A stretch of 45,388 nucleotides of DNA from Clostridia bacterium (lineage in GTDB: Bacteria > Bacillota > Clostridia > Oscillospirales > Acutalibacteraceae), in assembly GCA_017449935.1 (NCBI GenBank), contig JAFSYP010000034.1, forward strand, positions 1 through 45,388, written 5' to 3'. The position numbers and the translations under genes were made by a program. A model generated the notes under the pieces. That model was not told the origin of the DNA. It did no database searches and worked only from the letters and a program-made list of their open reading frames with translations. Of the stretch, positions 1-45,388 are shown in pieces. How positions within the stretch are numbered: the stretch's first letter is position 1; every line of letters starts with the position of its first letter.

Positions 1-124
1 CGATCATCTTGTACCACAGAAGCTGCGCAGACGTCGGCAGATAATGCGCAGTCAGCCAGCGTTCAAAGGCGTTGATCTGCGTGAGGTACCGCTGCGGACA
101 GCGCGCCTCTTTGTTTTTTTGCAT
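1..124 (-). CDS. Partial DnaD-like replication/replisome-organiser protein (N-terminus only)
   Basis: The minus strand opens at an ATG at 124 behind an AAAGGAGAG ribosome site (about 132-139) and stays open to the window edge, giving 41 residues. The peptide contains INAFERWLTAHYLPTSAQLL followed by WYKMI. This resembles the INAFYDWLE...LPTSAIALWHALM start of DnaD-like replisome-organiser proteins common on phages and integrative elements. The family call is by recall of that motif and rests on a short fragment. The gene is truncated by the window. Its ribosome site is partly covered by an inverted repeat described separately. If the call is right, the left edge of the window is the edge of a mobile element. 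Confidence 0.5.
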   Translation of the reverse strand, partial: MQKNKEARCPQRYLTQINAFERWLTAHYLPTSAQLLWYKMI

Positions 125-200
125 AACCGTCTCTCCTTTACTTATTTTCTTCTTCACTATTGGACAAAAAAGAAGAGACGGTTGTCCTGTTTAAGACAAC
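125..200 (-). promoter_or_regulatory. Inverted repeats in the 5' leader of the partial gene, overlapping its ribosome site
   Basis: AACCGTCTCT at 125-134 is perfectly complementary to AGAGACGGTT at 174-183. In the minus-strand transcript this 10 base-pair stem includes part of the AAAGGAGAG ribosome site and ends directly before the ATG. A second palindrome, GTTGTC with a loop and GACAAC, lies at 181-200 and would compete with it. The arrangement suggests translational control or alternative structures. This is inferred from sequence only. Confidence 0.4.
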
Positions 201-315
201 GCAGCTAAAAAAAGAATGATTTCACATGCAAAGCGCAGAGGGTTGATATATAAAGGCTTTTTGTGGGGACGTGCATGACCGCCCGTCGCCCCCTGTACGG
301 TGCCGTCTCCGGCGG

Positions 316-418
316 CGTCATCGCGAGCGAAGCGCGGCGATCCGTTTCCCTGTGTGTGGCTTCTTGCACGCTCTGCCGGGGGCGCGGATTCCCACGCGCT
401 GACGCGCTCGGAATGACG
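316..418. repeat. MITE-like inverted-repeat element, copy A
   Basis: The stretch begins CGTCATCGCGAGCG and ends CGCTCGGAATGACG, so its ends are imperfect inverted repeats with GTCAT at each tip. The inner part carries CGGATTCCCACGCG on one arm and GCGGCGATCCGTTTCCC on the other. Read on the minus strand it matches copies at 4506 and 15689, including the inner AGGGAAACGGA block. No ORF inside is convincing. It is a non-coding interspersed repeat of about 103 bp. The rest of 201-462 holds nothing else I can support. Confidence 0.65.
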
Positions 419-462
419 GATATATTGTGCATGCTTTAAAGAAATCTTAACAGTTTCCCTTC

Positions 463-491
463 TTGGTTCTTAAAGTTTATGTGTGTATAAT
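463..491 (+). promoter_or_regulatory. Sigma-A type promoter
   Basis: TTGGTT at 463-468, a 17 base spacer and TATAAT at 486-491 form a strong housekeeping promoter. Transcription would start near 498 and reach the small ORF at 564. An ATG at 483 lies inside the promoter and so cannot be the start of translation. Confidence 0.65.
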
Positions 492-563
492 ACAGTCGTA
501 AACCAAAAAACGCGACCTGTATGCCGACAGAAAACGGTCGTTTATCAGAAAGGAAGGCTGAAA

Positions 564-749
564 ATGCGGTCGACAAATCAAAAAATGGTTTTTATGATTA
601 CGAAGGCGTTGTCGGGCACGGGACGAACGAAAGAACAGTATTTGAATACTGTCGTCGGACGTTTGTTTGACGGCTTCAACAGCGTAAACAGAATGTGGAG
701 CCGCAGAAAAAGGGCTGCGCGCGTTCATTCGTCCGCAGCGGATGCTTGA
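564..749 (+). CDS. Small basic protein of unknown function
   Basis: A 61-residue ORF starts at the ATG at 564, eight bases after AAGGAAGG, and sits about 65 bases downstream of a good promoter. The product begins MRSTNQKMVFMITKAL and has a basic C-terminal stretch (RRKRAAR). I see no signal peptide, membrane segment or family match. Its last 25 bases overlap the 3' end of yqfD on the opposite strand, so the two are convergent. Promoter and ribosome site argue for a real gene. The lack of a recognisable family and the overlap argue against it. Confidence 0.4.
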   Translation: MRSTNQKMVFMITKALSGTGRTKEQYLNTVVGRLFDGFNSVNRMWSRRKRAARVHSSAADA

Positions 750-1900
750 GAGTCTGCCAGCGGAATTTCCTTTTCGAGCGCGATGTTTTCGAGCAGAACG
801 AACGTCCCGGCGCAGACGCCGTCGCGCAGCCGCACCTTGGCGCGCAGGATCTGTGCGCCGCGCAGCTCCGCGGCGGCCTGCCGACCGAAGTCGGAGCGCA
901 GCAGCAGCCGGCTCTGCGCATCGGTCAGGCGGTGCGCGCCGGCGTAAAACGTGCTGCGGTAGACGACATACGAGAGCGGCAGGCGTTTCCCGCCGACGGC
1001 GGCGTACTGCGCGTACGAAAAGAACTGCGCGCCCGCCTGTGCGCGCGGATCGCCCAGCGGCACATGTACGCCGAAAAACTCCAGCGCGATCCGGAACCGT
1101 TTCCGGGAGGCGGCGGGATAGGCGCGCCGCGGCAGGCGGCAGGCGAGATTGTGCACTGTCTGCGCCTCGGCATAGCCGGACGCGTGGTGCAGCGTCGTGC
1201 CGCGCGTATGCTCCTTGACACCGCTGATGAGAAGCTCTCCCTGCTGCACGGCGGTATTCGGCTGCGCGATCTGCTGTCCCTCATACGCTTCGATCTTTTT
1301 GAGAAACCCGTCCCGCGCCGCAACGATGTGGCACGGCGGCGGGTCGTTTTCGCTTTCGAGCGCTTCGTTTTCCCGCACGGTCACGTGCAGTACGGAGCCG
1401 TCGACGTTCAGCGCGGCCCAGTTCACGCGCGGCAGCAGCCGGACAAGCTCCCGCTCCGCGTCGGACGCGTCCAGCGCCCGCACGGCCATGCCTTCGGCGA
1501 TCCGCATTTCGGCGAGCGCGGCGCGCACGGCGTCCTCGGTCAGCAGATCGGTCCCCTCGATCTCGATCATCCAGATGCGCGAGGACAGCGCGAACAGGAT
1601 CAGCAGAAAGACGCCCGCGCCGATCAGCAGACCGTATCGGTCGCGGCGGCGGTGCAGAAAAAACGGCAGGCCGCGTTTTTCGACGATACGCAGACGCATC
1701 CCCGCACGGCGCGCCGCGGCGCGCAGACGCCGGTACGCGCGGATCTCGGTCTTTCCGCGCAGCGAATCCCCGCACGGCCGGACGTCCCAGACCGGGATGC
1801 GCATCCCCGCGCAGAGGTTGACGAACCGCTCCGGAAATCCGCCCGCGGCGGTGAACACGACGTAGCCGGTCAAAAGGTGCAGCAATCGGATCAGCAGCAT
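725..1900 (-). CDS. yqfD: Sporulation protein YqfD
   Basis: The 391-residue product matches YqfD in length and layout. There is a soluble N-terminal part, one membrane segment near residues 89-107 (LLIGAGVFLLILFAL), then a long extracytoplasmic domain with the ARDGFLKKIEAYEGQQ and QQGELLISGV motifs typical of the family. YqfD is a membrane protein made during sporulation in the mother cell. It lies 12 bases downstream of yqfC and is surely co-transcribed with it. In many Firmicutes phoH and ybeY follow yqfD, but here the cluster ends and a small convergent ORF and a mobile-looking gene follow. Confidence 0.9.
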   Translation of the reverse strand: MLLIRLLHLLTGYVVFTAAGGFPERFVNLCAGMRIPVWDVRPCGDSLRGKTEIRAYRRLRAAARRAGMRLRIVEKRGLPFFLHRRRDRYGLLIGAGVFLLILFALSSRIWMIEIEGTDLLTEDAVRAALAEMRIAEGMAVRALDASDAERELVRLLPRVNWAALNVDGSVLHVTVRENEALESENDPPPCHIVAARDGFLKKIEAYEGQQIAQPNTAVQQGELLISGVKEHTRGTTLHHASGYAEAQTVHNLACRLPRRAYPAASRKRFRIALEFFGVHVPLGDPRAQAGAQFFSYAQYAAVGGKRLPLSYVVYRSTFYAGAHRLTDAQSRLLLRSDFGRQAAAELRGAQILRAKVRLRDGVCAGTFVLLENIALEKEIPLADSQASAADE

Positions 1901-1912
1901 ACCGTCCTCCGT

Positions 1913-2197
1913 TCAGGAAACAAATTCCACTGACAGGATCGTCCCGGTGATGAGGACCTGATTCTGCTGCATGGTGCGGATCATCAGATCGCTGCCGGTG
2001 AAGCGGACGATCCGTCTGCCGGTGCTCAGGCGGATCGCGGTGTCCTCGTATTGCAGGACGCCCACGCATCCGTCCACGACCGCCTCGCGGTTGCCGGACA
2101 GCTCGATCTGCGCGTCGACGGACAGCTCTGCGCCGTCCAGCGTTTCGTCGAGCTTTTCATGCAGTCGGGAAAGATCCCGCCGGATATTTTTGCGCAT
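1913..2197 (-). CDS. yqfC: Sporulation protein YqfC
   Basis: A 94-residue protein starting MRKNIRRDLSRLHEKLDETL with the small beta-rich body of YqfC (ELSGNREAVVDGCVGVLQY, then FTGSDLMIRTMQQNQVLITG). YqfC is a short sporulation protein nearly always encoded directly before yqfD, as here. The ATG follows a GGGAGGCG site. The gene is divergent from ylbJ with 76 bases between the two starts, so both sporulation units may share a regulatory region. Confidence 0.92.
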   Translation of the reverse strand: MRKNIRRDLSRLHEKLDETLDGAELSVDAQIELSGNREAVVDGCVGVLQYEDTAIRLSTGRRIVRFTGSDLMIRTMQQNQVLITGTILSVEFVS

Positions 2198-2224
2198 ACG
2201 GCGCCTCCCTCGTACTCTGTACTT

Positions 2225-2254
2225 GCATAGTTTCCGTTTCTGCTTTCATAGATA
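2225..2254 (+). promoter_or_regulatory. Possible sigma-E type sporulation promoter for ylbJ
   Basis: GCATAGT at 2225-2231, a 15 base spacer and CATAGATA at 2247-2254 resemble the sigma-E consensus (GHATATT, then CATACAAT). The site ends 19 bases before the ylbJ start. ylbJ belongs to the mother-cell programme in Bacillus, which fits. The match is imperfect and judged by eye. Confidence 0.35.
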
Positions 2255-2273
2255 TGAGCGAGGTGTTGGAAAT

Positions 2274-3338
2274 ATGAAACGGAAGGATTGGCTTTTGCGC
2301 GCGGCAGTCGCCGCCGTGCTGCTTGTATTGCTGCTGCGGTACCCGCGGGAGATGACCGACGGCATCCGGCAGGGACTGACGCTGTGCGCCGCGGCGGTGA
2401 TCCCGTCGCTGTTCCCGTTTATGACGCTGTGCGCCTTTTTCGTGCGCAGCGGCCTGTACGCGCCGTTCGGACGGAAGCTCTCGTTTTTGATGCGCGCGCT
2501 GTTCCGTCTGCCGGGCGCGGCCGCGGCCGCGGTGCTTCTGGGACTGTGCGGCGGCTATCCCGTCGGCACGCGGATGACCGCCGAGCTGTATAAAGCGGGG
2601 AGTCTGACGCAAAGTCAGGCGCAGCGTATGTGCCTGTTCTGCGTGGCGGCCGGCCCTGCGTTCGTCAGCGGCACGGTCGGCGCCGTCATGCTCGGCAGCC
2701 GTGCGCTCGGCTGGCTGCTGTACGCGTCGCTGACGCTCGCCGCGCTGACGCCGGGCATTCTGCTGCGCTATACGGACGCGCCGCCGCAGCCGATGACCGC
2801 CGCGGCGTCGCGGCAGCCGCTCGCGCGAAGTCTTTGCGAATCCGTGGCGGACGCGGGCGGCAGTATGCTCTCGCTGTGCGCGTGGGTGCTGCTGTTTTCC
2901 GGCGTTTGTGCGGCGCTTCGGCGTCTGCCCGAGGGCGGCGCGCTGCCGCTCGTCTGCCTGCTGGAGGTCACGAACGGATGCAAAGCGGGCGTCGAGGCCG
3001 GTCTTTCGGCGCCGATCCTTGCGGCGATCCTCGGCTTCGGCGGCGTTTCGGTGCACTGTCAGGTTCTGCCGGACGTCACGGCCTGCGGCGTGCCGCTGTC
3101 CCGATTCTGGGCGTTTCGGACGATCGTCGGCGCGCTGGCGGCGGTTTACTGCGCGCTGCTGCTGCGGCTGTTCCCGCTCGCCGAACCCGTTTCGCTCGTG
3201 CGAACGGACGCCGTCGTGCGTATGAGCGGCGCCACCGCGCCCGTTTCGGCGGCGATGCTGGCGACTGCCGCCGTGTTCATCCTCAACACGTCGCAGCCGC
3301 GGACGGACCGTTGCAAATCGCGCGGAAGTATGGTATGA
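2274..3338 (+). CDS. ylbJ: Sporulation integral membrane protein YlbJ
   Basis: The 354-residue product is a polytopic membrane protein with family signatures LTLCAAAVIPSLFPFMTLC, GLCGGYPVGTRM and CLFCVAAGPAFVSGTVGAV. YlbJ is a nucleoside-transporter-fold (Gate domain) protein needed for spore cortex formation in Bacillus. I chose the ATG at 2274 because GAGGTG lies 8 bases upstream and the signal-like helix starts there. A longer reading frame upstream only overlaps yqfC on the other strand. The C-terminus is shorter than in B. subtilis (about 408 residues). The stop codon overlaps the -10 element of the next promoter. Confidence 0.88.
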   Translation: MKRKDWLLRAAVAAVLLVLLLRYPREMTDGIRQGLTLCAAAVIPSLFPFMTLCAFFVRSGLYAPFGRKLSFLMRALFRLPGAAAAAVLLGLCGGYPVGTRMTAELYKAGSLTQSQAQRMCLFCVAAGPAFVSGTVGAVMLGSRALGWLLYASLTLAALTPGILLRYTDAPPQPMTAAASRQPLARSLCESVADAGGSMLSLCAWVLLFSGVCAALRRLPEGGALPLVCLLEVTNGCKAGVEAGLSAPILAAILGFGGVSVHCQVLPDVTACGVPLSRFWAFRTIVGALAAVYCALLLRLFPLAEPVSLVRTDAVVRMSGATAPVSAAMLATAAVFILNTSQPRTDRCKSRGSMV

Positions 3339-3339
3339 T
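3311..3339 (+). promoter_or_regulatory. Sigma-A type promoter for the alpha/beta hydrolase
   Basis: TTGCAA at 3311-3316, a 17 base spacer and TATGAT at 3334-3339 overlap the last codons of ylbJ. The predicted transcript starts near 3346, at the base of the 18 bp inverted repeat, so that repeat would form the 5' end of the mRNA. Confidence 0.55.
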
Positions 3340-3344
3340 ACATT

Positions 3345-3387
3345 TTAAGGCAATACCGCACACCGGAATTGTGCGGTATTGCCTTAA
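3345..3387. repeat. Perfect 18 bp inverted repeat (hairpin), short-repeat family member
   Basis: TTAAGGCAATACCGCACA at 3345-3362 is followed by a 7 base loop and its exact complement at 3370-3387. The same motif, with two changes, occurs at 45245-45262, including the ATTC that follows it. The hairpin looks like two terminal repeats of a mobile element joined back to back. It could also end ylbJ transcripts, but there is no T tract on the plus side. Confidence 0.7.
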
Positions 3388-3413
3388 GAATAAACTGAAA
3401 GCGTGTACAGACC

Positions 3414-3488
3414 ATGAAAAGGAAGCTCAAACAATGCTGTCCCTGCTGCTGCGGCGGTATCTCGTCGGCGGCTGGAACGTCGTGCTGA
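3414..3488 (+). CDS. Possible cysteine-rich leader peptide
   Basis: An ATG at 3414 opens a 24-residue peptide with six cysteines, five of them in QCCPCCCGG. No good ribosome site precedes it. An overlapping alternative starts at the ATG at 3434 behind AAAGGAAG and would encode a 19-residue hydrophobic peptide, MLSLLLRRYLVGGWNVVLK, ending at 3493. Both lie in the leader of the hydrolase gene. Either could be a leader peptide or chance. Confidence 0.2.
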   Translation: MKRKLKQCCPCCCGGISSAAGTSC

Positions 3489-3508
3489 AATAAAGAGAGG
3501 GACGGAAA

Positions 3509-4435
3509 ATGAAAAAACTGCTTGCGTGTTTTCTCGCGCTCGTGCTTGCCGTTTTGTGCAGCGTCGCGGCGCTTGCCTTCCCCGACGGCGCGCCCTTTGC
3601 GGACAGCCGCTATTATACATACGGCGACTACCGTCTGCATTACCGGACCGTGCCCGCGCAGGGAGAGATGCGCGGACGCATCCTGATGCTGCACGGCTTT
3701 TTATGCTCGACCTACGCATGGCGCAATATGGCCGCGGAGATGGCGGCGAAGGGGTACGAATGCGTGCTCGTCGATCTGCCGGACTTCGGCTACTCCACGC
3801 GCGAAACGACCGAAACGAACATCGTGCCGCGTGAGGAATCGGTCACGGCGCTCATGCAGTCGATCGCGCCGACGCGGGAGTGGATCGTGGCAGGGCATTC
3901 GATGGGCGGCAGCGTCGCGGTCAATATCGCCGTCGCGCAGCCGCTGCGCGCGCTGCTGCTGTACTGCCCGTGTCCGCAGGATTCGTTTCCCGCGTGGGCA
4001 AAGGGCGTGATGACGTCCAAAGGCATGAAGCGCTGTATGGATCTGTTCTTTTCCTACGGCACGCGGCTCGATCCCGTGGTGCGTCTGACGATCCTCGCCG
4101 CGACGAACGACCGCGCGTTCACGAAAGCGTACGATCTGTCCGGCGTGACGGACCCCGTACAGTACGACCATTTCGGCGCGGGACTGTGCGAGATGATGTA
4201 CAGCGTACAGCCGACGCGCCTTCAGGAGACAGACCGGATCGCGTGTCCCGTTCTGCTGTGTCAGGCGGACAGGGACGTCATTCTGACCCGTTCGCTCAAG
4301 TCGCGGATGCAGAACGCTTTCCCCGACGCCGAGACGTATACCGTACACGGCGGCGGGCATCAATGCATCGAAAACCGCGCCGCGGAGCTGGCCGACGTGA
4401 CGTGCGGCTTCCTCGACGCGCAGTGCGGCCGATAA
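3509..4435 (+). CDS. Secreted or membrane-anchored alpha/beta hydrolase
   Basis: The 308-residue product starts with a signal-type segment (MKKLLACFLALVLAVLC, to about residue 23). The alpha/beta-hydrolase fold follows: oxyanion strand MLHGFLCS near residue 60, nucleophile elbow GHSMGG with Ser131, acid in CQADRDV (Asp254 or Asp256) and His284 in GGGHQ. It is probably an esterase or lipase acting outside the membrane. The substrate cannot be read from the sequence. The ATG follows AGAGAGGGACGG. It has its own promoter at 3311 and is followed by a repeat and terminator, so it is a single-gene unit. Confidence 0.8.
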   Translation: MKKLLACFLALVLAVLCSVAALAFPDGAPFADSRYYTYGDYRLHYRTVPAQGEMRGRILMLHGFLCSTYAWRNMAAEMAAKGYECVLVDLPDFGYSTRETTETNIVPREESVTALMQSIAPTREWIVAGHSMGGSVAVNIAVAQPLRALLLYCPCPQDSFPAWAKGVMTSKGMKRCMDLFFSYGTRLDPVVRLTILAATNDRAFTKAYDLSGVTDPVQYDHFGAGLCEMMYSVQPTRLQETDRIACPVLLCQADRDVILTRSLKSRMQNAFPDAETYTVHGGGHQCIENRAAELADVTCGFLDAQCGR

Positions 4436-4463
4436 ACCCCGCGAAATCAGAAAAACAGTTTCA

Positions 4464-4657
4464 TCACGGAAAGCTGGGGGATGGTCAGATGCTGCTAAAA
4501 GCAGTGTCATTCCGAAGCAGGCGCTTGCGCCGACTGTGGGAATCCGTTCCCCCGTCAAAGCGTTAAAGAACCCGCAAGGGAACGGATTGCCGCGCGCCAT
4601 AAAGGCGCTCTCAATGACAATCAAGGAAGATGCGCTTTATCCCCCAACTTTCCGTGA
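4464..4657. repeat. Outer inverted repeat enclosing MITE-like copy B
   Basis: TCACGGAAAGCTGGGGG at 4464-4480 matches the complement of 4641-4657 with a single difference. The pair encloses copy B nearly symmetrically. A related TTTCCGTGATGAA stretch lies just beyond copy C at about 15790. This suggests the mobile unit can be larger than the inner 110 bp element, or that one element inserted into another. Confidence 0.45.
4506..4618. repeat. MITE-like inverted-repeat element, copy B
   Basis: The element begins GTCATTCCGAAGC and ends GGCGCTCTCAATGAC. Each end continues inward to an AATCCGTTCCC block, so the whole is an imperfect inverted repeat of 113 bp. It is the most complete of the three copies in the window. 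Together with the outer repeat, a terminator and a promoter it accounts for the gene-free stretch 4436-4816. Confidence 0.65.
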
Positions 4658-4672
4658 ACAACGAAAAAACAA

Positions 4673-4712
4673 GCCCGCGATCCCGGTAACGAATCCCGGA
4701 TCGCGGGTTTTC
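4673..4712 (+). terminator. Rho-independent terminator
   Basis: CCCGCGATCCCGG at 4674-4686 pairs with CCCGGATCGCGGG at 4695-4707, followed by TTTTC. It ends the transcription unit of the alpha/beta hydrolase before the next promoter. Confidence 0.7.
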
Positions 4713-4753
4713 AGCTTGGTTTTAATACTTGAAAAAGAATGACGGCGCCGGAC

Positions 4754-4782
4754 TTGTCAAGCGGCGCAGGATATGGTACAAT
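4754..4782 (+). promoter_or_regulatory. Sigma-A type promoter for the ceramidase-like gene
   Basis: TTGTCA at 4754-4759, a 17 base spacer and TACAAT at 4777-4782 lie 34 bases before the start codon at 4817. Confidence 0.7.
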
Positions 4783-4816
4783 AATATACACTCTATTTTG
4801 AAACGGAGGAGTTTCC

Positions 4817-6658
4817 ATGAAAAAAGCGAACAGATTCCTTGCAATCCTTCTGTCCGTGCTGCTCGCGTGCTCTCTCGGCACGCAGGCGTTTGCGGCGGAC
4901 GAGGTCGGCAAACCGTACAGCCCCGTCGTCGGCGTGATCGACAAAGCGCTCGGCGCGATGCACGACGGCGTTTTCGCCGCCGCGCAGGGCATTATGCAGG
5001 TGGTTTATCGGCAGTTCCGTTTCCCGACCTATTCCGAATTCCTTGCCGAGGAGCATCCGTACTATTATAAAGGCACGGACGGCGTGACGCGGGGCAACGG
5101 CTGGCGCGGCGGTTATGCGTCCGGCAGCATCATCCCCGTCGAGTGGCGGCGCGACGCGGCCGGCAATCCCGATCCGAACGGCATGTGTCTGGACAAGATG
5201 CATCCGACGGGCGGCTATCAGTGGAAGCTCAACAAGATCTATACCGATCAGATGGCCAACGTGATGATCCTCTCCAACGGATCGGACGGCAACGGAAACG
5301 GCGTGCCGGACGTCCTGCTGTTCATCTGTATTGACGGCGTCGGCGTCGCCGGCGGCACGGTCAAGAAGATCCGCGCAGCAGTCGCCGAAGCGCTCGCGCC
5401 GGCGGGCGTCACGGCGCAGGACATCCTCGGCTGCAACATCAGCGCCTCGCACTGTCACGTCGCGCTCGACACGCAGGGCATGAACACGATGGACATGTTC
5501 CTGAACGGTCTGAAGAACGGCAGAAGTCTCAATGAGACGATGGAAAACACGATCGTCAAACAGGCGGCCGCTTCGGCAAAAGCCGCGTATGACAAGATGG
5601 AAAACGGCTCCCTGTCCTTCTTTGAGACCGATCCGGTCAGCGGCGCGGAGGACAAGATGGACAGCGGCGAGCGCACGAAGAACTACTTCTCCTGCTTCCT
5701 CTTCGAGGGCGAGAGCGGCGAAAAGACGATCCTGGCCAACATCGGCGCGCATCCGACCAAATACTTCAACGGGCACGCCCTGTTCGCGGATTATCCGTAT
5801 CTGACGCGCGTCGCCATGAACGACGCGGGCTACAACTTCCTGTTCTGCCAGAGCGCGCAGGCCAACGTCAACGGCCCCGGACTGGACGTGGACGAAAACA
5901 GCGCGCGCAGCGCCGACGCGGACGCGTGGGCGGCGACCTACGCGCTGACGAAGGAAGACTGGACCGAGCGTTACGGCAAAGCGTATGCCGAGCGCTATTA
6001 TGAAAAGAGCAACAAGATCAGCGAGCGCGAATTCAACGGCGAGCGCCGCAAGGGCTACCTGTTCGCGCATTACATCCTGGACGCCGCCGCGAAAGCGAAG
6101 GCGATCGCGCCGACGCTGGAGGTCCGCAACGCGCAGACGCCCATCCGTCTGGAATACGGTCTGATGGCTCTCGCGTGCGCGACCGGTCTGCTGGGCGAAA
6201 ACACGGTGCGCGACCGCGACGCGGAGGCCGGGTACGCCATCGTCGTCGAAACGAACTACATCGCGCTCGGCGACGACGTGGTCATCCTGACTGCGCCGGG
6301 CGAACTGGCGCCGTCGCTGCTGCTGGGCACGAACCCCGACTACACCGGCGATTCCCTGTGGACGGGCGTTACCTCCTGGACGGGTGAGGACTGGCCGTAC
6401 GACACGCTGGAGAGCATCGTGCGCCAGGCGACCGGCGATCCCGACAAGGCCGTCCTTCTGTTCGGCATCACGAACGACGCCATGGCGTACATCTATCCCG
6501 ACGTCGACGTGCCGCAGGCCTTCCTGTCGACGCTGTTCTACAAGGAGGGCGGCAAGCACAACCGCGCCGATATGATGAACTGTATGCTCATGACGATGGG
6601 CGCTAAGACCGCTTCGCAGCTCATGGACAGCTATATCCGTGTGATCGAAAACAAATAA
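4817..6658 (+). CDS. Secreted neutral/alkaline ceramidase-like protein
   Basis: A 613-residue exported protein with signal peptide MKKANRFLAILLSVLL...AFA cut near residue 27. The body resembles the N-terminal domain of neutral non-lysosomal ceramidases: a zinc-site-like ISASHCH at 208-214 (family ISATHTH), GAHPTKYF at 310-317 (family VHPTS), FLFCQSAQANVNG at 341-353 (family FANQGDVSP) and TAPGELAPSLL near the C-terminus. Such enzymes hydrolyse ceramides or related amides at a zinc centre. This member is a distant relative, so substrate is uncertain. GGAGGAG precedes the ATG. The DUF4838 gene follows after 28 bases, probably in the same operon. Confidence 0.65.
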   Translation: MKKANRFLAILLSVLLACSLGTQAFAADEVGKPYSPVVGVIDKALGAMHDGVFAAAQGIMQVVYRQFRFPTYSEFLAEEHPYYYKGTDGVTRGNGWRGGYASGSIIPVEWRRDAAGNPDPNGMCLDKMHPTGGYQWKLNKIYTDQMANVMILSNGSDGNGNGVPDVLLFICIDGVGVAGGTVKKIRAAVAEALAPAGVTAQDILGCNISASHCHVALDTQGMNTMDMFLNGLKNGRSLNETMENTIVKQAAASAKAAYDKMENGSLSFFETDPVSGAEDKMDSGERTKNYFSCFLFEGESGEKTILANIGAHPTKYFNGHALFADYPYLTRVAMNDAGYNFLFCQSAQANVNGPGLDVDENSARSADADAWAATYALTKEDWTERYGKAYAERYYEKSNKISEREFNGERRKGYLFAHYILDAAAKAKAIAPTLEVRNAQTPIRLEYGLMALACATGLLGENTVRDRDAEAGYAIVVETNYIALGDDVVILTAPGELAPSLLLGTNPDYTGDSLWTGVTSWTGEDWPYDTLESIVRQATGDPDKAVLLFGITNDAMAYIYPDVDVPQAFLSTLFYKEGGKHNRADMMNCMLMTMGAKTASQLMDSYIRVIENK

Positions 6659-6686
6659 CCGACTCTCATAAAAAGGACGATCAACC

Positions 6687-8600
6687 ATGAAAAGGTTCCT
6701 GTGCTGTGTGCTCTGCGTCTGCGTTATGCTCGCGTGTTTGCCTTCGGCATACGCCGCCGTGCCGGCCTTGACGCCGGACGCATCGTGGTCGGTCCTGGTC
6801 CCGGCGTCCCCAACGGCATATGAACGGTTCGCCGCGCAAAAGCTGTGCAGCGTCCTGTCCGAGGTTTTCGGCGCGAGCGTGCGCATGTCCTCTCAAGCGC
6901 GCGCGCCGTATATCGCGATCGGCTCGGCGTCCGAGGCCGACGTTTCCGCGCTGCGCGACAACGGCTACCGCATCTGCGCAGTCGACGGCAATATCCACAT
7001 CGGCGGCACGGGCGTGCGCGGCTTACAGACCGGCGTGTACCGTTTTCTGGAGGAATTCTGCGGACGGCGCGTGTATACGTCCGAACTCACCGTCCTGCCT
7101 GCCGCGCGGCAGATCGAAGTGCCCGCCGATACCGATATACGGTACGAGCCGTACTTTGAATACGCCGAAACGGACTGGCGGACGAAAAACATCGAAGAGT
7201 ATTCGCTTGCCAACGGGCTGACCGGCGGCATCTACCGTTCCCTGCCGGCCGAGGCGGGCGGCACGGTCCGATACCTCGCGTTCGCGCACACGATGCGATG
7301 GATCTGCGAAACGGAAAAGTATCGGGAGAGCCACCCCGAATACCTCGCGCTGCACGGCGGCGTGCGCACGGCGGGCCAGCCGTGCCTGACCAATCCCGAC
7401 GTGCTGGCGATCGCCACGAAGAACGTGCTGGAGCTGCTGGAAAAGGAGCATGATCCGACCGCTTCTCTGCAGATCGTTTCCGTCTCGCAGAACGACAACT
7501 ATGAATACTGCGAATGCGACGCCTGCCGCGCGTACGAAAACGCGCACGGCGGCGCGCATTCCGCCGTGGTGCTGTATTTCGTCAACCGGATCGCGGACGC
7601 CGTCAAGGCCGCCGGTTACGACAACGTCGCCATCGACACGTTCGCGTATCAGTATACGCGTCAGGCGCCGACGGGCGTTTTCCCGCGCGACAACGTGATC
7701 GTGCGGCTTTGCACGATCGAGTGCTGCTTCTGCCATGCGCTGGACGATCCGTCCTGTTCGCGCAATGCGGAAATGATGCGCGATCTGCGGGACTGGTCGA
7801 GCATCTGCGAGCGGCTGTACATCTGGGACTACGCCGCCAATTACGCCAACACCTGTCTGGTCTTCCCCGACTTCGGCGTGATCCGGCGCAATATCCAGAT
7901 ATTCTATGAGCATAACGTAAAAGGGATCTACGAGGAGGGCAATTTCTATCTGCCCGAATGCGACACGGAGTTCGGCGATCTGCGGATGTACCTGATCTCC
8001 AAATGCCTGCAGGACCCCTACCGTGAAACGGACGCCGAAACGGACGGCTTCCTCGCCGCGTACTACGGCGCCGGCTGGCCGCATATCCGCAAGGCGATCG
8101 ATCTGTACACGCTGCACGCCGGCGATCGGGACGGGCATCTGGGCATCTATTACAGCGCGCAGGACAGTATGCGGCTGTCGAACCGCGACGTCGCCGTCAT
8201 CGACGCGTGCTGGGCGCGCGCAAAGGCGACACCCGCCGCCGCACAGCAGAAAGCGCGCATCGAACGCTCCGAGCTGTCCTGGCGGTTCTGGAAGGCCGGC
8301 ACGAACAAGGGCGAGTTCTCGATCCTGAATCCGGACCGGTTCGCCGAAAAGGAGAAGCTGTTTGAGGATCTGCAGGCGTTCGGCGTCACGACCATCAGCG
8401 AGGGCGCCGACGGCGATTATCTCGACTGCGTCTGCATCCGCTATGCGCCGGTCGAACGATGGAACGGCTATGAAGCGGACAGCGAAAGCGCGCAGCGGCG
8501 CGCCCGTTTCGGCGCGTTTCTCGAAAAGCTCATGCCGATCCTGACCTTCCGCGGCTTCTTCTACCGCCTGCTGTGCCAGTACGTCAAGAAAGGAATCTGA
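6687..8600 (+). CDS. Secreted DUF4838 domain protein (glycoside-hydrolase-like)
   Basis: A 637-residue protein with signal peptide (cut after about AYA, residue 23). An N-terminal alpha-glucuronidase-like region (LVPASPTAYERFAAQKL, then GTGVRGLQTGVYRFLEEFC at about 107-125) is followed by a DUF4838 core with YEPYFEYAETDW (153-164) and SVSQNDNYEYCECDAC (265-280). DUF4838 proteins are secreted and are suspected to bind or cleave glycans. No activity is assigned here. The C-terminal third is alpha-helical. Neighbouring ceramidase-like and hydrolase genes suggest breakdown of host or dietary glycoconjugates, but that is inference. Confidence 0.75.
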   Translation: MKRFLCCVLCVCVMLACLPSAYAAVPALTPDASWSVLVPASPTAYERFAAQKLCSVLSEVFGASVRMSSQARAPYIAIGSASEADVSALRDNGYRICAVDGNIHIGGTGVRGLQTGVYRFLEEFCGRRVYTSELTVLPAARQIEVPADTDIRYEPYFEYAETDWRTKNIEEYSLANGLTGGIYRSLPAEAGGTVRYLAFAHTMRWICETEKYRESHPEYLALHGGVRTAGQPCLTNPDVLAIATKNVLELLEKEHDPTASLQIVSVSQNDNYEYCECDACRAYENAHGGAHSAVVLYFVNRIADAVKAAGYDNVAIDTFAYQYTRQAPTGVFPRDNVIVRLCTIECCFCHALDDPSCSRNAEMMRDLRDWSSICERLYIWDYAANYANTCLVFPDFGVIRRNIQIFYEHNVKGIYEEGNFYLPECDTEFGDLRMYLISKCLQDPYRETDAETDGFLAAYYGAGWPHIRKAIDLYTLHAGDRDGHLGIYYSAQDSMRLSNRDVAVIDACWARAKATPAAAQQKARIERSELSWRFWKAGTNKGEFSILNPDRFAEKEKLFEDLQAFGVTTISEGADGDYLDCVCIRYAPVERWNGYEADSESAQRRARFGAFLEKLMPILTFRGFFYRLLCQYVKKGI

Positions 8601-8608
8601 ACGATCCC

Positions 8609-9988
8609 ATGAAAAATACCCGAGCAAGATTCGGACGTGTCCTGTCGCCTGTTCACCTGATCCCGCTGAGCTTTTTGGCGGCGATCCTCGTGGGCACGGC
8701 GCTGCTTTGGCTGCCGATCTCCACGGCGCCGGGGCAGCATACGGGACCGCTGACCGCGCTGTTCACCGCGACGACCTCCGTCTGCGTGACGGGGCTTGTC
8801 GTCGTCGACACATACATACATTGGAGCCTGTTCGGCAAGGTCGTGATATTGCTGCTCATTCAGCTGGGCGGCCTGGGCGTCATCACCGTTTTTTCGACGC
8901 TGCTGCTCCTGCTGGGACGCAAATTCACGCTGTCCGACCGCACGCTGCTGAGCGAGACGTTTAATCTCAACACGCGGTCGGGGTTGATCCGTTTCCTGCG
9001 GCGCGTGGTCACGGGGACGTTTTTGATCGAAGGGATCGGCGCCGCGCTGTATTCGATCCGCTTCATTCCGCGGTACGGCGCGGCGCGCGGGATATGGTAC
9101 GCCGTCTTCCATGCCGTGTCCGCGTTCTGCAACGCCGGGCTCGATATCCTCGGCCCGGACAGCCTGTGCGGCTATTCGTCCGACGCCTTCTTCCTTCTGG
9201 TCACGATGGCGCTGATCGTTTCCGGCGGCCTCGGCTACGTGGTTTGGTTCGACCTGACCGACTCGCTGAGGGCGCTCCTGCATCCGAAGGACCGGCGGCG
9301 CGGACGGCTGCGCCTGACGGAGCACACAAAGCTCGTGCTGCGTCTGACGGCGGTCATGATCTTCTGCGGCGCGTTCCTGTTCTTTCTCACGGAGCGGCGC
9401 AATCCCGCCACGATCGGCGCGATGCCGACGGGCGAAGCGATCCTGAACTGCCTGTTCCAGTCGGTCACGCTGCGCACGGCCGGCTTCTCCACGTTCCCGC
9501 AGCAGTCGCTTGGAGAGATCTCCTGTCTGATCGGGGACGTCTGGATGTTCATCGGCGGCTCGCCGATCGGCACGGCCGGCGGCGTGAAGACCGTCACGGT
9601 CTTTATCGTGTTCTGGAACGCCGTGTACTACATCGGGCACAGGCGCTCCACGGCGATCTTCCGCCGCAAGATCTCCGAAGAAATGGTCCGCAAGGCTGCG
9701 GCGATCGTCGTCATCAGCGCGCTGTCGACGATCCTGATGTCCGTTCTGCTGTGCGTCGTCAGCGGCGCGCCGCTGCAGGACGCGCTGTATGAAATGTTCA
9801 GCGCGCTGGCGACCGTCGGTCTTTCCAGAGCGCTGACGCCGACGCTTTCCGGAGCGTCGCGGCTGCTAGTCGTCACCGGCATGTATCTCGGCCGGATCGG
9901 GCCGATATCCATGGCGATCTTTTTTGCCAACGTGCGTTCGAAGGGCCGCGGCATGGAATATGCCGAAGGCCGGTTTTATGTAGGATAA
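8609..9988 (+). CDS. ktrB: Potassium uptake membrane subunit KtrB (TrkH/KtrB family)
   Basis: The 459-residue membrane protein has the four pore loops of the TrkH/KtrB/HKT superfamily: TSVCVTGL, AFCNAGLD, TLRTAGFST and SPIGTAGGVKT, each with the selectivity-filter glycine. It conducts potassium, coupled to sodium in characterised KtrB proteins. I prefer the ATG at 8609; a start 12 codons upstream would overlap the DUF4838 gene. KtrB works with the cytosolic ring of KtrA, encoded 13 bases downstream. Confidence 0.9.
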   Translation: MKNTRARFGRVLSPVHLIPLSFLAAILVGTALLWLPISTAPGQHTGPLTALFTATTSVCVTGLVVVDTYIHWSLFGKVVILLLIQLGGLGVITVFSTLLLLLGRKFTLSDRTLLSETFNLNTRSGLIRFLRRVVTGTFLIEGIGAALYSIRFIPRYGAARGIWYAVFHAVSAFCNAGLDILGPDSLCGYSSDAFFLLVTMALIVSGGLGYVVWFDLTDSLRALLHPKDRRRGRLRLTEHTKLVLRLTAVMIFCGAFLFFLTERRNPATIGAMPTGEAILNCLFQSVTLRTAGFSTFPQQSLGEISCLIGDVWMFIGGSPIGTAGGVKTVTVFIVFWNAVYYIGHRRSTAIFRRKISEEMVRKAAAIVVISALSTILMSVLLCVVSGAPLQDALYEMFSALATVGLSRALTPTLSGASRLLVVTGMYLGRIGPISMAIFFANVRSKGRGMEYAEGRFYVG

Positions 9989-10001
9989 GGAGGAAGAATA
10001 G

Positions 10002-10649
10002 ATGGATAAATCCGTTGCGGTATTAGGTCTGGGAGAGTTCGGACAGAGCCTCGCGGAGAATCTGGCGATCCTCGGCGCCGACGTGATGGTCGTCGACCGC
10101 GACCGCGAGCTCGTGCAGGAATTCTCGAGCAAGGTCACGGTCTGCGTGTGCGCCGACCTCGCGGACGAACAGCAGCTCAATGAACTCGGGCTGAGCAATA
10201 TGGACACGGTCGTCGTGGCGATGGGCGCGAGCCTTGCCGCGAGCGTGATGTCCGTCATGGTCGCCAAGGAGCAGAACGTCCCCTATGTGATGGCCAAAGC
10301 GTCGTCGCCGAGCATGGCGGCGATCCTGATGAAGGTCGGCGCGGACAAGGTATTCAATCCCGAGGAGGAAAGCGGCCTGCGCACGGCGCAGCTTCTGGTG
10401 TCCTCCGCCTTTCTGAATCTGTTCAACGTGGACGACGATTTCTCGATCGTCGAGATGCTGCCCAAACGCAAATGGATCGGCAAATCGCTCATTCAGCTCG
10501 ATCTGCGCCGCAAATACAACGTCAACGTGATCGCCGTTTCCCGCGAACAGGGCAACTGGCACTTTATCGATCCCACCGTGCCGATCGAGGACGGAATGCG
10601 CCTGCTCGTCGCCTCCGAGCGGAAGGATCTCGACAGACTGAGCCCGTGA
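10002..10649 (+). CDS. ktrA: Potassium uptake regulatory subunit KtrA (RCK domains)
   Basis: The 215-residue protein starts with a Rossmann fold (AVLGLGEFGQSLAENLA, acid at DRD near residue 28) that binds ATP/ADP or NAD, and ends with an RCK_C domain (about 130-215) of the type that binds cyclic di-AMP in several Firmicutes. Octameric KtrA gates KtrB. GGAGGAAG precedes the ATG. No ydaO-type riboswitch is visible upstream of ktrB. The pair sits between an unrelated secreted protein and argS. Confidence 0.92.
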   Translation: MDKSVAVLGLGEFGQSLAENLAILGADVMVVDRDRELVQEFSSKVTVCVCADLADEQQLNELGLSNMDTVVVAMGASLAASVMSVMVAKEQNVPYVMAKASSPSMAAILMKVGADKVFNPEEESGLRTAQLLVSSAFLNLFNVDDDFSIVEMLPKRKWIGKSLIQLDLRRKYNVNVIAVSREQGNWHFIDPTVPIEDGMRLLVASERKDLDRLSP

Positions 10650-10695
10650 CGCGGTACGCCGCGCGACGTTCAACCTGCAAAAAGGAAGCGTAACG

Positions 10696-12444
10696 ATGAA
10701 AAACATAATTGATTCGATCACCGAGAGGATGCGGCAGGCGTTCGCCGACGCCGGCTACGATCCGCAGCTGGGACAGGTCACGGTTTCCGACCGCCCCGAC
10801 CTGTGCGAATACCAGTGCAACGGCGCGTTGGCCGCGGCAAAGCGGTATAAATGCGCGCCCATCCTCATCGCGAAAGCCGTTATCGAAAAGCTGGACCGCG
10901 CGGATTTTGCGTCGGTCGACGTCGTAATGCCCGGCTTTATCAACCTGACGCTGTCCGACGATTTTCTGACGGGCTGTCTTGAACAGATGCGCACCGACGC
11001 CGAGCTCGGCGTTGAAAAGACGGGCGCGGGCAAGACCGTCGTCATCGACTACGGCGGCGCGAACGTCGCCAAGCCTCTGCATATCGGGCATCTGCGTTCC
11101 GCGATCATCGGCGAGTCGTTGAAACGAATACACCGCTTTCTGGGATACAATACCATCGGCGACGTGCATCTGGGCGACTGGGGTCTGCAGATGGGGCTGA
11201 TCATCGCCGAACTGCAGATGCGTCATCCGGAATGGCGCTACTTCGATCCCGACCGCACGGGTGAATACCCCGCCGAGCCGCCGTTCTCCATCGGCGAATT
11301 GGAGGAGGTCTACCCCTATGCCTCGGCCAAAAGCAAAAGCGATCCCGATTTTGCGGACCGGGCGCACCTGGCGACCGTCGAATTGCAGAAGGGCCGCGCG
11401 GGGTACCGGGCGCTCTGGAAGCACATCATGCAGATCTCTGTGGCCGATCTGCGCAAAAACTATGACGAGCTGGACGTGCACTTCGATCAGTGGCTGGGGG
11501 AAAGCGACGCGCAGCCGCTGATCCCGGACATGGTGGAAAGGATCAAATCGCAGGGCTTTGCCGTGCTGAGCGACGGCGCCTGGGTCATCCCCGTCAGCGA
11601 CGGTTCGGACAAAACCGAGATCCCGCCGTGCATCCTGCTCAAGTCCGACGGCTCCGCCATCTATGCGACGACCGATCTGGCGACTCTGGTGCAGCGGATG
11701 CGCGACTGGGCGCCGGACCGTATTCTCTACCTGACCGACAAGCGCCAGGCGCTGCATTTCGAGCAGGTCTTCCGCGCGGCGCGCAAGTGCGGGATCGTGC
11801 CGGCGGCTACGGAGCTGAAGCATATCGGCTTCGGCACCATGAACGGCCGGGACGGAAAACCGTTCAAGACGCGCGACGGCGGCGTCATGCGTCTGGAACA
11901 GCTGATCGCCGAGCTGCACGATTTCGTGCGCGACAAGGTGATCGAGAACCGGATCTCGGAGGATATGGTGGAAAGCACCGCCGCGAAGATCGCGCTGGCG
12001 GCGCTGAAATACGGCGATCTGTCCAACCATCCCACGAAGGATTACATATTCGACTTCGACCGCTTTGCCGCCTTTGAAGGCGACACCGGCCCGTATATCC
12101 TTTATACGATCGTGCGCATCCGTTCCATCCTGACGAAATACGGCGCGTACGAGCATCTGCCCATCCGGAAGACCGCGGACGCGGGCGCCAGAGATCTGAT
12201 GCTGTCCGTCGGCAGATTCTCCTCTTGCGTCGACGCAGCGCTGGCCAACTACGCGCCCAACCTGCTGTGCGCGTACATCTACGAGCTGGCCGGAACGGTA
12301 AACAAGTTCTACCACGAAACGAGGATCTTGTCCGAGCGGGACGAGTCCGTCAAGGCCGGCTATATCGCGCTGATCGCGCTGGCCAAACGCGTTCTGGAAA
12401 CGTCCGTTTTCCTCCTGGGCTTCGATGCGCCGGAAAGGATGTAA
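10696..12444 (+). CDS. argS: Arginine--tRNA ligase
   Basis: The 582-residue class Ia synthetase charges tRNA-Arg. Visible features: the ArgS N-terminal Add-1 domain, the signature DYGGANVAKPLHIGHLRSAI (HIGH at about residues 132-135), GDVHLGDWG, and a C-terminal DALR anticodon-binding domain from about 470. As in most ArgS proteins no canonical KMSKS is seen; MNGRDGKPFKTRDGG occupies that region. The gene follows ktrA after 46 bases and ends before a strong terminator. No T-box precedes it. Confidence 0.95.
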   Translation: MKNIIDSITERMRQAFADAGYDPQLGQVTVSDRPDLCEYQCNGALAAAKRYKCAPILIAKAVIEKLDRADFASVDVVMPGFINLTLSDDFLTGCLEQMRTDAELGVEKTGAGKTVVIDYGGANVAKPLHIGHLRSAIIGESLKRIHRFLGYNTIGDVHLGDWGLQMGLIIAELQMRHPEWRYFDPDRTGEYPAEPPFSIGELEEVYPYASAKSKSDPDFADRAHLATVELQKGRAGYRALWKHIMQISVADLRKNYDELDVHFDQWLGESDAQPLIPDMVERIKSQGFAVLSDGAWVIPVSDGSDKTEIPPCILLKSDGSAIYATTDLATLVQRMRDWAPDRILYLTDKRQALHFEQVFRAARKCGIVPAATELKHIGFGTMNGRDGKPFKTRDGGVMRLEQLIAELHDFVRDKVIENRISEDMVESTAAKIALAALKYGDLSNHPTKDYIFDFDRFAAFEGDTGPYILYTIVRIRSILTKYGAYEHLPIRKTADAGARDLMLSVGRFSSCVDAALANYAPNLLCAYIYELAGTVNKFYHETRILSERDESVKAGYIALIALAKRVLETSVFLLGFDAPERM

Positions 12445-12532
12445 CCCCTTCGGTCGCCGCGTTCGTCCCGATAAACCGAAAAATAACCCCGTCTATTTCT
12501 CCGCGAAAGCAAAAATACATCCCCGATATACC

Positions 12533-12565
12533 AACCGACCGCCCTTTATCGGCGGCCGGTTTTTT
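12533..12565 (+). terminator. Rho-independent terminator after argS
   Basis: AACCGACCGCC at 12533-12543 pairs with GGCGGCCGGTT at 12551-12561 with one weak pair, followed directly by a T tract. Confidence 0.75.
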
Positions 12566-12626
12566 GATACAGTATTCTCAAGCAAAGGAACGACGCTTTG
12601 CGAAGAAAGAAAAGGAGGTCGGAACC

Positions 12627-12785
12627 ATGTTCAGATTCGGTCGTTACGGCGGCTGGATGCCGCCTCCCCCGCCGCCGCATCGCGGCGGCTGCGGCTGCGG
12701 CTGCGGTCCGCTGCTGCTGATCCCGCTGCTGATCCCGCTGCTGGCGGTCGCCATCGTCTTCATGCGTTTCATGGTCGGGTATTGA
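12627..12785 (+). CDS. Small Pro/Gly/Cys membrane protein next to flotillin
   Basis: A 52-residue protein with an excellent AAAGGAGGTC ribosome site. It begins MFRFGRYGGWMPPPPPPHRG, runs through alternating CGCGCG and ends with one hydrophobic helix (LLLIPLLIPLLAVAIVF). It is probably a single-pass membrane microprotein with a proline and cysteine head. I know no family for it. It lies 32 bases before a flotillin gene, the place often held by an nfeD gene in other bacteria, so it may be a flotillin partner (inference). Confidence 0.7.
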   Translation: MFRFGRYGGWMPPPPPPHRGGCGCGCGPLLLIPLLIPLLAVAIVFMRFMVGY

Positions 12786-12817
12786 CCACACTGCAACAGT
12801 AGAAAGGAGAGAGAACC

Positions 12818-14329
12818 ATGCCCCCCATTTTCATCTTCATCGGAATCGCCGCGCTGGCGGCGCTGCTTATCGCGATCTGCGCGTCCGGCTACGTCAAAGC
12901 CTCGCCCGACACCGCCTACATCATCTCCGGCTTCCGCAAAGAGCCGCGTGAGCTGATCGGCACGGCAGGCATCAAGATCCCGTTTTTAGAGAAGAAGGAC
13001 GAGCTGACGCTCAAGCTCATCCCCATCGACGTCAAAACCGCGACGACCGTCCCCACGGCGGACTACATCAACGTGTCCATCGACGCGGTCGTCAACGTCA
13101 AGATCGGCACCAGCAAGGAATACCTGAAGGCGGCCGAGCAGAACTTCCTGAACAAGAGAGAGGAAGAGATCGCCTCCATCGCACGCGAAGTGCTCGAAGG
13201 CAACACGCGTGAGATCGTCGGGCAGATGAACCTCGAGGATATGGTCGGCGACCGCCAGAAGTTCGCCGACAAGGTCAAGGACAACGCCGCGCCCGATCTG
13301 GAGCGCATGGGACTGGAGATCGTGTCGTTCAACGTGCAGAACTTCGTGGACGGCAACGGCGTGATCGAAAATCTCGGCGTCGACAACGTGGTGCGCATCC
13401 AGAAGCGCGCGGCCATCTCCCGCGCGGAATCGGAGCGCGACATCGCCATCGCCAAGGCGCAGGCCAAAAAGGAAGCCAACGACGCGCAGGTGCTCGCGGA
13501 GACCGAGATCGCCCAGCGGCAGAACGCGCTGGCCATCCGGCAGGCGGAGCTGAAGGCGGAGGCGGACGTCAAGCGCGCCGAAGCCGACGCCGCGTACAAG
13601 ATCCAGGAGCAGGAGCAGAGAAAAGCCATCGAGATCACGACGGCGAACGCGAACATCGCCCAGAAGGAAAAGGCGATCGAGATCAACGCCCGCGAGGTGG
13701 AGATCAAGGAGAAGGCGCTCGACGCGGAGATCAAGAAGAAGGCCGAAGCGGACAAATTCGCCGCGCAGCAGGCCGCGGACGCCGCGCTGTATAAGGTGCA
13801 GCGTGAATCCGACGCGGAGCTGTTCGAGCGTCAGAAGCAGGCCGAGGCGCAGAAGTTCGAGGCGGAAAAGGAAGCCGAGGCGAAGAAAGCGCGCGCCGAG
13901 GCGGAGAAGTTTGCCGCGCTGCAGAACGCCGAAGCCGTCAAGGCGGCGGGGCTTGCGGAAGCGGCGGCGATCCGTGCCAAGGGCGAAGCCGAGGCCGAAG
14001 CGATCAAGCTCAAGGCGCTGGCGGAGGCGGAAGGCATCGAGAAGAAAGCCGAAGCCATGCAGAAATACGGCGAGGCAGCCATGCTGGAGATGTACTTCAA
14101 CGCGCTGCCCGAGGTCGCCAAATATGTCGCGGAGCCGCTGAGTCAGACGGACAAGATCGTCATGTACGGCGACGGCAACAGCGCGCGGCTGGTCGGCGAC
14201 ATCATGACCGCCATCGACAAGGTCAACGAGGGGCTGTCCGGTTCCACGGGACTGGGCGTGACGGAGCTGCTGCGCGCCTTCCGCGCCAAGAACGCGTCGC
14301 CGGTACAGGTCCAGGCGGACGTCACATAA
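12818..14329 (+). CDS. Flotillin-like SPFH-domain protein
   Basis: A 503-residue protein of the flotillin/YqiK type. It has a short N-terminal membrane hairpin or helix (IFIGIAALAALLIAICA), an SPFH/band-7 domain at about 25-200, then a long Ala/Glu/Lys-rich coiled coil with repeated EAE and KAEA units at about 200-430, and a small C-terminal tail. Flotillins scaffold membrane microdomains on the cytoplasmic face and affect secretion, cell-wall enzymes and signalling. AAAGGAGAG precedes the ATG. The upstream microprotein is probably co-transcribed. Confidence 0.88.
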   Translation: MPPIFIFIGIAALAALLIAICASGYVKASPDTAYIISGFRKEPRELIGTAGIKIPFLEKKDELTLKLIPIDVKTATTVPTADYINVSIDAVVNVKIGTSKEYLKAAEQNFLNKREEEIASIAREVLEGNTREIVGQMNLEDMVGDRQKFADKVKDNAAPDLERMGLEIVSFNVQNFVDGNGVIENLGVDNVVRIQKRAAISRAESERDIAIAKAQAKKEANDAQVLAETEIAQRQNALAIRQAELKAEADVKRAEADAAYKIQEQEQRKAIEITTANANIAQKEKAIEINAREVEIKEKALDAEIKKKAEADKFAAQQAADAALYKVQRESDAELFERQKQAEAQKFEAEKEAEAKKARAEAEKFAALQNAEAVKAAGLAEAAAIRAKGEAEAEAIKLKALAEAEGIEKKAEAMQKYGEAAMLEMYFNALPEVAKYVAEPLSQTDKIVMYGDGNSARLVGDIMTAIDKVNEGLSGSTGLGVTELLRAFRAKNASPVQVQADVT

Positions 14330-14340
14330 TACGATCCATA

Positions 14341-14388
14341 GAAAAAAGGCCGCGGTCGGTTCCGGTCCGATCGCGGCTTCATATTTTC
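14341..14388. terminator. Bidirectional terminator between flotillin and lipase genes
   Basis: GCCGCGGTCGG at 14349-14359 pairs with CCGATCGCGGC at 14367-14377. A run of A on the left gives a T tract for the minus-strand lipase, and the right side is moderately T-rich for the flotillin. Confidence 0.6.
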
Positions 14389-14399
14389 TGTTCGGCGGT

Positions 14400-15554
14400 T
14401 TACAGCGTGTTGACGCTTTGGATATAGTTGACAAAATAGGTGCGGATATCGGTCGTGCGGAAAAATCCGCCGCTGAAGAACATGTGGTCGGCGTGCATCG
14501 TGGGATAAACATTCCAGATGCCCGGCTCGATGTTCTCCGGGTCGATGTCCTTCTGCGGCGCGTGGAACGGCGCACGCTCGGAGATCGTATTCACCAGACC
14601 GTCGTTTTCCTTCCAGCTTTCATCCAGCTCGACGCCGCCGGCCGTCACGCCCTCGAACATGCCCATGGCTCTGGAAAGCGGTTTCATCAGGAATACCATT
14701 TTGGACAGCGGCACCTGATCGCCCTTTTCGTTCGGCTGGGAACAGGTGCAGGGTACGGAGAAATAATAGACGGAGTCGATCGTTTCGCACGCGTCCGCGA
14801 TCTCGATCGCCCGGTCGACCTGCATATCGTAGACCGCCGTATCCGAGAACAGACGATCCCGCATGGTCAGCAAAGAGGTGGCGTTCAAAAGCCTCTGGCC
14901 CGGATAGCGGTCATGACCGTCCAGCGAGACCGTTTCGGAATTGCCGATCTCATACAGCGTGGTCCCGTTGGTCGGCGACGCCAGCGTCGTCAGAGAATAG
15001 ATCCAGTCCGCCTTGCCGCCCTCGAACAGCGGGGAAACGGTCGAATCCTGCGACGCCTCACATTCCGCGGCGTCTCCGTTGGCCATCAATTCCAAAAAGA
15101 CCAGCGCAGTCGCGCCGCCGAAGGAATGCCCGATCAGGTTGATCTTGTGCTCGGCGTCGAATTCGTCGAGCAGCGCTCTGCCGGTATAATTGCGGCCGTA
15201 GCGCGGATGGTGACAGCGCGCGCTGTGCGCCTCGCCGTAGTCGGTGCGCGTCCCCGTCAGCTGCGCATACAGCTCGCACGCGCGGTCCCACGCGCTGTTA
15301 TTCACGCTCAGCGTCGCCGTGTGGCAGTTCAGCCCGCAGGAACGCAAATACCGCATCAGGCTCCCGCTGAACGTGCCGAAATAGGAGATGATGTTCTCCA
15401 TGAACGTGTCCTCGCCCCAGCCGATAAGACCGTGGACAAAAACGTAGGCATAGTCTGTCGTCCACTCGGACTTGTCGATCTCCGGGCGCGGCTGATTTGC
15501 CGCCGGCGCCAAAAGCATCACGATCGACAGAATAAGTGAAATCAAACGCTGCAA
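14400..15554 (-). CDS. Secreted lipase (family I.5/I.6 type)
   Basis: A triacylglycerol lipase-like protein of 384 residues. VFVHGLIGWGED is the oxyanion-hole region; TDYGEAHSARCHHPRYGRNY matches the zinc-binding DYG-AHA-..GH-R-G-TYPG segment of Staphylococcus and Geobacillus lipases; IGHSFGGA holds the catalytic serine. I start it at TTG 15554: GGAGGAG lies 7 bases upstream, a signal peptide (LISLILSIVMLLAPAAN) follows at once, and the longer frame begins inside the promoter. It is probably secreted and active on lipids outside the cell. Confidence 0.8.
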   Translation of the reverse strand: MQRLISLILSIVMLLAPAANQPRPEIDKSEWTTDYAYVFVHGLIGWGEDTFMENIISYFGTFSGSLMRYLRSCGLNCHTATLSVNNSAWDRACELYAQLTGTRTDYGEAHSARCHHPRYGRNYTGRALLDEFDAEHKINLIGHSFGGATALVFLELMANGDAAECEASQDSTVSPLFEGGKADWIYSLTTLASPTNGTTLYEIGNSETVSLDGHDRYPGQRLLNATSLLTMRDRLFSDTAVYDMQVDRAIEIADACETIDSVYYFSVPCTCSQPNEKGDQVPLSKMVFLMKPLSRAMGMFEGVTAGGVELDESWKENDGLVNTISERAPFHAPQKDIDPENIEPGIWNVYPTMHADHMFFSGGFFRTTDIRTYFVNYIQSVNTL

Positions 15555-15610
15555 GGTCCCTCTCCTCCGCAAACACAATTCACGACTCCGATCAACGGAT
15601 CGCGAGACAA

Positions 15611-15639
15611 AGTATACCAAAGACAGAACAAAAGGTCAA
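15611..15639 (-). promoter_or_regulatory. Sigma-A type promoter for the lipase
   Basis: On the minus strand TTGACC (15639-15634), a 17 base spacer and TATACT (15616-15611). The start of transcription would be near 15604, which rules out translation from the TTG at 15620 and supports the start at 15554. Confidence 0.75.
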
Positions 15640-15688
15640 TACGACGCCGGAATTATTTCGGCTTTTTTCCGCAGAAACGTAAAACAAC

Positions 15689-15767
15689 CGTCATTCCGAG
15701 CGTGTCAGCGCGTGGGAATCCGCGTCCCCGAAAGCGCAAAAATGCAACGACACAAAAGGGAAACGGA
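15689..15767. repeat. MITE-like element, copy C (one end lost)
   Basis: CCGTCATTCCGAGCGTGTCA and the following GCGTGGGAATCCGCG match the minus strand of copy A almost base for base, and the inner AGGGAAACGGA block is also shared. The second terminal repeat is missing. A TTTCCGTGATGAA stretch beyond it (about 15790) resembles the outer repeat of copy B. The rest of 15640-15802 holds nothing else I can support. Confidence 0.6.
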
Positions 15768-15802
15768 ACAGAACAACCTGCTCCCGGATTTCCGTGATGA
15801 AC

Positions 15803-15868
15803 CAAAAAAGGGGCTGTCGCCGTAGGTTTTTTCCAAGTTTTTCCTACTTGCGGCAGCCCTATCGTTTT
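15803..15868 (-). terminator. Terminator of the sigma factor-DUF4349 operon
   Basis: GGGGCTGTCGCCGTAGG at 15810-15826 pairs with CCTACTTGCGGCAGCCC at 15843-15859. The minus strand then reads a T tract, and the plus strand also ends in TTTTT, so it may act both ways. Confidence 0.7.
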
Positions 15869-15881
15869 TGTATGTTTCGGT

Positions 15882-16928
15882 TTACCTTCTTCTCTTTCTG
15901 CGGATCAGTACGACGACGGTGACGACGACGCCGATGACGATCAGCCAGATGACGATATACGGCAGGTTGGACAGGAAGCTGATGGCGAAATTGCGCGCGG
16001 ACTGTCCGATGGAATAGAGGTTGTCGGCCAGGTTCTGGCGCACCTGCGTCCAGAAGGACTTGCTTTCCGGCGTGGTGACGCGTTCGACTTCATCGACCGT
16101 CATCGTCACGGTCGAGTAGTCTATCTTGCTGTCCAGCGCTTTGAGCTGTCCTTTGTAGGATTCCAGTTCGCCGCGGACGGTCGTCAGTCTGTCCTGGATC
16201 TCCAGCGTGTCGGACAGGCTCTTGGACTGCTTGAGAAGATCGAGCAGCGTTTCCTGTTCGGTTTCCAGTGCGGCCAGACGGCTCTCGACGTCGATGTAAT
16301 CGTCAGTCACGTCCCGCATGGACGTGTTTTCATAGGTGACGGCGCCGATCTGCGAGACGGTTTGCAGGAACGCGTCCAGCTGCGCGGCGGGGATGCGCAG
16401 CACGAGATTGGCATAGCGCATGTCGCTGTATCTGGTGCCGGTGACGGTGGATTCCACATAGCCGGACAGCTCGGCGGCTTTTTTCTGGACGGCGTCGCAG
16501 AAAGCGTCGAACTCCTTCGTTTCCACGTTCAGCTCCGCGTTGCGGATGAGCTTGCGGTCGGCGGGCAGCGTGTTCTTCTGCGCGTCGGTCGATTCGTTTT
16601 TCGCGGACTCGCCGTTGAAGCCGACGCCTTTGGCGCTGCCGTACCCGGCGCTATCGTCCGCATAGTAGCCGTTTTCGGCGGGCGCGTAGTCGTACGACGC
16701 GCTGTCGGATATGCTTTCGTAAGAGCGCTGGGCGGATTTCTGAACGCTGAACATCATCGGCGTCAAAACGAAACCGCCCAGCAGGACCACGGCCAGCACG
16801 GCGGCGACGGCGGCGATGCGGCGCGTACGCGTCTTTTTGGGCTTCGCCGCCTTCGGCAGCTCGGCGATGGCTTGCTTGAGCGTGTCGGGCGCGTGCAGCG
16901 CGTCGACTTCTTCTTTATAGGCTTTCAT
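15882..16928 (-). CDS. DUF4349 membrane protein, probable anti-sigma factor
   Basis: A 348-residue protein with a short cytoplasmic N-terminus (EEVDALHAPDTLKQAIAELP), a membrane helix (IAAVAAVLAVVLLGGFV), a DUF4349 extracytoplasmic domain with a coiled coil (ESRLAALETEQETLLDLL) and a C-terminal membrane helix with a basic end (RRKRRR). The start ATG at 16928 lies 8 bases from GGAGG. The gene overlaps the sigma factor stop by 14 bases, so translation is probably coupled. Position and the short cytosolic head suggest it holds the sigma factor inactive. This role is inferred. Confidence 0.8.
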   Translation of the reverse strand: MKAYKEEVDALHAPDTLKQAIAELPKAAKPKKTRTRRIAAVAAVLAVVLLGGFVLTPMMFSVQKSAQRSYESISDSASYDYAPAENGYYADDSAGYGSAKGVGFNGESAKNESTDAQKNTLPADRKLIRNAELNVETKEFDAFCDAVQKKAAELSGYVESTVTGTRYSDMRYANLVLRIPAAQLDAFLQTVSQIGAVTYENTSMRDVTDDYIDVESRLAALETEQETLLDLLKQSKSLSDTLEIQDRLTTVRGELESYKGQLKALDSKIDYSTVTMTVDEVERVTTPESKSFWTQVRQNLADNLYSIGQSARNFAISFLSNLPYIVIWLIVIGVVVTVVVLIRRKRRR

Positions 16929-17400
16929 CTTCAAGACCTCCTATGGTTTCGCGCAGCGTCTCGCGTCCGCGCCGCAGCCAGGACAGCACCGTATTCGTGC
17001 CGCTGCCGAGAATGGCGGCGATCTCTTTGGCGGTGTAGCCCTCGTAGTAGTGCAGGTAGATGGCGTTGCGCTGGTTCTCCGGCAGTGCGCGCACGGCGTC
17101 GAGTACGCTGCCGGACTGCGGTGTTTGCGTCTGCTGCGGCGCCTGCACGGGAATCTCGCGGCGCGCGCCGCGCAGGTGGTTTCGGCACAGATTGATCGTC
17201 ACACGGATCAGCCACGCTTTCAGATGCTCGTCGTCGCGGAAAACCTTGCGGCACTGCAAAAGCCGAAGGAACGTCTCCTGCGTGATGTCCTGCGCGTCGG
17301 CGTCGTTGCGCGTATTATGTACGGCGACGCGGTAAACGGTGTCCGTGTACCGTTCAAAGGCGTTTCGGAAGGCGTCCCCTCCGTTTTGAATGACTGTCAT
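16915..17400 (-). CDS. ECF-type RNA polymerase sigma factor
   Basis: A 161-residue sigma-70 family protein with region 2 (NAFERYTDTVYRVAVHNTRN, then DAQDITQETFLRLLQ) and region 4 (ALPENQRNAIYLHYYEGYTA, then KEIAAILGSGTNTVLSWLRRGR). No region 3 is present. The ATG at 17400 has an AAAGGAGG site; a longer upstream frame has none. The downstream DUF4349 gene is probably its membrane regulator, and the pair likely senses envelope conditions. The stretch 17401-17663 holds this gene's promoter and that of glgB. Confidence 0.9.
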   Translation of the reverse strand: MTVIQNGGDAFRNAFERYTDTVYRVAVHNTRNDADAQDITQETFLRLLQCRKVFRDDEHLKAWLIRVTINLCRNHLRGARREIPVQAPQQTQTPQSGSVLDAVRALPENQRNAIYLHYYEGYTAKEIAAILGSGTNTVLSWLRRGRETLRETIGGLEDESL

Positions 17401-17466
17401 CTCTCGGCCTCCTTTCACTTCTAACACACTTGAGCGCAGCGAATTATTGCACAAAATGTCAAAAAA

Positions 17467-17495
17467 AGTTTAGCATACCGTTTTGGAAAAAGCAA
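17467..17495 (-). promoter_or_regulatory. Candidate promoter for the sigma factor operon
   Basis: On the minus strand TTGCTT (17495-17490), a 17 base spacer and TAAACT (17472-17467), about 67 bases before the start codon. A TTGACA further downstream has no matching -10. An autoregulatory ECF promoter was not clear. Confidence 0.45.
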
Positions 17496-17588
17496 TAGAA
17501 GCGGTATGCACGGTATGTTTTTGTACATACTATACAAAAATGAAGTCGGAATTTGCACACCGATTTGAATAAAATAGTCAAAATTCAC

Positions 17589-17617
17589 TTGCATTTCCCA
17601 TTTTCTTTTGGTATAAT
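17589..17617 (+). promoter_or_regulatory. Sigma-A type promoter of the glycogen operon
   Basis: TTGCAT at 17589-17594, a 17 base spacer and a perfect TATAAT at 17612-17617, 46 bases before the glgB start. No other promoter is visible before 25057. Confidence 0.8.
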
Positions 17618-17663
17618 TTATAGAAAGGCATATCCAAACGCCGAATCGGATGGGAGGTGCGGT

Positions 17664-19553
17664 ATGGGCGCGGCGGAATATTATTTTCATCAAGGCACGA
17701 ACAGCAAGGCGTACGAGTATCTCGGCGCGCACCGCTGTGCGGACGGCGGCGCGGTCTTCCGCGTGTGGGCGCCGCATGCGTTGGGCGTCAGCGTCGCGGG
17801 AGATTTCAACGGCTGGGACGTGCAGGCGTCGCCGATGCGCCGCGTGACGGACGGCGGCGTGTTCGAGGCGGTCGTTCCGGGCGTTCAGGTGTACGACGCG
17901 TATAAATACTATATCCGGGGCGCGGACGGCGTCGCGCGGTTCAAGGCGGACCCGTACGCTTTTCATGCCCAGACGCGTCCGGAAACGGCGTCCAAGTTCG
18001 TCGAGCTGACCGGCTACGACTGGCAGGACGACGCGTGGATGGCGCAGCGCAGAGCGCATACGGTCTATGAAAGCCCGGTCAATATCTACGAGGTGCACGC
18101 CGGCTCCTTCCGGCTGTATCCGGACGGCAACTTTTTGTCCTACCGCGCGCTCGCGGACGAGCTGATCCCGTACGTGCAGAAGATGCACTATACGCATATC
18201 GAGCTGATGCCGATCGGGGAGTACCCGTTCGACGGCTCCTGGGGCTATCAGGTGACGGGCTATTTCGCGCCGACGTCGCGCTACGGTACGCCGCAGGACT
18301 TCATGTATTTCGTCGACCGCTGCCATACGGCGGGGATCGGCGTGATCCTCGACTGGGTGCCGGCGCATTTCCCGAAAGACGCGTACGGCCTGTACGAGTT
18401 TGACGGCGCGCCGTGCTACGAATACGCCGACCCGCGCAAGGGCGAGCATTACGGCTGGGGCACGCGCGTGTTCGATTACGGCAAGCCGGAGGTGCGCTCG
18501 TTCCTGCTGTCGAGCGCGATGTACTGGCTGGACGTGTATCATATCGACGGGCTGCGCGTGGACGCCGTGGCTTCGATGCTGTACCTTGACTACGACCGCA
18601 AGGCGGGCGAATGGATCCCGAACCGCGAGGGCGGCAACCGCAACCTTGAGGCGGTCGAGTTTTTGCAGAAGCTGAACGAAGCCGTGTTCCGTGACCACTT
18701 CGACGTGATGATGATCGCCGAGGAGAGCACCGCCTGGCCGATGGTGTCCAAGCCCGTGTTCATGGGCGGACTGGGCTTCAACTTCAAATGGAACATGGGC
18801 TGGATGAACGACGTCCTGCGTTATTTTTCCATGGACGGCATTTTCCGCAAGGACAACCACAACTGCCTGACGTTTTCCTTTATGTACGCCTTTTCCGAAA
18901 ATTTCATCCTGCCCGTGTCGCACGATGAGGTCGTGCACGGCAAGGGCTCGCTGATCGGCAAGATGCCCGGCTCCTATGAGGAAAAGTTCGCCGGCGTGCG
19001 CGCGTTCCTGAGCTACATGATCGCGCATCCCGGAAAAAAACTGTTGTTTATGGGCAGCGAATTCGGGCAGTTTATAGAGTGGAACTACAAACGGGAGCTG
19101 GACTGGCTTCTGCTCGATTACGAGGCGCACCGGCAGCTTCAGTCGTTCACCGCCGCGCTCAATCTGTTTTACCGCGAAACGCCCGCGCTGTACGAGGTGG
19201 ATTACAGCTGGGACGGCTTCTCGTGGATCTCCGGCGACGACAACCAAAACTCCGTGATCGCGTTCCGCCGCATCGACAAAAACGGCGGCGAGATCGTCGC
19301 CGTGTGCAATCTCACGCCCGTCCCGCGCGAGGGCTACCGCATCGGCGTGCCGGAAAAGGGCGGCTATGAGGTCGTTTTCACCAGCGACGACGTATCGTTC
19401 GGCGGCACGGGAAAAGGCAGCGTCGGCGTCGTCGCGTCGGAAAAGGTCCCGATGCACGGCTTCAGACAGAGTATTTCGCTCGATCTGGCCGGATTGTCCG
19501 GCGTGTTCCTGCGCCGCAAGGCGTCCAAAAAGAAAAAAACAGAATTCAAATAA
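17664..19553 (+). CDS. glgB: 1,4-alpha-glucan branching enzyme
   Basis: The 629-residue enzyme makes alpha-1,6 branches in glycogen. An N-terminal CBM48 domain ([20 protein letters not shown]) precedes a GH13 barrel with [39 protein letters not shown] (nucleophile Asp), EEST (acid/base Glu) and SHDEVVHGK, then a C-terminal beta domain. The ATG at 17664 is 4 bases after GGGAGGTG. A longer frame upstream begins before the promoter and is rejected. First gene of the glg operon. Confidence 0.95.
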
Positions 19554-19569
19554 ATTGGAGGTAATGACC

Positions 19570-20784
19570 ATGTCCCGCAATACGGAGTGTATCGCGATGC
19601 TGCTGGCCGGAGGGCAGGGCAGCAGACTCGGTATCCTGACCAAGAATATTGCAAAGCCTGCCGTCCCGTACGGCGGCAAGTACCGCATCATCGACTTCCC
19701 GCTGTCGAACTGCGTCAATTCCGGCATCTATACGGTCGGCGTCCTGACGCAGTACCAGCCGCTGGAGCTGAACGACTACATCGGCAACGGGCAGCCGTGG
19801 GATCTCGACCGCGAGAACGGCGGCGTGCATATCCTTTCGCCCTATCAGCAGATCAAGGGCACCGCATGGTACAAGAACACGGCGAACGCGATCTATCAGA
19901 ACATCAATTTCATCGACCGCTACAACCCGAAGTATGTGGCAATCCTGTCGGGCGATCACATCTATAAGATGGACTATTCCAAAATGCTCGCGTACCACAA
20001 GGAAAAGAACGCCGACTGCACCATCGCCATGCTGGAGGTGCCGTGGGAGGAAGCGCCGCGCTTCGGCCTGATGATCGTGGACGACGAAAACGCGATCACA
20101 GAGTTTGAGGAAAAGCCCAAGAATCCGCGTTCCAACAAGGCTTCGATGGGCGTGTATATGTTCACGTGGGAGAAGCTGCGCCGCTATCTTCTGGAGGACG
20201 AAGCGAATCCCGCGTCCGGCAACGACTTTGGCCACGACCTGATCCCCGCCATGCACGCGGCGGGCGAGCGGATGTTCGCCTATCCGTTCGACGGCTACTG
20301 GAAGGACGTGGGCACGATCGACAGCCTGTGGGAAGCGAACCTCGATCTTCTGGACCCCAAGGTCGATCTCGATCTGACCGACACGTCGTGGAAGATCTAC
20401 TCGCGCAATCCGTCGTCGCCGCCGCACTATATCTCCGCGAACGCCGCGGTGCAGAATTCGCTGATCGCCGGCGGCTGCGAGATCGAGGGCGAGGTCGACT
20501 TCTCGGTGCTGTTCTCCGACGTGGTGGTGGAAAAGGGCGCGACGGTGCGCGACTCCATTATCATGCCCGGCACGGTCGTGCGCTCCGGCGCCGTCGTGCA
20601 GTATGCGATCGTGGCGGAGAACGCCGTGATCGAGGAGGGCGCCGTCGTGGGCGAGCGTCCGGAAGCGATGAAGGATCTGAAGGACTGGGGCGTCGCCGTC
20701 GTGGGCGAGCATATCACGGTCGGCAGAGACGCCGTCGTCGCGCCAAAGGCCATGATCGACGCCGATATTTCGGCGGCGCAGTGA
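19570..20784 (+). CDS. glgC: Glucose-1-phosphate adenylyltransferase
   Basis: A 404-residue ADP-glucose pyrophosphorylase with the nucleotidyltransferase N-terminus ([16 protein letters not shown], then [20 protein letters not shown]), the catalytic-site GDHIYKMDY and the sugar-site [10 protein letters not shown], and a left-handed beta-helix C-terminus. It makes ADP-glucose from ATP and glucose-1-phosphate, the committed step of glycogen synthesis. ATG 19570 is 8 bases from GGAGG; ATG 19564 is too close. In Firmicutes it pairs with GlgD, encoded next. Confidence 0.95.
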
Positions 20785-20801
20785 GAAAGGCGGTGTGCAT
20801 C

Positions 20802-21914
20802 ATGAGAATGAACAATGTTTTGGGCCTGATCTTTTCCAACGCATATGACTCTGCGGTCCCGGAGCTGACCGCGCTGCGCACGATGGGCTCCGTGCCCTTC
20901 GGCGGACGGTACCGTCTGATCGACTTCGTGCTGTCCAATATGGTCAACTGCGGCATCACCAAGGTGGGCGTGGCGACCAAGAGCAATTATCAATCCCTGA
21001 TGGATCATCTCGGCAGCGGCAAGCCGTGGGATCTCTCGCGCAAGACGGGCGGCATCTTCATCCTTCCGCCGTTTTCCAGCAAGGACGCCGGCGGCGTGCG
21101 CAACCGCATCGAGATGCTGCACGGCTGCATGAACTTCCTCTCGCATTCCAAGGAGGAGTACGTGATCCTGACGGACTGCAACGTCGTCTGCAATACGGAT
21201 CTCGGCGCGCTGTTCGACGCGCATACGGCGAGCGGCGCGGATATTACGGTCGCCTACAAAAGGGGCGTCAAGCCTGCGCTGACCGACTTGATGAGCTTTG
21301 CGTTCGACGGCAGCCGCATCACGGAGATCTCCGTCGGCGAGCCGACCGGCGGGGAGGAGGCGTATTCGCTGAATCTGTTCTTTATGCGCAAGGCGCTGCT
21401 GGAACGGCTGATCCAGGAGGCGGTCAGCCTGCACTTCGACGATTTCGAGCGCGACATCATCCACCGCAATCTGCGCACTCTCAAGATCTGCGGCTTTGAG
21501 GAGACGGGCTTTGTGCGCACGATCTCCGGTCTGCAGAGCTTCTATGACGCGAACATGGAGCTGCTACATAGAGAAAACCGCCGTCAGCTTTTCACGCCGG
21601 AGCGCCCGATCTATACCAAGGTGCGCGACGACATGCCCACGATCTACGGTCTGGGGAGCGAAGTGACCAATTCGCTGATCGCGGACGGCTGCACGATCGA
21701 GGGCACGGTGGAAAACAGCATCCTGTTCCGCGGCGTTCGCGTCGGCAGAGGCGCCGTGGTGCGCGACTGCATCCTGATGCAGGGCAGCATGATCGGCGAG
21801 AACGCGCGCATGGGCTGCATCGTGATGGACAAAAACGGCGTGCTCAAACCCGGCAAGACGCTCTGCGGCGACAAGACGTTCCCGATCTATATCGGCAAAG
21901 GCATCATGATCTGA
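20802..21914 (+). CDS. glgD: GlgD, regulatory subunit of ADP-glucose pyrophosphorylase
   Basis: A 370-residue GlgC paralog. The nucleotide loop is degenerate (NVLGLIFSNAYDSAVPELTA instead of LAGGQGSRL), the hallmark of GlgD. FGGRYRLIDFVLSNMVNCGI and the hexapeptide-repeat C-terminus are kept. GlgD alone is nearly inactive, but it raises GlgC activity in the heterotetramer of Bacillus-type bacteria. The gene follows glgC by 17 bases. Confidence 0.93.
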   Translation: MRMNNVLGLIFSNAYDSAVPELTALRTMGSVPFGGRYRLIDFVLSNMVNCGITKVGVATKSNYQSLMDHLGSGKPWDLSRKTGGIFILPPFSSKDAGGVRNRIEMLHGCMNFLSHSKEEYVILTDCNVVCNTDLGALFDAHTASGADITVAYKRGVKPALTDLMSFAFDGSRITEISVGEPTGGEEAYSLNLFFMRKALLERLIQEAVSLHFDDFERDIIHRNLRTLKICGFEETGFVRTISGLQSFYDANMELLHRENRRQLFTPERPIYTKVRDDMPTIYGLGSEVTNSLIADGCTIEGTVENSILFRGVRVGRGAVVRDCILMQGSMIGENARMGCIVMDKNGVLKPGKTLCGDKTFPIYIGKGIMI

Positions 21915-21936
21915 TACACGGAAAGGCGGATAAAAG

Positions 21937-23352
21937 ATGAAAGTTTTATATGCGGCGAGCGAAGCGCTCCCCTTTATCGCCAGCGGCGGACTGGCCGACG
22001 TGGCCGGCTCTCTGCCCAAGGCGCTGCGGCGCAAGCGCGTCGGCTGCCGGGTGGTGCTGCCCCTGTACGGCACGATCCCACAGGAGCTGCGCGATACGAT
22101 GCGCTTTGTAACGAGCATCACCGTGCCGGTGGCATGGCGGCGGCAGTACTGCGGCATCTTTGAAACCAAGTATGACGGCGTGACGTACTACCTGCTGGAC
22201 AACGAATACTACTTCAAACGCGATTCGATCTACGGTCACTACGACGACGGCGAACGGTTCGCTTTCTTCGCGCGCGCCGTGCTGGAGATCCTGCCGTACA
22301 TCGGATGGAAGCCGGACGTCATCCACTGCAACGACTGGCAGACGGCGCTCACGCCCGTGTACTACCAGACCATGTACGCCGGCCGCGAAGGTTATGAGGA
22401 CATCAAGACCGTTTTCACCATCCACAACATCCAGTACCAGGGACGGTACAGCATGGATATTTTAGAGGACGTGTTCGGCCTGTCGCGCAACGACGCGTAT
22501 CTGGTGGAGTACGGCGGCGACGTCAATCTCGTCAAGGGCGCGATCGAGTGCGCGCACAAGGTGACGACGGTCAGCCCCACCTATGCCGAGGAGATCCTCG
22601 ACCCGTGGTTCAGCTACGGGCTCGATCCGATCCTGCGCGAGCGCAGCTTCAAGCTGCAGGGCATCCTCAACGGCATCGACGTGGAGCTGTACGATCCCGA
22701 AAACGATCCGCTGATCCTCTCGCCCTATTCGGCGCAGGACGTCGAGGGCAAGGCGATCAATAAGGCGAACCTGCAGCAGCTTCTGGGGCTGGAACAGCGT
22801 CCCGAAGCGCCGCTGATCGGCATGGTGACGCGTCTGGTCGCGCACAAGGGGCTCGATCTCGTGCGCGCCATGCTTGACGATCTGCTCGCGACCACCGACG
22901 CGCAGATCGCCGTGCTCGGTTCGGGCGAGCGGGAATACGAGGATTTCTTCCGCTACATCGAAGGCAAATACCACGGCAGAGCGTCGGCGCGTATCGGCTT
23001 TATCCCGGAGCTGGCACATAAGATCTATGCCGGCTGCGACATATTCCTCATGCCGTCCAAGACGGAGCCGTGCGGCTTGTCGCAGATGGTGGCGCTGCGG
23101 TACGGCGCGATCCCGATCGTGCGCGAGACGGGCGGCCTGCGCGACAGCGTGCGCGACAGCGGCGACGGCGAGGGCAACGGCTTCACGTTCCGCAACTACA
23201 ATGCGCACGACATGAATCATACGATCCACCGCGCGCTGCTCGGCTACCGCGACGCGGAGGGCTGGAAAACGCTCATGCGCCGCGCGATGTCGTGCGACAA
23301 CAGCTGGACGCGTTCCGCGCTGGAATACCTGCATATGTATAAATCTCTCTGA
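21937..23352 (+). CDS. glgA: Glycogen synthase
   Basis: A 471-residue GT5 enzyme that adds glucose from ADP-glucose to the growing chain. The N-terminus is MKVLYAASEALPFIASGGLA, and the GT-B C-terminal domain contains MVTRLVAHKGLDLV, GSGEREYEDFF, PSKTEPCGLSQM and the ETGGLRDSV loop. The classical KxGGL lysine (Lys15 in E. coli GlgA) is Ala15 here. Similar substitutions are, as I recall, known in some clostridial GlgA proteins. AAAGG precedes the ATG. Confidence 0.95.
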   Translation: MKVLYAASEALPFIASGGLADVAGSLPKALRRKRVGCRVVLPLYGTIPQELRDTMRFVTSITVPVAWRRQYCGIFETKYDGVTYYLLDNEYYFKRDSIYGHYDDGERFAFFARAVLEILPYIGWKPDVIHCNDWQTALTPVYYQTMYAGREGYEDIKTVFTIHNIQYQGRYSMDILEDVFGLSRNDAYLVEYGGDVNLVKGAIECAHKVTTVSPTYAEEILDPWFSYGLDPILRERSFKLQGILNGIDVELYDPENDPLILSPYSAQDVEGKAINKANLQQLLGLEQRPEAPLIGMVTRLVAHKGLDLVRAMLDDLLATTDAQIAVLGSGEREYEDFFRYIEGKYHGRASARIGFIPELAHKIYAGCDIFLMPSKTEPCGLSQMVALRYGAIPIVRETGGLRDSVRDSGDGEGNGFTFRNYNAHDMNHTIHRALLGYRDAEGWKTLMRRAMSCDNSWTRSALEYLHMYKSL

Positions 23353-23363
23353 AGGCGGGCGCT

Positions 23364-24041
23364 ATGAAATCATACCAGATCTATCTGATCCGCCACGGCA
23401 TGACTGCCGAGGGCAGCGCCGGGCAGTACATCGGGCACACGGACGTTCCGCTGAGCGCAGCGGGCGAGCGTCAGCTTGCGGACATGCTGGAGGCGTATGA
23501 GTATCCGCAGCCGGACGTCGTTTTCACAAGCCCTTTAAAGCGGTGCCTGCGCACGGCGCAGATCCTGTATCCGGACACGGACGCGATCCCCATGCGCGAT
23601 CTGATCGAATACAATTTCGGCGAATTCGAGGGCAGGACGGCCGAGGAGCTGGAAAATCACCCCGTTTTCCCGCGCTGGCTCGCGGGCGAGCCGGACGTCG
23701 ATCCGCCCTTCGGCGAGAGCAGCCGGGATTTTCAGACGCGCGTCATGGGCGCGTTCTGCCGCATTGTCGAGGGACTTCTGAAGACCGGCACGACGAAGGC
23801 GGCGATCGTCACGCACGGCGGCGTCATCACGACGCTGCTGAGCACGTTCGGATTGCCGCAGGCGCCGATGCACGAGTGGATGATGCCCGAGGGCTGCGGC
23901 TATACGGTGCGCATCACGCCCTCGCTCTGGTCGCGCGGGCAGAAGATGGAAGTGATCGAGGAGCTGCCGATCGTGCCCGGCCGATACGAGGAGCCGGACA
24001 TTTTCGCGGATTTCAATGTGGAAGACTTTTTATACGATTGA
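23364..24041 (+). CDS. Histidine phosphatase family protein
   Basis: A 225-residue protein of the phosphoglycerate-mutase-like fold. LIRHGMTAEG holds the phospho-accepting histidine; TSPLKRCLRTAQIL, EYNFGEFEG and VTHGGVI (second catalytic His) are the other family motifs. Likely a small-molecule phosphatase; relatives act on alpha-ribazole phosphate or sugar phosphates. It starts 11 bases after glgA, so it may act on a sugar phosphate connected with glycogen, which is inference only. Confidence 0.85.
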   Translation: MKSYQIYLIRHGMTAEGSAGQYIGHTDVPLSAAGERQLADMLEAYEYPQPDVVFTSPLKRCLRTAQILYPDTDAIPMRDLIEYNFGEFEGRTAEELENHPVFPRWLAGEPDVDPPFGESSRDFQTRVMGAFCRIVEGLLKTGTTKAAIVTHGGVITTLLSTFGLPQAPMHEWMMPEGCGYTVRITPSLWSRGQKMEVIEELPIVPGRYEEPDIFADFNVEDFLYD

Positions 24042-24050
24042 GGTCATACT

Positions 24051-24878
24051 ATGATATTTGCCAATCACGCACATCTGTATCCGCGCGAGCTGCGCGAGGA
24101 CGGCGCGCAGGGCGTTTTGATGCGTCTTTTGGACGACTGCGGGATCGACAAGGCGGTCGCGTTCGCGCCGTTTTCGCACCGATTCCGCGAGAGCGCGCAG
24201 TTTCATGACGTGAACCAGAACGTCTGGCTCGCCGGGGAGATCGCCGGCAACGACCGGCTGGTCGGCTTCGGTACGGTGGATGTGCTGCCGGACGCCGCGC
24301 CGATCGCGCAGCAGGTGCAGCAGATCTTTGAGCTGGGGCTTCGCGGGATCAAGATCCATCCCGCAGCGCAGGAGCTGCCGATCGACAGCGCGCGCGCGTT
24401 TGAGATCTATGAAAAAGCGCAGGAGCTCGGACTGTTCCTGTCGTTTCACACGGGGCTGCACTGGCACCGCATCCGTGATTACCGGATGCTGCTGTTCGAT
24501 GAGATCGCCTACAGCTTCCCCGACCTGAATTTCAGCATGGAGCATGTGGGCGGATACAGCTTTTTCCGCGAGGCGCTGCTGGTGATGTGCAACAACAGCC
24601 GCAATCCGCACACCTTCGCCGGCCTGACCTCGGTCGAGCCGGAGCCGGACGGCCTGTGCGGTCCGTGGGCGCTGACGAACGAGGAGATCGAAACGCTCGT
24701 GTTCCAGGCAGGGGAGGGGCGCACGGTCTTCGGCCTGGATTTCCCCTTCAAAAAGGCGGACTATATCCGCCGCGCGATGGCGCGCATCCGTGCGCTGCGC
24801 ATTTCCGAGGAGGAAAAAGAAAACATCCTCGGCAGGACGCTTGAAAAACAATTATTCGGTTCGGAGGTTACACAATGA
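24051..24878 (+). CDS. Amidohydrolase family protein (PF04909 type)
   Basis: A 275-residue TIM-barrel metal hydrolase. Likely metal ligands: NHAHLY (HxH at residues 5-7), GIKIHP, SFHTGLHWH, MEHVGG and the late Asp in VFGLDFP. This is the Amidohydrolase_2 pattern, whose members include decarboxylases and lactone or amide hydrolases. Substrate unknown. It follows the phosphatase by 9 bases, and its last four bases overlap the next gene (ATGA). Confidence 0.8.
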   Translation: MIFANHAHLYPRELREDGAQGVLMRLLDDCGIDKAVAFAPFSHRFRESAQFHDVNQNVWLAGEIAGNDRLVGFGTVDVLPDAAPIAQQVQQIFELGLRGIKIHPAAQELPIDSARAFEIYEKAQELGLFLSFHTGLHWHRIRDYRMLLFDEIAYSFPDLNFSMEHVGGYSFFREALLVMCNNSRNPHTFAGLTSVEPEPDGLCGPWALTNEEIETLVFQAGEGRTVFGLDFPFKKADYIRRAMARIRALRISEEEKENILGRTLEKQLFGSEVTQ

Positions 24879-25057
24879 AAAAGATCATGATCCTGTTGCT
24901 GGCCGCGCTGATGCTTCTGGGCGTCGCGGCGTGCGGCAAAAAGACGCCGCAGAAGGACCCCAACGCCGTGCTGACGGATTCCGACGTACCGCTCGATCTG
25001 GGCGCGGAGGTCTGGGATTTCGAGGGCGAGACCGGCGTCGACAGCGATTCGTTCTGA
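24875..25057 (+). CDS. Small acidic lipoprotein
   Basis: A 60-residue precursor with lipobox VAAC (Cys20) after MKKIMILLLAALMLL. The mature part of about 40 residues is acidic (VLTDSDVPLDLGAEVWDFEG) and has no known domain. It overlaps the amidohydrolase by 4 bases, is translationally coupled to it and ends the glg transcript just before a terminator. Function unknown. Confidence 0.7.
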   Translation: MKKIMILLLAALMLLGVAACGKKTPQKDPNAVLTDSDVPLDLGAEVWDFEGETGVDSDSF

Positions 25058-25064
25058 GAAAGAA

Positions 25065-25097
25065 AAAGAGCCGTATCGGTCGATACAGCTCTTTTTT
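25065..25097. terminator. Bidirectional terminator at the end of the glg operon
   Basis: AAAGAGCCGTATCG pairs with CGATACAGCTCTTTT around a GT loop, followed by T. The opposite strand also ends in T. It serves the glg operon and the convergent kinase gene. Confidence 0.8.
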
Positions 25098-25107
25098 AAT
25101 GGGAAGA

Positions 25108-25659
25108 TCATTTGGTCAGGTTCGCGTAGAATTCGTCGATCGCCGCGTAGAAATCCTCCACGCCGCCGTCGTTTTTGATGACGTAATTCGCCATCTTTTC
25201 ACTCTCGGACGTGCGGAACTGTCTTTCCTCGCCCTCGTCGAATTCACGCAGCTTTTCCACGCTGCTGCCGTCGCGCGCGGAGCCGCGTGCGAGCATACGC
25301 TGATAGCGCACGTCGTCGTCGGAGATGACGATGTCGACCAGCACGAAGTCGTCGCCGAACGCTTCCTTGAAAAACATCACGTCAGACAGCGGACGGATGC
25401 CGGAAACAAGATAGATCGGCGCGCCGGATTCCTTGATCTTTTTCACGATCTGATCCGGGAAAAACGTCTGGCCGTAGGCGTCCATGTATTTTTTGGACGT
25501 CTTGTGCAGGTTGTCCCGCGTCAGCTCTAATCCGTCCTTCGCCGCCAATTCGCGGACGACGTCGCCGATGGAAACCATCGGCAGGTTGTATTTCTTGGCG
25601 ATGTACTCCAAAAAGAAATCCTTGCCGGTGCCGTTTTTACCGACTGCTGCCAATACCAT
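25108..25659 (-). CDS. P-loop nucleotide kinase-like protein
   Basis: A 183-residue protein with Walker A AAVGKNGTGKDFF near the N-terminus and SGIRPLSDVMFFKEAF and RYQRMLARGSARDG (lid-like) later. It resembles the dephospho-CoA kinase/UPF0200 type of small AAA kinases. Its substrate is not clear. ATG 25659 is 7 bases after GGAGGTA and is preferred over an ATG six codons upstream, which overlaps that site. Confidence 0.7.
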   Translation of the reverse strand: MVLAAVGKNGTGKDFFLEYIAKKYNLPMVSIGDVVRELAAKDGLELTRDNLHKTSKKYMDAYGQTFFPDQIVKKIKESGAPIYLVSGIRPLSDVMFFKEAFGDDFVLVDIVISDDDVRYQRMLARGSARDGSSVEKLREFDEGEERQFRTSESEKMANYVIKNDGGVEDFYAAIDEFYANLTK

Positions 25660-25748
25660 GATTATTACCTCCATTTTCGTAAACGATTTTTTGCTGCGCA
25701 GACAGTGTAGCAGAAATCGACCGATTTGTCAATGAAGAGGATAAGAAG

Positions 25749-26324
25749 ATGCTTCGGATCTTTGCGCTTTTTACACACGATCTGACCGCACGCGACTGCG
25801 CGGCGCTATGCCGTGCGGCGGATGCGTCGCACGCCGTGCGCTATCGCTCGCACGAAGACGTGCCGGGCGCCAAGGCGTCCCTCGCGGCGAACGTGCTGCT
25901 GCGGTACGCGGCGTCGCGCGTGCTGGACGTGCCGATGACACAGGTGACGACGGCGGCGGAGCCGTCCGGCAGACCGATCCTGCCCGGAACGGGACTGCAC
26001 TGCAGCGTCAGCCATTCGGACGGCCTGTGCGTCTGCGCGGTGGCGGACGCGCCGGTGGGGATCGATACGGAAAGACTGCGCGCAGCGCCGCTGCGTGTCG
26101 CGCAGCGCGTCTTTTCGGCGCTGGAGCTGCGCCGGCTCGACGGCGCGGACGATCCCGACCGCGTCTTTTTTGAGATCTGGACAAAGCGCGAGAGCGCCGT
26201 CAAGCTGACCGGCGCGGGACTGCGGGACATTAGCGGCGTCGTTCCGGACAACGTGCGCACGCGGACTTTTCTGTTCGCCGTGGACTATGCCGTCAGCGTC
26301 AGCACGTTTACAGATACGACATAA
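25749..26324 (+). CDS. 4'-phosphopantetheinyl transferase (Sfp type)
   Basis: A 191-residue protein with the PPTase motifs HCSVSHSDG, VGIDTE (metal-binding Asp and Glu) and FFEIWTKRESAVKLTGAGL (W-x-x-K-E-A-like). It transfers phosphopantetheine from coenzyme A to a carrier protein. No polyketide or peptide synthase lies in the window, so the target is probably the fatty acid ACP or a distant carrier. No clear promoter or terminator was found. Confidence 0.85.
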   Translation: MLRIFALFTHDLTARDCAALCRAADASHAVRYRSHEDVPGAKASLAANVLLRYAASRVLDVPMTQVTTAAEPSGRPILPGTGLHCSVSHSDGLCVCAVADAPVGIDTERLRAAPLRVAQRVFSALELRRLDGADDPDRVFFEIWTKRESAVKLTGAGLRDISGVVPDNVRTRTFLFAVDYAVSVSTFTDTT

Positions 26325-26364
26325 AAAAGTTACGGATTCTTTTTCGATTGTTTGAAAAATACTG

Positions 26365-26394
26365 TTGAAATACGCATGACGTTTGTGATAAGAT
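26365..26394 (+). promoter_or_regulatory. Promoter of the lipoprotein operon, with direct repeats
   Basis: TTGAAA at 26365-26370, an 18 base spacer and TAAGAT at 26389-26394. GCATGACG occurs at 26373-26380 and again just after the -10 at 26397-26404. The spaced direct repeat may be a regulator site. Confidence 0.5.
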
Positions 26395-26489
26395 AGGCAT
26401 GACGGAACGCGACGTGAGCGAACGGGCGCTCCGGCGAAGCGGCAGCGAAGTATCGCTGTTCGGACGATTTGACCGAAAGGAGGGCGGCT

Positions 26490-27275
26490 ATGCCCAAACG
26501 TTTTCTTGCTCTGTTATCGGTCCTGCTGCTGAGCGCAGCGCTTACCGCCTGCGGCGAGGTCGCGCCGCCGGAGGAAACTTCGGCGACGAACGGGACGACG
26601 ACGACCGCCGTACAGCAGGCGCAGGGCGATATTGCGACGCCGCAAAACAGCACGACGGCTGCCGACGCATCGTCGGCGCCCGCACAGCAGGCGGACGGCC
26701 CGCAGGCGCAGACGACGCAGGTCGAGACGCCCGCGAATACGCAGTTCGGACCGCTGTACCAGAAGTTTGTGCGCGAGCCGGTCGCGGACGGCGTCTACAC
26801 GCTGAGCACGTCGCAGTCCGGAATGCGTATGATCATGACGACGGACGGCAAAAACAGCGTGCTCGAAAGCGACGCAGCCGGCATTTTGCACTTCACGCTC
26901 ATCTCGAAGGACGGGCAGTACTACATGCTCATGCACAACACCAAAAAGTACGCGCAGATGACGTCCGAGGAGTACAAAAAACAAGCGGACTCGCTCGGCA
27001 ACGCCGCGGTACGGCTGGACGGCGTGCAGCTGCTCCGAACCGGCTCCGAGACGGTCGCCGGAACAACGTACAGTACGGAGACGTATGACGAAGGCAATAT
27101 GGGGACGGTGACGTATTTCTTTGACGATACAGGGGTCCGACGCGCCCGTGTGGTCAAGGACGGCAAAACGACGGACTCGGACGTCTTTGAAATTTCGGGC
27201 GATGCGGACGCATCGGCGTTTGAGATCCCGGACGGCTATACGCTCGTTTCGGACCCGTCGCAGCTGCTGGCGTAA
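26490..27275 (+). CDS. Lipoprotein with Thr-rich linker and SGxYT-type domain, paralog 1
   Basis: A 261-residue lipoprotein (lipobox LTAC, Cys21) with a Thr/Ala/Gln-rich spacer to about residue 85, then a beta-rich domain starting DGVYTLSTSQ and containing QYYMLMHNTKKYAQMTSEEY and a final extended tail. AAAGGAGGG precedes ATG 26490. The domain has the same order of motifs as the next two products. I do not recognise a family. It is anchored on the outer face of the membrane. First gene of a four-gene operon. Confidence 0.75.
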   Translation: MPKRFLALLSVLLLSAALTACGEVAPPEETSATNGTTTTAVQQAQGDIATPQNSTTAADASSAPAQQADGPQAQTTQVETPANTQFGPLYQKFVREPVADGVYTLSTSQSGMRMIMTTDGKNSVLESDAAGILHFTLISKDGQYYMLMHNTKKYAQMTSEEYKKQADSLGNAAVRLDGVQLLRTGSETVAGTTYSTETYDEGNMGTVTYFFDDTGVRRARVVKDGKTTDSDVFEISGDADASAFEIPDGYTLVSDPSQLLA

Positions 27276-27339
27276 CGCCCGCACAACCAAAAGGGGAAAC
27301 AGGGAGAACCAAAAGGGGAAATAAAGAAAGAAAGGCGGC

Positions 27340-27365
27340 GCAGGACCGCATGGGGGCGGTTCTGC
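27340..27365 (+). promoter_or_regulatory. Stem-loop before lipoprotein paralog 2
   Basis: GCAGGACCGC at 27340-27349 pairs with GCGGTTCTGC at 27356-27365 (one G-U), ending 10 bases before the start codon at 27376. No T tract follows, so it is not a terminator. It may affect translation or mRNA processing. Confidence 0.4.
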
Positions 27366-27379
27366 AAAACGAAGGATGA
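27350..27379 (+). CDS. Possible 9-codon upstream ORF coupled to lipoprotein 2
   Basis: ATG at 27350 encodes MGAVLQNEG and its TGA stop overlaps the ATG of the next gene (ATGA). The downstream start has only GAAGG almost touching it, too close for normal initiation, so re-initiation after this mini-ORF is plausible. Very short, so chance is possible. Confidence 0.2.
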   Translation: MGAVLQNEG

Positions 27380-28332
27380 AAAAACTACTGGCATTTTTAG
27401 CGGCGGCAGCGGTGCTGTTTTCCTGCGGATGCGGCCAACAGACGTCCGTTAATACGGATAATGTCGCAGACGCAGCCAACACGCAGGTTTCGGTGCAGCC
27501 CGCGCCGAACGACGACGTCGTGTTTCCTGAGTCGACCACGGCGCCGAACGTGACAAGCGGCACTGCCGCGCCGGCGACGCAGCCCGTCCAGACGACGGCT
27601 CAGCCGACCGCGCCGACCGCGCCGACGATGCAGCCCGAACAGACTGCGCCGACGCAGAACACGCAGCCGACCGCCGCGGCGCCCGCGACCACCGCAGCGC
27701 CTGCGACGACCGCAGCGCCCGTGACGACCGCGACGACGACCAAACCGCCCGAAACGACGACGCAGGCCGTGCAAAAGCCGGAGCTTCTGCAGTCGGCGGT
27801 CCTGGCGCCGATCAACAGCGGAACATACACCATGCAGATCAGCGCGTTCGGCAACGATCACAGCAGCGAAGACAAGCTGTACAAGGTCGTGCGCGGCGGG
27901 GAAACGGCATACTGGATCACGATCCCCCAGGCGAATCTGACGTTTAAGGTGTTCCCGGCCGACGGAAAATACTATCTTGCCACGCCCAGCGTGTACTGCG
28001 AGCTGACGCCCGCGCAGTACAACTCGGTCAGCAGGACCTTCAACAATGCGTTCTGCGATTTTTCCGCACTGAAGTTTCAGCGGTCCGAGACCGTTCGGGA
28101 AGGCTTGAAGAAGTACACCTGCGAGTATTTTTCGCTCGGCGGCGGCGAGCTGGTGCTGTGGTACCAGAACGGCCGTCTGATCAAGGTCCAGATGGGCGAC
28201 GCCTCCCTGCCGATGACAGTCTCCGCGGGCGCGGACAACGCATATTTTACCCTGAACCCCGATCTGGAGCAGGTGGACTACGAAACGGTGGAATCGCTTG
28301 TTTCTCTTGCCTGCCTGTTTTTCGATGAATAA
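27376..28332 (+). CDS. Lipoprotein with Pro/Thr/Ala-rich linker, paralog 2
   Basis: A 318-residue lipoprotein; the lipobox cysteine is Cys17 (LFSC) or Cys19. A long low-complexity PTAPT/TTAAPATT linker runs to about residue 135, typical of spacers crossing the cell wall. The C-terminal domain starts SGTYTMQISAFG and has GKYYLATPSVYCELTPAQY and LKKYTCEYFSLGGGELVLWY, matching paralog 1 and 3 in order. It lies 100 bases after paralog 1 and 15 before paralog 3. Function unknown. Confidence 0.75.
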   Translation: MKKLLAFLAAAAVLFSCGCGQQTSVNTDNVADAANTQVSVQPAPNDDVVFPESTTAPNVTSGTAAPATQPVQTTAQPTAPTAPTMQPEQTAPTQNTQPTAAAPATTAAPATTAAPVTTATTTKPPETTTQAVQKPELLQSAVLAPINSGTYTMQISAFGNDHSSEDKLYKVVRGGETAYWITIPQANLTFKVFPADGKYYLATPSVYCELTPAQYNSVSRTFNNAFCDFSALKFQRSETVREGLKKYTCEYFSLGGGELVLWYQNGRLIKVQMGDASLPMTVSAGADNAYFTLNPDLEQVDYETVESLVSLACLFFDE

Positions 28333-28347
28333 AAGGAGTGATTCAGA

Positions 28348-29553
28348 ATGAAAAGATGGATCTCAACGCTTCTGGTGGTTTCGCTTGTCGTCGGTCTGAC
28401 GGCGGTGCTTCACGCCTGCGGCAAGCCGAAGGTCGAGCCCGAAACGACCTCTTCTCCGGAGGACGCCACCTCGATCGCATCCGTGGAGGATGTCGGGGAA
28501 ACGGAAGACGTGAACGATCTGTATGATCGGCTGGAGAGTCTGGCGAACGAGAGCCACACCCACGTCGAGCGTACCACGAATGAACACTACGAGGAAGAAT
28601 ACGAAGCGCTGACGCTGCCGCAGGCGGTGACGACGCAGCCCGTCGCCGGAACGACGCGCGCGCAGTCCACGACGAATCCCTCGACGCGCGCCACGACGAC
28701 GGCGTTCAAGTTCGAGTACGGCGAGATCAAAACGACGACCAAGCCGGCTTCGACCGGCGCGGACACGGGCACGACCGCTGCCAAAACTACGACGACCACC
28801 ACAAAAAAGGACGATACAGCGCAGACGACCGTCGAGGAAACGACGATGCTGGCCGATCTGGTCGGCAACAACACGCCCATTCAGATCGCGCCGAGCAATT
28901 CCAACGCCAGCACGAAGATGCCGCAGGTGACGTATCTCGATAAGTATGTTCTGGATATCCTCGACAGCGGCGTGTATACCGCGCAGATCGAGCAGAAAGA
29001 GGGCGACTCGAGCATCCCGGTCACGTACTATACGGACGGCAACAACAGCGCCGTGGAGATGTCTATGACCTCGATGGTGGCGCAGGAAATGGGACTGCCG
29101 AGCGTATCTCTGGGCAATCTCGATAAGATCCGCCTGGTCATCAAGGATATGAAAACGTCCCATCCGAAGGCATATCTGGTCGGCATGGGCGGCTATGTGA
29201 AGCTGGACGACGTCGAGGACATGTCCGACATGCTCAGCGAGACAGGCGGCACTGTGGATATCCGGGATCTGATGCAGCTCGATTATCTCGAGTACAGAGG
29301 CGTGAAGACCGGCGCCGGCTACGTCTGCGAGACGTACGTCATTCCGGAAGCGAAGCTGCAGTACGATCTGTATTTCACCACGACGAGTTCCTATTCGGGC
29401 ATCGCGCGCATGGACATCATCGACATGGAAACAGGCAAGGTCGAGGAACGTCTCGTGCTGCGTCTGAGCCCCGGCGTGACCAACAAGAACGCCTTTACGG
29501 TCAAGGGCAAGGAATACACGCTCGAAGACATGGAAAAACTGTTCGGCGGCTGA
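28348..29553 (+). CDS. Lipoprotein with Thr-rich linker, paralog 3
   Basis: A 401-residue lipoprotein with lipobox LHAC (Cys24) and an acidic then Thr-rich linker (TTKPASTGADTGTTAAKTTT) to about residue 190. The domain starts SGVYTAQIEQKEGD and contains KAYLVGMGGYVKLDDVEDMS and AGYVCETYVIPEAKLQYDLY. It is the longest of the three paralogs. A GGAGTG site precedes the ATG. Its stop shares one base with the start of the SDR gene, so they are coupled. Confidence 0.75.
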   Translation: MKRWISTLLVVSLVVGLTAVLHACGKPKVEPETTSSPEDATSIASVEDVGETEDVNDLYDRLESLANESHTHVERTTNEHYEEEYEALTLPQAVTTQPVAGTTRAQSTTNPSTRATTTAFKFEYGEIKTTTKPASTGADTGTTAAKTTTTTTKKDDTAQTTVEETTMLADLVGNNTPIQIAPSNSNASTKMPQVTYLDKYVLDILDSGVYTAQIEQKEGDSSIPVTYYTDGNNSAVEMSMTSMVAQEMGLPSVSLGNLDKIRLVIKDMKTSHPKAYLVGMGGYVKLDDVEDMSDMLSETGGTVDIRDLMQLDYLEYRGVKTGAGYVCETYVIPEAKLQYDLYFTTTSSYSGIARMDIIDMETGKVEERLVLRLSPGVTNKNAFTVKGKEYTLEDMEKLFGG

Positions 29554-30284
29554 TGAAGACAGTATGGATTACAGGCGCATCGGGCGGCATCGGAAACGCT
29601 GCCGCCCGTTTGTTTGCGCAGGAAGGATATCAGGTCGCGGCAGGCTATTGCCGCGGCGAAGAAAGAGCGCAGGCGCTGTGCGGCGAGCTGCGGCGGGAAG
29701 GTTTTGCTGCACAGGCGTTCGGCGCGGATCTGACGCAGTCCGCCGCGGTCGAAGAAACGCTGCGCGCGATCGAAGCGCGGTTCGGCGGCGTGGATGTGCT
29801 GGTCAACAACGCCGGGATCGCGCAGCAGACGCTGCTGACCGACGTGACCGACGCGCAGTGGCGACGGATGTTTGCCGTCAACGTAGACAGCGCGTTTTAC
29901 TGCTGCCGTGCGGTGATCCCGCATATGGTGCGTCAAAAATCCGGCCGCATCATCAACGTCTCCTCCGTCTGGGGCGTGCGCGGCGCGTCGTGCGAGGCGC
30001 CGTATTCCGCGTCCAAGGCGGCGCTGATCGGGCTGACGAAGGCGCTGGCGAAGGAGCTGGGACCGTCCGGGATCTGCGTCAACTGCGTGGCGCCGGGCGT
30101 GATCGACACACCGATGAACGCCTGCTTCGACGATGGGACGATGCGGCAGCTTGCGGACGAAACGCCGCTGTGCCGGATCGGTACGCCCGAAGAAGCGGCG
30201 CGCGCGATCCTGTTTTTCGCGTCGCCTGCCGCGGATTTCGTGACCGGACAGGTGCTTTGCGCCGACGGCGGTTTTATGGTCTGA
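29553..30284 (+). CDS. Short-chain dehydrogenase/reductase (FabG-like)
   Basis: A 243-residue classical SDR: nucleotide motif TGASGGIG near the start, NNAGIAQ, catalytic Ser in NVSSVWG, YSASK (Tyr/Lys) and the C-terminal APGVIDTPM. It reduces a carbonyl or oxidises an alcohol with NAD(P)H in the cytosol. It looks like FabG, but no other fatty acid genes are close, so the substrate is open. It overlaps paralog 3 by one base. Confidence 0.88.
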   Translation: MKTVWITGASGGIGNAAARLFAQEGYQVAAGYCRGEERAQALCGELRREGFAAQAFGADLTQSAAVEETLRAIEARFGGVDVLVNNAGIAQQTLLTDVTDAQWRRMFAVNVDSAFYCCRAVIPHMVRQKSGRIINVSSVWGVRGASCEAPYSASKAALIGLTKALAKELGPSGICVNCVAPGVIDTPMNACFDDGTMRQLADETPLCRIGTPEEAARAILFFASPAADFVTGQVLCADGGFMV

Positions 30285-30312
30285 GAAAACCAATATTTTG
30301 TCCAAAAAGTTG

Positions 30313-30341
30313 TTGCATTTATTCTGCAAATATGTTATTAT
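30313..30341 (+). promoter_or_regulatory. Sigma-A type promoter
   Basis: TTGCAT at 30313-30318, a 17 base spacer and TATTAT at 30336-30341, about 40 bases before the start of the zinc-ribbon protein at 30381. Confidence 0.7.
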
Positions 30342-30380
30342 TAACGAGTAATATTTCGTAGTGCTTATGGAGGAATCGGT

Positions 30381-31280
30381 ATGGCGGCAACTTGTCCGAA
30401 ATGCGGCGGCAAATTAAGACTGATCGACTGGAAGCCCAATTGCCCTCATTGCGGCGTAAATATGGTTTACTACGGCATGGAGGAGCGTCTGCTGCTCGAC
30501 GCGGATAAAGCGGAGGCGGAACATGCGCGCACCCAGCCGAAGGTCGACCGCATCAAGGCGGCGACAGTCGGTTCGCCTTTGGCGATCGCGCGTCTGGTGC
30601 TCAGTCTGGTACCGATCGCCGGCCTGTTCCTGCCGCTGGCAAAGCTCGCGTTCACCGCGCCGTACGCCGCGTTTTCCGGCAACGTCAACGTGATCTCGAT
30701 CTACAACGCCGTTTCGTCGACCGACTTCGACGCGCTGACGGGCATGTTCGGCTCCAAGCTGTTCGGCTCCGCGTTTATCCTCTACGCGGTCGCGATCGTC
30801 GCCGTGCTGCTGTCCGCGTTTGGCGTGCTGTTCCACACGATCTTCCAGACGCTGGCCTGCTCGCCCAAGGGCAAACAGCGCAACTTCTGCTTTGACGTGT
30901 TCAATCTGCTGATGGTCCTGACGGCCATCGTGTGCTTCACGCTTTTCTCCACGAGGATCCGGACGCTGTTCCCCTCCGTGGTCGGCACTTCGGCCGTCGG
31001 ATTCGGCGCGTTCATCTACCTCGGTCTGATACTGGTTTCCTTTGCGATGGACATTGTCTGTGTCGTCAAGGGCATCCCCGTCAAGTACAAGGAATGCTTC
31101 GTGGGCAACATCCCCGCCGACAAGTACTTCCAGCTCGTCGAGGAAGGCGTGCCGCTCGAGCAGATCCGTCAGGTCATGGCGGAGCATACGGCGCAGAAGG
31201 AGGCCGAGAAAAAGGCCAAGGAGGAAGCCGAAAAAGCGGCTGCCGAGGCGGAAAAGGAAACCGCTGCGGCGCAGGGGTAA
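30381..31280 (+). CDS. Zinc-ribbon membrane protein of unknown function
   Basis: A 299-residue protein. Two CxxC pairs (CPKC at 5-8, CPHC at 21-24) form a zinc ribbon. After a charged stretch come about four membrane helices (LVLSLVPIAGLFLPL, SAFILYAVAIVAVLL, VFNLLMVLTAIVCF, FIYLGLILVSFAMDIV) and a short domain ending in a Lys/Glu/Ala coiled coil (EKKAKEEAEKAAAEAEKE). GGAGG precedes the ATG. No family recalled. It is a monocistronic unit between its promoter and a terminator. Confidence 0.75.
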   Translation: MAATCPKCGGKLRLIDWKPNCPHCGVNMVYYGMEERLLLDADKAEAEHARTQPKVDRIKAATVGSPLAIARLVLSLVPIAGLFLPLAKLAFTAPYAAFSGNVNVISIYNAVSSTDFDALTGMFGSKLFGSAFILYAVAIVAVLLSAFGVLFHTIFQTLACSPKGKQRNFCFDVFNLLMVLTAIVCFTLFSTRIRTLFPSVVGTSAVGFGAFIYLGLILVSFAMDIVCVVKGIPVKYKECFVGNIPADKYFQLVEEGVPLEQIRQVMAEHTAQKEAEKKAKEEAEKAAAEAEKETAAAQG

Positions 31281-31295
31281 ACAACATATGAAAAA

Positions 31296-31336
31296 CAAAA
31301 GCACGCGAACACAAACGTCCGCGTGTTTCTTTTTAT
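31296..31336. terminator. Bidirectional terminator
   Basis: AAAGCACGCG pairs with CGCGTGTTTCTTT around a 12 base loop, with T on one side and a run of A on the other. It separates the zinc-ribbon gene from the convergent LCAT-like gene. Confidence 0.65.
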
Positions 31337-31341
31337 CTCTT

Positions 31342-32700
31342 TTATTCTTCCCGCACGAAGCTGCGCAGACAGTGCGTGCGATCGGGCGACCTGCCGACGG
31401 CGAGATCGAAGATCAGCCGCATGGCGTCCGCGTTGCCGCCGATCTCGTGCATCTGGCGGTCGAACACGGCGAACGCCTGCACGAAGCTCTCCGGATCGTC
31501 CTGATCGAACGGCATACTGGAGCCGAGCTGCAGAACGCCGTCCGTGTCCGTGCGGTCGGCGCAGGCCAAAAGGCGCATGAACTGAAAATCGCTGCTTTCC
31601 TCGCCCGGCTTCAGACCGGTCCCGCCGACGAAGGAGAAGCGTATGCCGCACGTTTCAAAGATCTCCCGCATATGCGCGCGCCGGTTCTCCTGCGCGCGGA
31701 TGAAACGGTCCGCCTGCTGCTGCACGGCGGCAAGCCGCGAATTCTGCCGGAAGCGTTCCGGTGAGAACAGGTAGGCATACATGTCCTGCCACCGCGCGTG
31801 CGGCACCAGCGCGAGGAACGCGCTCGAGCGCATCAGGACGCCGTCCAGCAGCGCGTCCAGCAGCTGCCGCAGCAGCGCGTTCGTGCGGTCGGGACGGCGC
31901 GTCAAAAGCCGCAGCAGCGCCGGCGGGAGCTTTTGCGCGGGCAGCAGCTCGTCATAAACGCGCGCGTTCCATTGCGGGCAGACGCTGCCGCGCAGAAGAT
32001 CCGCGAACCCTTCGCTGCCGTCCCATGCGCCGACGACCGAAACGATCCGGCGGATAAAATTCTCCCGAACGGGACCGCGGTCGGTATAGTAGGCGTCGAG
32101 ATACGCGAGCGTCACGGCGGCGCCCATGCTCATCGGGATGAGGACGACCTTGTCCTCCCTGCGCTTTTGCACGATCCCGCGCAGCGTTTCGTGCAGCGCG
32201 TCCGCGGCGGCGTACAGGTCGGTGAAGGGCGAATAGTTGAAGCAGTACATATTCTCCGCGCCGTATTCGCGCATAAAGTCGCGGCACGGCACGTCCCGCA
32301 GCAGTCTGTCCAGCAGGCTTTTGGAAGCGTCCTGCGTCGGCTCGCCGGAGAAGAAATCCACGCGGGAGAGCTCGTCGAAGCTGCGCGTGCCGTAGATATG
32401 CACCTCGGCGCAGTCCGGCAGTCTGCCGTCGTCGTCGACGATGCAAAAACGCAGCAGCGTCGTCAGCGCCGCACGCAGCGCGGTCTGATCGGCTTTCTTG
32501 TCCGTCAGCAGCGCGTGCGCGATCTCCCGCACGCCGCGCAGAAGGCGCAGCCGCTCTTTTCCGGACAGTCCGCCGAAAACGACGTCCTTGTCCCGCGCAA
32601 AAAGATTCCAGCGTACCCGATCGTTGCCGTGCAGCGACGTCCACGTCTGACCGACGCCGGTCACGAATACAAGCGGATAGCGCACGCTGTCCTGTTCCAT
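31342..32700 (-). CDS. LCAT-like alpha/beta hydrolase
   Basis: A 452-residue protein without signal peptide. PLVFVTGVGQTW sits where LCAT-type acyltransferases and phospholipases have their oxyanion region; FNYSPFTDLYAAADALHETL and VVLIPMSMGAAVTLAYL (nucleophile Ser) follow, and a late GGNADAM/HCLRSF may hold the His. The pattern is the lecithin:cholesterol acyltransferase superfamily, seen in many gut clostridia, with unknown natural substrate. Start at 32700, 8 bases from GGAGG; an ATG two codons upstream is too close. It lies 75 bases after the acyl-CoA synthetase gene on the same strand, so it may be read through from the T-box promoter. Confidence 0.7.
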   Translation of the reverse strand: MEQDSVRYPLVFVTGVGQTWTSLHGNDRVRWNLFARDKDVVFGGLSGKERLRLLRGVREIAHALLTDKKADQTALRAALTTLLRFCIVDDDGRLPDCAEVHIYGTRSFDELSRVDFFSGEPTQDASKSLLDRLLRDVPCRDFMREYGAENMYCFNYSPFTDLYAAADALHETLRGIVQKRREDKVVLIPMSMGAAVTLAYLDAYYTDRGPVRENFIRRIVSVVGAWDGSEGFADLLRGSVCPQWNARVYDELLPAQKLPPALLRLLTRRPDRTNALLRQLLDALLDGVLMRSSAFLALVPHARWQDMYAYLFSPERFRQNSRLAAVQQQADRFIRAQENRRAHMREIFETCGIRFSFVGGTGLKPGEESSDFQFMRLLACADRTDTDGVLQLGSSMPFDQDDPESFVQAFAVFDRQMHEIGGNADAMRLIFDLAVGRSPDRTHCLRSFVREE

Positions 32701-32775
32701 GTTCATTCCTCCGTTCCGATGCAGGGGCAGACAAAAGAAGAGACTGCGCGCGCAGCCCCTTCTTCGGATCGAGCC

Positions 32776-35064
32776 TTACAGCAGGTTTCTCTGGATCTTG
32801 CCGCTGACGGTCTTGGGCAGACTGTCGCGGAAGACGACGATTCGCGGATATTTGTAGGGCGCGGTGTGCGCCTTGACGTAGTTCTGGATCTCTTTTTTCA
32901 GTTCCTCCGTCCCTTCCGCGCCGGGCACGAGCACGATGCTCGCCTTGACGACCTGTCCGCGCACCTCGTCCGGCGCTGCGGAAACGCCGCATTCCAGCAC
33001 GTACGGCAGCTCCATGATAACGCTCTCGATCTCGAACGGACCGATGCGGTAGCCGGAGGATTTGATCACGTCGTCCACGCGGCCGACGTACCAGTAGAAG
33101 CCGTCCTCGTCCTTCCACGCGACGTCACCGGTATGGTAGTAGCCGTCGTGCCACGTTTCGTTCGTCTTTTCGGGGTCCTTGTAGTAGTAGACCGCCAGAC
33201 CGTTGGGCAGGCCGTTCTGCAGATTGATGCAGATCTCGCCCGTCTGACCGACCGGCACGCTGTTGCCGTCCGCGTCTAAAAGATCCACGTCGTAGATCGG
33301 CGCGGGCTTGCCCATCGAGCCGATCTTGTGCGGCGCGCCGACCATATTGCCGATGATCATGGTGCTTTCGGACTGGCCGAAGCCTTCTAAGATCTGCAGG
33401 CCGGTCGCCTTTTCAAACTGGCGGTAGACCTCGGGGTTGAGCGCCTCGCCCGCGGTCGTCATGTGACTGACAGAGGAGAAGTCGTACTGGGAAATGTCCT
33501 GCTTGATCATCATGCGCAGCATCGTCGGCGGCGCGCAGAACGTGGTGATGTGGTACTTTGCGAACATCGGCAGGATGTCGGCGGCGTCGAAGCGGTCGAA
33601 ATCGTAGACGAACGTGGCGGCTTCGCACAGCCACTGGCCGTACAGCTTGCCCCACATGGCCTTTGCCCAGCCGGTGTCGGAGATGGTGAAGTGCAGGCCG
33701 TCGGGATCGACGGTGTGCCAGTATTTCGCGGTGTGGAAGTGCCCGAGCGCGTATTTGTAGTTGTGCGCGGCGATCTTCGGGTAGCCGGACGTGCCGGAGG
33801 TGAAGTACATCATCATCAGATCGTTGCCGCCCGGCGCGTCGGACATGCGGCGGTAATGTGTGCTGTACAGCGGGTATTCCTCGTCGAACGTGCGCCAGCC
33901 CTCGCGCGTGCCGTTCACGATGATCTTGTGCTGAAGCGTTGGGCTCTTTTCGGCGGCGATATCCACCTGATGCGCCGTGTCGCCGTCCGCCGTGCAGAGG
34001 ATCGCCGTCACGCCAGCCTTGTTGAAGCGGTACTCGAAGTCGTGCTCCTGGAGCTGATTGGTGGCGGGGATGGCGATGGCGCCGAGCTTGTTGAGTCCCA
34101 GAATGGCGAACCAGAACTGATAGTGCCGCTTGAGCACGAGCATCACGCGGTCGCCCTTCTTGATGCCGAGAGACTTGAAGTAGTTCGCGCACTGCGCGGA
34201 CGCTTTTTTCATATCGCGGAAGGTGAAGCGCCGCTCGGTCTTGTCGCGGGAGATGTGCAGCATCGCCAGCTTTTCCGGTTCGCGCGCGGCGAGCGCGTCC
34301 ACCAGATCGAACGCGAAGTTGAAGCGTTCGGTGTTTTTGAACGTGATGGACGTCGGCGTCCCGTTTTCGTTTTCCGTGACGTCGATGAATTTCTGATAGA
34401 TACGCGGCTTCGTGTCCTTTTCGACGTGGCGCGTCTCCGTGATCGTCTGTTGTGCGCCCAGCTCCGGGATCGGTTCGCCGGAGGGATTGAGGACGATGGC
34501 GTAGAACAGGCAGTCCTTGCCGCCGACGGCGATCATGCCGTGGGGCGAGTCGCTGTTGTAGTAGATGCTGTCGCCGGGGCCGAGCGTTTCCTTGTGCTCG
34601 CCGACCTGCACCATGAGATTGCCCTCCACGACGATGTCCAGCTCCTGTCCCTGGTGGGTGGTCAGCTCGATGTCGCGCTGCTGCGCCTGCTCGTCGTAGA
34701 TCGACCGCACCAGAAGCGGATCGGCGATACGGTTACGGAACGCGTAGGCGAGATTGTAGTACGTCATGCCGTGCGCGTTGCCGACCTTCTGCCCCTTGCC
34801 GGCGCGCGTGAGCGTATAGGACTTGAGCGTGGGGCTGCTGCCCTCGATGATGTCGGTCACGTCCACACCCAGCGCCATGGCGCAGCGGTACAGGAACGCG
34901 AAGTTGAGATCGCTCTTGCCGTCCTCGCAGCGCAGATATTCTTCTTCGGAAACGCCGGTCTTCTGCGCCATTTCCGCCGCGTCAAGCCCCTCGATCTCGC
35001 GCAGAGCGCGGATACGCGCGGCCATTTCCTGGATCTGAAAATCCAGAGCTTTCATCTGTTCCAT
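32776..35064 (-). CDS. HTH-cupin-acyl-CoA synthetase fusion (MACS-like)
   Basis: A 762-residue three-part protein. Residues 10-75 are an XRE-type helix-turn-helix (AAEMAQKTGVSEEEYLRCED). Residues 125-195 are a cupin (HQGQELDIVVEGNLMVQVG, then GPGDSIYYNSDSPHG). Residues 225-762 are an adenylate-forming ligase with FTSGTSGYPK (421-430), GFGQSES (561-567), TGD (645-647), GRVDDVIKSSGYRIGP (661-676) and the catalytic Lys756 in SGKIQ. The ligase resembles medium-chain acyl-CoA/acetyl-CoA synthetases. Start ATG 35064 is 9 bases from GGAG; the longer frame lies inside the T-box leader. The HTH-cupin half may sense a ligand. A T-box controls the gene. Confidence 0.88.
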   Translation of the reverse strand: MEQMKALDFQIQEMAARIRALREIEGLDAAEMAQKTGVSEEEYLRCEDGKSDLNFAFLYRCAMALGVDVTDIIEGSSPTLKSYTLTRAGKGQKVGNAHGMTYYNLAYAFRNRIADPLLVRSIYDEQAQQRDIELTTHQGQELDIVVEGNLMVQVGEHKETLGPGDSIYYNSDSPHGMIAVGGKDCLFYAIVLNPSGEPIPELGAQQTITETRHVEKDTKPRIYQKFIDVTENENGTPTSITFKNTERFNFAFDLVDALAAREPEKLAMLHISRDKTERRFTFRDMKKASAQCANYFKSLGIKKGDRVMLVLKRHYQFWFAILGLNKLGAIAIPATNQLQEHDFEYRFNKAGVTAILCTADGDTAHQVDIAAEKSPTLQHKIIVNGTREGWRTFDEEYPLYSTHYRRMSDAPGGNDLMMMYFTSGTSGYPKIAAHNYKYALGHFHTAKYWHTVDPDGLHFTISDTGWAKAMWGKLYGQWLCEAATFVYDFDRFDAADILPMFAKYHITTFCAPPTMLRMMIKQDISQYDFSSVSHMTTAGEALNPEVYRQFEKATGLQILEGFGQSESTMIIGNMVGAPHKIGSMGKPAPIYDVDLLDADGNSVPVGQTGEICINLQNGLPNGLAVYYYKDPEKTNETWHDGYYHTGDVAWKDEDGFYWYVGRVDDVIKSSGYRIGPFEIESVIMELPYVLECGVSAAPDEVRGQVVKASIVLVPGAEGTEELKKEIQNYVKAHTAPYKYPRIVVFRDSLPKTVSGKIQRNLL

Positions 35065-35358
35065 AGTTTTGCACTCCGTTTCCGGGACGAAAAAAGCCCG
35101 TCCCAAAGATGTCTTTGAGACGAGCGCATTTGCACCCGCGGTACCACTCAAATTGCGAGGCGATGCCCCGCCGCTCTCGGAGTCTGACAACTCCTATGCC
35201 TTAACGCAGCAGTCACGGGGAGGGTCTACTTGCGGACGCTTTCTTCCTCCCGGCTCGGAAGCTACAATACGGAAACGGTGTCTGTCGGCTTTTCACCGGC
35301 CGCCGACTCTCTGCGAGGCCTGAAACCGTATACTCTTCGTCAACGCCTTTAAAAAATT
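35065..35358 (-). promoter_or_regulatory. T-box riboswitch leader
   Basis: The minus-strand leader has the T-box core GTGGTACCGCGG (35147-35136) with CGTCTC downstream for the antiterminator, and a terminator hairpin formed by GCTCGTCTCAAAG and CTTTGGGACGGGC ahead of a T run. The 5' part folds as Stem I: AGTA on the 5' side, CAGAGAG and GGTGAAAA in the distal arm, CCGTATTGTAGCTTC on the 3' side. The variable base in UGGUACC is U, which pairs with tRNAs whose discriminator is A. The specifier codon is not secure; by analogy with glyQS, GUA (Val) is the best reading. Confidence 0.85.
35089..35126 (-). terminator. T-box regulated terminator
   Basis: GCTCGTCTCAAAG and CTTTGGGACGGGC form the stem, followed by TTTTTT (35095-35090), 25 bases before the start codon. 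It competes with the antiterminator, which uses the CGTCTC half. Confidence 0.85.
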
Positions 35359-35364
35359 TTTCAT

Positions 35365-35393
35365 ATTGTAGCATGATTCATGGGGATTGTCAA
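35365..35393 (-). promoter_or_regulatory. Sigma-A type promoter of the T-box unit
   Basis: A consensus TTGACA (35393-35388), a 17 base spacer and TACAAT (35370-35365) place the transcript start near 35358 at the 5' end of Stem I. Confidence 0.85.
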
Positions 35394-35434
35394 GAACTTT
35401 TTTTGAACGGCCGGATAACGAAGGTCAACGAAGG

Positions 35435-36781
35435 TCAGCACTGGCCGAACAGCTTCCGGATCAGGTTCATGATCCTTTCAAAGGAGTCCGTGAGCTTTTG
35501 CCGGAGCTTCTGCAGGGCGTTCGGCTTCTGGCCCCACACGGCGTACAGCGTGACGTCCTTTGTGACCGTGTACCGGTCGCCGGCCTTGCAGGAGGGCGAA
35601 GAGGCATGGCTGTCCTCCGACCAGCCGAGGAATGTATACCCGCTGCGCGAAGCGGACGGCAGGGTGATCACGGCGCCGTTGCGCACGCTCTCGCCGGACC
35701 CGGAGACGGTCCCGCCGTTGCCGACGTAGGAGACGGTGAACAGCAGCGCGGGCGGAATGATCTTCCAAACGGCGTAGAGCGTCATGTCGCTGTTCACGGT
35801 GTAGCTGTTCCCCGCGTAGTAGGACGGTGAAACCGCAGCGGAGGAAGTCGACCAGCCGAGGAACATGTATCCGCTGCGCGAGGCGGCCGGCCAGGTGATC
35901 GACGTGCCTTCGGGCACGGGGCCGATGCGGCTTTCGGAAGGCGTTCCGCCGTTGCCGTCGAAGGTGACGACGCAGGTCGTCGGCGCAGCTTCGCCGAGGG
36001 TAAAGGTATAGCTTCCGGTCTCCTGCTTCGCTTGTCCTTCCTGGTGATAGAAGCGAACGCAGAAATAATAGGTTCCTTCCGGAAGCGTTTTGGAGGAAAT
36101 CAGTTCCACAGATCCGGTCAGCGCGTCGGGCTTGCACTGATAGCTGCAAAAGACTTCTTTATGATCGGATGCGTAGATATGGAAGCTGGCGCAGTCAAAA
36201 TACGCGGTGACGAGGATCGGCAGCTTCTGTTCGCAGGGTACGGAAAAACGATAATAATCAACCGAATCGTTCTTCGCAATCTGTCCGCGATAGCTTTTGC
36301 CCGTCTGTATCTCGTTCGCCGTGGTGATCAGATTGTCCGTGGTGGCTTGTGTCTCTTTGAAGCTCTCGTCGGCCGACTCGAACGGTATCGAAAACGAGTA
36401 CGTTCCCGCATACCCTTCCCATTCGGAAAATCGGAAAAAATATGTCCCGCAGACCAGATCCAGAACGTCGTCGATCAGGATCATGTTCGTCAGCTTGTCT
36501 GCGATCCTGTAATCGCGGAACACCTCTTTACGCTCCTCGTCGTAGATGAACAGGCGGGCTTGCTTCATCTGTGCGCTGACCTTCACGCGGATCCGGCCGG
36601 AGGCAGAGAGAGAGAATTTATAATAATCCGCAGGATTGGCTTTGGAGATCGAGCCGCTGTATTCTTTGTCGACGGCCATCGGCGTCGCCGAAAGAATATC
36701 GTTTCCGGCAGCTTCGACCCAGAACGCCAACGCAGGACAAAGCAGAACCGCCGCCAGGATAAGAGAGATCAGTTTTTTCAT
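35435..36781 (-). CDS. Secreted surface protein with PPC-like domains and InlB-type repeats
   Basis: A 448-residue exported protein. Signal peptide MKKLISLILAAVLLCPALAF; two PPC-like beta domains (ADYYKFSLSASGRIRVKVSA and VDYYRFSVPCEQKLPILVTA); two InlB/Flg_new repeats of about 75 residues, each with SRSGY(M/T)FLGWS and TLYAVW; and an amphipathic C-terminal tail (KLRQKLTDSFERIMNLIRKL). No sortase motif. It is likely an adhesin or surface-bound protein. GAGGAAAAA precedes the ATG. The DNA of the two repeats is also similar, so recent duplication is likely. No clear promoter or terminator. Confidence 0.8.
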   Translation of the reverse strand: MKKLISLILAAVLLCPALAFWVEAAGNDILSATPMAVDKEYSGSISKANPADYYKFSLSASGRIRVKVSAQMKQARLFIYDEERKEVFRDYRIADKLTNMILIDDVLDLVCGTYFFRFSEWEGYAGTYSFSIPFESADESFKETQATTDNLITTANEIQTGKSYRGQIAKNDSVDYYRFSVPCEQKLPILVTAYFDCASFHIYASDHKEVFCSYQCKPDALTGSVELISSKTLPEGTYYFCVRFYHQEGQAKQETGSYTFTLGEAAPTTCVVTFDGNGGTPSESRIGPVPEGTSITWPAASRSGYMFLGWSTSSAAVSPSYYAGNSYTVNSDMTLYAVWKIIPPALLFTVSYVGNGGTVSGSGESVRNGAVITLPSASRSGYTFLGWSEDSHASSPSCKAGDRYTVTKDVTLYAVWGQKPNALQKLRQKLTDSFERIMNLIRKLFGQC

Positions 36782-36923
36782 TTTTTATTTTTCCTCCTCG
36801 TTTTTTGAAGTTGCCCATATTATAAACGATCGTTTCTTAAGAAAAAAGTGATCAAACCCTTAAAAATCCATTAAGTCCGGAAAGAAAACGGCGTACAAAT
36901 CTGCACGATTTACCGAGAAAAAC

Positions 36924-36951
36924 TTGCTTTTTTTCGAGGAATCGTTATAAT
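36924..36951 (+). promoter_or_regulatory. Sigma-A type promoter of the phosphoesterase operon
   Basis: TTGCTT at 36924-36929, a 16 base spacer and TATAAT at 36946-36951. An ATG at 36950 lies in the -10, so translation must start downstream, at the GTG at 36980. Confidence 0.65.
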
Positions 36952-36979
36952 GGAAAAGAAAGAAAAAGGGGGTATCGTT

Positions 36980-37954
36980 GTGTCGCATATCCGGCGTATA
37001 CTGAAGAACTTTTCCGCGTTCGTTATGTCCGTACTGCTCACGGCGCTGCCGTATATGGGCTTTGCGCCGTCGGCGCTGGATACGAAGGCGGACGGCTGCC
37101 TGTTGAACGTGACGATGATCTCGGACCTCCATCTGGAGGCGAAGGGCCCGTTCCGGCAGGCGTTCCTGCGGCGCGGTCTTCTGAATCTGAAGCGCGCGCG
37201 TCATACGGTCGACGCGATCCTGGCGGACGGCGATCTGACGAATTACGGCGACGAAGCGTCCGTGCAGGCTTTCTACCGTATCATGGAGAAATACAGTCCC
37301 GTGCATACGCTCGTCTGCGCGCCGGGCAACCATGACATCGGCCACGTGGAGGATCGGGACCACGACGAAGTGCGCGCGTCGCTGATCGCGGCGTACAACG
37401 CGTACATGGGGACCGCGTACGATATGATCTACTATTCTGCGGAAATCAACGGCTATCCCTTTATCGTCCTGTGCGACGAGGGCGAGCGCTGGGACTACTG
37501 CACGATCTCCGCGCAGCAGCTCGATTTCCTCGACCGGGAGCTGGCGAAAGCGGCCGAAGCGGGGAAGCCGGCGTTCGTGTGCTGTCACTGGCCGATCGAA
37601 GGGACGAACGGCGAAGAGACGATCTGGCCGGAGAGCGGTATAGACCTTGCCGGACAGGACGTGAAAGGCGTGCTGGAAAAGTATAAAAACGTCTTTTTCA
37701 TCAGCGGCCATATGCACGCCGGGATCAAGAGCCGTGCCGTCGAGGAGAAATACGGCCTGTCGAGCGCCGAGACGGTGAACGGCGTGACCTATCTGAATCT
37801 GCCGAGCTACGGGCTGGTCAACTGGTTCGGCATCCCCTGGTCGGGAACGGGCGCGCAGTTGGAGGTTTATGCGGACAAGGTGATCTTCCGCCCGCGCAAT
37901 TACCTGACCGGATACTGGTATGTCAACAGTGAGTACACGTTTACATTGAACTGA
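36980..37954 (+). CDS. Exported calcineurin-like metallophosphoesterase
   Basis: A 324-residue protein with an N-terminal membrane or signal segment (FVMSVLLTALPYMGFAPSAL) and the metallophosphatase motifs MISDLHLE (DxH), ADGDLTN (GD), APGNHDIG (GNHD), CCHWPI and GHMHAG (GHxH). It uses two metal ions to cleave phosphoesters outside the membrane. I start it at GTG 36980 (GGGGGT 5 bases upstream) because the upstream ATG is inside the promoter. The two fusion genes follow 11 bases later in the same unit. Confidence 0.82.
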   Translation: MSHIRRILKNFSAFVMSVLLTALPYMGFAPSALDTKADGCLLNVTMISDLHLEAKGPFRQAFLRRGLLNLKRARHTVDAILADGDLTNYGDEASVQAFYRIMEKYSPVHTLVCAPGNHDIGHVEDRDHDEVRASLIAAYNAYMGTAYDMIYYSAEINGYPFIVLCDEGERWDYCTISAQQLDFLDRELAKAAEAGKPAFVCCHWPIEGTNGEETIWPESGIDLAGQDVKGVLEKYKNVFFISGHMHAGIKSRAVEEKYGLSSAETVNGVTYLNLPSYGLVNWFGIPWSGTGAQLEVYADKVIFRPRNYLTGYWYVNSEYTFTLN

Positions 37955-37965
37955 CGGAGGATATG

Positions 37966-39798
37966 ATGGAAGATTTGAAAATGATCCGGCTGCCCGGCGT
38001 GCCGCTGCGCAGCGACCCGCTGCCGGCGGGGTACGCCTTTTCCAACTACAAAAGCGAAGCGGACAGAGCGGCGTGGGCGGACTGCTGCCGCGGCGGGCTT
38101 GTTTCGGACGACGAAACGGACGAGGAAGAATGGGAAGAGTCCGTCGTGCAGTTTCCGGACATTTGCCCGGAGAGGGATATCTTTTTCCTCGATCACGACG
38201 GCGAGCATATCGGCACGATGACGGCGTTCGTCTGGTCGAAGAACGGCGTCGGCGACGTACACATGGTCGGCATCCGCAGGGACCATCGCGGCAGAGGGCT
38301 GGCGAAGTTCCTGGCGCAGAAAGCCGTCGAAACGCTGACGGCGCGCGGCGTGCCGTATATCGAGCTGACGTCGGACGAGGAAAAGCCTGCCGCGCTCAAG
38401 AGCTATCTGTCCGCCGGCTTCCTGCCGGTCGAGTATGCGCAGGGGATGCAGGACAGATGGGAAACGGTGCTGGAGACGTTCGGGATCGACCGCGTGCAGA
38501 TGCTCTATGACGACGCGACGCCGTTCCGTGTGATCGAGCGCCGGGGCATTTCTAAGAAGATCCGTATCGGCGTCGTCGGCGCCGGCCGCGGCCAGTCGAT
38601 GATGGATTACTGCACGCACTACGGCAACGCCGAGCTGGTCGCCATCTGCGACAATTATCCGCCCGCGCTCGAGCGCGCACGCCGCAAGTACGGCGGGGAC
38701 GTCGCGTATTACGACGACTTTGACGCATTTTTGCGGCACGACATGGACGCGGTGGTGCTGGCGAACTTCGCCAACGCGCACGCGCCGTTCGCCATACGCT
38801 GCCTGCAGGCGGGCAAGAACGTCCTGAGCGAAGTGCTGCCCGTGCAGTCGATGCAGGAGGCGGTCGCGCTGGTCGAGGCCGTGGAGCGCTCCGGATTGGT
38901 ATACGCGTACGCGGAAAATTGCTGCTACATGCCGTCGGCGCGGAAGATGCGCGAGGCGTTTCTTGCGGGCAGGCTCGGCAAGTTTGAATACGGCGAGGGC
39001 GAGTACATGCACAACTGCGAGCCGGACTGGGACGCGCTGACCTACGGCGATCCGAACCACTGGCGCAACACGATGTCCGCCTTCTACTACTGCACGCATT
39101 CCATGGGGCCGATGGTGCATATCAGCGGTCTGCGTCCCGTCCGGGTGACGGGCTTCGAGGCGCCGTACAACGACCGGATGCGCCGCATGGGCGCCAAGGG
39201 CGCGCCGTTCGGCGTGGAGATGGTCACGATGGAAAACGGCGCGATCGTCAAGAGCCTGCAGGGCGTCGGCCCGTCCAAGAATTCGACGTGGTTCTGCGTC
39301 TACGGCTCCAAGGGACGCATGGAAAGCGCGCGCGAGGACGACAAAACGCAGCAGACGGTGCGTACGCTGTATGAGAATCTCGACGCGAACGAGGGGGACA
39401 ACAAGTCCGACCCTGTTCTCGCGGACACGAACGACGCGATCAGCGAACAGTTTGCGCAGTCGGGACACGGCGGCGCGGACGACTACATGATGCATCACTT
39501 CATCCAGAAGCTGCGCGGCAACCGCAACGCCGACGTGATCGACGTGTATGAAGCGCTGGATATGTATCTGCCCGGCCACTTCGCGTACCGCTCCGTTCTG
39601 GCGGGCGGCGTACCGCTGGAGATCCCCGATCTGCGTGATCCCGGACAGCGCGACAAATGGAGAAATGACGCGACCTGCACCGATCCCGCTGCCGGCGAGA
39701 ACGCGCTGCCGAGTTATTCGCGCGGCAACCCGGACATCCCGCAGGAAACGTATGAACAGCTTCACAGAAAAATGGAAGCGCGCAATATGTATGATTAA
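37966..39798 (+). CDS. GNAT acetyltransferase-Gfo/Idh/MocA oxidoreductase fusion, copy 1
   Basis: A 610-residue fusion. The N-terminal about 190 residues are a GNAT domain with VGIRRDHRGRGLAKFL (RxxGxG acetyl-CoA loop). The rest is a Gfo/Idh/MocA dehydrogenase with IGVVGAGRGQSMMDYC and CTHSMGPMVH. The usual EKP lysine motif reads SEVLP, so the lysine is missing. Start at 37966 rather than 37963 because GGAGG is only 2 bases from the latter. It is about as long as copy 2 and clearly its duplicate. Likely acts on a sugar or amino-sugar; substrate unknown. Confidence 0.85.
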   Translation: MEDLKMIRLPGVPLRSDPLPAGYAFSNYKSEADRAAWADCCRGGLVSDDETDEEEWEESVVQFPDICPERDIFFLDHDGEHIGTMTAFVWSKNGVGDVHMVGIRRDHRGRGLAKFLAQKAVETLTARGVPYIELTSDEEKPAALKSYLSAGFLPVEYAQGMQDRWETVLETFGIDRVQMLYDDATPFRVIERRGISKKIRIGVVGAGRGQSMMDYCTHYGNAELVAICDNYPPALERARRKYGGDVAYYDDFDAFLRHDMDAVVLANFANAHAPFAIRCLQAGKNVLSEVLPVQSMQEAVALVEAVERSGLVYAYAENCCYMPSARKMREAFLAGRLGKFEYGEGEYMHNCEPDWDALTYGDPNHWRNTMSAFYYCTHSMGPMVHISGLRPVRVTGFEAPYNDRMRRMGAKGAPFGVEMVTMENGAIVKSLQGVGPSKNSTWFCVYGSKGRMESAREDDKTQQTVRTLYENLDANEGDNKSDPVLADTNDAISEQFAQSGHGGADDYMMHHFIQKLRGNRNADVIDVYEALDMYLPGHFAYRSVLAGGVPLEIPDLRDPGQRDKWRNDATCTDPAAGENALPSYSRGNPDIPQETYEQLHRKMEARNMYD

Positions 39799-39811
39799 GG
39801 AGGAAACCGAA

Positions 39812-41647
39812 ATGCATCAATTGAAAATGTACTGGATGCAGGGCATGAACATCCCGAACGATCCGCTGCCGGAAGGATACTCTTTTTCCAATTACCGCGA
39901 GGAAGCGGACAAGCTGGCCTGGACGGCGTGCTGCCGCAACGGCTTGGTGGGGGACGAGCAGACCGCCGAGGAGGCCTTCTACGGCGCGATCGGTTCGCGC
40001 GACGATATCTGTCCGCAGGAGGACGTGTTTTTCCTCGATTATAACGGCGAGCATATCGGCACGGTCACGGCGTTCGTGCGCGAGGATGACGGCGCGGGCG
40101 ACGTGCATATGGTCGGCATCCGCACCGATTTTCGCGGCAGGGGACTGGGCAAATACCTCAACCAGAAGGCCATTCAGGTGCTCGCCGCGCGCGGCGTGCC
40201 GTATGCGCTGCTGACGACGGACGAGTGGAGAAAGAGCGCGGTCAAAAGCTATCTGACCGCCGGATTTCTGCCGGTCGAATACGCGCAGGGGATGCAGGAC
40301 AGATGGGAAGCGGTGCTGGAGGAATACGGCGTCGACCGCGTGCAGATGCTCTATGAGGACGGCACGCCGTTCCGCATGGTCGAACGCAAGGGACTGGCAA
40401 AAAAAATCCGCATCGGCGTCGTCGGCGCCGGACGCGGACAGTCGATGATGGATTACTGCACGAAATACGGCAACGCCGAGCTTGTCGCGATCTGCGACAA
40501 TTATGCGCCGGTGCTGGACAGAGCGCGCCGGAAATACGGCGGCGCGATCGCGTATTACGAGGATTTTGAAGCGTTTTTAAAGCATGATATGGACGCGGTG
40601 GTGCTGGCGAACTTCGCCAACGCGCACGCGCCGCTGGCGATCCGCTGCATGGAGGAAGGCAAGCATGTGATGAGCGAGGTGCTGCCGGTGCAGACCATGC
40701 GCGAGGCGGTCGAGCTGATCGAAGCGGTCGAACGCACGGGCATGACGTACGTTTATGCGGAGAACTACTGCTATATGCCGGCGCCGCGGCGGATGCGCGA
40801 TCTGTACCGCGCCGGAAAACTCGGCAAGTTTGAATACGGCGAAGGGGAGTATATGCACAACTGCGAACCGGACTGGGACGCGCTCACCTATGCCGATCCG
40901 AACCACTGGCGCAACACGATGTCCGCGTTCTATTACTGCACGCATTCGTTAGGCCCGCTGGTGCACATCACCGGTCTGCGTCCCGTTCGCGTGACCGGCT
41001 TTGAAGGGCCGTTCAACGACCGGATGTACCGCATGGGCGCGAAGGCCGGCCCCTTCGGGATTGAGATGGTGACGCTCGAGAACGGCGCGATCCTCAAGAG
41101 CGCCCACGGCGTCGGCCCGTCGAAAAATTCCGTCTGGTATACGGTCTACGGCTCCAAGGGCCGCATGGAGAGCGCGCGCGAGGACGACAGCGCGCAGGAC
41201 GGCGTGCGCACGCTGTACGTCAATCTGGACGAGAACGAGGGCGACAACAAGTCCGAGCCGCACCTTGCGCCGACGGACGACGACGTCAGCGAGTTTTTCG
41301 CGCAGTCCGGACACGGCGGCGCGGACGATTATATGATGTACAACTTTATCCAGAAGCTGCGCGGCAACCGCAACGCCGACGTGGTGGACGTGTACGAAGC
41401 GATGGACATGTACCTGCCCGGCCACTTTGCCTACCGTTCGGTTCTGGCGGGCGGGATACCGATGGACGTGCCGGATCTGCGCGATCCGGAGGAGCGCGAC
41501 AAGTGGAGAACGGACGAAACGTGTACCGATCCCGCAGCGGGGGAGAACGCGCTGCCCGGCTATTCCGAGGGCGATCCCGACATCCCGCAGGAGGTCTATG
41601 ACAGACTCCGGCAAAAGCTCGAAGCGCGGGAGCTTTGGAAAGAATAA
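39812..41647 (+). CDS. GNAT acetyltransferase-Gfo/Idh/MocA oxidoreductase fusion, copy 2
   Basis: A 611-residue paralog of copy 1. GNAT domain to about 190 with VGIRTDFRGRGLGKYL (101-116). Dehydrogenase with Rossmann IGVVGAGRGQ (201-210), SEVLP at 288-292 in place of EKP, and CTHSLGPLVH with His378. AAGGAGGAA lies before the ATG. The Asp and Glu-rich C-terminal parts differ most between the copies. It ends 9 bases from the convergent alkD-type gene. The pair could make a two-step modification of one metabolite (inference). Confidence 0.85.
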   Translation: MHQLKMYWMQGMNIPNDPLPEGYSFSNYREEADKLAWTACCRNGLVGDEQTAEEAFYGAIGSRDDICPQEDVFFLDYNGEHIGTVTAFVREDDGAGDVHMVGIRTDFRGRGLGKYLNQKAIQVLAARGVPYALLTTDEWRKSAVKSYLTAGFLPVEYAQGMQDRWEAVLEEYGVDRVQMLYEDGTPFRMVERKGLAKKIRIGVVGAGRGQSMMDYCTKYGNAELVAICDNYAPVLDRARRKYGGAIAYYEDFEAFLKHDMDAVVLANFANAHAPLAIRCMEEGKHVMSEVLPVQTMREAVELIEAVERTGMTYVYAENYCYMPAPRRMRDLYRAGKLGKFEYGEGEYMHNCEPDWDALTYADPNHWRNTMSAFYYCTHSLGPLVHITGLRPVRVTGFEGPFNDRMYRMGAKAGPFGIEMVTLENGAILKSAHGVGPSKNSVWYTVYGSKGRMESAREDDSAQDGVRTLYVNLDENEGDNKSEPHLAPTDDDVSEFFAQSGHGGADDYMMYNFIQKLRGNRNADVVDVYEAMDMYLPGHFAYRSVLAGGIPMDVPDLRDPEERDKWRTDETCTDPAAGENALPGYSEGDPDIPQEVYDRLRQKLEARELWKE

Positions 41648-41656
41648 ACACAAGAC

Positions 41657-42334
41657 TCAGCTTCGTTTGAGCCTGCGCAGATACGCTTTGGTTTCCGGCG
41701 GGATGCGCAGGCTTTCCGCGGCTTTTTGGATCGTTTTGTTGTGCGTCCATGTATCTAATCTGTTTTCGGTAAGATACGGCAGGACGGCGTCGTACTGCTT
41801 GGCGAGCGCGGTGGCGAAGTACCATGCGCGCATCATGTTGACGTAGTATTCGTCGGACCGCACCGCCGCCACACGGCGGGCAAAAGCGTCGTCGAACCGC
41901 TCGTCGAGGAACCAGCGCATGAGCTGTCCGATCGCGTAGCGCACGGTATAGGGCGCGCCGCTGTCGAGCCAGCGGTCGACCGCCCGCAGCAGCTTTTCCG
42001 GCTGTTTGCCGAGTGTCTTCGGCGACATACAGTCGCACACCGCCCAGTTGTCCACATACGGCAAAAACGCGTCCAGCGCCTCGATGCAGGCGTCCGCGTC
42101 GCGTATGCGCTCGATCAGAAACGCGTGCAGCATGTTTTCCTCGTGGTATGCGTGCGGCAGCGTCCGAAGAAACGCTTCGGCCTCTTTCGTGCCGGCGACG
42201 GCTTTGGCATAAGCGCGCAGCTGCGGCGAGCGTACGCCGATCACCCGCTCCGGCGGCACGTTCGGGACCAGCTTCTGCGAAAACTGTTTGTAATCCCTGT
42301 CCTGCATGGACAGCAATTCCTGTAAAATATCCAT
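41657..42334 (-). CDS. DNA alkylation repair protein (AlkD-like)
   Basis: A 225-residue all-helical HEAT-like repeat protein: FSQKLVPNVPPERVIGVRSP, then EENMLHAFLIERI, DNWAVCDCMSP, WLDSGAPYTVRYAIGQLMRW and NKTIQKAAESLRIPPE are the family signatures. AlkD-type glycosylases remove bulky or cationic alkylated bases. ATG 42334 follows GGAGGTCGTACA. The gene is divergent from a base-excision glycosylase gene with 29 bases between the start codons. Confidence 0.88.
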   Translation of the reverse strand: MDILQELLSMQDRDYKQFSQKLVPNVPPERVIGVRSPQLRAYAKAVAGTKEAEAFLRTLPHAYHEENMLHAFLIERIRDADACIEALDAFLPYVDNWAVCDCMSPKTLGKQPEKLLRAVDRWLDSGAPYTVRYAIGQLMRWFLDERFDDAFARRVAAVRSDEYYVNMMRAWYFATALAKQYDAVLPYLTENRLDTWTHNKTIQKAAESLRIPPETKAYLRRLKRS

Positions 42335-42363
42335 TGTACGACCTCCGTCCGAAAGGATTCTGT

Positions 42364-42867
42364 ATGGACTACACACATGTGGCGCATCCGTTTGCGCCGG
42401 TCTTTGACCGAAGCAGCCGCGTTCTGGTGCTCGGCAGTCTGCCGTCCGTGCGCTCACGGGAAAACAAGTTTTATTACGGCCACCCGCAAAACCGTTTCTG
42501 GCGCGTGCTGGCGGCCGTTTTTTCACAGTCTGTCCCGCAAACGGTCGAAGAGAAGACGGCGCTGCTCCTGCTGCACGGCGTGGCGCTCTGGGACGTCGTC
42601 GCGCGGTGCGATATTGCCGGCTCGTCGGATTCGTCTATCCGAAACGCGGAGCCGACCGATCTGCGCGGAATATTGGAAAGCAGTCCGATCGAGCGGATCT
42701 TTGCCAACGGCGGCACGGCGGCGAAGCTGTATGACCGCCTGCAAAAGCCGCTGACCGGCATACCGATCGAAACGCTGCCGTCGACCAGTCCCGCGAACGC
42801 CGCGTGGACGCTGCCGCGCCTTTGCGAAGCGTGGAGCGTGATCTGTACGGCAAAGCCGCCGAGATGA
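42364..42867 (+). CDS. Hypoxanthine/uracil-type DNA glycosylase (UDG superfamily)
   Basis: A 167-residue protein of the DNA-deoxyinosine glycosylase type (UDG family 6). LGSLPSVRSRENKFYYGHPQ holds the family GSLPS and YYGHPQNRFW motifs; FANGGTAAKLYDRL and LPSTSPANA (the SPAN-like motif) are present. It excises hypoxanthine or uracil from DNA. GAAAGGATT precedes ATG 42364. Very near the divergent AlkD-like gene. A terminator overlaps its last codons. Confidence 0.88.
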   Translation: MDYTHVAHPFAPVFDRSSRVLVLGSLPSVRSRENKFYYGHPQNRFWRVLAAVFSQSVPQTVEEKTALLLLHGVALWDVVARCDIAGSSDSSIRNAEPTDLRGILESSPIERIFANGGTAAKLYDRLQKPLTGIPIETLPSTSPANAAWTLPRLCEAWSVICTAKPPR

Positions 42868-42878
42868 TCGGCGGCTTT
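42852..42878 (+). terminator. Terminator overlapping the glycosylase stop codon
   Basis: AAAGCCGCC pairs with GGCGGCTTT around a 9 base loop that contains the stop codon TGA at 42865-42867. A T-rich tail follows. Confidence 0.65.
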
Positions 42879-42943
42879 AAGCTTTTGGTGATTTTAAACC
42901 GGTTTTACGTTGATCCCGAAATCCGTTGTCGCATATAATGGGA

Positions 42944-43879
42944 TCAGCCTGCGGTGCGCTGGGACAGGCCCTTGATCTCGCGCACGGCCCAGTCGAACGT
43001 GTCGGTCGTCAGCACCGAGCCGCAGTATTCGCACACGGCGGTGTGGTTGACGTCGATCGGCGCGCCGCAGTGCGGACACGACTGCACGGTCGTTCCTGTC
43101 GCCGTGTCGGTCGTCCGGCCGCTGGACCGAACGAGATCCCACTCGTATTCCATGAACTTCTCGGCCGTGCTGCTGCCGCGGACCACGTTTCCCGTGGCGT
43201 CGTCCGTGACGTAATCCACGATCCTGGTGCGCAGACGCGCGACCATCACGTCGGTGTCGGCTTCCTGTTTCCAGCCGACGAGATCGACGCCCAGCACCGA
43301 GATGCGCTCGACGCGGTTGGTCTGTTTGTTCTTTCGGTACGCGTCGAGCTGACGGTCGCACTTGTTGTAGAACGCGTCGGTCAGATACGGACGCAGCGGC
43401 AGAAGATCCTTGCTCTGCCAGGCGTTCTGGAACTGTACGTACATATTGGACAGCTTTTCGCGGAACTCCGCCTCGGAGAACTGCGGGTCGAGCGCGAGAT
43501 ACTCCGCGACCGCGCGCAGCGTGGACGGATCGGTCGCCTGCGCGCCGGGCATAACGGCCGCGCTGCCGCCCTTCTTCTTGCTGTTTCTGTAAATGATGAA
43601 AATGATGATCGCCAGAAGGATCACGCCGCCGAGGATGCTGCTGCCGGAGGAATCCGCGCCGCCGGAACCGCCGGAGCCGCCGATGAAGTAGTTGCCGTCG
43701 TTATCGTCGTCATCGTCGTCATCGTCGCCCCAGTCGTAATCGTTGCCGCCCCAGTCAAAATCTCCGCCGCCGAAGTCGCTGTCCCCGCCGTAGTCGCCGA
43801 AATCGGCGTGCGCGATCATATGGACCGCGCCGAAAATCAGCAGCAGAGAAAGCAGAACAGCCATCAGTCGTTTAATCAT
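42944..43879 (-). CDS. Tim44-like domain membrane protein with zinc ribbon
   Basis: A 311-residue protein. Signal segment MIKRLMAVLLSLLLIFGAVH; a low-complexity Gly/Asp/Trp stretch with eight aspartates in a row (about residues 25-60); a membrane helix (ILGGVILLAIIIFIIY); a Tim44-like cytosolic domain (about 110-240, LDPQFSEAEFREKLSNMYVQ, then AWQSKDLLPLRPYLTDAFY) and a C-terminal zinc ribbon (CPHCGAP, CEYCGSV). Tim44-like domains bind membranes. ATG 43879 follows GGGAGG; a longer frame has no site and crosses the promoter. Function unknown. Confidence 0.8.
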   Translation of the reverse strand: MIKRLMAVLLSLLLIFGAVHMIAHADFGDYGGDSDFGGGDFDWGGNDYDWGDDDDDDDDNDGNYFIGGSGGSGGADSSGSSILGGVILLAIIIFIIYRNSKKKGGSAAVMPGAQATDPSTLRAVAEYLALDPQFSEAEFREKLSNMYVQFQNAWQSKDLLPLRPYLTDAFYNKCDRQLDAYRKNKQTNRVERISVLGVDLVGWKQEADTDVMVARLRTRIVDYVTDDATGNVVRGSSTAEKFMEYEWDLVRSSGRTTDTATGTTVQSCPHCGAPIDVNHTAVCEYCGSVLTTDTFDWAVREIKGLSQRTAG

Positions 43880-43904
43880 GCTTCGCGCCTCCCATCTGCT
43901 TTTA

Positions 43905-43933
43905 ACTATACACGGAAAAGTTTTAGTTGTCAA
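43905..43933 (-). promoter_or_regulatory. Promoter of the Tim44-like gene
   Basis: On the minus strand TTGACA (43933-43928), a 17 base spacer and TATAGT (43910-43905). Its -35 overlaps the -35 of the ccdA promoter on the other strand. Confidence 0.75.
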
Positions 43934-43956
43934 CCACTCAAATGATGTGTTATACT
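43927..43956 (+). promoter_or_regulatory. Promoter of ccdA-tlpA
   Basis: TTGTCA at 43927-43932, an 18 base spacer and TATACT at 43951-43956. The start codon of ccdA is 34 bases further on. The two divergent promoters share five bases of -35. Confidence 0.65.
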
Positions 43957-43989
43957 GGTATGCGATCAAACGATTGCAAGGAGTCCGAT

Positions 43990-44643
43990 ATGCAGTTTTT
44001 TATCACCTTTTTAGAGGGCGTGATCTCCTTTATCTCTCCCTGTATGCTGCCGATGCTGCCGGTGTATATCTCTTACTTCGCCGCCGGACAGGACAGCCGC
44101 GGCAAAACGCTCGCGCGCTCGGTCAGCTTCGTGCTGGGGTTCACGGTCGTGTTCAGCCTTTTGGGCCTCTTTGCCGGAACGGTCGGCGCGCTGCTTTCCC
44201 GTTACCGCGTCGCGGTCAACGCCGTCGGCGGGCTGATCGTGATTTTGCTGGGCCTGAGCTATCTCGACGTCATCCGTCTGCCGTTTTTTAAGGGCGTGCA
44301 GAAGCAGCATAAGATCAGCGGCATTCTGTCCGCGTTCGTGTTCGGCGTGATCTATTCCGTCAGCCTGACGCCCTGCATCGGCGCGTTCCTCGGTTCGGCG
44401 CTGATGCTCGCGTCCGCGTCCGGAACGGCGCTGCGCGGCACGCTGCTGCTGATGACGTACGCGCTCGGATTGGGCGTTCCGTTTCTTGTGTCGGCGATGC
44501 TTTTGGAAAAGCTGCGCGGGGCCTTCGGCTGGATCAAGGCGCACTATACCGTCATCAACCGCGTCTGCGGACTGTTCCTGATCGTCGTCGGCGTGCTGAT
44601 GGCGACCGGCGTTCTTTCTTCCGTGCTCAAATTCTTTGTATGA
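43990..44643 (+). CDS. ccdA: Cytochrome c biogenesis/thiol-disulfide transporter CcdA
   Basis: A 217-residue membrane protein with six helices and the two CcdA cysteine motifs FISPCMLPMLPVY and SLTPCIGAFLGSA. It carries electrons from cytosolic thioredoxin to extracytoplasmic thioredoxin-like proteins. AAGGAG precedes the ATG. The TlpA-like partner follows after 10 bases. No haem genes are near, so the pair may serve reductive repair or sporulation (inference). Confidence 0.92.
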   Translation: MQFFITFLEGVISFISPCMLPMLPVYISYFAAGQDSRGKTLARSVSFVLGFTVVFSLLGLFAGTVGALLSRYRVAVNAVGGLIVILLGLSYLDVIRLPFFKGVQKQHKISGILSAFVFGVIYSVSLTPCIGAFLGSALMLASASGTALRGTLLLMTYALGLGVPFLVSAMLLEKLRGAFGWIKAHYTVINRVCGLFLIVVGVLMATGVLSSVLKFFV

Positions 44644-44653
44644 GGTGAACTGC

Positions 44654-45241
44654 ATGCGTAAACAATGGAAATGGTTTTTAGCCGTTGCCGTCTTTGCTGC
44701 TGCGCTGATCCTGGCAAGCGTATTGTATCGGCAGTTGTCCGGCCGTCTCGACGCGCAGACGCCGCAGCCCGAAGCGGACACGGCGGCGATGCTGTCGGAC
44801 GGCGCCGATCAGCCGCAGTCGGACGTCGCGCCGGACTTTACCGTGCTGGACGCCGCCGGTCAAAGCGTCAAGCTGTCGGAGCATTTCGGCAAGCCGGTCA
44901 TCGTCAATTTCTGGGCTTCCTGGTGCGGTCCGTGCCGCAGCGAGCTGGGCGAATTTGACGACGCGGCGAAAAACTACGCGGGCACGATCGACTTCATGAT
45001 GGTCAATTTGACCGACGGGCAGTCCGAAACGGTCGACGGCGTCAAGGAATTCGTGCAGTCGAGCGGATATTCATTCCCCGTCTATTTCGATACACAGGGA
45101 TCGGCTTCCGACGTATACAACACTTATTCGATCCCGCTCACGGTCTTTATCCGCGCGGACGGCACGCTGATGACGTCGCACATCGGCTCCATGAACGGCA
45201 GCACGCTGCAGGGCTACATCGACCAACTGCTTGCACAGTAA
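44654..45241 (+). CDS. TlpA/ResA-type extracytoplasmic thioredoxin
   Basis: A 195-residue membrane-anchored protein: helix WFLAVAVFAAALILASVL at the N-terminus, then a TlpA-like thioredoxin fold with FWASWCGPCRSE (CxxC), APDFTVLDAAGQSVKLSEHF before it and IPLTVFI with the cis-proline later. It reduces disulfides outside the membrane with electrons from CcdA. GAGGTGA precedes the ATG. It is not possible to tell whether it is closest to ResA, StoA or another type. Confidence 0.9.
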   Translation: MRKQWKWFLAVAVFAAALILASVLYRQLSGRLDAQTPQPEADTAAMLSDGADQPQSDVAPDFTVLDAAGQSVKLSEHFGKPVIVNFWASWCGPCRSELGEFDDAAKNYAGTIDFMMVNLTDGQSETVDGVKEFVQSSGYSFPVYFDTQGSASDVYNTYSIPLTVFIRADGTLMTSHIGSMNGSTLQGYIDQLLAQ

Positions 45242-45244
45242 GAC

Positions 45245-45388
45245 TTGAGGCAACACCGCACAATTCGCGATGCACGCCTTGCTCGAATCTTATTCCGTCA
45301 TGCTGCACAAAAATCTCTTGACTTGCGTCAGCAAGCCTTCGAGCTTTTTGTACAACCTGACGAAAAACCTTGCTTCACAATCCGCACA
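45245..45388. repeat. Edge of a repeat element, shared with 3345
   Basis: TTGAGGCAACACCGCACA at 45245-45262, followed by ATTC, matches the arm of the 3345 hairpin at 16 of 18 bases plus the next four. The sequence on to the window edge carries no ORF and ends in CCGCACA. It is probably one end of a mobile or MITE element that continues beyond the window. Confidence 0.5.

Follow-up and report, generated by a model that had tools for sequence, protein, structure and literature searches.

T-boxes normally control aminoacyl-tRNA synthetases or the biosynthesis and transport of amino acids, and we wondered what one does in front of an acyl-CoA synthetase gene in a bacterium of the Acutalibacteraceae (Clostridia; GenBank assembly GCA_017449935.1). 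The window analysed here is the whole of a 45,388-nucleotide stretch, positions 1 to 45,388 of contig JAFSYP010000034.1. A first-pass annotation made from the letters alone had placed between 35065 and 35393 a complete T-box with promoter, Stem I, UGGUACC core and terminator, and all of these parts were located on the minus strand of the window, in the order promoter (35393-35365), T-box leader, terminator (35125-35090) and start codon (ATG at 35064). The sigma-70-type promoter, TTGACA-17-TACAAT with a TG before the -10 element, agrees with the consensus at 11 of 12 positions (0.1 such promoters expected in shuffles). Behind it, from Stem I to the antiterminator, lies a match to the Rfam T-box family RF00230 (35352-35113) that covers model positions 1-219 of 219 with 89.9 bits (E 2.9e-20, 601 bases searched) and ends 48 nt before the ATG. 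The covariance alignment, together with the matching column in homologues, reads the specifier codon as GUA (valine; 35265-35263), the codon that had been suggested as possible. The bulge UGGUACC (35146-35140) has U at its variable position (35143) and is enclosed by a 6-bp antiterminator outer helix of UUUGAG (35152-35147) and CUCAAA (35119-35114). The intrinsic terminator, GCUCGUCUCAAAG-ACAU-CUUUGGGACGGGC-UUUUUU (35125-35090), has a 13-bp stem, six U and a folding energy of -22.9 kcal/mol, and its 5' arm overlaps the 3' strand of the antiterminator. As CUCAAA belongs to the terminator stem too, the antiterminator and terminator folds are mutually exclusive. The U of the core had been taken to point to a tRNA with discriminator A, and all three tRNA-Val genes found in the same genome (anticodons UAC, GAC and CAC) carry discriminator A followed by CCA; tRNA-Ile was absent among the 30 of 47 tRNA-matching loci retrieved from this genome.

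Homologues of the synthetase were collected by a search of genome contigs, from which the best 80 of 596 loci were taken. These 80 are mostly from metagenome-assembled genomes, many of them from the rumen or hindgut of goat, cattle, sheep, deer, buffalo or yak and a few from horse, and the closest (L008, L009 and the goat-rumen locus L013) encode synthetases 93-94% identical to that of the window. Across the order, 194 of 295 genomes have a match at E 1e-100, distant synthetases included. In a protein tree (quick method, midpoint root), from which matches below 700 bits, matches not spanning residues 15-750, duplicate proteins and those with an internal stop had been removed, clade A (102 rows), to which the window synthetase belongs, separates from clades B and C (73 rows) with an SH-aLRT value of 100.

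The leaders of these homologues, whose comparison had been recommended, bear out the T-box. Upstream regions could be read for 156 homologues, once those starting beyond the locus, eight exact duplicates and L004 (which repeats the window) were set aside, and 147 of them contain TGGNACC. Two of these motifs, 419 nt (L029_A) and 379 nt (L057_A) away, were strays by eye, leaving a T-box in 145 of 156 regions; two of the nine regions without the motif (L071 and L080_B) are cut by contig ends. In L029, L057, L066 and L075, the clade-A gene lies directly behind a clade-B gene, with almost no gap and without a T-box of its own. The last upstream motif reads TGGT in 96 of 97 clade-A regions, where the exception (L020) is a stray match at the start codon and two of the 96 (L029 and L057) are the strays far upstream, in 50 of 50 clade-B regions and in 22 of 22 regions before a LeuA-like gene. 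With leaders of odd distance or short upstream sequence left out, a terminator below -10 kcal/mol with a U run follows in 89 of 92 clade-A and 47 of 48 clade-B leaders, compared with 4% and 2% of their shuffled controls, and in 22 of 22 leaders of the LeuA-like set, which was left unshuffled.

Viewed alone, the window leader is less conspicuous. Its covariance score falls about 3 bits short of the Rfam gathering score (93 bits), which is a listing rule and no biological feature, so that a scan of the whole window at that score came back empty; an isoleucine leader from the same genome scores 94.9 bits and lies above it. The covariance-model check proposed in the first pass was thus positive in length and E-value but fell below the gathering score. 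Other synthetase leaders behave similarly: in a permissive scan of five loci, the ten synthetase leaders and two LeuA-like leaders all reached E 4e-15 or better, nine of these ten synthetase leaders fall short of the gathering score by as much as 15 bits, and a scan of ten loci at that score gave nine matches, only two of them synthetase leaders. Most synthetase leaders read lack the GAA found ahead of the specifier in the Rfam consensus, and L054, L073 and L188 have it; a specifier loop shortened in this way may explain the low scores. When the whole leader was folded freely, the T-box shape did not appear (z -1.35, 16 of 200 shuffles as good), a terminator scan taken alone was near chance (1 found versus 0.8 expected), and an antiterminator helix of at least 5 bp, a weak test alone, also forms in 68-72% of shuffled leaders (68% for clade A). 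Despite the weak free folding and terminator scan, conservation across homologues settles the identity of the T-box, and we consider it confirmed, as far as comparison of sequences goes, that a complete T-box of the transcriptional type precedes the synthetase gene.

Does the valine codon hold beyond the window? The specifier column was aligned for 169 leaders (147 synthetase, 22 LeuA-like), of which six were too short and 163 were read. Among 93 clade-A leaders, 87 have GUA, three GUC and one GUG, giving valine in 91; the other two (L054 and L073) were unalignable and show GUC after GAA by eye. All 48 clade-B leaders read AUC (isoleucine), and the 22 LeuA-like leaders read CUC (21) or CUG (one), both leucine, with L150 repeating the own-genome copy L002. 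After thinning to below 90% identity, the specifier fits in 84 of 86 clade-A, 44 of 44 clade-B and 21 of 21 LeuA-like leaders. The third-base changes conserve the amino acid, indicating codon reading in this register. A serine reading of clade B, one base on (UCC or UCA), was rejected, as the same register gives stop codons in clade A. It also disagrees with the UGGU bulge: tRNA-Ser normally carries discriminator G, which would need UGGC. Specifier labels on the tree came from a crude pattern that includes misreads (for example, L034, L036, L039, L148 and L154-L156), and the assignment of specifiers to clades consequently rests on the alignment column and on reading by eye. Together, these data support GUA as the specifier of the window leader and a clade-wide split between valine and isoleucine in the two paralogues.

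The gene behind the leader (32776-35064, minus strand) encodes a 762-residue protein in which Pfam recognizes HTH_31 (residues 13-70, XRE type), Cupin_2 (131-190), AMP-binding (259-614) and AMP-binding_C (678-756), as expected for the HTH-cupin-acyl-CoA synthetase first suggested. The AMP-forming core and the C-terminal domain (PF00501 and PF13193) pass their cut-offs with 208.5 and 71.9 bits. Its best solved relative is 3ETC (616 bits; the next reaches 343), the medium-chain acyl-CoA synthetase MacsMa of Methanosarcina acetivorans, an archaeal enzyme that aligns with residues 213-759 and leaves the HTH-cupin part outside the match. MacsMa is reported to favour 2-methylbutyrate (PMC10455477). 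The best NCBIfam profile is MbcS (NF047394), at 420.5 bits against an equivalog cut-off of 850, and the window synthetase is not filed as MbcS because its score lies far below that cut-off. In Staphylococcus aureus, MbcS is reported to activate 2-methylbutyrate and isobutyrate, and isovalerate poorly, and to supply branched-chain fatty acid synthesis and thereby membrane lipids; the main text of that report makes no mention of T-boxes (PMC10026030). From its relatives, we predict that the clade-A protein is an isobutyryl-CoA synthetase. The next open reading frame downstream (31342-32706, minus strand, 454 residues) has no Pfam or NCBIfam match and is perhaps co-transcribed. As it adjoins the synthetase in no other locus compared, it probably lies outside the system, and we dropped it as a candidate partner. 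A 51% identical paralogue of it is encoded on another contig of the same genome, C29 (L153:7023-8336).

The two paralogues differ in the catalytic part. Five positions there are class-specific at 85% or more between A and B, when split by identity to the window protein, and the strictest is residue 467 (codon 33666-33664), which follows the residues GW. It is Ala in 102 of 102 clade-A proteins and Gly in 58 of 58 clade-B proteins, 15 of 15 clade-C proteins and 3ETC, and in each of ten further tandem pairs one copy has Ala and the other Gly. At the aligned position, the acetyl-CoA synthetase 9G79 has the Val of GWVTG, which we take to be part of the acetate pocket. The pattern fits a smaller pocket for a smaller acid, which would be isobutyrate in clade A and 2-methylbutyrate in clade B.

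To what pathway would such enzymes belong? In related loci, the synthetases have a characteristic company. Counting same-strand protein matches in the best 80 of 596 loci, we found a P-loop protein in 58, ferredoxin in 56, the clade-B synthetase (ACS_B) in 56, the VorB, VorA and VorC subunits of a 2-oxoacid:ferredoxin oxidoreductase (VOR) in 55, 53 and 49, IlvE in 48 and the LeuA-like protein in 20. VorB is present in 53 of the 57 tandem loci within this set. A count of gene order based on open reading frames came out lower because antisense frames displaced some genes. The commonest orders in the 80 loci follow the series ACS_B, ACS_A, P-loop protein, ferredoxin, VorB, VorA, VorC and IlvE, with the LeuA-like gene behind (12 loci), divergent before (nine) or not seen (12). 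In 19 of the 80 loci, clade A stands alone among the genes tested, as it does in the window. A representative VorB (543.8 bits, NCBIfam cut-off 399) and IlvE (TIGR01123, 398.5 bits, cut-off 250) pass their cut-offs, and the representative beta, gamma and ferredoxin subunits score below the NCBIfam and above the Pfam cut-offs. The LeuA-like protein, which contains HMGL-like and LeuA_dimer domains, falls far short of the LeuA equivalog cut-offs, and no T-box motif lies upstream of four of the 26 LeuA-like genes. The 220-residue P-loop protein between synthetase and ferredoxin or VOR (for example, L027:8305-8973) shows a weak CbiA match below the cut-off.

The genome of the window contains some of the same elements, on separate contigs. 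Seven T-box matches were found in it: that of the window, an isoleucine T-box on contig C50, a leucine (CUC) T-box before a LeuA-like gene on C120 and four others. On C50, the T-box precedes ACS_B, the P-loop protein, VorB and VorA, and the contig ends inside VorA; the clade-A gene and the VOR genes are thus on different contigs. In this 87% complete assembly, no class IV aminotransferase (PF01063; IlvE) was found, and the two PF01558 matches lie away from C50 on other contigs. Given the completeness, the remaining genes of the C50 cluster may have been lost. Another of its T-boxes (C29:73032-73290; L007, and L153 from about 3200), with UGG (Trp) as specifier and UGGC in the bulge, precedes a long open reading frame that begins MNQIPYKIYLNETEMPTAWYNLRADMKNK and presumably resembles a TrpB2-type tryptophan synthase beta chain. 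It is perhaps another salvage enzyme, turning indole to tryptophan, under a T-box.

IlvC and IlvD of the de novo route were likewise not found in this 87% complete assembly. Among 34 genomes with both paralogues, the own genome included (24 with their clade-A copy on the tree, the other ten with Ala and Gly tandem copies), IlvC was found in three and IlvD in four, versus 17 and 17 of 20 genomes without a synthetase match (Fisher 2e-8 and 1e-7), these controls being those listed among 101 such genomes rather than a random draw. Within the own family, IlvC is present in none of six genomes with both paralogues (own included) versus ten of ten without a match, and it also occurs in two other family genomes that carry one C-type synthetase. 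A further set of 34 genomes, picked mainly because they have C-type or single synthetases (G113, with A and B, is one of them), includes nine with IlvC. Taken together, the loss goes mainly, but not exclusively, with the valine-type copy.

Synthetases outside clades A and B were compared in the same way. In 20 further loci, a T-box motif lies upstream of the synthetase in 18 (not in L169 or L171), and all 18 specifiers read AUC by eye. The tree places five of these loci with clade B and 15 as C-type (L154-L164 and L166-L169), 14 of the latter with an isoleucine T-box; VOR genes were found beside none of the 15 C-type synthetases within the stretches fetched. One genome (G153) carries A, B and C synthetases. 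Across the phylum, 59 of 299 genomes have a synthetase match, and a T-box precedes the synthetase in four of 29 distant loci (in L177 it was seen by motif only; L194 was assessed at the gathering score alone). Read by eye, residue 467 and the specifier are Ala and GUC in L176, Gly and AUC in L177 and L186, and Ala and AUC in L188, so the pairing of Ala with valine and Gly with isoleucine holds in three of four distant loci and fails in L188, whose protein is 51% identical. The AUC T-boxes L186:1097-1337 and L188:3492-3239 (88.6 and 94.7 bits) precede synthetases that lack the fused N-terminal HTH-cupin part in the aligned stretch, indicating that T-box control is not tied to the fusion; in several other distant loci, HTH-cupin is a separate neighbouring match. 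Some distant synthetases (L194-L199 and L178), some of them near VOR genes, have Leu or Met at residue 467 and possibly use other substrates. In L178-L184, several distant homologues with the N-terminal part show one to five in-frame TGA or TAA codons, perhaps because the search joined an HTH-cupin gene to a distinct synthetase gene, or perhaps because the genes are broken.

The leader anatomy, the specifiers with their clade pattern, the gene order of related loci and the missing IlvC and IlvD are observed at the sequence level, and from them we infer antitermination, the acids activated and the direction of flux. We propose, with a probability of about 0.82, that a tRNA-Val-responsive transcriptional T-box controls an isobutyrate-activating synthetase that feeds valine synthesis by reductive carboxylation, with clade B serving isoleucine and the LeuA-like enzyme leucine in parallel. 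Uncharged tRNA-Val would pair with the GUA of Stem I and the UGGU of the bulge and stabilize the antiterminator, so that transcription continues into the gene. The clade-A synthetase would convert isobutyrate to isobutyryl-CoA, which a VOR-type oxidoreductase working in the reductive direction would carboxylate to 2-oxoisovalerate, and the branched-chain aminotransferase IlvE would then yield valine. The clade-B paralogue, under its isoleucine T-box, would lead 2-methylbutyrate to isoleucine by the same route, and the LeuA-like enzyme, under a leucine T-box, would pull 2-oxoisovalerate towards leucine. On this best reading, the T-box keeps its usual role in amino acid supply and acts on an unusual pathway, the classical branched-acid route of the rumen. 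The first-pass contrast with normal T-box targets is thus less sharp than first described, since the related loci and the missing IlvC and IlvD speak for amino acid biosynthesis. Against our reading count the detachment of the clade-A gene from VOR in its own genome, where no class IV aminotransferase was found, the loci with clade A alone, the IlvC kept in three of 34 genomes with both paralogues and in nine of the 34 others, the non-random choice of the 20 controls, the mismatch in L188 and the score below the gathering threshold.

A link to branched-chain fatty acids had been raised, as speculation, when the T-box was first noticed. The synthetase would then make isobutyryl- and 2-methylbutyryl-CoA to prime the branched-chain fatty acids of the membrane, with low valine or isoleucine as a proxy for missing primers. 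MbcS, an enzyme of branched-chain fatty acid supply, is after all the best NCBIfam profile, and the window gene has no VOR neighbour; yet the MbcS cut-off is missed (420.5 versus 850) and the neighbours in tandem loci are VOR, IlvE and LeuA-like genes. A genome missing IlvC and IlvD also demands another source of valine, and one T-box per amino acid better suits amino acid supply. We consider lipid supply unlikely as the main purpose: as one acyl-CoA could serve both ends, fatty acid synthesis may be a side use, but the genes nearby give no hint of a lipid role. The clade-A enzyme might instead take another acid, such as isovalerate or propionate, with the valine specifier acting as indirect control. 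Its substrate is assigned from sequence, C-type relatives have isoleucine T-boxes without VOR alongside, and L188 breaks the Ala/Gly pairing; still, the clade-wide valine specifier, the strict Ala/Gly difference between clades, the adjacency of VOR and the kinship with enzymes for 2-methylbutyrate and isobutyrate make such a substrate very improbable. That the cluster runs oxidatively, gaining energy by decarboxylating branched amino acids to acyl-CoA and acid, is hardly credible even though VOR enzymes are known in peptide-fermenting anaerobes, as synthetases of the AMP-forming type consume ATP in making acyl-CoA, T-boxes switch genes on with uncharged tRNA, which is the wrong sign for catabolism, and IlvC and IlvD are mostly missing.

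Synthesis of valine from isobutyrate under tRNA control would also permit a wider scenario, which we put forward tentatively and at somewhat less than even odds. A lineage of gut Clostridia may have given up the acetohydroxyacid route for a salvage regulon with valine, isoleucine and leucine T-boxes, in which the HTH-cupin-fused entry enzymes are possible trigger enzymes. The HTH-cupin sensor may bind DNA and report the branched acid or its CoA ester, which would create a two-input gate of uncharged tRNA and acid. The specifiers label each synthetase with an amino acid and so turn a cryptic acyl-CoA synthetase into a specific gene that can be tested. If our reading is right, T-boxes together with missing IlvC and IlvD would predict branched-acid-dependent gut bacteria from genomes. 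Branched-acid supplements are under test in ruminants (PMC10311502).

How does this system compare with known ones? With the RF00230 family, the window leader shares the full-length match, the Stem I specifier, the UGGN bulge and the alternative antiterminator and terminator folds, and it differs in its target, an acyl-CoA synthetase, and in missing the consensus GAA before the codon. This enzyme is an addition to the kinds of gene under T-box control. The words acyl-CoA and oxidoreductase are absent from the main text of one T-box survey (PMC2494555), as are acyl and oxidoreductase from that of another (PMC7778990), and our search, which lay outside most subscription papers and the T-box database tables, found no paper joining T-boxes with acyl-CoA synthetases, 2-oxoacid oxidoreductases or isobutyrate. 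In Geobacter metallireducens, a leucine T-box is reported before leuA, as before the LeuA-like gene here, but no acyl-CoA synthetase is described under it there (PMC2700814). The chemistry that we predict, and its habitat, are those of the rumen work of Allison, Peel and Robinson (cited in PMC7356843): that source gives isobutyrate as a precursor of valine and 2-methylbutyrate of isoleucine, and its references date the formation of valine, isoleucine and leucine by rumen microbes from isobutyrate, 2-methylbutyrate and isovalerate to publications since the 1960s-70s. Those are physiological studies by title, whereas our proposal concerns a cluster of genes in which each amino acid has its own tRNA switch, and it joins a known switch to a known physiological route.
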